Shown here piece by piece: positions 1-64,000 of a DNA stretch of 64,000 bases. Within the stretch, counting starts at the first letter, position 1. Every line of letters starts with the position of its first letter. This stretch comes from Scheffersomyces stipitis CBS 6054 (lineage: Eukaryota; Ascomycota; Pichiomycetes; Serinales; Debaryomycetaceae), in the NCBI RefSeq assembly GCF_000209165.1, contig NC_009043.1:186001-250000 (forward strand), written 5' to 3'. Both the position numbers and the translations under genes were made by a program. A model generated the notes under the pieces. That model did not search any database. It had not been told where the DNA came from and saw only the letters and a program-made list of their open reading frames with translations.

Positions 1-1
1 G

Positions 2-1222
2 TACTTGTATGTGGGCGATTATGAATTGGCAAATGAATGTTTCTTGAGAGCGCAGGCAGCAGAACCACTAGAAACAAATCCATTGTTGGGTCAAGCTTTG
101 GCAGCTGATGCTATGGGTGACGAGAGCTTGGCTGCCAAAATCTTCAGCCATGCTTTCTCTACCTCTAGAGGAAGGTCACCGTTGGCTTTGGTTTTGTATG
201 GTTTGTCTGTTTTGCAAAGGAGAATTGACGATATAGATCCCACCGATTATGCTGCCTCACTAGAGTTTAGTCTTGCCAACGAAGCACTATTGACTTACTT
301 GAAGTATGCTCCAGATGACGTGTTTGCTTTAGAAGCTGCAGCTACCATCGCTGAAAGATGTAAAAGTTACGATGTTGCTGTTACGGTTGGTGAACGCTTA
401 TGTACAATCCTTGAAGCTAAGTACGAGGAAACTGAAGATGAACAGACATTGGTCAAATACGCTTCTTCCAAGTCCCAGTTGGCCAGACTCTATCTAGGAA
501 TGCTTGAATACCAGAAAGCACTTGATTGTGCTGAAAATGCTATCGAGTTGATTGGAGATCTGACTGAGGACGCTGAATTGAGCAAGATTGAATTATCATC
601 GAGAATTGTTCTTGGATTGAGTTGGTTCTTTAATGATGAATTCGAGCTAGCTCTTAAAGAGCTTAGGTCTATACTTTCCGACCACGGTAACACCAGAAGC
701 ATTGCTATACTTGTAGCACAAATACTCTACGCCTACGGCAGTGAAGAGACAAAGCTGGCAGCATTGGACCAGCTCTTTTCGTATATTGAAGAGAATGGTT
801 CTTCGCTTGCAGTAGTATTGACGTTGGGAGCCATGTGCGTGGGCGACAATATCGAGGAGTACCTTTTACCAGTCAAGGAGGAATTGGTTGGTATTCTGTT
901 GGAAGATGTTATCCGCGATACACATAGAGACATTCCTCGATTGATCAGCGAAATCAACAAGCGAATCGACGGTGTTTCAGGCAACAACGACTATCTTTGG
1001 CAGAGGAATGCCGTTTTGTTCCCATCTGAATACGAAGTGTGGAAGAAACTCAATAGTACTATGGCTGTCAGTGTGGCTGCGTTAGAAAAGTCCAAGGTCA
1101 GTGCTTCCCAGGCTAGTGAAGCACATCTTTTGGGTGGCTCTTTGCGTGAACTTCAGAGAAGTATGATCCTAGCTCCAAATCTGGCTATTGCTTCTCAAGC
1201 TTTCCAGAAGATGTTTGCCTAG
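2..1222 (+). CDS. SKI3: TPR protein, C-terminal part, probably Ski3 of the Ski complex (5' end outside window)
   Basis: The reading frame is open from the window edge to the TAG at 1220-1222, giving about 406 C-terminal residues; the start lies upstream of the window. The protein is almost entirely helical, with tetratricopeptide-like repeats: pairs of helices of about 34 residues, such as the segments starting DYELANECFLRAQAAEP and YQKALDCAENAIEL. It ends in a basic/hydrophobic tail, SLRELQRSMILAP. Ski3 is the TPR scaffold of the cytoplasmic Ski2-Ski3-Ski8 complex that feeds mRNA to the exosome for 3'-5' decay, and the helical C-terminus fits that family. The assignment rests on general resemblance of the last 150 residues, so another large TPR protein is possible. 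No intron is seen. The next gene, ATG13, is on the same strand almost 2 kb away. Confidence 0.65.
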   Translation, partial: YLYVGDYELANECFLRAQAAEPLETNPLLGQALAADAMGDESLAAKIFSHAFSTSRGRSPLALVLYGLSVLQRRIDDIDPTDYAASLEFSLANEALLTYLKYAPDDVFALEAAATIAERCKSYDVAVTVGERLCTILEAKYEETEDEQTLVKYASSKSQLARLYLGMLEYQKALDCAENAIELIGDLTEDAELSKIELSSRIVLGLSWFFNDEFELALKELRSILSDHGNTRSIAILVAQILYAYGSEETKLAALDQLFSYIEENGSSLAVVLTLGAMCVGDNIEEYLLPVKEELVGILLEDVIRDTHRDIPRLISEINKRIDGVSGNNDYLWQRNAVLFPSEYEVWKKLNSTMAVSVAALEKSKVSASQASEAHLLGGSLRELQRSMILAPNLAIASQAFQKMFA

Positions 1223-3141
1223 CATACATAAATTAGCATATAAAGAATAATAATCATATAAAGTATAGACATGGAGAACAGGTCTTAGTAACCGTAGTAC
1301 CAATTAGATACGTTGCTCGTAGCAGAGAATACTGTCGGACCACTTGTATGTGATGACTGAACATAAAATTGAAAGTTCAAGAATAACTTATACATGACGA
1401 CCGGCTTTTTAATAATTGAAAATAGAGTTCAGAAAAGAAAAGTTGCAGCCATTTTTCGACAGGATGCATAGAAGCTACCCCATATTTAGGACTGCAATGC
1501 ACGGAAGATATCACACCCAATCGTGACTACGTCATTGGCTCCCTACAACTGCAACAGTAAACAGAGCGGACATGTGACAGTTGCAGACTCTCCCATGCCG
1601 AAAGGCTCGGAAGACGCTTACGGGCGTCATTCGAATGTCCCTCTTGGCTGGTGATTGCAACCGGTTCCGCTCCTGTAGAAAGGACCAAGGGTCTGGAGGG
1701 GAAGCCGAGGGAAACGTCACCCTCGAATCTGGACTAAAGGGTCTAAGAGCACCGTTAGAGTGATAATAGAAGCAAAAATAGTTCCGATACAGTTGGAGCA
1801 GTTTGACGGTGGTGACAGAGAGGAACTGTGAATTCGCAATTATCGGCGCAACCATTGTCACGTAGTCACGAACCCTCCCCTGCTCCTCGCTACCAGCATC
1901 TCGTTGCTGCGAACCCTCGTGCCAGATCTCACACTCTCGCTGGCTACACTCTTTCTCGAGCAATTTCATTATTACCCAAACCATTCCCGACCCGTCATAC
2001 ACTACTTGGTGACCCCACCGTGACGATTTGGGTGGTGAAATTTAGCCGTCTGAATCCAGGTTGTCCGTTTGATCACTCGTTACCAGTCTCGATCTTGTTG
2101 GCTACTGAGCCCATTTCCTGATTGGCTCTTGGTGAATGTTGCCACCACTTGGGTTGCTTCTTTTGATCATTTCCGCTGTTCCTATTTGCTACGCTCTGAT
2201 CACACACATTCATTCTCGAGCCTGTCAAGGTTATCTATACCGGTTCTATGGCCCCGATAATGACCTCACCCAAAAAGATAAAGCGGTGTGCAGGCTGCTG
2301 ATCCCATACCTAAGCATTCTATTACTCACAATCTGTGTAGATAATATATACACCTGATTTTGTGCCCGTTGGAGGTGTGGTAAATGTATCTCTTTCTTCT
2401 GCCAGCTCCTCCTGTTTGACACCTGTCACAGTCTTGTTATAATCGTCGTTATTGCTATCGTTTAGCAGTGGCTCTCATCATATATAAACGGCACCAACTC
2501 CTGCTTTCCCAGTCCCCCATCCCAGTCTTGTTCTCACTCCCCCATACAATTCGTGCTGTGATCCCGTGACTTCACAGTTATCACTATAATCAGTTACCAA
2601 GACTTCCTCCATTGCCACCGGCTGGCTCCTCCTTTCGCCTGTGTTACGTGTCTCGTCTGTCTACATCCACCTCTCCCGCTTGCGCAGTAGTATTGTTATC
2701 GTCATAGTGGCCTTGGCTGTATCAGACGTTAACCTCCTTCTTGTGTTTGTTACCACACGCGAGAATATCCAAATCCATTGTGGCACGGTAAACAGATAAC
2801 CATCACGTCCACCAGACACCAGTTCGTGAAGAATAGCCTACAAACGAGAGGCCATACATCTCACAAATAACCGCAACTCACATCGTTTCATTACTCTGGT
2901 GATCGATCTGTTTTGAGACTATCTAGTAGGTGTATCGTATCTTGTATCTTTCGTACTGTCCTGTCCCCATCACATTATCAGATATTTGTATCATTATCAA
3001 TATCACTTCCCGTCCACATTTAATCCATATGAGCGAGATCACGTTCCTCTAGTCTCGCAGACACCTACAATATTTATAAACTTCTCTAATATTCCTTAAT
3101 TCTCTCACTTCAACCAGCATAGCTTCACATAGACAGCAACC
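1223..3141. other. 1.9-kb gene-free region: SKI3 3' end and long ATG13 upstream/leader region
   Basis: No convincing gene was found on either strand. The ORFs present (for example 1532-2002 minus) are short, have no recognisable domain, and some need non-ATG starts. The right half (about 2380-3140) is rich in C and T on the plus strand, with pyrimidine blocks such as those near 2500-2540. This is typical of a yeast promoter and long 5' leader. Confidence 0.5.
3029..3052 (+). promoter_or_regulatory. 7-codon upstream ORF before ATG13
   Basis: ATG at 3029 opens a short frame (MSEITFL) that ends at TAG 3050-3052, 89 bases before the ATG13 start codon. If the transcript starts upstream of it, as the long pyrimidine-rich leader suggests, it would be scanned first and could dampen ATG13 translation. 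No transcript data are available here, so the regulatory role is inference. Confidence 0.4.
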
Positions 3142-5913
3142 ATGGCTTCCCAAGATATCCTGTACCAGTACAAACTGCAGCAGGAGCATTATCCCAACGA
3201 AAAGATCTCAGATTCATATGTTCAGAAGCAAAACTCCAAGCTCACTCAAGTTATCCAGCAATGTTTCAGCAAGGCCGTCAAGATAATCATCCAATCACGA
3301 ACGGTTCCTCCGGCAGCTGCATCGCCATTGCTCAATCCAGCACTTCACGATGATTCTGCCAGCGGAAACAAAATCAATCGTTGGTTCAATTTGCATATCC
3401 AGAACTCCCAGGATCTTCCCAAAGACGATCTCAAGCTCTGGAAGTCCAACCACTTGCAAAGTATGCCTCCCATGATCATCGAGACGTATCTTGACTTGAG
3501 GCAATTGACCTCAAGTCAAACCATAGTTTTGAATGATGATAACGGTAACCCGTGGGCAGTAGCCAAGAGCGGAGGCAAGAAGCAGGAAGTGGTTTTAGAA
3601 AGATGGTTGATTGAATTCGACCACACAGATGCTCTGGGCTCGATAGTAGACGAATTACCTTTGATCTACAAGCAGGCCATTATTTTGTTCCGCAGTATCT
3701 ATGGTTTTGCTCGTCTAATGCCTGCTTTCAAGTTGAAAAAGAGACTCTTGATCAACAAATCAAGCACCAAGTTAAACAAATTGACTATAGGCAACAAAAT
3801 TTTGGATGGAAAACAGCCCATCAGCTCTAAGGGAAGAATTGGCTTATCCAAGACGATAATCCCACGTCAAATGCTCACTACTGACTCTCATATGAGTCAA
3901 AAGCATTTCCAGCCCATTCAAACCAGCTTAGGGACTTTAAAGATATCCATAGCCTATAGAAACCACTGCGATTTCTGTATTCACGACAACGAAGAGGTGC
4001 TTTCTACTCATTTCATAAGCATGGATTCAACTCCCTTGACTGAATCGGGACATGGCCATACTAAGGCTAAGTTTGATATTGACCATATCGATGAAATTGA
4101 TGCTAGTATCAATTCCAAAGAAGACCGCGACAAGTCCCCTTCAATAGAAAATATGGAATATCCCGAGGCCAAAGATTCCGTCTATAAACGTCTCTCAATA
4201 GCCAGCAATACTTCAATGTCTGTCTCACCTTGTTCTTCGGGACATCCTGCTTTGAGAGAGGGTTCTCCTACGAAGAGGGGAACACCTCCAACGGGTCAAT
4301 CCAAGCCAGCGATTCAACCATTCAAGGTTGGCTCTATTAGTAATTCTCCTCCTCCAGCATCACATACGCCAAATAGCGGCTATGGAGGATCGTTGGAAAG
4401 GCGGATTTCTATTACAAGCAACAGATCGACTTCAAATGCTTCTTTGTTTGCAATGTTGAGAAACCCTAGAAGTAGTACATCGTCAACACATACCACTTCT
4501 AATATCCCGATAGCACCGAGCTCGTCGAGTAATAGCACTAATGCCACGAACATGAATAACATGTCGTATCCTCGCTCTATTTCTTCTTCGCACGGTTCAA
4601 ACATGCAACATGACGATAGCATGTTTTCAAATCCAGACAGTACCACCAATACGCCGCGCTTTTCGTCTTCGTTTGGCTCGCGTGCCAGCAGAAGGTACTC
4701 CAATACTAGTGTAAGACAAAGTACTCCTGTAGCTGCTAGCACATTAACTGGTGGAAGTGTTTCTGGCATGAATGCCGGAGGTTCAAGTGTAGCTGCATCC
4801 GGTCCAGATGGATCTATTCTTGGAACAAGTACTGTATCCGTATCTTCCTCAATTGAGCCCTTGAGTGGACTTTATATTGATGATGATATCAGTGAGTTTG
4901 TTCGTCTGATTGATAGTAAAGCAGATCTTCGTTTCTCTAATTCGTATACCGCTCATAACAGCGGTGAACCCAAGAACAATATGGGTTCTCCAAGTGGAGG
5001 TGACGCTTTAAACAAGTTCCAGATGATGAAGAGTCACCACCAACAATTAGGTGACAGCGTAAATGCCAGCTTAATTTTGCAGCATAACAATGCAGTCAGT
5101 GGTTCTGGCAGTGGATTTGGCGTAAGCAATTCCAGACACTCCAGCACAAGTCGTAAGAGCTCCCATTCTATACGTTCGCCTTCTCCTTCGATGTCTGGGC
5201 TTTATGATGTAGTTCCTGGCAGCTATGGGAGATCTGAGAGAAGGTCTTCTTCGGGAGCTGGTGTTCCTGGTCAGCTTTCATTACCTTCTGGTGGTGGTTT
5301 GGCTGCACATTCTCCGTCGGCCACAGAACCTACTTCTGCTGCGACGATAACGCCGCGCGAGTATGTAGCTATAGCAACCGGCGAGATCGACAAGAATAGA
5401 AGATCGTCGTCTGGAGAAGAAGAAACCAGAACGAATTTTAACTTTTCCAATGCATCATTTCTTCGATCGGCAAGCAAGCTTTCTGCAACCCCTGTCACTT
5501 CTACAACTACAGCGCATGCTACAATCCATCTGGGTTCGGATGTGAGAGGTGGAGATGCAACGGGAGTGACTGGTATGGCTACTTCACCTTCTTTATACCA
5601 ACGTACGAAGGTTGGATCGTCTATTCACTATGAAAATGTGTTTGAAGATGACGACGACGACGAGATGGTTATGAAAAAACCAGTCGTCACCTCTTCCGGC
5701 AGAGATGAAGAACAGCTACAACACAAACAAATGAAAGTGGTAAGTATAGAAAAAGATGCAGGTGCAAATAGTGGCCATAGCTCCAGAGCCGACAGAAGTA
5801 TCGATACCGAACTTCACCATCATCAGGCGCCTCAGCCGGGATCTCAGGAAGATTTCGACGACGATGACTTGCTATTTACTATGAGCGATATGAACCTTAC
5901 CAAAAGTTCATAG
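3142..5913 (+). CDS. ATG13: Atg13, regulatory subunit of the Atg1 autophagy kinase complex
   Basis: 923 residues, from an ATG in good context (CAACCATGG) to TAG. Residues 1 to about 300 form the HORMA domain. They include the N-terminal tyrosine/glutamine-rich helix region, the WLIEFD strand, the segment ending in AFKLKKRLL, and the diagnostic strand LGTLKISIAYRNHCDF. The rest is a long serine/threonine-rich disordered tail with many SP and RRxS-type sites, as expected for a protein phosphorylated by TORC1 and PKA. The last residues, DDDDLLFTMSDMNL, match the acidic C-terminal motif of fungal Atg13. Atg13 links Atg1 to Atg17 at the phagophore assembly site and is dephosphorylated on starvation to start autophagy. 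It is longer than the S. cerevisiae protein (about 740 residues) because of the low-complexity tail. Confidence 0.93.
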   Translation: MASQDILYQYKLQQEHYPNEKISDSYVQKQNSKLTQVIQQCFSKAVKIIIQSRTVPPAAASPLLNPALHDDSASGNKINRWFNLHIQNSQDLPKDDLKLWKSNHLQSMPPMIIETYLDLRQLTSSQTIVLNDDNGNPWAVAKSGGKKQEVVLERWLIEFDHTDALGSIVDELPLIYKQAIILFRSIYGFARLMPAFKLKKRLLINKSSTKLNKLTIGNKILDGKQPISSKGRIGLSKTIIPRQMLTTDSHMSQKHFQPIQTSLGTLKISIAYRNHCDFCIHDNEEVLSTHFISMDSTPLTESGHGHTKAKFDIDHIDEIDASINSKEDRDKSPSIENMEYPEAKDSVYKRLSIASNTSMSVSPCSSGHPALREGSPTKRGTPPTGQSKPAIQPFKVGSISNSPPPASHTPNSGYGGSLERRISITSNRSTSNASLFAMLRNPRSSTSSTHTTSNIPIAPSSSSNSTNATNMNNMSYPRSISSSHGSNMQHDDSMFSNPDSTTNTPRFSSSFGSRASRRYSNTSVRQSTPVAASTLTGGSVSGMNAGGSSVAASGPDGSILGTSTVSVSSSIEPLSGLYIDDDISEFVRLIDSKADLRFSNSYTAHNSGEPKNNMGSPSGGDALNKFQMMKSHHQQLGDSVNASLILQHNNAVSGSGSGFGVSNSRHSSTSRKSSHSIRSPSPSMSGLYDVVPGSYGRSERRSSSGAGVPGQLSLPSGGGLAAHSPSATEPTSAATITPREYVAIATGEIDKNRRSSSGEEETRTNFNFSNASFLRSASKLSATPVTSTTTAHATIHLGSDVRGGDATGVTGMATSPSLYQRTKVGSSIHYENVFEDDDDDEMVMKKPVVTSSGRDEEQLQHKQMKVVSIEKDAGANSGHSSRADRSIDTELHHHQAPQPGSQEDFDDDDLLFTMSDMNLTKSS

Positions 5914-7209
5914 TGTTAAAATAGAAAAGCACATGATGTTACCATTTTGATAGCGAACTGTAGGAAATAAGAGTACAATCAACAGTAGAATTGAGAGTAC
6001 TCATACGAGCAATAAAATAAATAACCATAGTTACTGACACAAATCCTGTAGATTATCTCTTGCCAATTATACCCTATTAGGAAAGCTGTTTTTCCATACA
6101 TGTACATGTTACCGCAAGTCGTGAGTAGTTGTACTTTTGTTGCAGGAAATTTTGGACGTGCACAACAGACAAGTTGGAAAAGATGTTCAACTATACGCGC
6201 AGATCTGCAGCTGAAAATCCACTGAGATCTCACACTTCCATGTGACTGTCTCGAGCTGAAGATCTGAACTTGTGAGATTGTTCAGCAAGTGTCAAGATTG
6301 TCCAATTAGACAGGATTCACAAAATCGCGTATGATCCACATAATCGAGTGGTACTATTGTTTTCAATGGTGAAATTGATTTTGGTAATTAGTGCTCTCGT
6401 AAAAAAAAAGAATGCTAATTTTTCCCAGGCGGTGTAGCTCCTGCCGGTGCATGCATGCAGCAACGATCTGGCCCATTCAGGACAGAAAATGTCGAGATGA
6501 CATGTACGTGACTAAATTTTAGCTTTAAAGTTTTTTCGCTGCGGAAGTGAAGGCTGGTTTAAGCAAACAATTAGCCCAAACTGGGCGGGTAATAGTTTGA
6601 GCTAACCGCTGCTGGCAAGTAGGGTTCAAATGACCATACATCAAATTTACGTTGATGAATTTCATATTCAGTTCACCGTTTGATACCCGATCCCGCTTAC
6701 CAGCAATATTTTTACACAATGGCTATGTCACAAAATCAAGTGAAGGTATTTTTAAGGTTTGATATATCCTGCATAAACGGTTTAACCAGCTTTCATTCTT
6801 GTTGCAGTTACAATCAGGGGGGAATCTTGCGAAGACCTCCCATGTGTTGATCGGCACTTTCTGGCGGTTAAGGTTTGAATCTGAGCTTCCATTTTATTAC
6901 CGCCGTTATCTTAGACAACAATATGTTACCGGATACGGGAAAATAGAAGAGATTCAGGCTAAATAGAAAATAACTACGAAGCTATCGCGCTTTGTTTTAT
7001 AAATTAAGTATTATTAGTAATTAGTAGCCACTATGGATAAAATTAGGTGTGGAGCTATCTAAAGGTAATCGTGAAATGAACATGCTCTCGATTTTTTGAC
7101 ATTGGATACATATAAAAACCAATGCTGTTTCATCGTAGGTGCATACAATCGGCTCGGTTTAAATTCCGGACAATTGCAATGACAATGCACCACAATTAAT
7201 TCCGGGCGA
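5914..7209. other. 1.3-kb region between convergent ATG13 and AQY1, no gene seen
   Basis: The small ORFs here (5979-6233 and 6525-6719, both minus) lack any recognisable domain. The sequence contains an A-tract at 6401-6410 and ordinary AT-rich spacer. It is long for a tail-to-tail interval in this window, where other convergent pairs are 116-260 bases apart. Confidence 0.5.
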
Positions 7210-8013
7210 TTAGTGGTCAGCGTCTTGGCCAGGGTTACAGGTTTCGTAGTTCAAAACCTTCAAGATCTTCCAGATAGCAAAGGCAATGACGGAACCCAAG
7301 ATTGGGCCAACCCAGTAAATCCAGTGGTAGTCTGGGAAGGACTTAGAGGCAACAGCTGGACCGAAAGATCTAGCAGGGTTCAAACCAGCACCGGTGTAGA
7401 AGACACAGATCAAGTGACCCAAGAAAAGAGCAACACCAATGACAAATGGAGCCATGAATGTAGCCTTGTGCTTTTCAACGGCCAAGAGCAAGACAGTCAA
7501 ACACAAGATAGCAGTACCGAAGGCTTCAATGAATACACCTCTGGATCTGGAGCATCCACCACCAAGAGCGTTAGCAAAGGCAATTGGGCCTGGGGTCATA
7601 GCAGAAGCAGCACCGGCAGCGGCCATACCAGCGATCATTTGAGCAATCATCATGATGGCACCTCTCACAGGAGGAACAGCTTGGGCCAATACCAATGTTA
7701 AGGTGACAGCTGGGTTCAAGTTACCACCAGAAATTCTGTAGAACATGAATACAGCCATCATGACACCAAAACCGAAACCGAAAGAGATCATGATCAATTG
7801 TTGAGGTTCAGATCCAACTTCAGGAATGTTAGGGTCTTGGTTGGCAATTTGGGCGATCATAAAAGCAGTCCACAAGAAGATGAAGGTACCGAAGAATTCA
7901 CCAAGGAATGCAATCAAATGGTTCTTCAATGGAGAAGCAGTGATAGTGGCGTCCAACTTTGGGTTGTAGGTCTGTTGGGCCTCTTGGTCAAAGGTTTCGT
8001 TTTCAGTGGTCAT
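7210..8013 (-). CDS. AQY1: Orthodox aquaporin (water channel)
   Basis: 267 residues with six membrane helices and both half-helix NPA boxes: N100-P101-A102 (GGNLNPAVT) and N212-P213-A214 ([10 protein letters not shown]). His200 before the second box and Arg215 after it are the aromatic/arginine filter residues of water-selective aquaporins; glycerol facilitators differ here and carry a larger loop. The hydrophilic N-terminus is about 30 residues, with no long cytoplasmic extensions, so Fps1-type regulation is not expected. It resembles yeast Aqy1, a plasma membrane channel linked to freeze tolerance and spore water loss. Leucine is encoded almost only by TTG and the codon usage is strongly biased, suggesting high expression. 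The upstream region contains a TATA-like stretch near 8140-8150. Its 1.8-kb upstream region ends at the inserted retrotransposon. Confidence 0.95.
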
Positions 8014-9800
8014 AGCGAATGTGTGATTTGCTTAAATAAATAATGAATAAAATGCAAAGAATTGATGCTTAATGAAATTTGTAAACAAGTCAAACTTGGA
8101 AGACTTCAATAATCACCCAAGTCCAGAGAAAAGTCTAAGGTTTATATAGTGCTAGCATCAACCAAAAAAAAAAAAATGGAAAGAAAAAATTAAAACCCCA
8201 ATGCTAAAAAATATTACTTCGAATTATTACATCAAAGAAAATTTTTATATATTCCCTTTTTGTTCGTACTTGTATTCTTCTCTCACACAGATGGGCGTTT
8301 CTTTTTCCGACCTATTTCATCCTATTTATTGACAGTCACTGGAGGAACGGATGGTTAAATGCACGGTTTTAAAACTGGTTCATATATTCTAAATATAGAG
8401 TTGCCTTGTTAAGTCGGCCAAAGCGCAAATTTGTTCACTTCTCAAAAAAAATTTCCTTCTCTTGGCTCTCATCTCAAACATAAAAAGCTGTTTCAGATGG
8501 AATTGGCTTGCTTATACTCGCTTTGGGTGAACATGACGTGGTCCGAGGCAAAATCTATAAAGTCGTTCGACAATAGTGGCTACGCCCCTAACTTTCACAT
8601 TCATTTGAGGCACCTCCATGTTTTAATGGTGAGCAATTGAGATGAGCAAAGACGGGGCAGTACACAAGAAAAGACGCTGACTCCCCCTGAATGATCAAAA
8701 TGTTGGAAGTTGATGCACCGAATTTAAATGATCATATCCTGAGATAAAGATCCACCTTTGCACTCTAAAAAAGCTAAAAGAAGCTTTCTTACCGTATTGC
8801 TTCGCGTGTAAATTTATGTATGTCTATTGTCCTAGTTCCATCTTAATTTCCGTCGGAGAGCCCCTGGTTTCTGCATCCTGGATTCTGCATTACCCGAGGT
8901 CGTGACCAACTTATACCAGCTAAAATTTAGTAATGGCTTTGGTCTCAGCTGAAAATTGGCGAAATTTCATTTCATCCCTTCTTGGTTGGCGAGTGTAACC
9001 TTGCACCCACGAAAATTGAGCATCGGGAATAATACTAGCAACAGTTTTCGTGTTTCTTTCGAGAATTCTTCCACATGCTGTGGAGTACCAACACTTGCAT
9101 GGAGTAAATCGCGTTCCGTTTCCTTTATTTAATTACTCTGAAACATCTGTACTCTCCACCTGACAAACAGAACGTCCGGAAATGTGCACTTACTCACCAC
9201 ACTACATATTATCTTACACAATATAGTCTTCTTGGAGAAGAAAACTTTTACTGAGCCGGCCAGCGGTGCATGTATTTTTCTGGGTGCTGATCGTCTTTAA
9301 GCCCATACTAATAAACTCTATTTACTCTCAACCTGTTTCCATACATGTTCTTGAGTTCTCTTACATAAGTACACATCAGGGAATGGGCTCACTAAGGAAC
9401 TCTGGCCTAGGACAGGTTCTCATGCGCAAATTCACCAACCGCACCCGTTCTACGTGGCTAAAACTATAAATAGTATCTGTTAGCCAATTGACTGGCGGTA
9501 TGGGTTGATAATCGTTGGCACATTCCTAAATTTTAACACTAGTCATGATTGCCACATGACGTCACTTTCGTTCTGCTTTTTGTATGGAAATGAAGTAAAA
9601 GTTTTCGCTGCCGATAAAACTATTCGGAGGTTTATGAGAACTGACATCGGCCCAGTCGCCTAGCTGCATATAACACAAAATAGTATTCGCTTAAAATTCT
9701 AGATCTGAAATTGCTCCTAACGGGTAAGGTTAGATGCATGTGCATTTGTGCACGTGCCGTGAGTGTCAGATGATACACAGCACGTTATCTCGTCATTTTT
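8014..9800. promoter_or_regulatory. AQY1 upstream region, 1.8 kb, no gene seen
   Basis: This holds the presumed AQY1 promoter: a TATATA stretch about 130 bases upstream of the ATG and an A-tract at 8162-8176. The farther part has only short ORFs without domains (8431-8640 and 9266-9469, plus). Before the retrotransposon inserted, it would have been a shared divergent promoter region between AQY1 and the acidic-protein gene on the right. Confidence 0.5.
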
Positions 9801-9805
9801 CAATT

Positions 9806-10228
9806 TGTTTGGATCTCGATACTGTATATTGAATCCTTAAGTCTTTTAGGCTTAATATTTAAGCTGGCTACGTCGAAGTTGTTTCTACTGAAATCCCTTG
9901 CATTAACAGCTTGCTATGAAAGCTCAGATTTGACTCACTTCCTAGGAGGCTTCTAGGTTCCTTAGGAAATTCTGTTAGCTAAATATATAGACAAATTCTC
10001 GAGGCGAGAATGTGAAAAATTTTCACGAGATTCCAACTGCCCAAAATGGGATCAACTTGGTCGGGAAATGTACATCTAGACCCATACCAAGTAGGACCAA
10101 CCATCGCAGTTACATCATATGGCTAAGCCTTCAACTTCGTTAAACATTCTTGAAGTTGATGGAATATAATGTAGGATCAATGTCGTACCACAGCGACATT
10201 ATACGACATTTAGATTGAATTTCCAACA
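9806..10228 (-). repeat. 3' LTR of the retrotransposon
   Basis: 423 bases beginning TG and ending CA on the plus strand. On the element strand it starts TGTTGGAA, the common start of yeast copia LTRs. It matches the other LTR base for base as far as I can compare by eye. A 9-bp perfect inverted repeat, AATGTCGTA (10179-10187) and TACGACATT (10202-10210), lies near its start on the element strand. Confidence 0.97.
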
Positions 10229-10236
10229 CTCCCCTA
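10229..10236 (-). other. Polypurine tract (plus-strand primer) overlapping the pol stop codon
   Basis: On the element strand the sequence TAGGGGAG lies directly against the TGTTGG start of the 3' LTR. It is the expected position and composition for the RNase H-resistant primer of second-strand synthesis. Its first three bases are the pol stop codon (10234-10236), so coding and priming signals overlap. Confidence 0.8.
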
Positions 10237-13200
10237 AAGCTCTGATAGGTTCTCTTCTAGAGCTTTCTTCTGGAATTTTTTATTATGGATACTTTTGATT
10301 TGGACTTGTCTCTTCGTAGTTCTCAAGTCACGATTGTACATGTTTTCGTGTGTCACTATGTCGGCATCAGGCATGTTAAATAGATATTTCCGTAGTCGAT
10401 CGAAATCGGGGAAAGTGAGAGCTTTAGTAAATATGTCTGCAACATTTTCTTTGGTTTGAATGTAATAGACATGGTATCTGTTGTGATGGATTCCGTCTCG
10501 AATGTATTTGATCTTGATGTCAGGATGACGTTTGGTATGAGATAAGTCATTGTAACAGTTTGCGATTACGGCCTGATTATCTTGAAGTAACATAACTTCT
10601 CCAACATCAAAGGTAAGACTCTTTATCCGAGTAGTTATCTTCTCGGTTAGCTTTGCAGCCGCTTGCAATGAAACTGTTTCACAATCTCTTGTACTGTCAG
10701 TTATTAAACTCTGTTTCTTAGCAGACCAGTCTACCAAATTTCCATTGACGTACAATGCGATCCCAGTTATCAGTTTTCTATCCTTGTCTGGAGCAAATGA
10801 TGCATCCGAATAGGTTCGTATCGAGAACTTATCATTCACATCAGGTATTCTGCCTTTTCTATATTCCAAAGGCATGTGCGTATTACTTCTCAAGTATCTT
10901 AACACATAGTACATATTGTTGTAATCATCCACGTCTGGGTTATGGGATTTTGAACCAAGGACACTCACTGCGTATGATATGTCCGGCCTTGTGTTGTTGC
11001 TAGCCCACAACAATTGTCCAACGGCACTTTGATAGAGTTTCTTTGTTTTCTCATTAAGTAATTCGGCCTCTGGTTCCTCATGCATCCCGTCGACGATTTT
11101 AGTATTCTCCAAGTACGATTTTTTCCTTACCATAGGAGTTCTCTTGGGTTGGTCGTCCATGATATTGCATTTGTTTAGAAGATCTTCTAAGAACTTAGTT
11201 TGATATAATGAGTATCCTCCTTCAATTCTTTTAAATTCGATACCCAAGAACTCAGTGACTTCCCCAAAATATTTGAGGTCGAACTCCTGTCTTAATTCTA
11301 GCTTAAATTCTTGCAACATCAGTTCCTTGGATGCGACCATGAATAGATCGTCAACATATAATGCTATTATGATTATTCCTTCTTTATTCCGTTTGTAAAA
11401 TACACTTTCTGTAGTCGATTCTGCGAATGACAAACTTTCTAGTGTTCGTTTTATTGTTTCGTGCCAGTGAAACCCCAGTTGCTTTAGACCATATAAAGCT
11501 TTATTGAGCTTCCAGCAATGGCCATCTTTAGCTTCGTATCCCGGGGGAGGTTTCACATAAATATTCTCGGCAAGTGTAGCGTTTAAATAAGCAGCTTCAA
11601 TGTCAAGATGATGCATCTCCATACTTAATTCTGTCGCAATGGCTGCCAATAATCTGATGGTTGTTAGATCCACAACTGGAGACGATACCTTTGTGCAATC
11701 GAAATCGATACTGTCCTTCTGTCTATATCCTTGAGCTACACATCGTGATTTGTATTGCGCATTTTTCAAATCATTCTGCTTGAAGGTGTGTACCCATCTG
11801 GTTGGAATAGGCTTTCTTCCTTTGGGTATTTTGACAACAGTGTAGACATTGTTTTTCTCAAACTTCGATATTTCGTTGTCCATTGATTTTATCCAGTCTG
11901 AATTCTTGTAATCAATTTTATTGATAATTGCGTTTAAATATCTTTTCGGAGGTCTTGACATTCTGCCTGATTTTAATTGAATGACATACTGGGGATCTAT
12001 CTCCTCAGTGGCGCCGGTCGCCTCAGTAGTCGCTTCTACTTCCTCTTCAATTTCACGTTTAGATTTCAGAAAATCTGGGTGTACTTTACGCCTTTTGTTA
12101 GGCTTATTTTTGTTGGTAGGGGAATTCGCTGATATAACACGATTAGGTATGGTGTTATACGCGCGTCTGTCGTTTGTGATCTCACCCCTGTCGACATGTT
12201 GGGGTTTAACGAGATCATTGTTCGACTCAGGGATGTTGGGGATCTCCTCTGCAACATATGGGTCTGGCAACACAGTAGCTGCGGAGGCATTCGCGTTCTC
12301 GGCTTGGCTTTCTTCTGCTTGCTTGTTTATGTCTGTAGAACTTGTAGAGGGTGTCTCTTTATTGTGGTTGTCTACATGCTTAGTACGAGGGGAATGCTTG
12401 AGCCCGTCTAAGTCTTTATCTGACACAGGACTAGTGGAGGCGTACGTGTCACTATTCTCATCACTATCGTCGTGCGTTTGCTTATTGGTGAGCTCCTTAT
12501 CACTCAATGAGTCTTGCGGCGTATGTTGGTCAGTGGAGTACCCGACATATTCATCGCCTCTGTCCAATCGTTGGACGTCCGTAGCAGTTGTACTAGTTTG
12601 TGCTACGTGCTTGGAAGAGGTACCTTTTTCTCTGTCCAAGACTTTGTGGGTGTCAGGTTCGGTAGGTGAACTGTCTACACTGGAAATACCTGTATGCTTA
12701 GTGTAAGGGGAATTCATGTCCTTATTTAAGTCTCTGAAGTGATCGTTAGGCGAAGGGAAATGTGCGTCCTTGTCTAATTCACTTGTATCTTTCGCGGGAT
12801 TAGGGGGATGGATTGCCCTTGTGCCCGAGGCGGTAGTGGTGTCCGCGTGTTCTTTGACAGATTGGGACACCTGAGTTATGTTAGTGACTTCGGTCCCTGC
12901 AATCAGTTCTTTCGATGTTGATGATTGTGGGAGCTCAGTGTCCTCAATGGTCTTTGTTCCACTATAATCTTGCTCGTTGTTGATGTTTTTGTCTATCTCA
13001 GAATAGTTGTCACTATCTTCTTCCATATTTTCCGTTGCACTATTATAGTCTGCACTGTCATTTCCCCAGTAGTCCATGCTTTCCAGGTCAGTGTCTGTAA
13101 GTGCTTCATCTGCTCCCCTGATTGGCTGAATTGCGGTGCCCTGTAATTCAGTCAATTTACTTTGAATCTCTTTTGCTATGTCTGGATGTTTGGACTGCAA

Positions 13201-14826
13201 GTATTCGATCTGGGATTGAGGATCAGAGATGTCAGGAATGTCTTGATCAACATCACTTGTCCCAGTGTTTAGGAAATGGTCGAGATCAGTCGAGTCTAGA
13301 ATTTCTTCCGTTTGGGGTATGGTAAGTGGGTTTTCCGAAAGACATGCGTTTATGTAGGTTTTAAGGTAGCTATGACCGTTAACGAATCGTGCGTTAGCAG
13401 TGTTTACTTCGTGATAGTCCGGTGATTGTATGAGAATCTTATATGTGTTATGATCAGTACCATATCCGATGAAGGATCCGTAAACTGTGCTAGGGTATTC
13501 CTTCAGTGGGGATATCCGGTATCTTGCCAATTGCAAATCATTCTCTACTTTCACGTGTACGTCTTGACCGAAAGGCTTATAATTAAATTGTCTTTGAGTT
13601 CGCTCAAATACTTCCCGTGGTGACTGACCTTCTAATCCTACTTTGGGGGTGTTATTCAAGACGGCTGTAATATAGTTTACCATTTGAGGTAATAGAACTA
13701 ATATTGATGAGCCAATATCTGGAAATTGTAATGTTAATTTCTTAATCTGATTTATGATAGTTCGGTTCTGCCTTTCTGCCGTGCCGTTGATAGCTGGTAG
13801 GTAAGCCGGGGTAACATCTTTTTCTATACCGAGTTTAGATAGCATATTTGCACTTGGAAATTCAGGGGCATTGTCAGTTCTAAGGTGACCGATTCTCTCC
13901 CCTGGAAATTTGTTGTTGAGCAATTGTAATTCAGTATATATCCTTGTGGTAACAGCTTTAGTGTCTGTCACTATTGTTCTAAGGTACTTCGAGTAACCAT
14001 CTGTGATCGAAGTTATATATTGTTTCTTTCCACCAAAGTGAAACGGACCCATCATGTCAAGATGTAATCGTTCAAGTCGGCGAATAGGTGTGGGTCCATC
14101 ATTATTGTGTGATGCTGCTATGGTGTTAACGCTGAGACATATCTGGCAATTTGTAATTCGTTCGACATCGTTCCTCGTTGGTTTTGCCTTTATCCTACCA
14201 TTTTGATAAAGTGCCATCATGCTCTTTAGAGCCATGTGGTTAGAACCAATGTGAAAGTTCCAAAATGATGATTGTTTGTTTACATCGAATTGTGGTGGGT
14301 CGATATTGTGAATCGTTTGAACTTGACTCAACAACTGGGTACCGGTGTAGTTGTCGGTCGGTTTTAGATCAATTTTGCCCATGTATACATTGTCAGCATT
14401 AAGCATGCCAGCGATGATTTCTATTTTTCCATTCTTCTGTCCGATATATGCATATTTGTCATCGAATCGACAGTAGAAGTCGGTATGCTTAGAGATCTGA
14501 GATACGCTAATGATGTTGTGCGGAAGTTCTTTAATGACTCTGACGTCTTTAAGTGTTATGCCAAAGTCACCGTCAGATAATGTTAATGTGCCCATGTGTG
14601 TTGCTATAATGATGCTTGAGTCCGGTAATTCAAATCTGCTTTCTTCTTCTGTCAAATTTTCAGTTACATTCGTTAGTAATCGAGCGTCATTTACAATGGA
14701 CCATGATGCACCAGAGTCGTATAAGATGTCTCCCGCTTTTGTGCCAGATACGATTTTGTTTAATCGTTGTATATTTAATGGTATATTGTCTCTACGTTCT
14801 GGTCCGTTAGAGACTAGACCTTGACC
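10234..14826 (-). CDS. Retrotransposon Pol: protease, integrase, reverse transcriptase, RNase H (read through from gag)
   Basis: 1530 codons follow the gag UAA in the same frame with no other stop. There is no early ATG of its own; the frame runs straight on from gag. Domains in order (codon 1 is just after the UAA): aspartic protease with Y-DSGAS (Asp37); integrase zinc site with HIGSNH and CQIC, then the catalytic D, D, E in LHLDMMGP, RTDNAPE and NGTAERQ; a long Ser/Thr/Asp/Glu-rich linker of several hundred residues; reverse transcriptase with LDIEAAYLNA and the catalytic YVDD; RNase H with TYSDASFA, ETVSL and LLQDNQAV. All catalytic residues are present. A CTG codon at 11476-11478 lies where copia elements have the Ser of GLKQS, indicating CTG=Ser. 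The stop overlaps the polypurine tract. Confidence 0.95.
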   Translation of the reverse strand, partial: GQGLVSNGPERRDNIPLNIQRLNKIVSGTKAGDILYDSGASWSIVNDARLLTNVTENLTEEESRFELPDSSIIIATHMGTLTLSDGDFGITLKDVRVIKELPHNIISVSQISKHTDFYCRFDDKYAYIGQKNGKIEIIAGMLNADNVYMGKIDLKPTDNYTGTQLLSQVQTIHNIDPPQFDVNKQSSFWNFHIGSNHMALKSMMALYQNGRIKAKPTRNDVERITNCQICLSVNTIAASHNNDGPTPIRRLERLHLDMMGPFHFGGKKQYITSITDGYSKYLRTIVTDTKAVTTRIYTELQLLNNKFPGERIGHLRTDNAPEFPSANMLSKLGIEKDVTPAYLPAINGTAERQNRTIINQIKKLTLQFPDIGSSILVLLPQMVNYITAVLNNTPKVGLEGQSPREVFERTQRQFNYKPFGQDVHVKVENDLQLARYRISPLKEYPSTVYGSFIGYGTDHNTYKILIQSPDYHEVNTANARFVNGHSYLKTYINACLSENPLTIPQTEEILDSTDLDHFLNTGTSDVDQDIPDISDPQSQIEYLQSKHPDIAKEIQSKLTELQGTAIQPIRGADEALTDTDLESMDYWGNDSADYNSATENMEEDSDNYSEIDKNINNEQDYSGTKTIEDTELPQSSTSKELIAGTEVTNITQVSQSVKEHADTTTASGTRAIHPPNPAKDTSELDKDAHFPSPNDHFRDLNKDMNSPYTKHTGISSVDSSPTEPDTHKVLDREKGTSSKHVAQTSTTATDVQRLDRGDEYVGYSTDQHTPQDSLSDKELTNKQTHDDSDENSDTYASTSPVSDKDLDGLKHSPRTKHVDNHNKETPSTSSTDINKQAEESQAENANASAATVLPDPYVAEEIPNIPESNNDLVKPQHVDRGEITNDRRAYNTIPNRVISANSPTNKNKPNKRRKVHPDFLKSKREIEEEVEATTEATGATEEIDPQYVIQLKSGRMSRPPKRYLNAIINKIDYKNSDWIKSMDNEISKFEKNNVYTVVKIPKGRKPIPTRWVHTFKQNDLKNAQYKSRCVAQGYRQKDSIDFDCTKVSSPVVDLTTIRLLAAIATELSMEMHHLDIEAAYLNATLAENIYVKPPPGYEAKDGHCWKLNKALYGLKQLGFHWHETIKRTLESLSFAESTTESVFYKRNKEGIIIIALYVDDLFMVASKELMLQEFKLELRQEFDLKYFGEVTEFLGIEFKRIEGGYSLYQTKFLEDLLNKCNIMDDQPKRTPMVRKKSYLENTKIVDGMHEEPEAELLNEKTKKLYQSAVGQLLWASNNTRPDISYAVSVLGSKSHNPDVDDYNNMYYVLRYLRSNTHMPLEYRKGRIPDVNDKFSIRTYSDASFAPDKDRKLITGIALYVNGNLVDWSAKKQSLITDSTRDCETVSLQAAAKLTEKITTRIKSLTFDVGEVMLLQDNQAVIANCYNDLSHTKRHPDIKIKYIRDGIHHNRYHVYYIQTKENVADIFTKALTFPDFDRLRKYLFNMPDADIVTHENMYNRDLRTTKRQVQIKSIHNKKFQKKALEENLSEL
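14788..14820 (-). promoter_or_regulatory. H-type pseudoknot downstream of the gag UAA (predicted readthrough signal)
   Basis: On the element RNA, six bases after UAA, stem 1 GGUCU (14820-14816) pairs with GGACC (14805-14801), the last pair being U-G. Stem 2 GUCUCU (14814-14809) pairs perfectly with AGAGAC (14793-14788). The loops are 1, 3 and 7 bases, which suits a coaxially stacked H-type pseudoknot. Stop-codon readthrough with a pseudoknot just downstream is established for murine leukaemia virus and was proposed for Candida Tca2. Function here is inferred from the structure. Confidence 0.8.
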
Positions 14827-15900
14827 TTATTGTCCGTGGCGTTTGGCACCGGAGGTTTTGCTCTTGAATCCCAGCTTATTACCATCGTGTGATTCACCTG
14901 TGGTGTGGGATTTTGCAAAGTTTCCTCTATTTCCATTGGATTTGGTCTTTTCTCTCTCTTGGGCGTTTTTAATCCTTTCGCTTATCAAGCTTTCGATTGT
15001 TCTTTTGTCCAGAGAGTCTGGTGGCTCGTAGTCGTGATGATTTCTCATGCGCTGAATAACGTCATCAATTGTTGGTGTTTTACCATCCTTTTTGTGTTCC
15101 TGAAAGAACCAAGCAAGAGATTTATAAAACATGTTGCGTGTTTCAACTTCGTTTAGGTACCTATCAAATACAATGATGTAATATAGTTTCATCTTGCACA
15201 AGAAATCTAGGATTTCTTCGTTGGTGCCTTCAACCCATTGTTTTATGTGCAGAAGGCCATCGACAGCTCTGTCGGTATCCGTTCTAAAATCTCCAGTGTA
15301 CCTAAGGTAAGTCAATACCTGTCCAATTCTATGTGGAAGGTTCTCCATCTTGTAAGTCTTTACAAAGATGTACATAGTCTTTAAATCTGTTTCGTAATTC
15401 ACTTCATCTATCTCAGAGAATGCCTTTTCATTAATATCAATTATTCTGGATATCAATTCATCGGACAATCTGTGTATGAATGTTTCCAATTCCTTCCCAC
15501 GCCATGGGATGTTCTTAATATTGAAGTCTTTAGAATCATGTCCTAAGTCTTCATCCCATATTTTCTGTAAGCCACCGTATCTTCGGAAGAGTTTTAAGAA
15601 GGCTTTTTCCCATTTGGTAATAGCGTCAATATTTCTCGCAAGCGGAACAATTCCTTTGAAGGCTGTTGCTGCTAGCTCTGAATCTTTCTTCGCATCCTTC
15701 CTTATTTCTTCATTCCGATCCTCCAGTTTGTTTATCTGGGGTGGAGGTACGCCAGAGGAGCTTTGAGCTTTCATAGCTTCCATCAACGCGTCATACTTGG
15801 CGCTTTGAACCAATAGCTCTTGCTTGAACTCATCTTTGAGTTTCTGCAATTGCTTCCCAACTTCGCTGTTAGGGTCGATAAAGTTATCTTCTTTAGCCAT
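14827..15900 (-). CDS. Retrotransposon Gag (capsid protein)
   Basis: 357 residues from ATG 15900 to UAA 14827-14829. The N-terminus is a charged coiled-coil-like region (EVGKQLQKLKDEFKQELL), followed by a helical capsid-like core with several Trp residues (ITKWEKAFLKLFRRYGGLQKIW) and a basic, Lys/Arg/Gly/His-rich tail. It has no CCHC zinc knuckle, so nucleic-acid binding probably relies on the basic tail, as in Ty1. The AUG is only 29 bases after the primer binding site, so the leader past the LTR is very short. It is translated alone, or with Pol when the UAA is read through. Confidence 0.9.
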   Translation of the reverse strand: MAKEDNFIDPNSEVGKQLQKLKDEFKQELLVQSAKYDALMEAMKAQSSSGVPPPQINKLEDRNEEIRKDAKKDSELAATAFKGIVPLARNIDAITKWEKAFLKLFRRYGGLQKIWDEDLGHDSKDFNIKNIPWRGKELETFIHRLSDELISRIIDINEKAFSEIDEVNYETDLKTMYIFVKTYKMENLPHRIGQVLTYLRYTGDFRTDTDRAVDGLLHIKQWVEGTNEEILDFLCKMKLYYIIVFDRYLNEVETRNMFYKSLAWFFQEHKKDGKTPTIDDVIQRMRNHHDYEPPDSLDKRTIESLISERIKNAQEREKTKSNGNRGNFAKSHTTGESHDGNKLGFKSKTSGAKRHGQ

Positions 15901-15928
15901 TTTTAACTTAAGATTCTAACGCGAATTT

Positions 15929-15940
15929 TGACTTCTAATC
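15929..15940 (-). other. Primer binding site matching the anticodon arm of tRNA-Arg(UCU)
   Basis: The plus strand just outside the 5' LTR reads TGACTTCTAATC. This equals the anticodon stem-loop of yeast tRNA-Arg(UCU) (anticodon TCT within it), so the element RNA is complementary to an internal tRNA fragment rather than to a tRNA 3' end. Candida Tca2-type elements are known to use this internal fragment, generated by cleavage in the anticodon arm. The match to the host's own tRNA could not be tested because that gene is not in the window. Confidence 0.8.
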
Positions 15941-16363
15941 TGTTTGGATCTCGATACTGTATATTGAATCCTTAAGTCTTTTAGGCTTAATATTTAAGCT
16001 GGCTACGTCGAAGTTGTTTCTACTGAAATCCCTTGCATTAACAGCTTGCTATGAAAGCTCAGATTTGACTCACTTCCTAGGAGGCTTCTAGGTTCCTTAG
16101 GAAATTCTGTTAGCTAAATATATAGACAAATTCTCGAGGCGAGAATGTGAAAAATTTTCACGAGATTCCAACTGCCCAAAATGGGATCAACTTGGTCGGG
16201 AAATGTACATCTAGACCCATACCAAGTAGGACCAACCATCGCAGTTACATCATATGGCTAAGCCTTCAACTTCGTTAAACATTCTTGAAGTTGATGGAAT
16301 ATAATGTAGGATCAATGTCGTACCACAGCGACATTATACGACATTTAGATTGAATTTCCAACA
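15941..16363 (-). repeat. 5' LTR of the retrotransposon (promoter LTR)
   Basis: 423 bases, offset exactly 6135 from the other copy and identical to it by eye. As the 5' LTR of a minus-strand element it carries the active promoter. It lies 123 bases from the ATG of the divergent gene on its right. The same 9-bp inverted repeat occurs at 16314-16322 and 16337-16345. Confidence 0.97.
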
Positions 16364-16368
16364 CAATT

Positions 16369-16486
16369 GCTGCATTAGTCACGTGATTACTCTCACCATA
16401 TCAAGCAATGGTTTATACATTTTTCAGATCTTATCAACATCTTCTCATTGAGGTATCCATACTTATCTTGTACATATAATTGCATC
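16369..16486 (+). promoter_or_regulatory. Short promoter of the acidic-protein gene, with CACGTG site
   Basis: Only about 120 bases of native sequence remain between the LTR target duplication and the ATG. They hold GTCACGTGATTA (CACGTG core at 16380-16385) and a TATA-like stretch near 16410. CACGTG is the Cbf1/bHLH core. The same 12-base block occurs upstream of SSL2 at 29422-29433. Confidence 0.55.
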
Positions 16487-19400
16487 ATGGGGAACAGCAA
16501 TTTCCCATCGCCTTTCAAGGTGAAATCCGGTTCCAATTCCAAGGAGGAAAAAGCCACTCCTAGAGCCAATTATAGCACTACGTTCAACAGTAGCCATCTT
16601 TATAGCAACTCCAGAGTGATCCTGAAACTGGCTGGCATCGGCAATAAAAGTATTGATGTTGGTGCCGAAAGCAGTTCGAATGATATACTAGACTGGATCA
16701 CTGATGTTGATACTCGATTCAAGCACTTGATGCGACAGCAGAAATTAGAGCTGCAATTGTTGAATGTTCAAGACCAACAAGATCAATTGAGATTGAAGTA
16801 CAAAAATAAAATTTTTGACGATACTTTTGAAAAGTTGGGAGCAATACTTGAAAAGCAGCATAGTGAATCGGATCAAGAAGAACATGAAATAGAAAGAGTG
16901 AAAAAGAGAATTGAAAAAGAAGAAACAGAGGATTATGATGATCAATATGAGGAAGCAGAAGATGATGATGAAGAGGAAAATGAAGAAGATGGAGTAGAAG
17001 ATGGAGAAGGTGATCTCATAGAAATTTTATCATCAGAGCAGGAAGAAGAAGTATCTGAAGATGAGTCTGAATCTGAAGATGAAGATGAAGATGAAGAACA
17101 TCATGTTGAAAAGGAAGAAGAACCTGAGGCTCGTCCTAATATAAATCTCACATACCCAAACACACAATATACCAATAGTGGCATCCAATTGCCTTCACAG
17201 AAGACCAGCATACCATATAGTATCCATCATGGAAGACCTCGATTGTCAGATTCTTCCCTATGGTACAGTCAAGTTCGCGAAGAAAAGGATGATGATGGGC
17301 CGGAAGATGAGGACCAAGATGAAGAAGACGAAGATGAAGAAGAAGACGAAGATGAAGAAGAAGAAGAAGAAGAAGAAGAAGAAGAGGAAGACGAAGATGT
17401 AGAAGAAGATGATGATGAAGAAGAATTGAATGACGAAGAATTGAATGACGAAGAATTGAATGATGAAGATGTTGAAGAAGAGATTGAAGAAGAGATTGAA
17501 TATAGCGAGGAGGAGGGCGATCATCGTATTTTTAATAGACATCCGGAGTTGGATTCTTCCTTGCAACATACTCAAGGCAGTAGTTTTGAACAGACTCAAC
17601 GAGATCCCGAAGATGAAGATGATTCTATTATTGTTTTAGATTCTGAGTCCGATCAGGACGAAGAGGAGGAGGAAGAAGAGGTGAATGATCCACTTCGATC
17701 TTTATCTTACTCCCATGCAAATCATCAAGATCTTCATAGAAATGAAGTAGAAAAAAGTGAGGTATCTGAAGAAGAATATGCTCGCGCATATGAAGAAAAT
17801 GGAAAGGAAGACGAAGGTGAATACGAAGATGAAGACGAAGACGAACATGAAGACGAAGACGAAAATGGAAGTGAAAGTAGTAAAGACGACGAAGTTGATG
17901 ATGAAAATAGTAATGATCTGGAAATGGGTGTTAGTAATCAAGAAGGTAAGACTCAAGAAAGCCAAGAACAGGCTTTTGTGGATTTTTCTTCTGTGTATGA
18001 TCCTTCAAGTAACTTCTTTGGGCACCAAGATCTACTTCAGCTTGCTAATACTGTTTTACAGAACGCAGATTCAGAGTCCGTTTCTATTGGAAATTCCCGA
18101 ATAGATCCAGAGAATGAAACTTTTCCTTTGACTTATGAAGAACGGTCTCGTATGGCAGGTTACAATGCTGACATTGAAGCTACAGACAATAATACGGCAA
18201 CAAACGTGCCAACAAAGGATGAAGAAGAATACGATCTGAACAGCCACGTCAAAGCTGAAGATATCGCTCCCATTCCTAACTCATTTTATGCTGAAGAATT
18301 TGAAACTGCTCATGATATGAAATTGGAGGAGGCCGATGAAAACAATTCAGATGGATCTTTGGCTGATGAAGAAAGCGATGTAAACAGATTGAAACAAGAA
18401 TTGAAATTTGAACATAAAGTCCAAGAAGATGTACGTACTAAGCCGAATGGCTCTACTGAGTTAGTGAACCAAACTCTTCAACTTGAACAAAAGCATGAAC
18501 GGCAAGGAAAACAAGATTGTCAAGAAATTGAGACGGCTGTAAAATCACATTCAGAAATTGAAAGTGAGAGTCAGAGTGAAAGTGATTCAGAACTGTATGC
18601 ATCCGTTCCTTTCTTCAAGACTATAGAAGAAGAGGAACCAGAAGTAGTTTTGCAACAGCTTCGTGAAACTGAAAGAAAGTTTCACATCACTTTGAATTCA
18701 GTTGCTGATTTAGAAGAGGAATTAGGGATAAGGTCTTCTCCATTTAATTCTGCTACTCCTTCTAGAAACATATCAGTTGAACCAGTTATTTCCGAACGTG
18801 CAACAAATGAAAGTAAGTCGCGTGTAGATGAGGTGATCGTAGACGGGGACGGTGTCATAGAAGAAGAGGGTTTATGTCGGCTTGAAATTCCTAATGAGAA
18901 AACCGAGATGGAAGAGCTAGAGAAGATAGAGCGTCCAGTACTTGAAGAGCTTGCTACTGAGGAAGAAGATTATACGGAGTCTGATTCTAGATTTGAATTC
19001 CTGGGAGTTGAAGCAGTTGAAGATGGAAATGATGAAGTCGTGGCTTCGCATGAAATAGTCTCAAAAGAAGAAACATCAGCAGGAACAACAAAAGTTGAAG
19101 AAATTGAAATTGCTTTGGTGAATGAGGAATATATGGAAGAAGCGTCTAAGACGACAGCAGAGTTGGTACAATCTGGTATTGATCTGACTATTGAATTGAA
19201 AACACATTCGGTTGAAGATATCATAGAAGAAAATGAAGGATCTGTGATTGAAGATAATAGTGAATCTCACGATCAGTTTCAAAATATTGAAACAGGCTTA
19301 CCTATTGACAATCAGGTAAACTCAGCTGTTTACGAAGGGCAAGGTGTGGATAAGACATCAGAACAACAGTTGTCGTCAATTGAAGGTCAAGATCACATGG

Positions 19401-22282
19401 AAAATGAAGAGTTACCAGCAGAAAGAGAAAATATTGAAGTTCCTCATTTGGATTCACTCATTACTGACGACCAAGATCAAAGTGCAGAAGTTTCAAATTA
19501 TACAATTATAACTGAAACGCAAGATCAGATTCCTGAAGTTCCTAATTTGGATACAATTGTTAGTCAAACTCAAGACCAAAGTATTGAAGATGATAATGCT
19601 GAGTTGAATTCTACAATTTTGCCTGATGTTCTTCCTCAGATTTCAGTTGAAATGGCAGACGAAGTGAACTCTAGTGTCCCAGAAGAAGTTAATAGCATGA
19701 AAGATCTATCAGAAACAAGACTCCAGTCTAATGAGCCTATACAGACTGATGTTAAGGAGAACGTTATAAATGCTGATTCAGAAGGTGATGCTGTTCCTTT
19801 GTCAAAATCTAATGCTGATTATTCCGAAATTGAAATTCCAATTTTGGATGCTTTTGTTAGTGAAACAAATGACCAAACGGCTGATGAAATCACAATACCA
19901 GATACTTCGACAATTGACCATGAACCTGATGAACGGCCAATTCCGCCTTATCTTGATAGTATTGATGTTTCCAATAATGATATTCTGCGCGATTCTATTT
20001 CTGTGGTAGAAGATGCTAATGATACTGTTACAATCAAAATGCCATCTCTTGAGCAAATAAAAGAAGATAGCGAACTTGTCTTTGAAGAGTCGGGTATTGA
20101 ATCTACTGAATTAGGGAATACTTACACAACTGACATTCTTGAGAATCCACTTCAAGAAACAAGCATTATGCTGAATAATGATAAAAATGAAGATGTTGAA
20201 AGCATTCCCATTCAGGCTCGCTCACAAGATGGTGATGGTAATTTCGCCGAATCTGTTGTTGTTGAAGAGATTGAAGAACAGGATGAAAATATTATCACTG
20301 AGATTAACCAAAATGTATCGATTGAATTGTTCGAGGGAGAATCCATTCTTCGACCTACGGGAGTCATTGAACCTAAAGCAGAATCAGCTGACGTTGTGGA
20401 TCATATTGTCAATTTTGACCATGTTAATCATATCTTAGTCCCTGAGGAACCTGAGGAGATAGTTTCTCCTCTTTTGACTCCTGAAGAAGTGGAAGATGTC
20501 GTTCCTATTATACCAAATGAAATTATCGAACCAGAGTCGCCAGAGCCTTCAGGATTGAATATAGCAGAACAAGAAGTAGACATCGAAGTTGGCGGAGAAG
20601 ATATTGATTTTCCAACTTCCATTATCATTCCTTCTTCTAGGTCTGCGTCACCAGCAGTATCAGTTCAGTATCCAGTGGATATGAAGGTAGAAGAAATTGA
20701 TCCTAATCAAGATACCAAAGTTGAAGACCCCAAAGCCATTAATAGCGATTCACCATCAAGTAGAAAGCGAAAGCTGGAAGTGGACGGAGGTAGCTTTGCC
20801 AAGAAACTCAAGAGTAAAACTCTGATATTTTCGAAGTGGTTCAAGAGAACTGAAGTTGATGAACATGTCGAACCAGTTCAATTTGTTGTGGTACCTGTTT
20901 TAGATCCAGTTGAAGATGATGAAACTGAAGACGAAGTTGAAAATGAGAATGTAGCTGATAACTTCGAACTTAGTAAAAATCAACTAGATGAAGTCTTTGT
21001 GAAAGGAATGAATCAAATAGAAAAGGAGGCATTTGTCCAAGAAGTGGAACAATCACAATTTCAACAAAGTGAATACAAGAAGATGTCAGATTCAGAAGTT
21101 GAACTTCCCCAAGATGTAAAGGACCATTCTGAAGAACCGCTTGGATCACAGGAACTTGAGCTGGCTTTTGTTAGTCATTCCGATGTTGAGAGAGGAGAAG
21201 AAATTGAAAGGTACTCTGAAGTCGTTGTAGGTGAAGATATGAATACTGGTGATAAGGCGATTGATGAAGGACTAAGTGTTGATGAAGTGGTTGATGAAGT
21301 GGTTGATGAAGTGGTTGATGATGAAGTGGTTGAAGAAGAGGATGCAAAGGCCTCTGGTAAGACCGCTGATAGAGATATTGCTGGTATCGCTGAAAAAGCC
21401 CAACACGCTGAGAAGAATGAATCTGAAGTAGTTCACGATGACAAGGAAGATAACCAGGAGGTTTTGGTTATTCTTGATAAAGCAGTTGAACTGCATGAAT
21501 CTAATCATCCTGAACAAGGCTTCGTGAGTGAAGAGGTAGTCGCTGCAGCTGTTGGTTACCTGGATGAAAAGCAAGAACCAGAAAAGACAGAACCAGAAAA
21601 AACAGATCATTCTCAGGCACCTGATGCTGCAATTGGTGTTCAAGAAACTCGTCTTGAATCTACTGGCGAAGATAAAAGTGGTGCTATTTTGGAAGAGAAG
21701 AAGTTAGATGTAAAGAAGAGAAGGAGTTCCTCTGGAGCAAAATCAAGAAAGAAGAAAATCCTTGGTTTGGATGTCGAGGAATTCCCAGCCCTTGAACTAG
21801 AGCCTCGGTCTTTGCGTAATGGACATAAGTTTGGTGACGAAGAGTCTACTGCAGCTTCTCATTCGCCAAGAAAGCCATCAAGAAGCTCAATAAAGCCTCT
21901 GAATGTTATTCTGCCTGAGTTGGTGCAAGAAGAATTTCCTAGATTAGAGGTTCCTAAAAGAAAAGGTAGATCAAAAGTTGATCAGAAAGTGGAACACGAA
22001 GAACCAGACGAGATTGATAAGCATTCATCACCAAGAAAGACTTCGTGGAAAGAAGATCATCTGACAGATCATCCAGCTCTAAGAACGAGATCGAAATCAC
22101 CAATGAAGAGAACTTTGCGAGAGATCTCATCCGAGTTGGAACAAGAACTTCCTCGCAAGAGAAGAAGTGCCAGAGTCAAGAATCAGCAGGAAAAGACTGC
22201 TGCAGACATCGCTGATCGTCCTGAGGACAACGATAAGGAAGAAGAATTGGCCAATCGTGGAAGAACAAGAAGGAGAAAGTGA
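16487..22282 (+). CDS. Very large acidic repeat-containing protein, function unknown (possibly nuclear)
   Basis: 1931 residues from the first ATG (MGNSNFPSPFKVK); the frame is also open upstream but without an ATG. The N-terminal 130 residues look folded (LDWITDVDTRFKHLMRQQKLELQ, coiled coil). Then come long Glu/Asp tracts, three copies of ELNDE at about 17424-17467, and VVDEVVDE repeats at 21288-21330. A degenerate repeat P-x-LD-x-x-V/I...DQ occurs at 19437, 19541 and 19835. A basic patch around residues 1423-1445 (SSRKRKLEVDGG, then KKLKSK) and a Lys/Arg-rich C-terminus look like nuclear localisation signals. Two copies of EEFPxLE lie near the C-terminus. I do not recognise the family. Acidic nuclear-periphery or chromatin proteins such as Esc1 are similar in size and composition, but I see no specific homology. 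Confidence 0.85.
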   Translation: MGNSNFPSPFKVKSGSNSKEEKATPRANYSTTFNSSHLYSNSRVILKLAGIGNKSIDVGAESSSNDILDWITDVDTRFKHLMRQQKLELQLLNVQDQQDQLRLKYKNKIFDDTFEKLGAILEKQHSESDQEEHEIERVKKRIEKEETEDYDDQYEEAEDDDEEENEEDGVEDGEGDLIEILSSEQEEEVSEDESESEDEDEDEEHHVEKEEEPEARPNINLTYPNTQYTNSGIQLPSQKTSIPYSIHHGRPRLSDSSLWYSQVREEKDDDGPEDEDQDEEDEDEEEDEDEEEEEEEEEEEEDEDVEEDDDEEELNDEELNDEELNDEDVEEEIEEEIEYSEEEGDHRIFNRHPELDSSLQHTQGSSFEQTQRDPEDEDDSIIVLDSESDQDEEEEEEEVNDPLRSLSYSHANHQDLHRNEVEKSEVSEEEYARAYEENGKEDEGEYEDEDEDEHEDEDENGSESSKDDEVDDENSNDLEMGVSNQEGKTQESQEQAFVDFSSVYDPSSNFFGHQDLLQLANTVLQNADSESVSIGNSRIDPENETFPLTYEERSRMAGYNADIEATDNNTATNVPTKDEEEYDLNSHVKAEDIAPIPNSFYAEEFETAHDMKLEEADENNSDGSLADEESDVNRLKQELKFEHKVQEDVRTKPNGSTELVNQTLQLEQKHERQGKQDCQEIETAVKSHSEIESESQSESDSELYASVPFFKTIEEEEPEVVLQQLRETERKFHITLNSVADLEEELGIRSSPFNSATPSRNISVEPVISERATNESKSRVDEVIVDGDGVIEEEGLCRLEIPNEKTEMEELEKIERPVLEELATEEEDYTESDSRFEFLGVEAVEDGNDEVVASHEIVSKEETSAGTTKVEEIEIALVNEEYMEEASKTTAELVQSGIDLTIELKTHSVEDIIEENEGSVIEDNSESHDQFQNIETGLPIDNQVNSAVYEGQGVDKTSEQQLSSIEGQDHMENEELPAERENIEVPHLDSLITDDQDQSAEVSNYTIITETQDQIPEVPNLDTIVSQTQDQSIEDDNAELNSTILPDVLPQISVEMADEVNSSVPEEVNSMKDLSETRLQSNEPIQTDVKENVINADSEGDAVPLSKSNADYSEIEIPILDAFVSETNDQTADEITIPDTSTIDHEPDERPIPPYLDSIDVSNNDILRDSISVVEDANDTVTIKMPSLEQIKEDSELVFEESGIESTELGNTYTTDILENPLQETSIMLNNDKNEDVESIPIQARSQDGDGNFAESVVVEEIEEQDENIITEINQNVSIELFEGESILRPTGVIEPKAESADVVDHIVNFDHVNHILVPEEPEEIVSPLLTPEEVEDVVPIIPNEIIEPESPEPSGLNIAEQEVDIEVGGEDIDFPTSIIIPSSRSASPAVSVQYPVDMKVEEIDPNQDTKVEDPKAINSDSPSSRKRKLEVDGGSFAKKLKSKTLIFSKWFKRTEVDEHVEPVQFVVVPVLDPVEDDETEDEVENENVADNFELSKNQLDEVFVKGMNQIEKEAFVQEVEQSQFQQSEYKKMSDSEVELPQDVKDHSEEPLGSQELELAFVSHSDVERGEEIERYSEVVVGEDMNTGDKAIDEGLSVDEVVDEVVDEVVDDEVVEEEDAKASGKTADRDIAGIAEKAQHAEKNESEVVHDDKEDNQEVLVILDKAVELHESNHPEQGFVSEEVVAAAVGYLDEKQEPEKTEPEKTDHSQAPDAAIGVQETRLESTGEDKSGAILEEKKLDVKKRRSSSGAKSRKKKILGLDVEEFPALELEPRSLRNGHKFGDEESTAASHSPRKPSRSSIKPLNVILPELVQEEFPRLEVPKRKGRSKVDQKVEHEEPDEIDKHSSPRKTSWKEDHLTDHPALRTRSKSPMKRTLREISSELEQELPRKRRSARVKNQQEKTAADIADRPEDNDKEEELANRGRTRRRK

Positions 22283-22464
22283 AGTAATAGAAGAGTATAT
22301 TTACGAATTGATGTCAATGATGTGTTATAGTTTTAGTCTATGCCTTCCGTGTAATACTATGTACAAGTATATTGAAAGTCTATTACAATGTATAGAGTGC
22401 TCTATACAAATTGTCTAAGTCGTCTATAACTTTTAGAATCTAAGCAATGTAAGAAGTCTTATGT

Positions 22465-23478
22465 CTAAGCAATATATCTCATACAAAGCTCGTAGGCGTT
22501 AAAAAAGACCATGTTAACAAGGAAAGATCTAGACATTGAGATACCTAGACCTCTGTATAATCTCCTTTCTATTTTCTGGAGCTTTCTATGCTTTGGAGGA
22601 AGAGGTTCCAAGCCCTGTTCCTTACGTAAAATGTTTGTCACCACATCCTTCTGGATCAAGGACTTGGTGGTGTCTACCGGGAAGATTAGCGCCCAACTGA
22701 ACACACCTGAAAACCCTCCTGCCATGAGAATAGACACCTGGGACGACTTCAAAGGGTCTTTGTTGATGAGATTATTCATGGTCCACTTCATGGACTCGTA
22801 GATAGAGTAGTAAAATCCCAGAGACAACGAATCTCTGAGGAAATGGTACTTGAATCCAGAGTATAGTCCCCTTACCCCTTCGTATTTGATGATCTGTCGC
22901 ACTATTTGGGCTGTAGAGGTGTTACGCATCTCTTGGTTCTGTGTTGGTAAGTTTCCTGGAAGTTCTTTCAAGGATTTGTTGTGAACCAACTTCTCTAGTT
23001 GAGCGTAGATCTTAGTGAATTCAAAAGGACATGCAAAAAGAGACACACCACCACCAGCAATGGTTCCTGATACGAAACAAACGGGGATATTTCGAATAAA
23101 TGGATGTGCTGGGTTAGAGTCGTTAAATGAGTATATTGAATGGTAGACATGAGGTTTGACAAGAGTGAAGAGTGTGACTGAGAACGATTTCGAGAACGAG
23201 GTCAGGACTAGCGGGGCCCATATCCCACGAAAGAAACCTTTGACTCCTTCCCTCGTGTACGTTTTCTTGACACAATCCCAGTACGAAGTGAAGTGTTTAT
23301 GGGTTTGCATTCTTGTCTTGACTGTGTCTAGTGGAAAGCCTAGAAATGTCAGAAGAAAAGAAGAACCATAAGCTAGTATAGAACCACGAAATGGCATTAG
23401 TGCTTCTGGAAACACGTGGAATGCTGTGTGGTAGTCTATATCCCCCGTGATGGCAGGGATACCTCGTTTGTCAGACAT
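22465..23478 (-). CDS. Mitochondrial carrier family (SLC25) transporter, substrate unknown
   Basis: 337 residues with the three-fold repeat of inner-membrane carriers. The signature Px[D/E]xx[K/R] appears as PLDTVK, PFEFTK and PVDTTK at the ends of the odd-numbered helices. Each repeat is followed by an aromatic/Gly segment (GVKGFFRGIW, GVRGLYSGFKY, RLYRGLGIS). The N-terminal extension of about 30 residues is short and carries no calcium-binding motif. The middle signature with Phe-Glu-Phe is unusual and recalls the poorly characterised yeast carrier YFR045W, but that match is from memory and weak. It would exchange a metabolite across the mitochondrial inner membrane. It converges with the acidic-protein gene, 182 bases apart. 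Confidence 0.88.
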   Translation of the reverse strand: MSDKRGIPAITGDIDYHTAFHVFPEALMPFRGSILAYGSSFLLTFLGFPLDTVKTRMQTHKHFTSYWDCVKKTYTREGVKGFFRGIWAPLVLTSFSKSFSVTLFTLVKPHVYHSIYSFNDSNPAHPFIRNIPVCFVSGTIAGGGVSLFACPFEFTKIYAQLEKLVHNKSLKELPGNLPTQNQEMRNTSTAQIVRQIIKYEGVRGLYSGFKYHFLRDSLSLGFYYSIYESMKWTMNNLINKDPLKSSQVSILMAGGFSGVFSWALIFPVDTTKSLIQKDVVTNILRKEQGLEPLPPKHRKLQKIERRLYRGLGISMSRSFLVNMVFFNAYELCMRYIA

Positions 23479-24343
23479 GGTATGAAAATTGAGTATGAAT
23501 ATGAAGAATCACAGACGGATATATGAAGTAATGGAAAGACAGTGTGAAAAATCAATGGAAACTCGGAAAAAAGTTGAGACAGATAGACGGGCCACAGCGA
23601 GATGAGATGGGGCAAGTAAAACAATGGACGTGAATTGAGGAAACAGATATGGATAGTTAAGGGGCCTTGGAATGCAACTGTGATATTTCAAAGTTATACG
23701 GAAGAAGACCAAGCTGGAAGAAGAGAAGAAGATGGAAGCAAAGAGTTGTATCTTCTGAGAAACAAGCACTGATAACGGACTTACGCAAAAAGGACGGTCC
23801 GAGATCTTTGTTAGTCGCGCCGAGTCTCGTGGTGGCAGAGCAGATGAGAAGCTAAAACTTTAATAGATCTCCCTGAGAGAGGTAGAGCCGTGAGTGTGGT
23901 CATGTGTACGTTAATGGCTTGTATTTCGTAATTGTATAGAATGTCAAATTGTGAAAGTCTCGTGAATTGAGGAAGTGGAGTTTATGGTTTAAATTGAGCT
24001 TTATATCTACACTTTTGAATTGTGAGAAAAGGAATAGTAGAGATTAAATCTACAGAATTATATGGACAATGGAAAAAAGAACATCTCTATGGTTATAGCG
24101 TCCTTTGACTCTTCAATCCAAGACCTCCCATTATTGGTGTCACTTCAAGATCCTATGCTTTACAATCTCTCTTTTCGCAACTTTTTTCGTACTTCAGGTT
24201 TCAGATCGTACGCGAGCTAAAGCCTTGAAGAAATAGATGTCTAACCGATCTTCTGTTCTCTCGGATATATTTCTCGTCCTTACTATTGTCTCTACTTTAC
24301 ATCACATCTCTATTATTTATATTTACAGGAATCGTATAAAAGG
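23479..24343. other. 865-bp intergenic region upstream of the carrier gene
   Basis: This contains the carrier promoter and the MRP21 3' end. Only short frames without domains are present (for example 23667-23855 plus). AT-rich tracts occur near 24300-24335. Nothing else is seen. Confidence 0.4.
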
Positions 24344-24907
24344 TTAATATCCTCTTCTTCTGGCATCGTTCACTTGCGACATCAAGTCCTTGAACCCTTC
24401 GGAGAACTTTCTTCTCCACCATTCTCTCTTCTTCTGCTTAGCATACTTGGCTGGACGGATGTATCTCTCCTGCACCTTTTGGTAATGCTTTATTTTGTTG
24501 GTGAACCCGAGTCTTCTCACTCCGGCGAATGCCTTGCCCAATCCACCGTAGTGAACATCTACAGCTCTACCAGCAACTGGACCCATTTCTCTGATGTTTT
24601 TGGCTACATCTCTTGGGTTTGGAACAACGTCTCCCAAACCATAGTCGCTGGACTTGGAATGTAAAAATGCAGAATTTTCAGAAAGCTCCAACGACGAGTT
24701 CAATAACTCGTTTATGTCATTAATGCCGTTATTGTTCTTTTTTGAGTTGGAGCTTTTTTGGTTAGCCTTGGAATTTTTCAATTGATCAAATGAAGAATTG
24801 TAACGAACAAGTGCTACAGGAGCACCCACGAACTGCTTGTTGAACGAAGTAATAGCCAAAGAGCGAGGTATCACACCCACGCTTCTGTGCATGGCGCTTT
24901 TAAACAT
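24344..24907 (-). CDS. MRP21: Mitochondrial small-subunit ribosomal protein bS21m
   Basis: 187 residues. The last 60 residues carry the bacterial S21 fold signature: a short strand (VDVHYGGLGKAFAGVRRL) and two strongly basic helices (VQERYIRPAKYAKQKKREW, then RRKFSEGFKDLMSQV). The first 30-40 residues (MFKSAMHRSVGVIPRSL) lack acidic residues and are rich in Ser/Arg, a typical mitochondrial presequence. The Ser/Asn-rich spacer between is disordered. The length is near that of yeast Mrp21 (177). It acts in the mitochondrial matrix in mitoribosome assembly and translation. It is divergent from the NECAP-like gene across a 666-bp shared promoter. Confidence 0.93.
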   Translation of the reverse strand: MFKSAMHRSVGVIPRSLAITSFNKQFVGAPVALVRYNSSFDQLKNSKANQKSSNSKKNNNGINDINELLNSSLELSENSAFLHSKSSDYGLGDVVPNPRDVAKNIREMGPVAGRAVDVHYGGLGKAFAGVRRLGFTNKIKHYQKVQERYIRPAKYAKQKKREWWRRKFSEGFKDLMSQVNDARRRGY

Positions 24908-25573
24908 GGTGTGGTGTTGGCAGCGTAGTGTTGGAAGCCAAAGGTGACTTTAAGATGTTCCAAGTGAAAAATTCACCTTATACTGAGAGTAGGTGGTGTA
25001 TGCACGACTGTAAAATGTCTCGCTAGGTTCCAATGTCGCGAGGGTCAGATAACATGTACACACCAACTGATGCAATTATGGGTTGACTGACTCAACAGGA
25101 AAGAGGCCCATTGAAAAGACACAAGATATACATGAAATCCGACGAAAATGTCACCCGACTTTTTTCTATACGAATTGAGCTTTCTGACAATTTTTCGCTC
25201 CATTTCAACTCCATTTGAGCTTCCTTTTCTGCCAATTTTCAGCTAATATAACTGTTGGTTATGTGCACTACAGATTAACTATGTACATACACACTATTAG
25301 TCCTATCTGATGATTTACAATTGTGTCCTTATTCTGAGGGACCAGAGTTATTTCTATCTTCGGTGTTCTTTATTCAGCATAGACAAGGATTTCCTTGTTG
25401 TTTAATTGAAGAAATTGCGTATTTCCATCTCAATTTATAACAGAGTGAAGAAAAATCTGTAAGAAATTGGCTTAACTAAGAACATTGAACCTTCCAAAGT
25501 TGCTACAAATTGCTATCCTACGAGTTGACTATTTCCACCCAAAACGCTGTGATTTTCTTGAACCCAAAGAGGC
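24908..25573. promoter_or_regulatory. Divergent promoter region of MRP21 and the NECAP-like gene
   Basis: 666 bases between the two start codons with no coding frame of note. No strong known element stands out, apart from AT-rich tracts near 25240-25300. Confidence 0.4.
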
Positions 25574-26554
25574 ATGCTGTATTCGTCGGAGATCATCTCC
25601 ACTTTACTCTTTGAGTCGACCAACGTTTCGGTCTACCGAATTCCGCCGGGCCCGTTGCTGCTATCAAAATGGAACTTGAAGGAACTGAATGTAATATGGA
25701 CTGGTAGCCTCCGGCTTGTAGAACAAGAGATGATACGTGACAATGTGGACTTGTTTGCACTGTTTCCAGAGTCGCAGGCGAAAGAAGGAAATGAAAATAA
25801 AGCCAACCTTAAAATGCCGAATAAGCCATATGAATGTCTCAGAGCTAAACTTGAACTATATAATACAGTCTACGTTCCACCTGGAGTAGGCTCGCTCATC
25901 ACTACCAAAAAAGACGTCGTGTGGGCAGAGGTCTGGTACAATCCAATACCGGAGTTGGTTCTGGCAGAATCGTCTATAGAAGAGTATTTCAAGATAGCCA
26001 ACGATGGCGAGGAAACCATTCAGATGACTACGGAATCAGCCAAGTTCTACAAAATTATAGCCCAGATTCCTGGATCGGGTTACCATCCGCTTTGTGAGTT
26101 GGAAAACATTTCCAGCACCAAAGACGATAAGGAGTTGCTTGTTCAAGTTGCCTTGGGACTCAAGTTTGAAGAGACTTTTGATACCATTACCTTCAGTGAA
26201 AGTTTGAACATCTATAAGCGCCGATTTAGAAACTTCGAGGACCAATACCACTATGAGCTCAAGGTTCTTGAATTGGAACAGCTGCTGTCGAATATCACAT
26301 TGACAGATAGTGAGAATAAATCTGTAGATGACGATACATTCTTTCAGCTAGACACTGTTAAAGGAGGTTACCATATTCCTGTAGATGGAACTACTAGTAG
26401 CCAGTATCTTGATTATCACTATGGTTTGGTACGAGGAGACCAAAAGGCGTCTGAACAAACGCACAGTATTTCTGGGTCGACAATTTCTACGTCAAGCGTA
26501 GAAGTTGACGATGATGACGATGACGATGACTTTGGCGACTTTGTGACATCATAA
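25574..26554 (+). CDS. NECAP-like adaptor with PHear domain and C-terminal ear-binding motif
   Basis: 326 residues. The start matches the NECAP PHear domain: TNVSVYRIPPGP, then W...WTGSLRLVEQE, and the final strand/helix with GLKFEETFDTITFSESLNIYKR. NECAP proteins are clathrin-coat accessory factors that bind AP-2/AP-1 and regulate adaptor activation at the plasma membrane and endosomes. The C-terminus is a run of eight Asp followed by FGDFV. FGDF fits the aromatic-Gly-acidic-aromatic motif bound by gamma-adaptin/GGA ear domains. The PHear here has insertions (about residues 65-100 and 190-200) compared with animal NECAPs, which are about 265-275 residues. No membrane segment is present. It converges with SSL2, 259 bases apart. 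Confidence 0.8.
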   Translation: MLYSSEIISTLLFESTNVSVYRIPPGPLLLSKWNLKELNVIWTGSLRLVEQEMIRDNVDLFALFPESQAKEGNENKANLKMPNKPYECLRAKLELYNTVYVPPGVGSLITTKKDVVWAEVWYNPIPELVLAESSIEEYFKIANDGEETIQMTTESAKFYKIIAQIPGSGYHPLCELENISSTKDDKELLVQVALGLKFEETFDTITFSESLNIYKRRFRNFEDQYHYELKVLELEQLLSNITLTDSENKSVDDDTFFQLDTVKGGYHIPVDGTTSSQYLDYHYGLVRGDQKASEQTHSISGSTISTSSVEVDDDDDDDDFGDFVTS

Positions 26555-26813
26555 AGCATTATGAACATAAATCATGGTAATCATACAGTAATTTGAACTT
26601 GGCCATTGAACTATTTATTTATGCTATCGTTGACACGTAAGCATCCAGACTCTACAATTGCAATTACACACAATTAACTCCTATTCATTAATTCAACCAA
26701 TAGGATATGATAATGTATGATGAATATAATGCCAGTGTGTGTAAATTAATATATTTGTATGTTAAATATATACCAGTATGTAAATTAAATAATCCCAATT
26801 CCCATTAACCTAT

Positions 26814-29330
26814 CTACTTTTTTTGCTGCTTTTTATAATACATCTGGTGGATTAAAGGATGGTGTTCTTTGAGCTCCTTGTTCTTGTTCTTGCTGTATTC
26901 GATGTAGGCCATATCTTCCCCACCGGCCAAACCGGCCAATGAACCTGTCGTTCTGCTAGCGTTGGCGTTCTCTAACTTCATTCTAGTGTCATTGGAAATG
27001 AAATTGGTATCGACATCGTCGCCGATTTCAAGTCCAGCAGCATCTTCATTCTTCAACAACACCTGTTGAAGCAACTCTCTTCTTTCTCTGGGTGAAGAGT
27101 AAGCCAAGTCGGGCAACTGCTCCATACCACTCAAGTGTGTGATAACTTTGAATGCATAACCCTGATCTACAAGGAATGCTTGCCTCTTGGTGGAGTAGTA
27201 CATTTCCTGTGTATCCTTGGATACCAATGAGTAGAAGAAGGCGTTGAACCCTTCATCATTACGTCTCTTAGCTCTTAAGATACGACCCAAACGCTGAGCT
27301 TCTTGTCGACGAGACCCATAATGAGACGAGATCTGAATCAAACATGTGGCTTCTGGCAAATCAATTGATGTGTCACCGACCTTCGACAAGAAGATAGTGT
27401 TGATCTGATCATTGTGCTGGAAATTCAGCAAGATCTGCATTCTTTCCTGTTGTGGCGTCGACCCATAAATAAAAGGCTTACCCAACTTCAATGCATACTC
27501 CTGCAAAGCGTACACATTGTCGCTGAAAACAATGATCTTGTCACCCCTCTTTTCGTGGTAGTGAATCAAGAACTGGCAAGCTTGGAACTTTGTGGGATTC
27601 ATGATGTACAACAACATCCTCTTTCTGGCCGATTCCTTCAAGTACTCCTGGTAGAACTCAGACGTCATGGGACACCACACTTCAGCGCACTGGACATTGG
27701 CGATGTGCCCCTTTTGTGCAAGGTCCATCCAGTTAGCTTCATACAACTTTGGGCCGATCAAGAAGTTCAAGTCGTGAATCTTGTCGTCTTCTCTGACCAA
27801 AGTAGCTGTGAGACCCAACTTTGCATGGGCAGCAATGGTGGTTACCACACGTCTGAACATTGCAGCTGGTACAACATGAACTTCATCTAAGATGATGAAA
27901 CCCCACTCTCTACCACGCAAGAAATCCATGACTTTCTGCGAATCGTGCGATCTGTTACGAGTGTTAGCTACCATAGAATATGTGGAAACGACCAAACCTG
28001 ATTCACTGGTAAACATTTCCTTGTTTTCCGAAGTAAAAACAGCGACATTTTCTGGCTGGATCGTACACCATTGCAAGAACTGCTGCCTCCACTGCATGAC
28101 AGACACAGACGAGGTACACAACACAATGACAGACTTTCTGATGGTGCACGCAGCAGTGATACCTACCAAGGTTTTACCAGCCCCACATGGCAACACAATG
28201 ATCCCAGATCTGGCACGACCATTTCCAAACATCTTCGATAATGACTTCTCTTGATATGGCCGAATCTGAGTCGAAGGCTTTAAGTCGATCTCCAAGTCTG
28301 GATTACGAGCATCGTTACGGAAATCGTACTCTTCCAAAACAGGATAGTCGATATCCTGACATCTTCTCTTTACAATCTCCACGGATTCGTTAGCGATTTC
28401 AAACGAATGAACGGCATCTACGTCATAGTCATCCTCGTCGTTACGGCTGCCGACTACCGAGGCATATATGTCTTCTGTATCTTTCTTTTTCTCGTCACTT
28501 TCATTATTCTTCTTAGTTCCAGGAATAACCATGTCCCCTTTGGTAGGGGCAGCACTCTTGACCAAACCGTTGCTTGTGACGGTGTTTTCAGACGACTGTA
28601 TTCTCAACGGCCCAATAACCTCGTCCTTAAGTAGCATCTGCAATATATCAGCTTGCGTGCTTTCTACAAAGTACCTGTTATGTTTCAAGACGAGCTTGAC
28701 CTTACCGTAAGAAATTGTAGCACTCTTGATGAACTCTACGACCTTTTCCGCCACAGGCACCTTTGATAACCGACTCAAAACCAGAATAATATCGTCGGTC
28801 TCCAATCCCACTGAAACAGCAGCATACAACGAATACGGCGTAAGTCTGTATTCATGAATGTGGGAAGGTCTTGATATAGGTTCGGCGATTGTGATCAAAA
28901 AATCCTGGGCCTGTTCAGCCAAAGGCGAAAACAGTTCTAGAATAATACGTCCATCTGGTGACATCCATATTGGCCGTGAGAAATGGTCTGGTTTCAACTT
29001 CAAGTATGAGTAATCCAGCTTACCAAACACTTTCAGCACCGCGTCAGGAACATAGTCCAGAGGTATATCTGGAGTCAACTCTACTAAATCGTCATCAGAA
29101 TAAACAGTATCATTGACCTCAGCACGAATTGTCTCTATAGATTGTTCGGCCTTTCTCTTTTTCGAAGAAGCAGAGGCATTGGATGACTTCTTCTTGGGAT
29201 TTCTGGTTCCATAGCTATAGTCATCATCTTTACTTCTGCTCTGGGGTTCATCTTCGAATGAGTCATCATCTGAATAATTTCCCTGATCAAGCTCCGCGTA
29301 GTTGATTCCTCCAGGACGACGGTACGACAT
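26814..29330 (-). CDS. SSL2: XPB/Ssl2 DNA helicase-translocase of TFIIH
   Basis: 838 residues from ATG 29330, very close to S. cerevisiae Ssl2/Rad25 (843). The order is: a charged N-terminus with an NLS-like KKRKAEQ; the XPB N-terminal/damage-recognition-like region ([18 protein letters not shown]); helicase motif I PCGAGKT near residue 380; motif II DEVH near 482; motif [11 protein letters not shown]; motif [12 protein letters not shown] (as [10 protein letters not shown]) near 680. The C-terminal tail is Lys/Gln-rich. It is the 3'-5' translocase that opens promoters for RNA polymerase II and opens DNA at lesions in nucleotide excision repair, and it is an essential nuclear protein. The upstream region contains GTCACGTGATTA and tandem ACGCGT boxes. 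Confidence 0.97.
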
Positions 29331-29333
29331 CAC

Positions 29334-29675
29334 TAGAAAGAAACAAAGAGAAACCTGGAGTTACTTGAATTAATAATCTAATTTGAAAAATCCTCTCTAT
29401 TAAATCTGAGATAGCAACTCGGTCACGTGATTAGTTGAGAAAGCTTGACGAAATATGAACTATTTGAAAGCAAATATCTATGGAAAAATGACAAATAAGT
29501 AATACATTGATGCTTCAGTGACATATCATTCCAAAAGATTACCAATTAACAATTTCCTAATATTCTTCCCTATTATAATAGCACTTCAGAATTGTTTATC
29601 ACGTGTTAAACGCGTGATAAACGCGTGATTTATATTTCGTACGAGGTTAAAAACTGAATTTCTAGTTCACAAAAG
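29334..29675. promoter_or_regulatory. SSL2 promoter region with CACGTG and tandem ACGCGT motifs
   Basis: CACGTG cores lie at 29424-29429 and 29600-29605. The 11-base unit AAACGCGTGAT occurs twice in direct tandem at 29608-29618 and 29619-29629. Each unit holds ACGCGT, the core of the yeast MluI cell-cycle box. The preceding TTTATCACGTGTT is a near inverted copy. The block ends about 45 bases before the tRNA-Ser gene, so it could also act on that gene. Confidence 0.5.
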
Positions 29676-29767
29676 GGCAGTGTGGCCGAGTGGTTAAGGC
29701 GACTGACTCGAATTATTCGGGTTATCAGTTGGGATTTCCCGCGCAGGTTCGAATCCTGCTGCTGTCG
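29676..29767 (+). tRNA. tRNA-Ser(CGA) with an 11-base intron
   Basis: The acceptor stem is GGCAGTG/TGCTGTC with three G-U pairs. The D arm GCCGAGTGGTTAAGGC contains the A box. The anticodon stem is ACTGA/TCAGT, with loop CTCGAA plus A and anticodon CGA at 29709-29711. The intron is 29713-29723, in the standard place one base after the anticodon, and its TTCGGG can pair with the anticodon loop. A long variable arm (GGG/CCC) and discriminator G mark a serine tRNA. The T arm GCAGG-TTCGAAT-CCTGC holds the B box. A run of T residues just after the gene (from 29771) is a Pol III terminator. S. cerevisiae SUP61, also tRNA-Ser(CGA), has an intron at the same place. Confidence 0.95.
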
Positions 29768-29966
29768 GTATTTTTTCAGTAGTATACTTTTTTGCTATTG
29801 TATACCACTTACTACTTCAATCCACTATTTCAGGTTGATTACGTTTCTACGTCATTGATACTATTGCTTCTAATTTATCTATTCAGCAATCTTTCCTATG
29901 AATCTATAGCAATCATCTCAGACCTTCTGAGTGAAGCTCTCTATTGTACAATGCGAATGAACCTGT

Positions 29967-31025
29967 TTAATCGGTGAACTTGTATGATCCAGATGCAAAA
30001 GTAATGGAACCTCCCTTGTAGGCGCCTCTTTTCATCTTGTTTTTATTCTTGGTAAAATCTTTGCCTCTGACAGCTCCCAATTTGGAGTTGGCAACCTCAC
30101 CCCAGGTACCAGCAGCTCCCTTGTATGTATTGTCTTGCAAGACGTGGTCTTCAAATGAGATCTTGGTTCTGTCTATTCTTGAGAAATGCTTTCTTTGTCC
30201 AGCTTTCAATTCTGGTTCCACTTCAGCTGGGATACCGGCTGGTTCTGGAGAAGTAGATACAGAACTGATAGATTCAGTTTGAGAAGAGCTGTCTGTCTTT
30301 CTCTTCTTTGGAGCAAGATCTGAGTCAGCTTCTGAATCTGAAGAGGACTCGGAGTCGAAGTCTGAAGAGGACTCGGCTTTTCTCTTTTTGGATTCAGGCT
30401 TGGTTTCTTCTTCTTCGTCTGAATCGGAATCGCTGGAAGAGTCGGAGTTAGAAGAGTCGGATGAAGAGGAGTCGGAATCGGAATCAGAATCAGAATCACT
30501 TGAAGAGTCGGATTCAGACGAAGAAGAGTCAGAGTCACTAGAAGAGTCAGAATCAGATGAAGAAGAGTCGGAATCAGACGATGACGAGTCGGAGTCACTT
30601 GAAGAATCGGAGTCCGAGCCGGAATCGTCACTAGAGTCATCACTAGAGTCCTCGCTATCAGAAGAAGAACTTTCCTTCTGAGAAGAAGTTGCTGGAGTGG
30701 CTTCTTGAGTCTTGTCCTCATCATCAGATTTATCATCAGATTCATCATCAGAATCAGAATCAGAATCAGAGTCAGAGTCAGAACTACTAGAATCAGAACT
30801 ATCAGAGTCTGAAGAGCTTCCAGAATCAGAACTGTCGGATTCTTCAACTTTGGCATCTTCTTCAGACTTTGGTATCACATCTTCCAACTTGGTTTCAACT
30901 TCTGGCAATTCCAAGTTTTCTGCCTCCACAGCCTTGGACAAAGCCTTGGAAACCTTGGCAAAAGCACTGTCCCTTGATAAATACTCCTTAATATGTGCTA
31001 ATACGACTTCTCTGGATACGCTCAT
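29967..31025 (-). CDS. SRP40: Srp40, Nopp140-like nucleolar serine-rich protein
   Basis: 352 residues. The N-terminus (about 5-35) looks like a LisH helix pair. The middle is a long Ser/Asp/Glu low-complexity region of (SSSDSDS)n type, a strong casein kinase II substrate. The C-terminal 70 residues carry the conserved SRP40/Nopp140 domain: FSRIDRTKISFEDH, DNTYKGAAGTWGEVAN, VRGKDFTKNKNKMKRGAY, ending SGSYKFTD. It acts in the nucleolus as a chaperone for small nucleolar RNPs and pre-ribosome transport. Two GTCACGTGA sites lie about 105-130 bases upstream of the start. The repeated serine codons create long antisense frames that are not genes. Confidence 0.95.
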   Translation of the reverse strand: MSVSREVVLAHIKEYLSRDSAFAKVSKALSKAVEAENLELPEVETKLEDVIPKSEEDAKVEESDSSDSGSSSDSDSSDSSSSDSDSDSDSDSDDESDDKSDDEDKTQEATPATSSQKESSSSDSEDSSDDSSDDSGSDSDSSSDSDSSSSDSDSSSSDSDSSSDSDSSSSESDSSSDSDSDSDSDSSSSDSSNSDSSSDSDSDEEEETKPESKKRKAESSSDFDSESSSDSEADSDLAPKKRKTDSSSQTESISSVSTSPEPAGIPAEVEPELKAGQRKHFSRIDRTKISFEDHVLQDNTYKGAAGTWGEVANSKLGAVRGKDFTKNKNKMKRGAYKGGSITFASGSYKFTD

Positions 31026-31126
31026 GGTCTCTCTGCGCGTTTAGCGAACTTAAATTAAACTAGAGAAATTACCGATAAAGTTGTATAGAAATACGATGGA
31101 TTGAAAAATTCATAAAAAAGTTTTGA

Positions 31127-31166
31127 GTCACGTGAATCTCATCGAATTTTGTCACGTGAAAATATT
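31127..31166 (-). promoter_or_regulatory. Paired GTCACGTGA sites upstream of SRP40
   Basis: CACGTG cores at 31129-31134 and 31153-31158 are 24 bases apart, each as GTCACGTGA. The second lies in a block, TCACGTGAAAATATT (31152-31166), repeated exactly upstream of the complex I gene at 45292-45306. CACGTG is the core for Cbf1, which in Candida acts at ribosome-related and respiratory genes. Binding is inferred. Confidence 0.6.
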
Positions 31167-31260
31167 CAATGTTATATGCAGTTTTATGATCGTCTCTTAA
31201 ACATGAAATTAGTGCTAATATTTAAGTATCTAAAACGTATTCAGGGCGCTATCCACTGAT

Positions 31261-32427
31261 CTACAACTTGGGTGGGAGCTTGTAACCGTAACCGTGCAAT
31301 TCAAGGAAACGTCCCTGAAGCAATTTTCCTTCAACTTCAGCTTCCAGTATCTTTTCTTTGGAGCCTTTGAACTTGAATTCTGGTACTTCTTGGAGGTGCT
31401 TCAGGTAGTCTACTTGTCTCTTTGTAGTATGTTCTTGTAGTATTTTAACCATTACGTCAGGCTGTTCGGCATGGAGTAAGTGCTCACCACCTTCAACGTC
31501 ATAGACGCCAACCAAATATTCTGGCTTAATGGCACCTCTGAAAAATGGATTTGTTTCACGAGCATTCCACTTGGCAGTCTTGCCAGCTACATGGGTGATT
31601 GGAACGTTAATATGTTGGTATTCGTCCATACCTGCGATAAGCGACGGCATTCCTGATGTGTAAGCTGCTATTTGAGCAGCCTTGGATGTCTTTGTCTTGA
31701 ACGACTTCTTGTCAGAAACGGGGTCCGCTACAACAAGCAACTCGTCCTGGATAAAGTCCTCCATAACTCTTGGATCAATATTCTTGTAGAAGGAGTATAC
31801 CTTGAAAAAATCCTCATAATCCTTGTAACTTGCAAACTCGTCCACAAGCATCAGGCCAATCATGGCGAATCTTTTGGCAAACTTACCTATTTCCTTTGCA
31901 TTAGCGTACAACACAGGTTCCACAGCAACGATAGAGTCAACCAAGTTTGGTTCGTGGAAGCCAGCAAAAAGAGACAGGAAACCACCCATAGAATGGCCCA
32001 CAAGAATATTTCTCGACTTGAGATCGTTGGTCAAGTCTCCTGTGGAGGCTTGTTCTTGTCTGATTACTTCAAGCAAGTCCCTTGCTCCTTCGTCCCATCT
32101 GGAAATCCAGCCAAGTTTACCATCGTTGAGAACACCAGAATCACCATGGCCAACTGCGTCGACTGACACAATTGTGTCGATGTAGATCTTGCCATTGCTT
32201 TTCGCCTGCCATTCAAACAACTGAGTGATGTGGAAGTGCCAAATGGCCTTGTTCATTCCTGTACCATGAGCAAAGACGAAATTGAAACGAATGGCATCTG
32301 CTGGGATTGTAGTGGTAGATTTGTACTTGTTGTAGACTACATTTAATCTCTCAGAAGAAACAAGAGTACTACCAGGTGCTCTGGGAAAGTGGGCATTAGC
32401 GACTTTCTTCTCGAGGGTGTAGGACAT
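31261..32427 (-). CDS. Lpx1-like peroxisomal alpha/beta hydrolase, copy A (C-terminal PKL)
   Basis: 388 residues, close to S. cerevisiae Lpx1 (387). Alpha/beta-hydrolase fold: oxyanion region VFAHGTGMN (51-59), GHGDSG (93-98), and nucleophile elbow GHSMGG with Ser146. A late His in GGEHLLH is a candidate catalytic histidine. The protein ends PKL, a variant of the type 1 peroxisomal signal; Lpx1 itself ends QKL. Lpx1 is an oleate-induced matrix acyl-hydrolase/phospholipase. The tandem copy 845 bases upstream shares the N-terminal motif order exactly (Ser146 in both), so the two arose by local duplication. A CCGAGG element lies about 150 bases before the ATG (32577-32582). Confidence 0.85.
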   Translation of the reverse strand: MSYTLEKKVANAHFPRAPGSTLVSSERLNVVYNKYKSTTTIPADAIRFNFVFAHGTGMNKAIWHFHITQLFEWQAKSNGKIYIDTIVSVDAVGHGDSGVLNDGKLGWISRWDEGARDLLEVIRQEQASTGDLTNDLKSRNILVGHSMGGFLSLFAGFHEPNLVDSIVAVEPVLYANAKEIGKFAKRFAMIGLMLVDEFASYKDYEDFFKVYSFYKNIDPRVMEDFIQDELLVVADPVSDKKSFKTKTSKAAQIAAYTSGMPSLIAGMDEYQHINVPITHVAGKTAKWNARETNPFFRGAIKPEYLVGVYDVEGGEHLLHAEQPDVMVKILQEHTTKRQVDYLKHLQEVPEFKFKGSKEKILEAEVEGKLLQGRFLELHGYGYKLPPKL

Positions 32428-33271
32428 CTTCAGAATGGACTATTTTATCAGTTATGTTGGAAAAGCTACAAGAAAGGTAATCTATTTTCCTTGAAGGAAA
32501 CCACTCACCTAAATAGTTCTGTTTTTATTTCAGCCTGCAACCCCAGATTTCCGACCTCTATTCTATTGGGTAATACCCGAGGAAACAAAGAATGTGACAT
32601 TCGTCGATTAACATGCGACTTCATGGCAGAGAACTTCTGCCGACTGTTTCATGTGACATAAAGACTTCATATGGGGTAGGGATCAGACTCCACGGCTGAT
32701 ATTGTACGCCGTCTTTGTCCCATCTCTAATTATATCCGGAGAGGGGCATGGTAAATGAGAATCCTGTATTTCCGGCTCGATGCTTTAGAACCATCTCCAG
32801 AAATCTGGGGCTTCAGGGTAGCAAAGAGAGGCCTGAAGTAACACTAGAATAGTTAGTGTAGAAGATGTAGAATATGAAGAATTTCGAGATGGGCTTACTT
32901 CGGTATGGCAATTGGGACCGAAGAATAAGAGGCGAAGAAAGGGAACCGTACGGTTGAATTGCAATTGCTCTACAATCTGATTTGGCTTGAGATTGTTCAT
33001 GTGCAGATTCTTTCGGCAATTTCATGCGTAGAACCTTTCAGCTTTGATTCCGAAAATAAAGTTAATCTACTATCTCCAGTTGCAGCCGTTGCAAGACGAC
33101 TGCTTTGCTTTCCTTGCACAAGCCATCATCAATAGTTTTTCGTTATCGGACTGTCTTCAGATATTCAAGTTTCTAAAGATTTTGGTAAATCTAGTCTAGT
33201 TATTTAGTATGAGATTGTTTTATTAGCATGTATTGATGCTTCTTCTAATAAACTCTATAGAAATGTAGCGC
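32428..33271. promoter_or_regulatory. Region between the two Lpx1-like genes (promoter of copy A)
   Basis: 844 bases. It holds a near palindrome, GGGTAATACCC, at about 32568-32578 running into CCGAGG (32577-32582). CCGAGG is the complement of the CCTCGG site bound by fatty-acid regulators of the FarA/Ctf1 type. No gene was found in the rest. Confidence 0.45.
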
Positions 33272-34444
33272 TTACAACTTGGAAGCTTTGGCCAAGGCGG
33301 TGTGTTGTATTCCGTACAATGTGCCTAAATCACCATTAAGCAACTTGGGGATCTCAGATTCAAATACCTTTTGTCTCAAACCCTCTGCTTTTTGCTCTGG
33401 AAGTTGCGCAGCAGTACTTTTGAACTCAACTTTTCTCTTCAAGATGAAATCTTTGAGAACCTCGAGTAAATCGTCTGGCTTTTCCGCATTGACCAAATGT
33501 TCACCTCCTTCAATATCGTATGTAGCTGCTAAAAAATCTGGATTTACACTGCCTCTGAAAAATTCAGTGGATTCGGGAGGGTTCCATTTAGCGTTCTTAC
33601 CAATGACATGGGCAATGGGGACTCTGATGTGTTTGTAAATATCCATGCCTAGAGGCAACACCAAAGCAGAAGATACATATCCTGCCATCTGGGCTTGAGA
33701 ACTTGACTTGATGCGGTACTTGACGTCTTTGGTTTTAGGGTCGATCACTTCCAATAATTCATCATTCAAGAAGTCGTCCATTACCTTGGGGTCTATGTTC
33801 TTGTAAAACGAGTGCACCTTGAAGAAATCTTCAAATGCCTGTTTCGTGTCGAATTCATTGATGATCATCTTGCCTATGATCAGAAATCTCTGAGAAAATT
33901 TACGAGTTGATCTGGAGTCAAGATAAACGACAGGTTCTATTGGCACAGTTGCATCGAACAAGTCCGGCTCATAGAAAGCAGCCAACAATGACAGAAAGCC
34001 TCCCATGGAATGTCCAATGAGGATGTTTCTTGACTTGAAGTTATTTTGGAAATCCCCCGTAGTTCTGTGTTCGTTTCTGACCACTTCAATAATGTCTTTG
34101 CCTCCTTCGTCCCATCTGAAAATCCAGCCGAGCTTATTCCTGTTGATAACTCCTGAATCACCATGGCCAGCAGCATCGATGGCAATGACGGAGTCGATGT
34201 AGATTTTTCCGTTGCTCTTCTGCGACCACTCAAACAAGCTTTTGATGTGATAGTGCCAGATCGACTTGTTCATTCCTGTTCCATGGGAGAAAATCAAGTT
34301 GTATCTGATGGCATCTGTAGGAATTGCAGCCGTTGACTTGTACTTGTTGTAGACGACATTCAAGGTGTCTGAGGCTAAAATAGTCGAACCACTGGCCCGA
34401 GGTATATGGGCAGTGGTTATCTTTTTCTCCAAATCGAAGGACAT
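33272..34444 (-). CDS. LPX1: Lpx1-like peroxisomal alpha/beta hydrolase, copy B (C-terminal SKL)
   Basis: 390 residues, clearly paralogous to copy A along its whole length. It has IFSHGTGMN (oxyanion), GHGDSG, the nucleophile elbow GHSMGG with Ser146, and the late GGEHLVNAEKP with a candidate catalytic His. It ends ASKL, the canonical type 1 peroxisomal signal, whereas copy A ends PKL. The likely role is hydrolysis of acyl esters or phospholipids in the peroxisome matrix during growth on fatty acids. The upstream region has CCGAGG at 34540-34545, 96 bases before the ATG. It is divergent from PAN6 across 2 kb. The symbol is given by family resemblance; true orthology of A versus B cannot be decided here. 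Confidence 0.85.
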   Translation of the reverse strand: MSFDLEKKITTAHIPRASGSTILASDTLNVVYNKYKSTAAIPTDAIRYNLIFSHGTGMNKSIWHYHIKSLFEWSQKSNGKIYIDSVIAIDAAGHGDSGVINRNKLGWIFRWDEGGKDIIEVVRNEHRTTGDFQNNFKSRNILIGHSMGGFLSLLAAFYEPDLFDATVPIEPVVYLDSRSTRKFSQRFLIIGKMIINEFDTKQAFEDFFKVHSFYKNIDPKVMDDFLNDELLEVIDPKTKDVKYRIKSSSQAQMAGYVSSALVLPLGMDIYKHIRVPIAHVIGKNAKWNPPESTEFFRGSVNPDFLAATYDIEGGEHLVNAEKPDDLLEVLKDFILKRKVEFKSTAAQLPEQKAEGLRQKVFESEIPKLLNGDLGTLYGIQHTALAKASKL

Positions 34445-36464
34445 TTTTTCAGTAGAGCTGGGATACTTTTATGAATAATTCTGATAGCAGAAAGAGCCGT
34501 TTTTAAATTGAAATGTCACTTGCATGCACCAAAAAATAACCGAGGACCATAACCTTAAACCGGATATGCCAATTTTCTGGATCTCTATTTTCACAAGGCA
34601 TAAGGTTAGAGCGATAACCAAAATATAGAAAAGCTCCAGATGGAATAATCGTAAATTGAGTAGTATGGGTAGTCATATTTGTTCAACCAGCCAAATCCCG
34701 GTCCCTTGTAGCTCACTTCTTCCGATAAAGTCTAATTCCGACTCCGCAGCTCAACTGCGGGTTATCTTGCCAGTAATGTCTTGTTTGAGACCTCTTCTTT
34801 AATCGAATTTTTGCTATATGAAAAGATTCTTGTAAGTCTTCAGGTATAATGTTCACGGAATTTCCAAGTGTAAGAGTGTTTTACAAGTACCCATGTTCAT
34901 AAACACTGCTTCGGAGCTAGATTAAAGTAACAGGATTTGAAGCTCCTAGCTCCTGGACCGCAGAATAGCAGAGTCCTGACATATTGTACGAATTTACAAG
35001 TCAACCACCATTGCCTGCCATAGCTATCCATAAACTGTTGGAAATTCAATTGTTATATGTTGAGCATAAATAGCAACTACAGCAGTTACGTAGATAGCAA
35101 CACAGTGAAAACACAAATTTGCAGAGCTTGTTCTTAATACTCTATGGGAAACCTCCAGAAACAGGACATTTTACACTGTATTCAAATACCGGGAACCTAT
35201 TCTAGAACATTGAGTCTTGAGACCGTTGACTGTCTACTTCTGAGACGTTTCTCATGCAATTCGAACTTCCGGATTTTAGGTGCGCAGGGTATTAGTTTTT
35301 ATATTCCGTGGGCAGCATAAAGCAGAACAGGAGTTAATGCAACTGGCTGTTTAAGCATATGCAAACGTCTTTTTTTAGGCTACAGAAATAATTCTCGTAA
35401 GTTCCCTAATATTTCATTGTTTCAAAGCGTGTAAACCTGTATCGGTTGAAGTCCGTGGATGCATTGGCACAGGGTTAGGATTTGAACAACGGCTGTTCTA
35501 ATAATAAACAATGTTTGAAATACTTGAACATCTTTCCATACTTGCAATCTCACCATTTTAAATGAACATGCTTTCATGTCGAACAGAACATTAACAAAGT
35601 ACATAGTTTGGTTCAGATGTCACTCCTTCTTTTGTCCTAATTGAAAACAGAGACTTCGTCAAAATTGCAGAAACGTTTGGCTTCAGAATGGTTTCATGTT
35701 CTAGCCACATTAATTACATATCCCATTCCATCCTGGTACCAGAAGCATGTGTGTTTCACTATATCTCTTCTAGAATTATGTGGGTGCATGTATATCTTGA
35801 TTGTGCCATGCATTTGCATTACAGCACCAAAAGGTTCCATTGCATTTCAGGAAAATACACACCGTTTTGTATGTGAACGTGTTAGAAAATAGAAATTCTG
35901 CTTTCGGGAGGCTGCGGTGGAGTTTCATTTCATAAATTACTGTATTGGTGTAGGAATGCCTTTCGTAACGTTTTTTGGTTATTTTACGAGAAATTAATTC
36001 ACGACGAACAATAAGCAGAAGATATTTAGTATCGGAGTCAAGATTTTTCTTCACAAAAGAAGGGTTTATCTGTTTTCTTTTCGTTATAGTCTGTTGCTAA
36101 AACAGATGATAAATGTACGGAAAAGTATAGAGCTTATATACGACGGACTCTCATTTTTTGCAGCCGAGGTTGCAGCCCAAATAACAATATAGAAGCCGAT
36201 TTCCAGTCGAATCCAGCCACCCACCTTGGAAATGTCTCGAATGAATTTTGAAATACTATTAGAGCTCAGAGGGGCGACCAGGTAGATTATTGAGTCAAGG
36301 TAGCCAGTGCTATCCAGTTAATATGTATTCTGTATCTTCGTCTGTGTCGGGGCCTCGGAGATGAGATCCGAGCATCACGATTTGGCCTGAAAAAAATTTC
36401 TACCCCAGCTTTTTTTTTCACCACTCTTGTGCTGAGTCTTTTAGTCTGATAACTTTGTATCGCC
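34445..36464. promoter_or_regulatory. 2.0-kb divergent region between the LPX1-like gene and PAN6
   Basis: No supported gene. Short frames (for example 35641-35892 plus) have no domain and no codon signal. CCGAGG at 34540-34545 belongs to the hydrolase promoter, and a T-run at 36411-36419 lies near PAN6. Confidence 0.45.
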
Positions 36465-37403
36465 ATGACGGTTTCCAACTCTATCAAGATATTCCGCACT
36501 GTCCAGCAAGTCAGACAATGGAGGCAGCATTGTCTTTTGAACCGAGAAACGGTTGGCTTTATACCAACTATGGGAGCTTTGCATGATGGACATTGTACTT
36601 TGGTGAACCAGAGTTTGAAGGACAATGACAGGACCGTAGTTTCTATCTTCGTAAATCCTTCTCAGTTTGCTCCCCATGAGGACTTGGATGCCTATCCTCG
36701 GACGGTGGACACCGATATGAAGTTGTTGTCTCAGAAATTTGTCTCTAAGCCTGTAGATGCTGTGTTCATTCCCAAGATTACAGAGATGTACCCTTCAGGA
36801 ATCACCCTAGATGTCGCCAATCAGAGAGGGGCTTTCGTGACAGTTCACGGTTGTTCTGAACAGCTTGAGGGAGTAACAAGACCGCAGTTTTTCCGTGGTG
36901 TTGCTACGGTTGTTACCAAGTTATTGAACATAGTCACGCCAGATAGAGTGTACTTTGGTCAGAAAGATGCCCAGCAGTGTGTAGTGATAAAAAACTTGGT
37001 CAGGGACTTGTTGATAAATACAGAGGTCAAGGTCCTACCCACCTTGCGTGAACAAAACGGCTTAGCCATGTCTTCCAGAAATGCCTACTTGTCAGACTCC
37101 ACTAAACAGGAAAGTGCTGTCATCTACCAAGGCTTGACTGCTGGAGCTACTTTTTACGAACAACAAAAAGATAACGGAGCCGGGAAGGTATCTAGTGCGG
37201 AAATACTAGACAAAATCAAAAAGGTGTATACTTCTAACAAGGATTTTGAAGTGGAGTACATTGCTGTCAGCCACCCAGAGACGTTGGACGATTTGGAGTA
37301 TGTAGTTCCAGGCACAGGAGCTATCATCTCCACCGCCGTTAGGGTTCCAAAGGAAGACGGTTCTGGTGTGGCCAGACTCATAGACAACGTTGTGCTCGTA
37401 TAG
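36465..37403 (+). CDS. PAN6: Pantothenate synthetase (pantoate-beta-alanine ligase)
   Basis: 312 residues, near S. cerevisiae Pan6 (309). Class I nucleotidyl-transferase signatures: the HIGH-like box PTMGALHDGH (34-43), the pantoate-binding region IFVNPSQFAPHEDLDAYPRT, the ATP-binding YFGQKDAQQ, and the KMSKS-like AMSSRNAYLS. The enzyme joins pantoate and beta-alanine with ATP, the last step of vitamin B5 synthesis ahead of coenzyme A. It has no targeting signal, so it is probably cytosolic. The start is the first ATG and is well placed relative to the family. It converges with PRP16, 116 bases apart. Confidence 0.96.
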   Translation: MTVSNSIKIFRTVQQVRQWRQHCLLNRETVGFIPTMGALHDGHCTLVNQSLKDNDRTVVSIFVNPSQFAPHEDLDAYPRTVDTDMKLLSQKFVSKPVDAVFIPKITEMYPSGITLDVANQRGAFVTVHGCSEQLEGVTRPQFFRGVATVVTKLLNIVTPDRVYFGQKDAQQCVVIKNLVRDLLINTEVKVLPTLREQNGLAMSSRNAYLSDSTKQESAVIYQGLTAGATFYEQQKDNGAGKVSSAEILDKIKKVYTSNKDFEVEYIAVSHPETLDDLEYVVPGTGAIISTAVRVPKEDGSGVARLIDNVVLV

Positions 37404-37519
37404 ATTTTGTACATAGAAGGTCTGTGGGGTAAGATACCCCATAAAAGTTCATTAATGTTAATAAGTTCTAATTCTAATAATAAAGCTACGAAACTGACGA
37501 AAGAGTGATTCTGTAGATT

Positions 37520-40500
37520 TTAAATACCTCGTCTTTTCCATTTTAGGGCACCAACTTTGCTATCATTGATGACATTGAGTTGTTTCTTTTTATGGCTTTT
37601 AGAATCCTGGATTTTGCGGTAAGTGTCCAAATCTTTCTTGAATTTCATTTGGGTTTCGGAAACGTCAAGAAGTTCAAAATCAACCTTGTCGAGAATCTTC
37701 AGCTTGTATCTATCAGGGACAAAGAAGAACTTGTTCCCAAACTCAAACAACCACAACGGGTCTACTACGGTCACAACATTCATGTATTCCCTGGTTGTCA
37801 AAACCAATTCGTGGTAGATGACATAAATGCTTTCTGGAGTACTTCCTACCAAAGCACTAGTTGGATGTAAATACATTTTCATATAGTTGTGACGAAGATT
37901 GATAAACTCAGGACTGCCATTAACATTGACCTTGATCAACTTCGCCAGTTGTTGGAAAAACGAAGCACATAAGCACTTTCTTATGTCATCATCTGATTTT
38001 GATCTGACTACGGGAAGCCTGTTTTTGTTCATGATAAATATTAATTGGTTCTTAATATCTTTAGCTCTAAGCAACGACTTCAATTGAAGAAAGTTCCGGC
38101 TGCACCAACTATTAATCTTGCCGTAATTGTTCTTAAGTTTTCGTAAGTTCGTTTCCCATTGAACATAGACATTCAACAAAGTGAGGTGATCTGATTCTGA
38201 TATGAGAAACTTCTCTCGAGCCGCGTCGGCTTCTTCAGCTCTTTCTTTGGGTCTGAAATACACAGGTGGGACAGAAAGCATGGCCACAATAGTTATGATT
38301 TCTTCTGAACAATTGAATTCGGGTCTACTCGACAAGATTATAGCCTTGGAAAGGGTTGGCTCTATTGGGAATTCCGTTAGTGCCCTTCCCAAATCAGTCA
38401 AGTCACCAAAGTTGTCAAGTGCTCCAATAGACCACAACTCGAAAAGAGAGCAATTAAGAACATCTTTGGGAGGGGGATCCAAGAATGGAAACAAGTTAAT
38501 GTCGTCAACCTTTAGCGATTTTAACAACAATAAAACGTTGGTAAGATTTGCCCTTTGGATTTCAGGAATTGGCTGAAGATACATTTTATCCTCTTCAACT
38601 GCTCTTTCCGTGTATAATCTATAAGTTATCCCTGGACCTGTTCTACCAGCTCTTCCGCTTCTCTGTTGGGCGTTGGCAAAAGAAATGGGCACCACTTGCA
38701 ATGTGTCCATTCCAAGTTTGGGATTATACACTTTGACCTTCACAAGGCCAGCATCAACGACGTACTTAATACCATCCACTGTTAAGGATGTTTCAGCAAT
38801 GTTCGTGGCTACAACTACTTTTCTTTTGGAGCTGCTTTTGCTGAAGATTTTCTTCTGTAAGTCAGCCGGTAATGCAGAGTAAATTGGAAGTATATCCAAC
38901 GGTGGTGGGTTTTCTAGCATATCTAGTTTTTCTTGAAGAAGCTGACAAGTCATTTCAATATCCTCTTGACCAGTCATAAAAACCAAGATATCACCATCGT
39001 TCTGCTGGTCCTGTGACTTGCTCGCAGTCTGGAGGTGAATAGTCAATATCTGTTTCACTGCTGCCTCTACGTAGTCTGAGCAGGTATTCTTACTAAAGAA
39101 GACTTCCACTGGGAAGGTTCTGCCAGGAATGGTGAACTGTGGAGCATCTCCAAAGAATTGAGTAAAGCGATCTGCATTCATTGTAGCAGAAGTAATTATG
39201 AGCTTCAAATCTCTTCTGCGACTAACAAGCTGTTTAAATAATCCCAATAATACATCTGTGTTGACCGACCTTTCATGTGCTTCGTCCATGATAATGCACG
39301 AGTATTTCTCCAACATGGGGTCCATCAATACTTCACGAAGTAAAATACCTTCGGTCATATATTTTATGACAGTCTTTTGAGAATCAGTCTTGTCTTCAAA
39401 TCGGATAGCATACCCAACTTCTTTCCCAAGAACACAACGTCTTTCTTCACTGACTCTTTTAGCCACTGACATGGCAGCTACTCGACGAGGCTGTGTGCAT
39501 CCAATCATCTTACGTTCACCATCTGATGCCAAGTTAGCTCCCAACCCTTCTTCATAGAGAAACTGGGTAAGCTGTGTAGTTTTTCCTGAACCTGTTTCAC
39601 CAATTACAATTGTGACTTGGTTTTCTTTGATAGTCCTAATTAAGTCTGTACGTACAGCAAAAGCAGGTAATGACTTTCGTTGATCGTTGATTCTTCTCTC
39701 ATCGTCTACATCCATATTGTAGGCATTGTCTTCTGAATATCCCAGTGGCTTCTCTGTAGGCACACTTTCATCGTCTCCTCCAAGTACATTTCCTATCTTG
39801 GAGCCTCCAAACCCGGCTCTTTCTTTAGCTTGAGCTGCTCTTTCTCTTTTCATCTTACGTTCTTTAACAACCATGCTTCCAGTCTTGGCCAGTACCGCTA
39901 ATTCTGATGTTGAGTCTTTGATTGGATTTATGGTTGGACCAATGCTACGTGCACTAGTTCCATCATCTAGTTGAATATGTAAATACTTCCTGGTGTCCTC
40001 CAAAAACGGAGGGACAAAGCTGTGGTACGTTATAGGAATTCTTGCAAATAACGAATCTCCACCCTGGTCATGATCGTAATCAGTATACTCGCCTGTCAAT
40101 TCGTTGAACCCACCTCCAGTTTTGTTGAGATGAATTCTTTTCTTAACTTGGAATTTGGTTTGAGGCTTTTGGTATATGGCCTCTAAATTTTCTACATCTT
40201 CTTTGGCTGCTTGCCCATACTCATCTGCCATGTACCATTCTCTGTCGTTTTCTATGTTAAAGTCAAGAATTTCATCTTCTCGTTTGAGCTCGCTGAACGA
40301 TTCGTCGTCTACTGGGTCGATTGGATGTACTTTTTTGGGTTCAGTAGACGTACCTGTTTTCTTTGTGGGTACTAAATTTTCTGGTTTCCTTGCATGAGAC
40401 TTTTCATTACGAATTGGCGCCATCTCGACATCTTGCTTAATTCGTAACGCATCTTCTTTCTTGATTTTCTTGAAACTGAAGGGCTTATTGTAAGTTCCTG

Positions 40501-40972
40501 ACTTGATAGGACCTTCTTTTTCTTCTTCCTCGTCACTGAACAGCAAAGTTACTCTTTTGTGAACTTTTGCACCGGTTGTCTTTATTGTATCAAACTTCTG
40601 TGAGCTTTGAGGCTTTTCATCTACTTGTTCGTTTTCGTCATCGAATACAAGTGCTAATTTTGATTTCTTCAGTTTTGGTTGCAACTTCAGATGCTCTTTA
40701 TGTATACTTGTGGAACTTGTAGTTGGAGCTGAATTATTGTTTCTATTCAATTGTGTTTCCAAATCATAGATATGTCCAGATACAAAGTTGTAGATACTTT
40801 TGGAATTTTCCTCGTCTACACCCAACACTTTCATGAATGTTGAAAACTCATCTGGAGTTCTGCTTCTTTTGTAGAAGGAAGTCACTGAACCTATAAGTCT
40901 ATCATTAATGTCTTTGTTCAACAACGACGTCAATCTCTGTTTGAGGTCCGAGATCACACCATTCCCTTCCAT
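37520..40972 (-). CDS. PRP16: Prp16, DEAH-box splicing RNA helicase
   Basis: 1150 residues; yeast Prp16 has 1071. The N-terminal 450 residues are charged and disordered, but contain the Prp16-specific block EWYMADEYGQ...FNELTGEY...FVPPFLEDTRK...INPIKDSTSELAVLAKTGS, also found in human DHX38. The helicase core has motif I GETGSGKTTQ near 457, motif II DEAH near 562, SATMNADRF (III), QQRSGRAGRTGPG (VI), followed by the winged-helix, ratchet and OB domains (VVDPLWLFEFGNKFFFVP). It remodels the spliceosome after the first catalytic step of nuclear pre-mRNA splicing. It is divergent from the next gene over 222 bases. Confidence 0.95.
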   Translation of the reverse strand: MEGNGVISDLKQRLTSLLNKDINDRLIGSVTSFYKRSRTPDEFSTFMKVLGVDEENSKSIYNFVSGHIYDLETQLNRNNNSAPTTSSTSIHKEHLKLQPKLKKSKLALVFDDENEQVDEKPQSSQKFDTIKTTGAKVHKRVTLLFSDEEEEKEGPIKSGTYNKPFSFKKIKKEDALRIKQDVEMAPIRNEKSHARKPENLVPTKKTGTSTEPKKVHPIDPVDDESFSELKREDEILDFNIENDREWYMADEYGQAAKEDVENLEAIYQKPQTKFQVKKRIHLNKTGGGFNELTGEYTDYDHDQGGDSLFARIPITYHSFVPPFLEDTRKYLHIQLDDGTSARSIGPTINPIKDSTSELAVLAKTGSMVVKERKMKRERAAQAKERAGFGGSKIGNVLGGDDESVPTEKPLGYSEDNAYNMDVDDERRINDQRKSLPAFAVRTDLIRTIKENQVTIVIGETGSGKTTQLTQFLYEEGLGANLASDGERKMIGCTQPRRVAAMSVAKRVSEERRCVLGKEVGYAIRFEDKTDSQKTVIKYMTEGILLREVLMDPMLEKYSCIIMDEAHERSVNTDVLLGLFKQLVSRRRDLKLIITSATMNADRFTQFFGDAPQFTIPGRTFPVEVFFSKNTCSDYVEAAVKQILTIHLQTASKSQDQQNDGDILVFMTGQEDIEMTCQLLQEKLDMLENPPPLDILPIYSALPADLQKKIFSKSSSKRKVVVATNIAETSLTVDGIKYVVDAGLVKVKVYNPKLGMDTLQVVPISFANAQQRSGRAGRTGPGITYRLYTERAVEEDKMYLQPIPEIQRANLTNVLLLLKSLKVDDINLFPFLDPPPKDVLNCSLFELWSIGALDNFGDLTDLGRALTEFPIEPTLSKAIILSSRPEFNCSEEIITIVAMLSVPPVYFRPKERAEEADAAREKFLISESDHLTLLNVYVQWETNLRKLKNNYGKINSWCSRNFLQLKSLLRAKDIKNQLIFIMNKNRLPVVRSKSDDDIRKCLCASFFQQLAKLIKVNVNGSPEFINLRHNYMKMYLHPTSALVGSTPESIYVIYHELVLTTREYMNVVTVVDPLWLFEFGNKFFFVPDRYKLKILDKVDFELLDVSETQMKFKKDLDTYRKIQDSKSHKKKQLNVINDSKVGALKWKRRGI

Positions 40973-41194
40973 CTGCTTCTGCTGTTAGAGAAGAAGAAGA
41001 ATTAATAAAGTGCATTTTGTCAGGAAGTAGAAGTTCATCTTATATTTAGATGCGCACTTTTGGCACTTTTTCGCGTTCTTTCTAGAAATTGAATATAATT
41101 TAGCGAAGTCTGAAGTATTTCTCCAGATTTCAATTTATTTTCAATTATATTCATACAGCTCACCGATAGCTGCTAACAAATTGAATACTTGGTC

Positions 41195-41860
41195 ATGAAG
41201 CCTGGTATAGACTCTTTGCGATATCTCGTCTCTGTACGGATGCACATGTCACCTCCTCCTACGAACTCCAAAGAAGTGGGCCATATCCTCAATGGATTGC
41301 GAAACTTGGGAAAAGTTGAGTTCTTCAAGGTGGAAAGGGACAAGTCCAATTGCGCTGTTTATGGCCAGGAGCTCTTTGTAGTATTCAATCCTTCTAGAAA
41401 AGATGCGTTTGGCTCTATTGAAATAACAAAAGAAATTGAAAATCTGAACGACATTAATTCAGTAGAGGATGAGGTTACTCTACTAGCATCGCAGAAGAAG
41501 ATCGTTGACAACATATCATCCATAGTGGCTCTTCCACGTTATTCGTATATCGAAAACGACGAACGATATTTGAATGGAGAAATTGAGATACCATTCAAGC
41601 ACCGTCTTGTCAAAGACGGCCTAAAATACGATAATCGGTATACTATTCCATCATGCACAGTGTATAACCCCTTTGCTCATATACGGCCGGCTGAAAATGA
41701 AAAGAATTTCAATTACAATTTTCTCCGTGCTAATATACGGCACAACTTCCAGAAGTTTCATAAGTTCGATCCTATCACTATCAAAATTGGTCTCTCGCCT
41801 TTAACCAGATGGATTCTGCCCAAACCAAAAAAGAGTATCCCATTTACTGGGTTCATATAG
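41195..41860 (+). CDS. Unrecognised 221-residue protein, possibly mitochondrial
   Basis: The first ATG in frame is 41195 (MKPGIDSLRYLVSV). The N-terminal 80 residues resemble a small alpha/beta fold (GHILNGLRNLGKVEFFKVERD...ELFVVFNPS), perhaps RRM-like in pattern. The C-terminal half is basic and aromatic (YNPFAHIRP, FNYNFLRANIRHNFQKFHKF), ending PKKSIPFTGFI. The early residues have little acid and could serve as a mitochondrial presequence, but this is weak. There is no membrane segment and no known catalytic motif. The compact divergent promoter shared with PRP16 and the tight convergence with NUP57 (140 bases) support a real expressed gene. I cannot name the family. Confidence 0.8.
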   Translation: MKPGIDSLRYLVSVRMHMSPPPTNSKEVGHILNGLRNLGKVEFFKVERDKSNCAVYGQELFVVFNPSRKDAFGSIEITKEIENLNDINSVEDEVTLLASQKKIVDNISSIVALPRYSYIENDERYLNGEIEIPFKHRLVKDGLKYDNRYTIPSCTVYNPFAHIRPAENEKNFNYNFLRANIRHNFQKFHKFDPITIKIGLSPLTRWILPKPKKSIPFTGFI

Positions 41861-42000
41861 ATTCAATATTGCTTAACTGTATATATAACATCATTACCAT
41901 GAATACTCACTCGGTCTCTACATAACATTTACTAGCACTTAGCAGTATCTACTATTACTTTTGTTGTGATCTATTTAATATACATTAGTAGGATCTTCTC

Positions 42001-43797
42001 TTAGCGAGAAGCAACCTTTTCCACCACCTCCAAATCCTTCTCCAACACCTCGTTCAAGTAGTTCAATCCCATTTGTTGCTTCAAGAGAACCTTGGATAAC
42101 TTGTTGATGGTCTCTTCGATATTGCTGTTTTTCTGTTCAGCCACTCTCTGTTCCTGTTTGTCATCATTAGCCAAACCGTTCAACCCACCAATAGAGACTT
42201 CGAACTGGTAGTTCAAGTCCTCGGCTCTCTCTTTCAAGATTGCCAATCTGGCAAAGACGTCACTCAACTTCCCTACGGGACTGTTTGGATCATTAAGCTT
42301 AGAAGATAACACATCGAACTGCTTGGAAATCTCTTCTTCTTCTGGCAAAAGAGGGTAACCCTTCAACTTCAAGATGGCCAACACTGTGGCCAATCTCAAC
42401 AACCTTCTTGACAACTTTGTATGTTTGGCTTTCGCCTTTAAAATTCTAGTAGTATTTTCCAAATCGTGCTTGGAAGACAATGCATTCAGTTTCTCGTTGA
42501 TTTCATTCAATATCACCCTAGACTTTGACACATGTTCAAGCTGAGTTTCTATTCTCTGTGCTACATCGTTAAATGACGAAATCTTGATAGGATAATGGCT
42601 AGCCGTGGGTCTTTTGCTCATAGCGTTATCCCAGTCTTCTGGGGTTTCGTTGTTAGGTCTCTGCTGGTTCAAGAGAATGTTGATTTCCTGCTCACTGAAT
42701 TTGTTGTAGAAGTGAGTCTTCAATGCACATTTAGGCGAATTAGGGTCCCATTGCTCTTTGATCTTGATCAACTGATCGTTTATTGCTGGTGTATACTTGT
42801 TATTAGTGTTGGAAGCTGGAGCTGCCGATGCGATAGGATTAGTTGCACCAAATGTGTTGTTTAATGCTGGTTGAGACGTGCCAAAACTAGACTTCTGTTG
42901 TTGGCTACTGTTCCAGCCAAAAGCTGGCTGGGCATTGTTGGTTGAATTGACTCCAAATAAAGAAGACTGTTGTGGTTGTTGTTGTTGCTGCTGTTGTTGC
43001 TGTTGCTGTTGCTGCTGAGATCCAAACAATCCCCCTCCTGTATTAGAGGCTGTATTAGAAGTTCCAAAAAGTCCTCCACTTGTAGATGCTGCCGGCTTGC
43101 TTCCAAATAAACTAGAACCGGTATTGACTCCAGAATTGGCAGTATTGGCACCAAACATGCCGGCAGTGTTGCCACCAGAAGCAGTGTTCCCACTTCCAAA
43201 CAATCCTCCACTATTTCCAGCAGCTCCACTGGGTTTATTGCCAAATAAGCCACCAGAAGTAGCTGTAGAGCCTCCAAAAAGTCCACCTCCAGCAGCCAGA
43301 TTTTGCTGGGTATTTCCGCCAAACAATCCTCCACCTGTGGAAGCCGCTGGGGCAGCAATTCCGGCAGGCTTCCCAAACAAACCTCCAGTGTTAGAATTGG
43401 TAGAACCTCCAAAGAGACCACCACCAGCAGCTGTGGCTGGTTTGTTACCCGTCTGGCCAAATCCGCCACCTAAAGTATTACTAGAAGCACCAAATCCCGA
43501 AGCTGGAGCGGCATTTCCGGCCGCATTGCCAAAACCGGTCGAATTGGAAGCTGAACCAAAACCTCCAACTCCGCTAGAAGAACCAAAAAGCCCTCCAGAG
43601 GTGGCGGGAGCTTTGGAAGCACCGCCAAATAAACCACCAGAGTTTGTGTTCACTTGCAATGGGCCGCTAGCCGTAGCTGTATTCTGGCCAAAGGTTCCAG
43701 ACGCTGGTTGTGCTGATCCAAACATGGAAGAAGAGCCTGGATTGTTCTGAGACGCACCAAAAAGACCGCCTCCCGCTGAATTTCCCGAGGAAAACAT
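42001..43797 (-). CDS. NUP57: Nup57, FG nucleoporin of the Nsp1 channel complex
   Basis: 598 residues (yeast Nup57 541). Residues 1 to about 335 are Gly/Ser/Asn/Ala-rich with many GLFG and FG repeats, and a run of about 14 Gln near residue 265-280. The remaining part is a helical coiled-coil domain of the Nup54/Nup57 family (SHYPIKISSFNDVAQRIETQ, RLLRLATVLAILKLKGYPLL, LNYLNEVLEKDLEVV). It forms the Nsp1-Nup49-Nup57 trimer lining the central channel of the nuclear pore, and the FG repeats bind import/export receptors. The repeat-rich half gives long proline-rich antisense frames that are not genes. Confidence 0.96.
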   Translation of the reverse strand: MFSSGNSAGGGLFGASQNNPGSSSMFGSAQPASGTFGQNTATASGPLQVNTNSGGLFGGASKAPATSGGLFGSSSGVGGFGSASNSTGFGNAAGNAAPASGFGASSNTLGGGFGQTGNKPATAAGGGLFGGSTNSNTGGLFGKPAGIAAPAASTGGGLFGGNTQQNLAAGGGLFGGSTATSGGLFGNKPSGAAGNSGGLFGSGNTASGGNTAGMFGANTANSGVNTGSSLFGSKPAASTSGGLFGTSNTASNTGGGLFGSQQQQQQQQQQQQQQPQQSSLFGVNSTNNAQPAFGWNSSQQQKSSFGTSQPALNNTFGATNPIASAAPASNTNNKYTPAINDQLIKIKEQWDPNSPKCALKTHFYNKFSEQEINILLNQQRPNNETPEDWDNAMSKRPTASHYPIKISSFNDVAQRIETQLEHVSKSRVILNEINEKLNALSSKHDLENTTRILKAKAKHTKLSRRLLRLATVLAILKLKGYPLLPEEEEISKQFDVLSSKLNDPNSPVGKLSDVFARLAILKERAEDLNYQFEVSIGGLNGLANDDKQEQRVAEQKNSNIEETINKLSKVLLKQQMGLNYLNEVLEKDLEVVEKVASR

Positions 43798-44616
43798 GCT
43801 GAAAGTAACGCTATATGTATTCCGTGAAGCCTCTGCTTTGAAAGAGGAAACAGAGACGAGAAATTGGCGTTGTGAGAAAAGAAAGCGAGCTTGACAATTC
43901 AGATTTGACTGTTGATAAATTTGATAGTTATTTGGATGAGGTTGAATTCTTGCCGTGTATACAGGAGAAATGTCTTAATGTACCGAAGGAGAGTACGGGC
44001 TCCAGTATGAGAGAGCTAGGTACTAGTGGGGTTTCTGAAATGTTCAAGATGAGATAGAGAGTATTAGAGCCATTTCTGTGAATAACAACCTTTAAGAATA
44101 ATTTGCGAATTGTTTCCCAAAGGTATATATCTATTTAATTGTATAGTTAAAGATGAGCTCTAGTATTCAGCAGGCTGATTTCCACTGCCAGTACAATACA
44201 AGACTACTAGAGGATGTCATATTAAATCCTAAAATAAGACTTTCAGTGCAATTGACGACTTTGTCAAACTAGCTATTCATTAAGATATTTCGTAAAATTC
44301 AGAAGCATTTGGTAATCTCATATGGTCTCATTGAGGACTCCGTTTTCGTATTGATTCTTACAAGATCCTATAGAGCAAATGTTGCTTCAGAAGTATATCG
44401 TGCCTCACGTAATTGAAGCATGTTCACTCTTGTTGTCATACACTCTTCGTTTTCTATCCAAATCCTATCCTACAATCTGTTAACGATGATTCATATACAT
44501 TTTCTAAATATGAATTCCAAGTCATGAAATGAAATGCAGAGGCAACAGGACTCGTGTTCTGCTACCATTGAACTATAATGTGAGTGTCATGATACTCGTG
44601 CTGATAAATACAATGT
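43798..44616. promoter_or_regulatory. NUP57 upstream region and 3' flank of the complex I gene
   Basis: 819 bases with no supported gene. A 61-codon frame at 43872-44057 lacks an early ATG. A tRNA-like fragment on the minus strand around 44540-44578 was examined and not accepted. Confidence 0.4.
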
Positions 44617-45129
44617 CTACGAAGCAGCTTCTTTGGCCTTAACAAACTCGGCTGTCTTCTTCTTGTCATTGGAAGTGCCCTGGTAAATAGGGTTCTGGTT
44701 CAAGTGAATCTGCTGTTCCACACCAGGAATCTTCTTCTCAAACTGCAAGTTCTGGAAAAGACACTTGTTTAAAACAGATTCTGAAGCTCTACAGTGACCC
44801 ATTCTGTGGTTCTCTTGTTCGAGACACTCGTAGTGAAGCTTAAACTCATCAAAGCAGTACTTGTTGATATCCTTCAAGGCAGAAATGGCACATCTCGTGA
44901 CTCGTCTTCCTTCTTTCAAGCAATCTAATGTTCCCCCGTTTTTCTCGTCTTTACACAACATAAAATCGTCATTGTATGGCTTGCACTTGGCTCCAATATA
45001 GTATGATGCCGATAATAAAGGTGCCGAAGTGGCTCCCACTTCATCTACTTCGGGAACCGAGTCCGGCAATCCATTTTTGTCCACATTCTCCCATTGGTGT
45101 CTGGAAGTGAATAAGTCGCCCAAAACCAT
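44617..45129 (-). CDS. Complex I accessory subunit NDUFA8/PGIV (twin CX9C pairs)
   Basis: 170 residues from ATG 45129 (MVLGDLFTSRHQWEN), as long as human NDUFA8 (172). Four CX9C motifs are exact: CKPYNDDFMLC, CLKEGRRVTRC, CFDEFKLHYEC and CRASESVLNKC. The arrangement of two CHCH domains is diagnostic of this subunit, imported into the intermembrane space through Mia40 and oxidised there. It is an accessory subunit of proton-pumping NADH:ubiquinone oxidoreductase. Its presence excludes the Saccharomyces lineage, which lacks complex I. The frame is open upstream without another ATG, so a short upstream exon cannot be fully excluded. CACGTG sites lie 150-170 bases upstream. Confidence 0.93.
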   Translation of the reverse strand: MVLGDLFTSRHQWENVDKNGLPDSVPEVDEVGATSAPLLSASYYIGAKCKPYNDDFMLCKDEKNGGTLDCLKEGRRVTRCAISALKDINKYCFDEFKLHYECLEQENHRMGHCRASESVLNKCLFQNLQFEKKIPGVEQQIHLNQNPIYQGTSNDKKKTAEFVKAKEAAS

Positions 45130-45278
45130 CGTGAAATCCCTGAGTTTTGCAGTCAAATACAGCTTCCGCTCTGCTTAAAGATTTTATTGCTTATACTGAA
45201 AAATGAGATTTTGTCGTCCTTTGGTTGGTGCTGTCAATTACACGGGATACGCCGCGAAAATGTAAATTATGTACCGAC

Positions 45279-45306
45279 CACGTGAAACTACTCACGTGAA
45301 AATATT
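45279..45306 (-). promoter_or_regulatory. Paired CACGTG sites upstream of the complex I subunit gene
   Basis: CACGTG cores at 45279-45284 and 45293-45298. The second is part of TCACGTGAAAATATT (45292-45306), identical to the SRP40 upstream block at 31152-31166. The sites lie between the complex I start and the COG2 stop, so they most likely serve the complex I gene. Confidence 0.55.
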
Positions 45307-45361
45307 GAAATTTAATTCTAGTATATCCTATTCTATTCAGTTACATCCAGCAGAGTTTCTA

Positions 45362-46264
45362 CTAATTCGTATTCCTTTTCACAATCGTAAGCAAGTCTTC
45401 CTCATGACCAATCACCTTGTACACATTTAAAAGTTCGAGAATGAGCTCGTTCACCTCACGATCTTTCTTGTTCCGTATAGCTGTAGTAAGAACATCGTCT
45501 AGATAGCTCTTGAACTCAAACTTCAACGACGAGATCTTGTTGTTGAGATAATTCTCGATGAATTGGTTACCTGTAGATGTAGTGCTGATAGCCAATAAAC
45601 TTGCCCTTCTAGTGTTATTGCCGTTGATGCTGCTGTTGTCGCTATTTGCTCCATTTTTCACTGTTGCTTCAGATGGTTTGGGAGTATCTTGGCTCACGAG
45701 GAAATGGTACAAGTTCGAGATAGACAAGTACCAGCCCGTCAAGCTCTTTAGTTTGTGAATTACTTTGGCATACCCTGCGGCCAGCACCGGCTGTTCTGCG
45801 TCTTCTACTGTTAATGCGTTTTCAAAGTTGGTCACCTGATCGTTCAAGAGCAAGTTGACCTTAGCTAGAGTCTTCAATCGTATGAGCTCCTGCCTTACAG
45901 CCAACGACGAGTCTATGAGTTCGTATGAGTCGCCAAATTTTGTGTGATAGTTGATCAAGTCGAGACGGAAATTCTTTAAGTCTCCCAGAATCAAGTTGAT
46001 CAAATCGAGCCCGCCATTGATAGACTTGCCTAGTTCGATGAAATCGCCGTAGTCGGTATTCACTAAATCCAAGAGGTTCTGGTTCAAGTCGTCTGATAAC
46101 TTCGTCAATTCTTTGATCAAAAGATCAATCAGTGTGAACCGGTGATTTGAATATAGGAACTGGTCGATTTCACTCTGGTTGAACTTTTGGAAATCTGTTC
46201 TGTTGATGGAAATCGGATACGGGAAATCGTCTGTTCCATTGAGAATATCCATGTCTGTGTTCAT
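45362..46264 (-). CDS. COG2: Cog2, conserved oligomeric Golgi complex subunit 2
   Basis: 300 residues (S. cerevisiae Cog2 262). The N-terminal signature of the family is clear: FPYPISINRTDF, then FLYSNHRFTLIDLLIKELTKLSDDLNQNLLDLVNTDY. The rest is helical/coiled coil with a Ser/Asn-rich insertion (around residues 195-225). Cog2 belongs to lobe A of the COG tethering complex, which holds retrograde vesicles at the cis-Golgi. The fungal form is much shorter than animal COG2 because it lacks the C-terminal region. It is cytosolic/peripheral at Golgi membranes. Confidence 0.88.
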   Translation of the reverse strand: MNTDMDILNGTDDFPYPISINRTDFQKFNQSEIDQFLYSNHRFTLIDLLIKELTKLSDDLNQNLLDLVNTDYGDFIELGKSINGGLDLINLILGDLKNFRLDLINYHTKFGDSYELIDSSLAVRQELIRLKTLAKVNLLLNDQVTNFENALTVEDAEQPVLAAGYAKVIHKLKSLTGWYLSISNLYHFLVSQDTPKPSEATVKNGANSDNSSINGNNTRRASLLAISTTSTGNQFIENYLNNKISSLKFEFKSYLDDVLTTAIRNKKDREVNELILELLNVYKVIGHEEDLLTIVKRNTN

Positions 46265-49200
46265 TGTAACGGGAATATAACCACAGAAAATTGGTCAGAT
46301 AGATGTCAAACACCAAATAATACAATTAGCAAGTATAAAAGCAGTTTAGTTAGCGCAATCAAGAGACTTCGAGCTCGATATAGAAGACAGCCTCACTCTC
46401 GTTGCTGTATTTGGTTGTTCAAAACCATTTCCAAAAAGCGTCCTGCATATCACCACAGTTGAAAATTGCATGTTGGTAACCGGTCAAATCTCAAAATCTC
46501 GTCCTTCAAAGCTCCAATTCCGAAACGTCAAGATCAACCTAATTTCTTCCCCAAGAAAGTCACCACTTTCACACTTTCTGAGCGGACTCCCCAGCAGTAT
46601 TCGAGTGGAGATCGTTCTGCACGCCACCTATTAAGTGGAACTTTGAAGCTCATTGTTAGCGCAGTTGCCCATGACTACCCCGGATTTACCCATTCAGTAT
46701 GAAAAAATAAGATCTGGTGAAGAGTTACAGTCCACTGTGCTTAGAATATTCGCTTGCACAATGAAAAATTGGTGTTGCCAGTGGGCGTAATAATAACTTT
46801 TTTCGGAGATTGTGAACTTTCTCCGAGTTCACAGCCGAGTTGACAGGTTGCATTCTACCACCACCAACGCTTGCTTACTCAGATTTGGAATTCTAGAGCT
46901 AAGCCGTGTACAGGCCGGAGATGCTGCCGGTCAACAGACGGATGGAGCTTCACGTAAGTGGTGCCAGTTTGTTGCCAATGAAACTAATAAACTTCCGACG
47001 CATTTCCGACTGCATTTACGCCTGTTCCGCTGCTGTGCTGACAGCAATTGTTCCGCTGCTGTACCTGAGGTACCTGAGCGTAAGGCAATTACCGGCGAAC
47101 GCCCTGACGAAGTCAATCAAGACGGGAACGTGAAGCCCTTGCTGGCTGTCGCAACTGTAGTGATGGTAGAGAACAGAAGAGACTTCCAAACTTGTTGGGA
47201 AATATTTGTTCCATGCACTCCCCTGTAATATTTTTCTGTAATGTTGATGTAAAAGTAAATTAGATCATTACACTAAATGTGACAAAAGTTTGCCCCCGGA
47301 AGTGGCGATGAGGCACTCCCGGAAGTGGCTGAGGGAGTGCTCAGGGGCAGTATGGCAAAAATACCGTCCTGATACCACAGGGTCGGCCAACTTGCGTCTG
47401 TGCACACCAGTATTAGGTTCCGGCTCGTGCATACGTAAATGCTTTCAGGTTTGATTAGTCGTCGAGGATGCCTCCCACATAGTTCCCGACTTGAGGCCAG
47501 GAAAATTTTGTGTTTTAGTTTAGAAGATAAGTCACAATTGTGGAAGGCACGGCGTAGTTGATGCGGAGCTTGTGCTGCTAAAAAAATAATCCATTGCCGC
47601 CAGCGTTTTCAAACTCACCGGAGTGCCCCTCCTGCCACTTTGCCTTTCACAGATGTCGTGCTGCCGCTGGTTCTCTACTTCTACATGCACCTACACAGAA
47701 AAAAGTCTGAATTTCTAATCTTTGATTCGCTAACCGAATTACATCATTTTTCAGTGTTTGAAGGCCGATTAAAAGTTGATTTAGTAACGCCATACCTAAT
47801 TAGCCTTATTTTTGCTGGCTCCTTTTGCCCTTATCTGGCAAAGCCGTACAAAAATTATATCAAAGTCTGTAGCCATATCTGTAAATTTCACACCCCTTTG
47901 ACATTCCCTACTGGAAAACTGCCGGATAATGAATAAGTGGATTTCCGTATCAAGCCCAACTTTCCCAATGTCGATTGCATGCTTTCCCATGAGACTTGTC
48001 CATGTTCGGGACCCCTATTTTCCAGGCTCCAAAATACGCAAATGAACAATATGGCCTCTTCATCTTACTTCATCTCCGTATTGTTTCTGTGAAGCGCACT
48101 ATTGGGAGATAGTAGACTTGTTCTGCAGCCTTGTGCACGCCGATATTGACTTGCACCTCTATTGTATCTTCGAAAGCAACCTCTTGTCCATAATGGGAAG
48201 GGTCCATCGATTGTCTCCTCCCCTGGCAGCAAGAAAAACGCAAGAAAAACCCTCCGTGTAGACGACTCTTGTACTGCCTCGTTCGTTTACAAACGGAGGA
48301 ACAAGCGTTTGGATCCCGAAATGAAACTATTCCGCACGTTCCCATTTCAGATAACGTCTCATCATAAGCGGGTGATTTTTTGAACCATTCCGTGACAGAA
48401 CCTAGAAAGAGCACAGGAAATTCTTGGTGCTAAGACTCTCAAAAATTGCGCCAGATTTAAATTTCGCAACAACTCGGGAAGGTGACAAGGCCAGATACTG
48501 GGCACAGTTGCTCGGCACAGCTGCTGGGGCGGCTCTAACCTGTCTTCCTGGCGTAGTAAAAGATGATCCACGCAAAAAAAGTGGAGAAACTGGATAGAAT
48601 CCCGCTGGATTGAAGCTGGTCCAATAAAACCATATAGCCAAGCAAGAATGTTGATTGAACGTAGCGGCGATCTCCAATTGTTTGAGCTGCAAGTGATGCC
48701 GAGTCAAGACTTCTATATACCTGTTTCATCTGTATCCGTAGGACATGGACAGCTACAATTTTAATCCTTTATCAAAGAATATCGAACGGTTATCGCTTTG
48801 CTTGTGATTTCTTTAGTTTCTAAAAATGGACGCGCCTATCTGGCAGGTACATACTGTCATTTGGCATCTGTGCCTTGAGCTCGGGCTCTAACCATGACAG
48901 CTGTCTGACGTAGCAAACAACGGCGAATTTGGCATCCAAATCAACTTGGCTACAAAAAGTCTTACAAAATCACCAAGTGTTGGAAGTGCCCCTTTATTTT
49001 TGAGGACTAGCAGAAGCGAGTTAAAGTGTTGTTTTCATGCTTGCTGTCCAGCGCTGAGGAAGCGTCCCGGAAAATGTACAGGTGCAGTCTTAAGAGCATG
49101 AAAATTGTTTATGGTGAAAAATATTGTGGATGCAACCTCTAATTGAATATTCAGATTGTACCCACATAGCGAGCTTTCATTTTATGCTTTCCCTTGTCCA

Positions 49201-50459
49201 AAGTCTTAGTCAGAGATTAATTTTGACTATTTCACCTGGAGGAGAAATTTAGCCGCTTTGACTGGAAAAATGAATTTCTGATTGCAAGAAGAGTGTAGAC
49301 AGATAGAGGTGCGGTTACGAAGAATTTAGCACTGGAGTGACTGGGACAATTTTTATGCGCAATAAATAAAATAGGTCAAGTAAATTTACCATTTGTAAAC
49401 CAGTAATGTGGAATCTTGAAATTGGGTAGACTTACGATCAGAATATTTTGCAGCTGAACGTTTTGAACCCGGCAAATACAATAGGCGGTTCAGCAGGAAC
49501 CGCATTTGCGCGAAATAACTCGATAATATGCACAGTTATTGCCGTCATTATCGGGTGGTTTGCACTGCTGAAAGGGAAAACGCGAAGTGGTTCCTTTTTC
49601 CTTTTTCTCAATTGTCTAACAATCGACAAATAATAGATAATATGGAATTGTCGAGACTACAATACGTTTTGACCGTCCATTGTGTTATAGCCATTAGCAA
49701 GAAATAGAATTTTTTCCTGTCGAAAATTGTACATGATCAAATTTGTGCACCAGAGGCAAATTCCTGAACCTGAATCCACTTTCCTGGTAGTCCCCTCCTT
49801 GCCAAAATCCTGATAGCACAGGTGCATGATCCAAAGCTTGGAATAGGCTTTAGACAATTATAATGTGTGCAGTCCAGTAATCCGATGCAATTGTTGCCCG
49901 TTTTGATTTAATCAGAATTTGCCTAATTGGGCCAACAATTTCACAGTGTCCGATTGCATACAGGCATGAAATGTAATTGTACCAATTTTTTATCCTCCAA
50001 TCTGGAAAAAGGAACTCGATATTTTCTAGCGGTGTGTTTGCAGACATGTACAATTTACACTTTATTTAGGTTAGGTATAAGTAAACTTTATTCTCTGTGA
50101 TACATGGCCGAGTTGCATAAACATTTTTTTTTATTTTCTTGCCGTTTTCTTTTTTTTTTTTCAATGTAGAAGATAATCACTAAGATTTTGATGTCTATAG
50201 TTTTGAACAGAATCTACAATCATAATATAAGGAATATATATATTTAAATATATGTCCTTCTTCCGGACTCTGTATTTTTACCAGGTTCACGAGGTGCTAC
50301 CATTTGTATTTTGTTTTGATTTATCGGTTTGCACTGGTCAATCAGCCCAATCATTACCCCAGTTAGCGAAATCTTCCGTAAACCCATCGCACAGGCCGAG
50401 CCCAGTGACGAAATTAAATTGGAACTGCCATCCCCAGCCCACTCTAGCTATCCGGTGAT
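46265..50459. promoter_or_regulatory. 4.2-kb gene-free region upstream of the HMG-box gene
   Basis: Frames up to 138 codons occur (46812-47228 plus), but none has a domain, and several need non-ATG starts. Visible structure: a GC-rich direct and inverted repeat block at 47295-47340; T-rich stretches at 50126-50162; and an AT-rich block TATATATTTAAATATA near 50235-50252 close to the gene. A very long upstream region is common for yeast regulators of morphology, and it may hold noncoding transcription. Nothing else is supported. Confidence 0.5.
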
Positions 50460-52013
50460 ATGTCTACTGCAGTGTATTACGACAACCTCCAGATGCCACT
50501 TGAAGACATTCATTCCAAACCCAGCAACATTTTACCTTCATTAGCACAGATTATACCTCCAATGAGCCACCAATCGCAGCAGCCCCACAGTATTCAGTCT
50601 TCCTCGTCGTCGTCCTACACCCACGATGCGTCGCTTGTAGCCGTAGCTGCTTCTCCAGCCAACTCCACTCCCACGACAACCACCGGGCAGATTTCTCCCA
50701 ACTTGGTAGGTTCCAGCTTGCCTGTCGCAGTCAACGTTTCCGGCATGCCTGTTTATACCGATTCCAAGACGTTGTACCCTTCTAGCCAGTCTGATGTTTA
50801 CGTCGGGCTGCAACTTCTGACTGCCAGCACGACACCAGCTGCCTTAGCTTACTCTGTCAACTCCAACATTAGTCCCAGCATCAACGTTAATGGCAATGCT
50901 ACCTACGGCACAAGCCAGATGGTTGGACCTGGTCCGATGAACGGTGCCGAAGAAAAATGTATTTGCAAACTGAACGCTAACCGTATTCCCAGACCGCGGA
51001 ATGCTTTCATTCTCTTCAGACAGAAGTATCACCAGTCGGTACTCGACGAAGGCAACGTGATCCGGACCAATCCCGAGGTTTCCCGTGAATTGGGCCGTAG
51101 ATGGCGTTCGCTTTCGGCTTCAGAAAAGGACCACTGGAACAACTTGGCCGAGGAAGAAAAGAAGAATCATGCCAAAAAGTACCCTGGATACCGTTACACA
51201 CCTAGAAGAAATGGTAAGAACAAGAATTGCCCTGCTTGCCGCCAAAAAGCTATGAGACAGCAACAGGTTCAATTGCACAACCAACAGATGCTCCAGATTC
51301 AGCAGGAACAGTACCAGCAGTACTTGCAACTTCAGCAGCAACAGCAACAACAGCAACAACACATAATGAGCCAACAACAGCAACAGCAACACATAATGAG
51401 TCAACAACAGCAACAACAACAACAACACATAATTGGACAGCAGCAACAACAGCTGCAACAGCAACAGCAGCAACAAAATCTAGTGGCCCAGCAGCCTCAG
51501 AATGCTCAGCAAATTCAGCTCCAGCAACAACAGCAAAACTCGCAGCTTGCGGGTGCAAATCTTATGGGTGCAAACCAGCAGTATGTGATTTCGTCAAACC
51601 CTTACCATGGCAACGTTCTTGTGGCTCCTCCGGCAGCTGCAAACTACCAGGTTTCGTTCAACAACGATTTGGGCAGTGTTGGCAATACAAGCAGCAGCAG
51701 CAACCAAGACAAGTTGTCGCCGTTATCCAATATCCCCAACCAACAATTTGCATTACATCCTAATACCCAACAAGTCCCTGCTGGATCAGGCACTACTCTG
51801 CATAACCCTTCTCATCTAAGCTCAGCTTCCAACGAAATAATTGGTGGTTCTGGCGCTCAGTTTGCTATTGGCTACGATCAGCACCAGCAGGTACAGCAGG
51901 TACAACAGCCGGTTGCGGGCTACTACCAGCATCAGCAGAGGTACAACTCTGCTCCGGGAGGAAACAACTACGGCTACGACAGTTTTGGTGTTCAGCACGG
52001 TTCGCAACAATAA
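50460..52013 (+). CDS. RFG1: HMG-box transcriptional repressor of the Rox1/Rfg1 type
   Basis: 517 residues. A single sequence-specific HMG box (about 170-245) begins RIPRPRNAFILFRQKYH and runs through IRTNPEVSRELGRRWRSL, WNNLAEEEKKNHAKKYPGYRY; it is followed by a basic segment and CPACRQK. The downstream region is Gln-rich, with tracts interrupted by HIMS and HIIG (51300-51480), and the tail is Asn/Ser/Gln-rich. Rox1 represses hypoxic genes in S. cerevisiae. The Candida homologue Rfg1 represses filamentation with Tup1. Which role applies here cannot be read from sequence. It stands alone between gaps of 4.2 and 4.6 kb, as expected for a heavily regulated gene. Confidence 0.82.
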   Translation: MSTAVYYDNLQMPLEDIHSKPSNILPSLAQIIPPMSHQSQQPHSIQSSSSSSYTHDASLVAVAASPANSTPTTTTGQISPNLVGSSLPVAVNVSGMPVYTDSKTLYPSSQSDVYVGLQLLTASTTPAALAYSVNSNISPSINVNGNATYGTSQMVGPGPMNGAEEKCICKLNANRIPRPRNAFILFRQKYHQSVLDEGNVIRTNPEVSRELGRRWRSLSASEKDHWNNLAEEEKKNHAKKYPGYRYTPRRNGKNKNCPACRQKAMRQQQVQLHNQQMLQIQQEQYQQYLQLQQQQQQQQQHIMSQQQQQQHIMSQQQQQQQQHIIGQQQQQLQQQQQQQNLVAQQPQNAQQIQLQQQQQNSQLAGANLMGANQQYVISSNPYHGNVLVAPPAAANYQVSFNNDLGSVGNTSSSSNQDKLSPLSNIPNQQFALHPNTQQVPAGSGTTLHNPSHLSSASNEIIGGSGAQFAIGYDQHQQVQQVQQPVAGYYQHQQRYNSAPGGNNYGYDSFGVQHGSQQ

Positions 52014-52741
52014 GCTGCAAGACCGGCTCAAATTGAAATTCCCTTGTATATATAAAAAGGTGAACTAGTTTGGAACAGTGGACGTTGAACTAATAGTCTG
52101 GTTTTGCGGACGAGTTGTTCCCTCTGTATACTGCAGAATATTGTAACATTATTTGACATTAAATTTAGTTAGACTTTAAATATGATGGATACTTCAGCAT
52201 CATAATAATTATTGTACAAATAAAACGTTTCAAAATAGACTACAATGTAAATACAAGTTGATTTCTACGACAGACAATATGAACTTGTAGAAATTAGATT
52301 TTTCATAGTTTGTTTCACTCATTCTACAATTCGTGATAACTCCCAAAAGTGAAAATTTGTGTTTTCACTATTGACAACTGCATTTTCGGTTTTACCAATA
52401 AGCAGTAGGTTCCAAAACTAAATTTGCCATTCAGAAATTTTTTTATTGGAATTATCTATACAACCTATGAATGTCTTCGGAAGGACAAGTGTTCTGGAAG
52501 CTGGAGTGCCTTGCCTTTGTTGTATTGTTCCCAGAATTTCTATTCTTCTGCGGGTGCCATATGATTTTCCAACACTGAAATCAATTACTTGAATTTCATT
52601 GTTGAAAAAAATTGTTTCGATGGTTAAGAACAAGTGAACAAACGAATTCGAATCATATCAGCTCTGTCGAAGAAGGAACTGGTAGAACTCGTAAAAATAA
52701 CACAAGGCGGCTAATTTCACGAGCTATCTAAAATTAAGACA

Positions 52742-52772
52742 ACCGAGTAGCTATTAACCGAGTAGCTATTAA
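52742..52772. repeat. 15-base tandem duplication
   Basis: ACCGAGTAGCTATTA occurs twice in direct succession in the gap downstream of the HMG-box gene. It is short and looks like a replication-slippage product. Confidence 0.6.
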
Positions 52773-54729
52773 AATTAAACTGATATTATATTGTTGTTTG
52801 CGATCAGCTCGGGGGTACCTACTATTAATCATTGTTAAAGCAAGCGATTTCTTCGCCAAAAATCAACTGCAATTAACAATGGCTATTCTGCGGTCAATAG
52901 AACCCAGATGTCTGCAAAGGATTAATTAAGTACAATGAAAAAGAAGGCGGTTGCGGGCGGCCAGTCATGATTAACGGGTCTAAACGCAAGTTCTAGGGGC
53001 CAGAAGCTGGGATTAAGGTCACATTAGATGGGGTTAACCTCCCATCAGGGTTTAGACAATGATTCGTTCCAAGGAGTATATCCATACATCCATTATTATT
53101 AATAAGAAGTGGTTCGGATCCCATATACTATTCATTGTATTTTCCTCCATCACTTGAATTTTGTATTGATGTTGGATAAACAATGATGGATAACAAGAAC
53201 CATGACAATACACTGCCCTCTTTTTCTTCACAATAGTGACCTTTGTTGGTTCACAAATTCATTTGAAAATCAAGAGTTGATTTCACAAGAGAGACAAAGA
53301 GCTATTTTCAATGAAGATTTATTGCCATTGACCACAAGTAAAGACCACTGTTGTTTGATATTTGACATAGATACAACCCATTCAACTCCCTCGACTTCGA
53401 AGTAAGGGTCTTTCTCTACCGTATTGTTGGATAACTAGCTTCAATGACTAGAAACCACAGAAATCTGGTTGTTAAGAACAACACCAGATTGCGTCAAACC
53501 ATTCAAGATTATTTTAGACTGATTTACACAGGTGGAAGCCATCACCCGATTTTCAAGGGATTTAATTGTCGATGGAGATATACGGCATCAAAGGAGCATG
53601 TGTCTTGGATTTTCGATGTCTAAAACATAGCCATGATGCACAGCGACCACACCTAAGCTCCATTCCGAGGCACGAAGGGTTCAAGCTGTAAATACGAAAA
53701 ATTCCAAAGACTAAACAATTTTTTGAGGCGATTTTTGATTAACAGAGATTGTTACAATGAATAGAATCTGTAAAGCGTCACCTCGAAAGTTCTCTATTAT
53801 AGTATTCCTGCAATAGACCCCTTACTAGGGTGGAAAGCTGCCCATTTTTAACGCAATCAACGTAGAGGCGAATTTAGTAAGGTACCATGGCCAATATTTG
53901 AATCCCGAAGACGCCCAACTATAATTGTAGGTTTCCTTGAATTGTTAGAAAGGTTGAAAATTTATAATGAACTTTAGTGATTGGGTGCGAATATTTTATT
54001 TTCACAAGACAGCGAAGTTACGTACGAATTTTTCAGGCACCAGGGCCAAAATAATTGGGAGAGCTTCTCCGACCTTGGAAAAGTATAGAGATATACAAAA
54101 CAGACATCTGGGACCTGCCTCCACTTACAGCGGATCTATCGTATAATAAGAAAATCAACGCAATAATCATTTCCGTAATTTTAGGTTTTTTAGAAGATGA
54201 CTGGATGGACTTGAACAACTTGAAACTTTTGTACAACTTAAAGAGGAAAGACGGCCCTAGATAGGAAATATTTTAATGTAAGATTCGGATACAGACAAAA
54301 AAAGGTACTTGATAATCACTAGCGGGTTGTTCTCTACCATTGTCCCTCAGCTAAATGTTAGTAGCATACTATTGTTAACACTAACAAAGACAAGGGGGAA
54401 ACTTACACCTGTTTTATCTGAATTAGCATTGTATTAGTTGGGATTAGTTAGAAAATTATGCTCCCCTGGGGGAAAAAATACCTATGGAAATCCGGATCCT
54501 CGGAACTGTCAGAAAGTGAGGTTACGAGCCCCTCGCAGTGTAAAAAATATCGGGAAGAAAGGAAAAATTAAAACATTAAAATAAGACAGGTGTACGAAGA
54601 AGAGAGGGACAGGTTCAATTACCATATTATTGTTTGGATCGTTTGTCGACAATACCATGGTGATTGTTTGTATTTACCTGTGGGTTTGACGTAGTCGAGT
54701 GTGTGGGATTGTTTCGTCAAGGAAAATAC

Positions 54730-54748
54730 GGTGCCTTTTTAAGGCACC
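54730..54748. other. Perfect inverted repeat (8-bp stem, 3-base loop)
   Basis: GGTGCCTT, TTT, AAGGCACC form a perfect hairpin in otherwise gene-free sequence. It could be a structural element of a noncoding transcript or chance. No U-rich tail like a bacterial terminator is relevant in yeast. Confidence 0.6.
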
Positions 54749-56629
54749 ACCATGTTGATTTTGATTTCACATTAGATCACCATGCCACCACAGGTTGTCT
54801 GTTTAGACGTATGTAGGTTTCCATTCCACCACTGCCTGATTGGGGGACAGTCTCCGTCCTGATTTAATAAACCTAAATGACGCACTACGTCAGCATTATT
54901 TTTTTGTCCTGGTATCCCAATAGAGTTGGAGCGGAATCAGCTTAGCCAAATGTCCCCTCGTTAACTGTAGAAGTGCCAATTTAAAGCCGCTGTGGACAAG
55001 ACTCATAGGGAGCAAGTCATCGCGCAACCTTGAACAATGTCCCACGACCCTAGATGATGCGCAGTACTTGGTTTCGCCGCTATCACTGGCAGCCCACCAT
55101 TGGCTGTTCCAAAAAATAGCGAGCCGCATCTTCCCAATTGGACTGGGATCTTGTGTGGTATGCTTGTGTGCAGACCATACAATAGCCCTTGACCATACTT
55201 GATCGGAGAATCAAGATGTAGCTCCCAAATAATAGAGTGGCTGAGAAGGCGGACTGAATGCAAAAATGCTACATGGCCGGTAGGCATGTGACAATGTTTT
55301 GCAACTCATTAGTCTCGAATAGCTGCCGCAGGTTGGGGTCGCTGTGGTAATGCTACGGGCCGAGTTGTTCACAAAGTGTATGTCACGTGACCGACCATTC
55401 TCGAGTACCGCACTCCCATATCCGGCTGCATCTATGTCATATGCTTGCACATTCCGGTGAGAAAAATATTCTCCTGTTGCGTAAATAATTATCTTGATCT
55501 ATGCACATCCTGCTATCAAATGAATGTAGAGCTCCTTCAAATTTCACTTTGGGTGCGATATTATTACTGCTTGAGGCATCCAATATGTACCTGGTGCTGG
55601 TAGCAGGGGGACGTGAAGTCCGAACCAACAGCTGTTTGCCTCTCCTAGTTCAGCTGTATTTTCAGCAAGCCGTTGAAAAGCCATTGAGAGCGAGTTAGGA
55701 CACATAACGGCTCCAAAAACGTAGTTAAATTTCCAGGAACCGTAACTGCTGCTGAAGTTGTTGTGTTGTTGTTGGCTGGCGTTAGACGAACAGCCCCCAC
55801 AACACAACCAGAAAATAAATGCAAAAAATCAAATCAAAATTCAGATTAGGGAAACCTACAGCAAGCAGCATCGGCGATGGAAAAATACAGCTGGACATGT
55901 CCATCTGAGTGGTGAAATTGTCGTGTCGCCATGTCCATTGACGGGGCAAATCTCCCTTTTTGTCTGGTGTCCGCAGACGGCTGCAACATCGAACACTGCA
56001 TCTCTATTCTTGTGCATCACATCTTCTGTTCCATCTTCCCCTGAAACCAGGACATTTTCTTGATTGTCAGAACAATGATGAATCTCCGGTCAGATCCTAA
56101 AGTGACACTAGTCGAGATGACGACAATAGCACCGTTCCTGCTGCCATTGTTATCCAGGCACATGGCGTGCGTGCATTTTTCGAAATAATAGAAGTGAGTA
56201 CAGAAGGAACAAACGACCGTGGACACTGTAGTGAAAATAGTAATGAATTAATGGATACAGCAATGACGATAGCAAGGCTACATGAAAATAGTAAAATGGT
56301 AAAATAGTAATGAAAATATAAATGAAATAAGTAAACCAGTAAAAAGGAAAGAAAATGGGAACGAAAATGGTAAAATTGTGATACTAACCAAAACAGTAAA
56401 AATGTATCGAGAAATAGTATTGAAAAGCAAAAGACGAAAAGTCAAAGAATGAAAAAGTGAAAAATCCTTATGAATACAGCAAAACGTAAATAAAGATATA
56501 ATAACTCGAGAAAGCTTGTAATCTTGGTATCTCGTTTCCATCTACATCACATCTTTTGTAAGAAAATGGAGTACTTGCATATGGAATCTGTTTATTTAGT
56601 ATATACTGTTAAAACCCCCAGCTATGTCT

Positions 56630-57730
56630 CTAAAGATCCTCACCCAAACTGTCGATACTGACTATTTCACCTGGCTTGAAAGGTGGCATTCCCAAATATG
56701 GACATCCATCACATCTGAAGGCATCACCCAATGCACATGACCCACAGCCACCAGTCTTACCTTCAACAGTAAAGTCGATTTCAGCCAAGTCTTCGTCCTT
56801 GAACTTCACGGGTTGTCTCTTCAACCTTTCCTCGATCTTGATGGCTTCAAGAGTAGCTGACTGCGCCATCTTGCCCAATATAGAATCCTGTAACGATCTC
56901 TGTTGTGCCTCTTCCTGTTCTTCGATTTCCTTCAATCCACAGGTACAGTCTTTGCATGCCTTTCTTCTTTTCTTGCCGTTGGGAATCTCACAGCTCTTGG
57001 GTATTATCAAACGCGATCTCAAGTCTAGTTGGTTTGAATCTTTGATTAAGTCGTCTTCGTTGATTATGTCGTCGTTTTCATCTTCTTCGTTTTCACTATC
57101 CGAGTCGCTGAAATACGTCAACTTCGCAGCATCCAACTTGCGCTTCATCACGTTGGCCTCGTCTGTTTCTTCGTCTGTATTGGCAGCAGAAGAATCAGTT
57201 AAACCAATAGGGCTGCTGCTGTTATTGTTGTTGTTGCTATTACTCTCACTAAGTGGAGATGTTACAGACAACTTCTTGAACAATGGCAACGCCGTGGTTC
57301 CACTGGATGCTGAAACGGACGCATCAGTCTTCTTTCCTTTTCTTCTAAGAGGAATGGACACGGATTCGATCGGCTTAGGCTTAATCCAGCACTGGTCGTT
57401 AGTATCACTAACAATAAAGCCGGTCATCAAGACATCTAGAGCCTGATCTGTAGGTAAATCTCCACTAAATTCACCTTCATCTATCAAAGTTTCGTACACC
57501 AACTTCATCAACAGCGCTGGGATACTTCTGTTGTGGACATTAGGGTTTATGTATATGATCTTGTCGTAGGTATTTCTGGTCAACTCTACTTCTCCTCGCG
57601 TGACTCTGTCTATGATATGCTGTTCTACGTGTGCGTCGCCAACAGACTTCCGTATGTCAGCTTTAACGTTTTCGACCAAGTGTTGGTCGGTCACGACCGT
57701 AGGATGCAAAAGAAGGAGAATATTTGCCAT
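56630..57730 (-). CDS. DRE2: Dre2 (anamorsin/CIAPIN1), cytosolic iron-sulfur cluster assembly factor
   Basis: 366 residues from ATG 57730 (MANILLLLHP). The N-terminal region (1-130) is the methyltransferase-like Dre2 domain, and the middle is an acidic Ser/Asn/Asp linker. The C-terminal CIAPIN1 domain has both cluster-binding sets: Cys-x11-Cys-x2-Cys-x-Cys (CEIPNG...CKDCTC) and Cys-x2-Cys-x7-Cys-x2-Cys (CGSCALGDAFRCDGC), then PYLGMPPFKPGE. With Tah18 it passes electrons to cytosolic Fe-S protein assembly and to the ribonucleotide reductase cofactor. It also has a mitochondrial intermembrane-space pool. It is similar in length to yeast Dre2 (348). All eight cysteines are present. Confidence 0.96.
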   Translation of the reverse strand: MANILLLLHPTVVTDQHLVENVKADIRKSVGDAHVEQHIIDRVTRGEVELTRNTYDKIIYINPNVHNRSIPALLMKLVYETLIDEGEFSGDLPTDQALDVLMTGFIVSDTNDQCWIKPKPIESVSIPLRRKGKKTDASVSASSGTTALPLFKKLSVTSPLSESNSNNNNNSSSPIGLTDSSAANTDEETDEANVMKRKLDAAKLTYFSDSDSENEEDENDDIINEDDLIKDSNQLDLRSRLIIPKSCEIPNGKKRRKACKDCTCGLKEIEEQEEAQQRSLQDSILGKMAQSATLEAIKIEERLKRQPVKFKDEDLAEIDFTVEGKTGGCGSCALGDAFRCDGCPYLGMPPFKPGEIVSIDSLGEDL

Positions 57731-58440
57731 TTTTGCTGACTTTTCTAATATGAACACGAACTTTAAAGTGAAAAGTATTTATCTAGTTGATTATTAATGA
57801 TTGCGCAAGGTAACAAAGTCAAGGGAGAACACAAAGAGCACTTTCCAAACTTCTGACAAACGTAAACCTCCTATATGATACCGTCTCTATAATTTCTAGA
57901 GAAATTTCCAAACCTGAACAGAATAAACTGAGCCCTTACTGAAGCAAAAGAAATGTTCAGCATCTGAAGAATTTCTCAGTTTTATAAGCAATTCTTCTAC
58001 AGTCAGCCAACACTTTTTTCTTCTTGGTCTGCGGGAACATCACGTGCTCTGCCCTTATATGGATATCTTTTCCTTAGTAAGTGCGGTAGGCCCACGACTG
58101 GATGATTCACCCAATGCTGGCCCGGTATTTGGTCAGCGGTGACTCAGCTGAGCGCCGGAAGCGGCCGTTTTTATGGTTTACTCAAAAACTAAAATCTGGG
58201 GTAAAACCGAGAGCAATCGATTGGGTGCTTATGGACAGAATGAAGGACTGCTACGTTTGCTGAATTGTTCGTGAGATCAGCGTGTTGTTATTCAGCTATT
58301 TGTCTTTTGCTCTGTATATTCTTCTCTCGTTATCTCTTCTTCTCTCATTATCTCTTCTTTTCTCTTATTACTGTGCTCTAAAACATAAATCACACTCTTC
58401 TACATACAAATATCTCTCTCATAACGAGCTTCTCTTAGAA
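57731..58440. promoter_or_regulatory. DRE2 upstream region
   Basis: 710 bases between two minus-strand genes. It contains ATCACGTGC (CACGTG at 58043-58048) and CT-rich tracts at 58300-58380 near the end of the transporter gene. No gene seen. Confidence 0.4.
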
Positions 58441-60288
58441 TTACTCGTTATCTGTGTTAACTTTCTCGGTCTCAATCTCATCTGCTTCATTTCTTCTCCA
58501 ACTTCGATGGATATGTGACCGGGCCATCTTCGACAACTTGATACTCTCTTTCACGGTATGTTTCTCTTTAAACACAACCTCGATTTCCTCTAAGGTCAAA
58601 GCACAAGTTTCAACGAAGAAAAAGTAGATGATGGCAAACTGGAAAGCATCCCAAAAGACAAAAAACACATAGTACCAATACTTGATATTCTGCATGGCCA
58701 CCGGCGCCGAATACAAGTTGACAAACGAGGCGACGTTACTTATGAAAAAGTACAAAGCCATTCCTCTGCCTCTCATGTCATTGGACATTACTTCGGCCGG
58801 GTAAATGGGCTGCAATGGAGTGAATGCAAAGGAAAAGAAGATTGTCATGAACAAATACATAAAGGCAATGCCGGCAGATGCGGCTGTATGGTTGTTTGCA
58901 TCTGCTTGGAAAGCTCTAACAGCTGCGGCCAACCCTGCAAAACAAATAACAAACCCAGCATTGGCATACAAGAGAACCCATCTTCTAGGTAGACGGTCAA
59001 TAAGCAAACCTCCACATGTTGCAAAAATATAGCAGAGAATTGAGTTGATGCCTGTCAAGAGCAATCTTGTTGTGGCATTTTTAATTCCTAAAGTTAAGAA
59101 CAAGGTAGTCATATAGTATGTGATCACCTGGTTGCCACTGAATTGGTTGAACCAAGACCAGGCCACAACTAATGCTGTTCTCTTGCGATTGGAAGTGGTA
59201 CGGAAAAAATTACTATAGTTAAGGTAATCCTTTGGTTTCAAGAACCCATTTGTTCGAAACGACAACTCCAACTCTTCCATCTCTGCAGCAACAATCGGAT
59301 GCGAAACATCACCATTAGCATGGTACTTTATAATGAAGTCCCTCGCTGTTTCGATCTTGTTCTTGCCATAATAGTATCTGGGAGAGTCTCCAAATCCCAA
59401 TAGAGCACTCAGACAGATAAGAACAAGAGCCATACCAGGACAGAGGATCTGTAGCCACAAGCCAATTTTGAAAGTTTGGGGACCTTCGAAGTTTTTACTT
59501 GTGCCGTACATTGTCCATGTAGCAATGATACTTCCAATGTAGTAGAATGTATTGAAACAGCCCACCAACCATCTCATATCATATGGAACAGACTCTGTCA
59601 ATAGAATTGCAGCTGTACAATTAGCAATTGTGGAGAAGAAACTTAGAAGAAATCTCCCACCGATATAAGCACTATGATTATGGGTAGAGCTTACAACTAT
59701 TGAGCCCACAATAGTCCCAACCAAGCCAATGATTATAGTTAGCACTCTGCCGATATAATCACCCAACCAAATGAAGATTGTGGCACAAATAGCACCAGCT
59801 GGAAAAATCAGGAACACCAAACCAGTATCGCTGGCCGAGTTGCTGAGATTGAAGTACGTTCTGTAAGCTGGAAGTGTTTCTATAGCAGTTTGCAAACTTC
59901 CGTCATAGCCATTCATGGTTGAGCAAAGATATAAACCAGCACATATCGTATACAACAACCATCTACACCGTGCAAAGGATTGAACCGGGTGGTGTTTAAG
60001 TATCTGCTTGATTGAAACGTCAGGATTGACGAGTAATTCGTTTTTTGCAATGGTATACTTTGATTTCTCACCGATGTCCACTGTATTGATCCCGTTTCTC
60101 TCGTTATCATTGCTATTTATAATACAAATTTTGTTATCGTCAGCACCATTGCTCATATTAATATTGCTAGAAGGGTCGTAAATTTCGGTTATTTCGAAAC
60201 TATCGTCATTTATATTGTGATCGTGGCCCTGCTCCAGATGTCTGGATTCTTGCTCTTTGAATTCAGACGAGGTCGTAGAGCTGTTCAT
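58441..60288 (-). CDS. MFS sugar porter, lactose-permease-like
   Basis: 615 residues from ATG 60288 (MNSSTTSSEFKEQES). A long hydrophilic N-terminus (about 115 residues) is followed by 12 predicted helices. Sugar-porter signatures: NGYDGS in helix 1, GDYIGR in the helix 2-3 loop, GDSPRYYYGK after helix 6, NQFSGNQVITYYM in helix 7, DRLPRRW in the loop of helices 8-9, YPAEVMSNDMRGRG, and the exit motif ETCALTLEEIEVVF. The NGYDGS start and the long N-terminus recall the yeast Lac12/cellobiose permease branch rather than hexose transporters. It probably imports a di- or oligosaccharide by proton symport across the plasma membrane. It is divergent from a beta-mannosidase, suggesting manno-oligosaccharides as substrate; this is inference. 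Confidence 0.9.
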   Translation of the reverse strand: MNSSTTSSEFKEQESRHLEQGHDHNINDDSFEITEIYDPSSNINMSNGADDNKICIINSNDNERNGINTVDIGEKSKYTIAKNELLVNPDVSIKQILKHHPVQSFARCRWLLYTICAGLYLCSTMNGYDGSLQTAIETLPAYRTYFNLSNSASDTGLVFLIFPAGAICATIFIWLGDYIGRVLTIIIGLVGTIVGSIVVSSTHNHSAYIGGRFLLSFFSTIANCTAAILLTESVPYDMRWLVGCFNTFYYIGSIIATWTMYGTSKNFEGPQTFKIGLWLQILCPGMALVLICLSALLGFGDSPRYYYGKNKIETARDFIIKYHANGDVSHPIVAAEMEELELSFRTNGFLKPKDYLNYSNFFRTTSNRKRTALVVAWSWFNQFSGNQVITYYMTTLFLTLGIKNATTRLLLTGINSILCYIFATCGGLLIDRLPRRWVLLYANAGFVICFAGLAAAVRAFQADANNHTAASAGIAFMYLFMTIFFSFAFTPLQPIYPAEVMSNDMRGRGMALYFFISNVASFVNLYSAPVAMQNIKYWYYVFFVFWDAFQFAIIYFFFVETCALTLEEIEVVFKEKHTVKESIKLSKMARSHIHRSWRRNEADEIETEKVNTDNE

Positions 60289-61142
60289 TTCAACTAATTC
60301 TTGACTATAGAACAATTGTAGGTCAAATTTTACACTAAGCTTATGGCACTACACGTACACAGCTTCTATATATGGTATCTGTCGTACAACACTGCCTATT
60401 TCAGTATGTCACCCATGCCCGAGTGGGGATAGTATCACACGGCCAACAGCTTAGTAAGGGCTGAACAAAGCCGAGATCAGAAACTTCAGCAGAAACGGAA
60501 AGAATTAGCTCCAAGAAATAAAAGCATAATGCTAAATTACTCAGGAGAAGGTTGGGGAACAAAGAAATAAACTATTTACTTGAAAATTAAATCCATAAAT
60601 AAATGATGCCATGTCTGCTAGCTTTCATGTCGTATAATTCTGAGTTTCCCCGGATTTTCCATATATTTTTCAGATAAGGAACGCTCGTGATAATCCTTGA
60701 ATTGTGCCAGCAAATTACACTGGATTTCAATGTTCTATACTGATAATAGCAACTTCGTTTATACAACAATGTTCTATGTTGCTCAGGGATTTTTCTCAAC
60801 GGTACCTCCTACTTTTTTTCATGAAAATTGATTTGTATAACTTAAATACTATTTAAGGAAACTCGCTTCCGTTGATTACTTCATGTTACATTTTTTACTT
60901 GACTAATTTCACATTTATATTCGCTACTGCTTCTCAGCTCTTCCTATCTAGTCAATTGTTCTGTCCACTCTTGGCACCTCTCCCTTGTTGCCTTGTCACT
61001 TTCCATTAAATTCCTCGCACCTAGATCTTAATCCAGATCCCGTCCTTCTCGGACGACTATACTGAAACAGGATGGTTTTAGAATCCAAAATTTGAACGGA
61101 ACTGAAACTACATATTTCTATACCACAAAATTTCTACCCAAG
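60289..61142. promoter_or_regulatory. Divergent promoter region of the sugar porter and beta-mannosidase
   Basis: 854 bases between the start codons. The right part (60890-61070) is pyrimidine-rich on the plus strand, as in a yeast leader. A 7-codon uORF lies at 61072-61095. No recognised sugar-regulator site could be assigned. Confidence 0.5.
61072..61095 (+). promoter_or_regulatory. 7-codon upstream ORF before the beta-mannosidase
   Basis: ATG at 61072 reads MVLESKI and stops at TGA 61093-61095, 47 bases before the predicted start and in another frame. There is no GTATGT donor nearby, so it is not a short first exon. Possible translational control; inference. Confidence 0.4.
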
Positions 61143-63659
61143 ATGCCCATAGTGCTTAACAATTGGAAGTTCAGAGAGTGTCTGGAGGGTAACGGAGACA
61201 ATAGTCCCTGGTACCCTGCTAGATCGGATACCATTGGCAACCAAGTACATTTGGATCTCTTGTACAATGGACTCATTCCAGATCCGTTCATAGATGATCA
61301 CGAAAAAAATGTACAGTGGGTGGGAAGGACAAATTGGGAGTATTGCTCCGTTTTTCAGAATAGCGATTGTTTTCGTCTTCTCGTAATTGAAGGTTTGGAC
61401 ACTTTCGCTAAAGTCTATGTCAATGACCAGCTAGTGTTAGAGTCGGCTAACCTGTTCAGAAAATACGTTTTGGATATTGGTGCCTGTCTAAATTCCAGTG
61501 CCAATATTTTAAGAATCGCTTTCACCAGCAGTCTACATGAAGGAAGACGTCTCGAAAGGATTCACGGACTCTCGCCATGTTGGAATGGAGAAACGCTGCG
61601 GCTCCATGTTCGAAAACCTCAGTACCATTATGGCTGGGATTGGGGTCCTATGTTGCTTACTTGCGGACCTTGGAAACCAATTAGTTTGGTCTCAGGAACA
61701 TATGTTAAAGATTTCTTTGTCAGGTACCTGTTAAACAAAGACTTGACTCTGGTAGACCTTCTGATAGAAGTAGATTTGGATCTAGCAGACAACGACAAAG
61801 GCACTGATTTGGAGGTATCTATTATTGACCCAAACGGGCAATTGGTATATGTCTACGAAGTCAGCGACATTAAAATGTTCAATCGACTACATTATACAAT
61901 AGATATGCCCCATTTGTGGAACCCAAGGGGCCATGGACAACAGGCTCTATACACTTTTGAGCTCAAAGTCAATTCTTTAAAGCTTGCAACAAGGAGGGCT
62001 GGCTTCAGAAAAGTACAACTTGTTCAAGACAAAGACACTATTGGTAGAACATTCTACTTCAAAATCAATAATAAACCTATCTTTGTAATGGGATCCAACT
62101 GGATTCCGGCCCATTCCTTTACTTCCATTTTGACTTGCGAAGACTATCGAAAATGGCTACAACTAGCCATCGATGGAAACCACAATCTTGTAAGGGTGTG
62201 GGGTGGAGGTATCTATGAGTCTGACTCCTTCTATTCTATATGTGATGAACAAGGAATCCTTGTATGGCAGGATCTCATGTTTGCCTGTGGGATGTACCCA
62301 GCTTATTCGGAGTTTGTGGACAACGTCAAGGAGGAATTGACGGACCAATTAAAACGACTAAGACAGTATTCTTCAATAGTTATCATAGCAGGAAACAATG
62401 AAGATTATCAAGTAGCTGAGGCAAACGGGTTTGAGTTTGGAATAGATAAACCCTATGACAAATTTCCTGCTAGACTTCTTTATGAAGAAGTTTTCCCAGA
62501 GATTGTGAGTAGATTAACAAATGATGTTCCATATATTAGAAGCTCGCCGTATTCTGATGCTCTTACTAAAACGAGAGATACCACAATTGGTGATTTGCAC
62601 CAATGGGATGTTTGGCATGGGAATCAAGAGCCATATCAGAACTGGGATAAGCTCAGTGGTAGGTTTGTATCTGAGTTTGGAATGCTCTCATTTCCCAGTC
62701 TTCAAACTCTCGACAAGGCTATTACCAAGAAGGAAGAGCTATACCCTGAGTCGTACTTGGTGGAATACCACAACAAAGCTGGAGGGTCAGAGCGAAGGTT
62801 AGCCACGTATGTCCTAGAGAATTTTGCATTGCCTTCTAAATTTGATTTGGATCATTGGCAATATATTACCCAAGTGATGCAAGCAGATTGCCTAAGCCTA
62901 GCGTACCGTAACTGGAGACGTAAATGGAATAACTATGAATGCGGAGGAGCAGTAGTGTGGCAACTTAACGACTGCTGGCCGGCTACCAGTTGGTCCATAG
63001 TCGACTTTCACAAGACTCCCAAACTTGCGTATTACAGCATCAAGCGTGAATGTGCCCCAATTGGAATTGCATGTCGACGCAATAAAGTCCGAATCCGGGA
63101 TCCAGAAGAGCCTGAGGACTTATCCGAACAAACACCTTTGCATGACTTTTCCAATTACAAGTACAGTTTAGACATCTGGGCATTTAGCAACAGAGAACAG
63201 GACAATGTTTCATTGTCTGTTCTGTTTTATAGCAGCGATACAGGTGAACTACAGCTGACAATCACGAAATCTGGCATTTATTTGAAGAATAATGAGATTT
63301 GCAATATCTTGAACAAGCACAACTCTGAATCGCTAGATGGAAGCACTATTGTTCAGGCAGTTCTTAAGAATGACAAGGGCGAGATAATACATCGAAGTAG
63401 CGACTGGCCGCAGCCCATCAAGCACCTCAACTGGAAGATGTACAATGAGGATTTAAGACTTGGTTACAAGGTTATGCAAGGCAAAATAAAGTTTTCGACA
63501 AACAAGCCTGTCAAGTCTGTCTGCATAAGCATGCGGAACATGGATATGCATGTGTTTAGCGACAATGGTATCGACTTGTTTCCTAATGATAATCAGGAGG
63601 TGGAAATAGAAGGACTTGAGCCCGATGATCTGACAATACGAATACAGCACTTGAAATAG
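61143..63659 (+). CDS. Beta-mannosidase, glycoside hydrolase family 2
   Basis: 838 residues from ATG 61143 (MPIVLNNWKFRECLEG); the frame is open for 17 codons before it, but without an ATG. The jelly-roll sugar-binding N-domain (VYVNDQLVLESANLFRKYVLDI), the beta-mannosidase block YHYGWDWGPMLLTCGPWKP, and the immunoglobulin-like domain precede the TIM barrel. The barrel holds NWIPAHSF, RVWGGGIYESDSFY, the acid/base Glu420 in AGNNED, and the nucleophile Glu511 in VSEFGM. It has no signal peptide, so it is intracellular and cleaves beta-1,4-mannobiose or manno-oligosaccharides after uptake. The divergent sugar porter fits that role. The length is typical for the fungal B-type enzyme (about 840). 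Confidence 0.95.
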   Translation: MPIVLNNWKFRECLEGNGDNSPWYPARSDTIGNQVHLDLLYNGLIPDPFIDDHEKNVQWVGRTNWEYCSVFQNSDCFRLLVIEGLDTFAKVYVNDQLVLESANLFRKYVLDIGACLNSSANILRIAFTSSLHEGRRLERIHGLSPCWNGETLRLHVRKPQYHYGWDWGPMLLTCGPWKPISLVSGTYVKDFFVRYLLNKDLTLVDLLIEVDLDLADNDKGTDLEVSIIDPNGQLVYVYEVSDIKMFNRLHYTIDMPHLWNPRGHGQQALYTFELKVNSLKLATRRAGFRKVQLVQDKDTIGRTFYFKINNKPIFVMGSNWIPAHSFTSILTCEDYRKWLQLAIDGNHNLVRVWGGGIYESDSFYSICDEQGILVWQDLMFACGMYPAYSEFVDNVKEELTDQLKRLRQYSSIVIIAGNNEDYQVAEANGFEFGIDKPYDKFPARLLYEEVFPEIVSRLTNDVPYIRSSPYSDALTKTRDTTIGDLHQWDVWHGNQEPYQNWDKLSGRFVSEFGMLSFPSLQTLDKAITKKEELYPESYLVEYHNKAGGSERRLATYVLENFALPSKFDLDHWQYITQVMQADCLSLAYRNWRRKWNNYECGGAVVWQLNDCWPATSWSIVDFHKTPKLAYYSIKRECAPIGIACRRNKVRIRDPEEPEDLSEQTPLHDFSNYKYSLDIWAFSNREQDNVSLSVLFYSSDTGELQLTITKSGIYLKNNEICNILNKHNSESLDGSTIVQAVLKNDKGEIIHRSSDWPQPIKHLNWKMYNEDLRLGYKVMQGKIKFSTNKPVKSVCISMRNMDMHVFSDNGIDLFPNDNQEVEIEGLEPDDLTIRIQHLK

Positions 63660-63943
63660 TATATCCACATACTCTAATTCGTGTAACGAAGTCTGAGATT
63701 ACGAAAGGAAACATACATGCAATGAAATAAGAGAGATGCAAACAATAGCGTGCAAGATAGAAAGATCACATTGTGTGTTTATTGCTTGAGACAACAATCA
63801 GATTAATAGCTGTTGGACGATTACAATAGTTTACAATAGTTTACAAGAATATTATTAGATTGTGGATATTGAATTACAATAAAAGATTAGAAGTACATTG
63901 ATACTACAATAAGATCGTGCTCTCAAGTAATGGTAATCTGAAT
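63660..63943. other. Short AT-rich interval after the beta-mannosidase
   Basis: 284 bases, with a direct repeat GTTTACAATA at 63829-63848. It is probably a tail-to-tail spacer with the gene that runs off the window. Confidence 0.4.
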
Positions 63944-64000
63944 TCATTTGTATTTCAGATCCTTATCTGGAGGAGGCAACTTCCGGTTGCCAACACCATG
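63944..64000 (-). CDS. Possible C-terminal end of a minus-strand gene (continues past window)
   Basis: On the minus strand the frame entering at 64000 is open for 18 codons (HGVGNRKLPPPDKD, then a CTG codon read Ser, KYK) and ends at TGA 63944-63946. The composition and position, convergent with the beta-mannosidase 284 bases away, fit a gene end. Eighteen codons are too few to prove coding or name a family. Confidence 0.35.
   Translation of the reverse strand, partial: HGVGNRKLPPPDKDLKYK

What the first reader, a model, noticed from the sequence alone, without database searches (positions are those of the whole stretch)
14788..14829. UAA stop between gag and pol followed by an H-type pseudoknot: predicted programmed readthrough at UAA
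Gag and Pol share one frame with only a UAA (14829-14827) between them and no second stop across 1530 pol codons. Six bases downstream, GGUCU/GGACC and perfect 6-bp GUCUCU/AGAGAC stems interleave with loops of 1, 3 and 7 bases, a textbook H-type pseudoknot. Readthrough with a downstream pseudoknot is established for murine leukaemia virus (UAG) and proposed for Candida Tca2 (UGA). UAA is normally the tightest stop, so an intact element depending on it is unusual.
Basis: partly seen in the sequence, partly recalled or inferred. Interest (0 to 1): 0.85.

Follow-up and report, generated by a model that had tools for sequence, protein, structure and literature searches.

The report
Yeast retrotransposon with mid-message UAA stop
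A recently inserted yeast retrotransposon carries a UAA stop between its shell gene and its enzyme gene, followed by a predicted RNA knot; related element families in this genome share the arrangement, so their ribosomes probably pass this usually tight stop at a low rate, which remains to be tested.

Summary
Observation confirmed. The window holds an intact, recently inserted Ty1/copia element (9806-16363, minus strand; identical 423-nt LTRs, 5-bp target duplication) of Scheffersomyces stipitis. Gag and Pol share one frame, separated only by UAA (14829-14827). The H-type pseudoknot can form at the stated place: 0 of 591 other sampled positions and 9 of 600 synonymous shuffles score as well.

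Beyond the finding: 18 of 18 junctions found in this genome, from three families (II and III each 28% identical to I), have a same-frame UAA and GGU 7-9 nt after it. In each, the first Pol AUG lies after the protease motif; codons before that AUG evolve as protein in the two families testable. So Pol must be reached from upstream. A diverged copy (78% nt identity) keeps the 11 pseudoknot pairs, two only as G.U. Family III has a moderate knot, family II none convincing.

A stop bypass is well supported; pseudoknot-driven readthrough is likely but unproven. The closest known case, Candida Tca2 (UGA plus pseudoknot), showed no readthrough when its junction was tested in baker's yeast. Splicing and a suppressor tRNA found little or no support in limited searches. 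New variant of a known kind.

The parts
9806..16363 (-). Whole Ty1/copia-type LTR retrotransposon (family I)
   Evidence: identical LTRs, TG...CA ends and 5-bp target duplication; RVT_2 over cut-off
15941..16363 (-). 5' LTR, 423 nt
   Evidence: identical to the 3' LTR over the compared 424 nt
9806..10228 (-). 3' LTR, 423 nt
9801..9805 (.). target-site duplication CAATT, left
16364..16368 (.). target-site duplication CAATT, right
14827..15900 (-). gag, 357 codons plus UAA (Gag by position; no Pfam family over cut-off)
   Evidence: homologous copies
14827..14829 (-). UAA stop between gag and pol
   Evidence: UAA in 18 of 18 junctions
10234..14826 (-). pol, 1530 codons in the gag frame (protease-like barrel, integrase, reverse transcriptase)
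   Evidence: Pol_BBD and RVT_2 over Pfam cut-off, rve below it
14821..14826 (-). 6-nt spacer GGUCAA
14816..14820 (-). stem 1, 5' arm GGUCU; its GGU is present at this offset in 18 of 18 junctions
14801..14805 (-). stem 1, 3' arm GGACC
14809..14814 (-). stem 2, 5' arm GUCUCU
14788..14793 (-). stem 2, 3' arm AGAGAC
   Evidence: the 11 pairs of both stems kept in the diverged copy
14707..14718 (-). protease active-site motif DSGA, pol codons 37-40
   Evidence: motif meaning recalled
14593..14595 (-). first AUG of the pol frame, codon 78, after the protease motif
11128..11853 (-). reverse transcriptase domain (RVT_2)
   Evidence: (C3:197128-197853)

Best explanation
This is an active-looking Ty1/copia element that works like Tca2. 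Most ribosomes end at the UAA and make Gag; a small share decode UAA with an ordinary near-cognate tRNA and continue in frame to make Gag-Pol, which sets the Gag to Pol ratio. Folded RNA that begins 6 nt after the stop, in this family most likely the predicted H-type pseudoknot, delays or blocks termination and raises readthrough. Shown here by sequence: same frame, UAA kept in 18 of 18 junctions of three families, no AUG before the protease motif, protein-level selection between UAA and the first AUG (two families), and an unusually good knot in this copy. Inferred: that readthrough occurs, its rate, the tRNA used and the role of the knot.
For: 18 of 18 junctions UAA in frame, in three families. 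First AUG at codon 78, 85 or 182, while the DSG motif is at codon 37, 27 or 30 (27 counted by eye from its output). Family I codons 1-77: dN/dS 0.158, 0 of 5000 neutral simulations with as few amino-acid changes; codons 1-36: 0.205, 24 of 5000; family II codons 1-84: 0.211, 2 of 5000. Knot score of the window copy: 0 of 591 own sampled positions and 9 of 600 synonymous shuffles as good; 20 of 2500 random positions. Diverged copy keeps 11 of 11 pairs; 83 of 2254 matched random placements do. Few synonymous changes just after the stop in family I (2 of 16 against 199 of 543, Fisher 0.036). Identical LTRs and a target duplication mark recent transposition. Tca2 Pol is made from gag-pol RNA and needs a stop bypass (PMC2194720, discussion).
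Against: The Tca2 junction (300 nt, pseudoknot included) read through at 0.3%, no more than an ordinary stop, in S. cerevisiae. Family II has no significant knot: 35 of 571, 33 of 568 and 50 of 571 own positions and 176, 100 and 250 of 600 synonymous shuffles as good for L009, L011 and L015; 288, 288 and 370 of 2500 random positions. Family III is only moderate: 4 of 570; 39 of 600; 97 of 2500. The diverged family I copy is weaker: 13 of 591; 118 of 600; 116 of 2500. Family II codons 1-26 alone do not reject neutrality (2908 of 5000 for L009, 2460 of 5000 for L011, each against L015). Synonymous depletion is not significant in family II (Fisher 0.24; combined 0.05), and windows as low occur elsewhere in pol (54 of 674 in family I, 110 of 676 in family II). 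No two-sided compensatory change. The nucleotides after UAA match no readthrough consensus that I know (recalled). UAA is the tightest stop (PMC13170385, passages).
Confidence: 0.6

Rival explanations
1. Readthrough of UAA is real, but the predicted H-type pseudoknot is incidental: an ordinary hairpin starting at the same place, or distant RNA elements, or a factor in trans does the work.
For: A nested hairpin sharing stem 2 is stable in this copy (-13.4 kcal/mol, z -2.40); family III folds a long hairpin from the same offset (z -2.18); GGU at +7 to +9 is shared by 18 of 18 junctions although the knot is not; Tca2's local junction was insufficient.
Against: The knot of this copy outscores the 591 other sampled positions of its element piece, and its 11 pairs survive in the diverged copy. 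Hairpin energies are not unusual against synonymous shuffles: as good in 70 (L006) and 225 (L008), 231, 230 and 326 (family II) and 96 (family III) of 600; z is only -1.30 for L008 and -0.47 and -0.71 for family II.
Confidence: 0.19
2. Pol is made apart from Gag, from a junction promoter, by re-initiation or from a non-AUG start, and no ribosome passes the UAA.
For: The Tca2 junction has a weak promoter (PMC2194720); another yeast element, Tyl3, has gag and pol 324 bp apart with several stops (PMC5014426, passages).
Against: An AUG start would drop the protease motif in all three families, and codons 1-36 of family I are under protein-level selection. Gag-Pol fusion is the usual route into particles (recalled). 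For Tca2, Pol followed the LTR promoter, not the junction promoter. Separate Pol would not need the same frame in three families. A non-AUG start is not excluded.
Confidence: 0.12
3. A minor spliced RNA removes the UAA and encodes Gag-Pol.
For: In the window copy one consensus branch point TACTAAC lies about 150 nt after the stop, with a CAG about 20 nt beyond it. Other copies have 5'-site-like hexamers in gag: GTACGT at -139 in L008 and -357 in L009 and L011, GTATGT at -271 in L015.
Against: That TACTAAC is not in the diverged copy, and families II and III have no branch-point match in the first 1700 nt after the stop in the loci scanned. It lies beyond the protease motif, which would be lost. 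In the window copy none of the seven 5'-site hexamers sought occurs in the last 960 nt before the stop. TACTAAC is at chance level in the window (5 found, 5.87 expected).
Confidence: 0.06
4. A dead copy in which UAA is a chance stop mutation.
For: A single stop in a transposon can be a mutation; one family III copy (L022) does have a shortened pol frame (855 codons).
Against: UAA in 18 of 18 junctions of three families; identical LTRs and intact frames in the window copy.
Confidence: 0.02

Closest known systems
Tca2 (pCal) retrotransposon of Candida albicans (PMC2194720: abstract, background, one results section and discussion read, plus passages; PMC7175516: passages)
   Same: Ty1/copia element of a Candida yeast; gag (972 bp there) and pol in one frame with one stop; predicted pseudoknot just after it
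   Different: UGA there, UAA here; 8-nt purine-rich spacer with a bulged-stem knot there, 6-nt spacer with an unbulged knot here; three families here, one of them without a convincing knot. No sequence comparison with Tca2 was made here
Murine leukaemia virus gag UAG readthrough signal (taken from the background of PMC2194720 and passages of PMC8310308)
   Same: same-frame gag and pol, stop, short spacer, pseudoknot
   Different: UAG, not UAA; readthrough of about 5% is reported there; no Rfam family matches this junction at E up to 1
Ava, Bea and Caia LTR elements of S. stipitis (PMC8546629: passages and one section read)
   Same: probably the same three families: non-centromeric LTR elements with a Lap (proposed Gag) frame and a Pol frame in this species
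   Different: the paper reports two ORFs; the words 'stop codon' occur 0 times in its main text; supplements were not readable; which name belongs to which family was not resolved here
Ty1/copia elements of diatoms (PMC2806351, passage)
   Same: described as having one or no stop codon or frameshift between gag and pol
   Different: stop identity and mechanism not seen in the passage
Drosophila headcase UAA readthrough (PMC2754532, passage)
   Same: natural readthrough of UAA
   Different: a cellular developmental gene, 20% in larval tracheal cells

Membership tests
Ty1/copia LTR retrotransposon | two LTRs with TG...CA ends and a target-site duplication | tested here: met
   423-nt identical LTRs, CAATT on both sides
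Ty1/copia LTR retrotransposon | pol order protease, integrase, RVT_2 reverse transcriptase | tested here: met
   Pol_BBD, then rve (E 9.8e-5, below its cut-off), then RVT_2 (8.3e-82)
Tca2-type in-frame-stop retrotransposon | gag and pol in one frame with a single stop between | tested here: met
   18 of 18 junctions; in families II and III the upstream frame is called gag by position only
Tca2-type in-frame-stop retrotransposon | the stop is UGA | tested here: not met
   UAA in 18 of 18
Tca2-type in-frame-stop retrotransposon | 8-nt purine-rich stretch directly after the stop | tested here: inconclusive
   6 of 8 purines in the window copy, 5 of 8 in its diverged relative, 4 of 8 in families II and III (counted by eye)
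Tca2-type in-frame-stop retrotransposon | sequence relatedness to Tca2 | not tested
   no Tca2 sequence was at hand
pseudoknot-dependent programmed readthrough (MLV type) | pseudoknot able to form just after the stop | tested here: met
   window copy; diverged family I copy and family III weaker, family II not distinguished from controls
pseudoknot-dependent programmed readthrough (MLV type) | stems conserved by compensatory change | tested here: inconclusive
   11 of 11 pairs kept in one diverged copy, two single-sided G.U changes, no two-sided one
pseudoknot-dependent programmed readthrough (MLV type) | measured readthrough lost when the knot is broken | not testable with these tools
   needs a reporter assay

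The most novel reading that the evidence does not exclude
Ty1/copia elements of this CTG-clade yeast outside the Tps5 kind share a dedicated UAA bypass that depends on a clade-specific factor (host, or the element's own Pol acting on the release factor) together with RNA folded from a fixed point 6 nt after the stop. This would explain both the shared UAA plus GGU in three families and why the Tca2 junction failed in S. cerevisiae.
Probability: 0.13. Interest if true: 0.8.

Novelty: new variant of a known kind. Interest (0 to 1): 0.52.

Why it matters
How the in-frame stop between gag and pol is passed in Tca2 was left open when its junction failed to read through in baker's yeast (PMC2194720). 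Three families in one other CTG-clade yeast, all with UAA, the stop least prone to readthrough, give a natural comparison set. They let one ask whether the knot, a fixed-position stem or a factor in trans matters.

Tried and rejected
Splicing out the stop: branch points and seven 5'-site hexamers looked for in 9 of the 18 junction loci; single candidates exist, none is conserved between diverged copies. Suppressor tRNA for UAA: a genome pattern gave 17 matches against 35 for the reversed control; I judged by eye that one (C1:626145) fits tRNA-Leu(UAA); one other (C1:1344272) is no tRNA by ARAGORN; the other 15 were only looked at as printed, and the pattern can miss genes with other T-loops or long introns. 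Rfam on 13800-16300, E up to 1: no match. Viral contigs with a Pol N-terminal piece and with an RT piece: 13 and 5 pattern matches, none confirmed. Protein database with Gag: 2 hits, both S. stipitis; with a Pol piece: 4 hits, of which only P0005 (85%) was read; it starts inside pol after the junction, so no new junction. My first two DNA alignments mixed strands and were discarded. ViennaRNA in the box had no pseudoknot routine, so a simple stacking score of my own was used. Of the 62 RVT_2 matches 18 belong to families I-III; the junctions of the other 44 were not examined, except that four loci (L060-L063) were listed for open frames. Families II and III were not compared with each other by a tool, and their gag frames were not found by the family I Gag search.
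Full report
What is there. On the minus strand the window holds one complete LTR retrotransposon, 9806-16363. Its LTRs (9806-10228 and 15941-16363) are identical, begin with TG and end with CA, and are flanked by the same five bases CAATT on both sides, so the insertion is recent. The first repeat search gave 300 nt for the LTRs; extension gave 423 nt. Gag is 357 codons, 15900-14827; it is called Gag by position, since no Pfam family passes its cut-off. The pol frame is open for 1530 codons, 14826-10234, in the gag frame. Pfam finds the protease-like barrel at pol residues 35-113, an integrase core below its cut-off, and RVT_2 at E 8.3e-82. The genome has 15.44 Mb in 8 contigs, and the Gag search names Scheffersomyces stipitis CBS 6054, with two contig lengths equal to those of contigs 2 and 4 here. 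This is a CTG(Ser1) yeast (PMC8546629), so code 12 was used.

The observation. With a simple score (stacking energies of two interleaved stems less loop costs, stem 1 starting 3-12 nt after the point tested), 20 of 2500 random window positions score as well as this junction. Of 591 other in-frame positions, sampled every 6 nt in the 3747-nt piece around the junction, none does, and 9 of 600 synonymous shuffles do. A nested hairpin that uses the same stem 2 is also stable: -13.4 kcal/mol, z -2.40, 5 of 200 shuffles as good, though 70 of 600 synonymous shuffles fold as well. The tools cannot say which fold wins.

Other copies. A DNA search of the whole genome gave four matches to the junction region. 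A search with the first 249 pol residues scored 23 candidates and gave 18 matches: four of this family (three at 100%, one at 83% amino-acid identity), eight of family II and six of family III, both at 28%; such counts are lower bounds. In all 18 the nearest in-frame stop upstream is UAA, with a frame of 362-440 codons (stop to stop) before it; in families II and III that frame is called gag by position, because the family I Gag search did not find it. All 18 have GGU as the third codon after UAA. One family III copy, L022, has a shortened pol frame of 855 codons. By position these 18 are 18 of the 62 RVT_2 matches; the junctions of the other 44, many of them in clusters and with frames of 1428 or about 1900 codons, were not examined. 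Of seven Gag matches, four have the junction, one is a lone Gag and two are fragments. Near-identical copies are not independent: the stop plus 60 nt has one form in three copies of family I, two forms in seven of family II and one in six of family III, plus one diverged copy each in families I and II. The independent evidence is thus about five lineages, and families may share UAA by descent.

Pol must be entered from upstream of its first AUG. In family I the DSGA motif is at codon 37 and the first AUG at 78; in family II DSGC is at codon 27 (counted by eye) and the first AUG at 85; in family III DSGA is at codon 30 and the first AUG at 182. Pol begun at an AUG would lack the protease active site (motif meaning recalled). 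Between the window copy and its diverged relative, codons 1-36 have dN/dS 0.205, with 24 of 5000 neutral simulations showing as few amino-acid changes, and codons 1-77 have 0.158, 0 of 5000. In family II, codons 1-84 have 0.211, 2 of 5000, but codons 1-26 alone do not reject neutrality, 2908 and 2460 of 5000 in two comparisons. Family III has too little variation to test.

Is the knot conserved? The diverged family I copy differs at 7 of the 42 nt after the stop and keeps 11 of 11 pairs, two of them by a change to G.U; among random placements of seven changes with no more than three amino-acid changes, 83 of 2254 keep all pairs, and of all 20000 placements 496 do. Its knot is weaker: 13 of 591 own positions and 118 of 600 synonymous shuffles are as good. 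Family III has a possible knot with the same 6-nt spacer and 1-nt first loop (4 of 570; 39 of 600) and a long hairpin starting at the same base. Family II has none that stands out (35 of 571 and 176 of 600 for L009; 33 of 568 and 100 of 600 for L011; 50 of 571 and 250 of 600 for L015). Synonymous change in the first 20 codons is 2 of 16 in family I (rest 199 of 543; Fisher 0.036) and 1 of 14 in family II (rest 106 of 572; 0.24), combined 0.05; equally quiet windows occur elsewhere in pol (54 of 674 and 110 of 676). I read this as moderate support for an RNA constraint in family I and open elsewhere. The invariant GGU may reflect the protein, since a glycine sits there in all families.

Mechanism. 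The best account is low-level decoding of UAA by a near-cognate tRNA, favoured by folded RNA from 6 nt downstream, to make a little Gag-Pol. Splicing is poorly supported: single candidate sites exist in some copies, none conserved between diverged copies. No suppressor tRNA was found by a limited pattern search. Separate Pol initiation is disfavoured by the AUG and selection results, not excluded for non-AUG starts.

Literature. The nearest known case is Tca2 of Candida albicans: same frame, UGA, purine-rich spacer, pseudoknot. Its 300-nt junction gave 0.3% readthrough in S. cerevisiae, no different from an ordinary stop, yet Pol is made from the gag-pol RNA in C. albicans, so a bypass must exist (PMC2194720: abstract, background, one results section, discussion and passages). 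A later review repeats this (PMC7175516, passages). The S. stipitis elements Ava, Bea and Caia are described as having two ORFs, Lap and Pol (PMC8546629, passages and one section); the words 'stop codon' do not occur in its main text. Searches for stipitis with readthrough, stop codon and retrotransposon and for CTG clade with gag, copia, stop codon and retrotransposon returned no paper; eight further searches gave listings from which I opened the papers named here and, for passages only, PMC3248453, PMC5009743 and PMC5445492; in the passages that I saw none describes this stop. The library holds only open-licence papers, supplements were not read, and the survey of recoding signals by Gao and others 2003 was not held. 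UAA is rarely used for readthrough (PMC8310308, passage) and is the tightest stop (PMC13170385, passages), but headcase of Drosophila is a natural UAA case (PMC2754532, passage).

Verdict. A bypass of UAA is well supported and, to my searches, undescribed in these elements. The pseudoknot's part is likely in this family but unproven.

Noticed in passing
P0003: A 357-residue protein 99% identical to this Gag is named 'histone H4' in NCBI and UniRef for S. stipitis CBS 6054, very likely a naming error.
   Followed up: partly
L064 (G000:C4:1743500-1750500), Gag at C4:1744349-1745320: A lone Gag relative (61% identity; P0004, annotated PICST_31809, 331 aa; frame intact) with no frame over 300 codons in the next 5 kb; a possible domesticated or copy-control Gag. 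Only open frames were listed, no domain search was made.
   Followed up: partly
L009-L016 (family II), directly at the UAA: Family II reads UAAUG: an AUG overlaps the stop in another frame and opens only 14 codons in L009 (read by eye). Termination-coupled re-initiation there would not reach pol without a frameshift.
   Followed up: no
families II and III, 6-12 and 42-49 nt after the stop (0-based, counted by eye): Both families have GGUGGUC and GACGNACC at the same two offsets, able to close a hairpin; this may be protein (Gly-Gly ... Asp-x-Pro) or RNA conservation.
   Followed up: partly
L028 and L029, G000:C2:1356050-1356354: Decayed gag fragments of this family, each with one stop inside the match.
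   Followed up: no
window 16379-22282 (+): A frame of 1967 codons (stop to stop) on the other strand begins just beyond the element's 5' LTR: the insertion may lie just upstream of a large gene.
   Followed up: no
window 29676-29767 (+): ARAGORN reports a tRNA-like gene with an unassigned anticodon.
   Followed up: no
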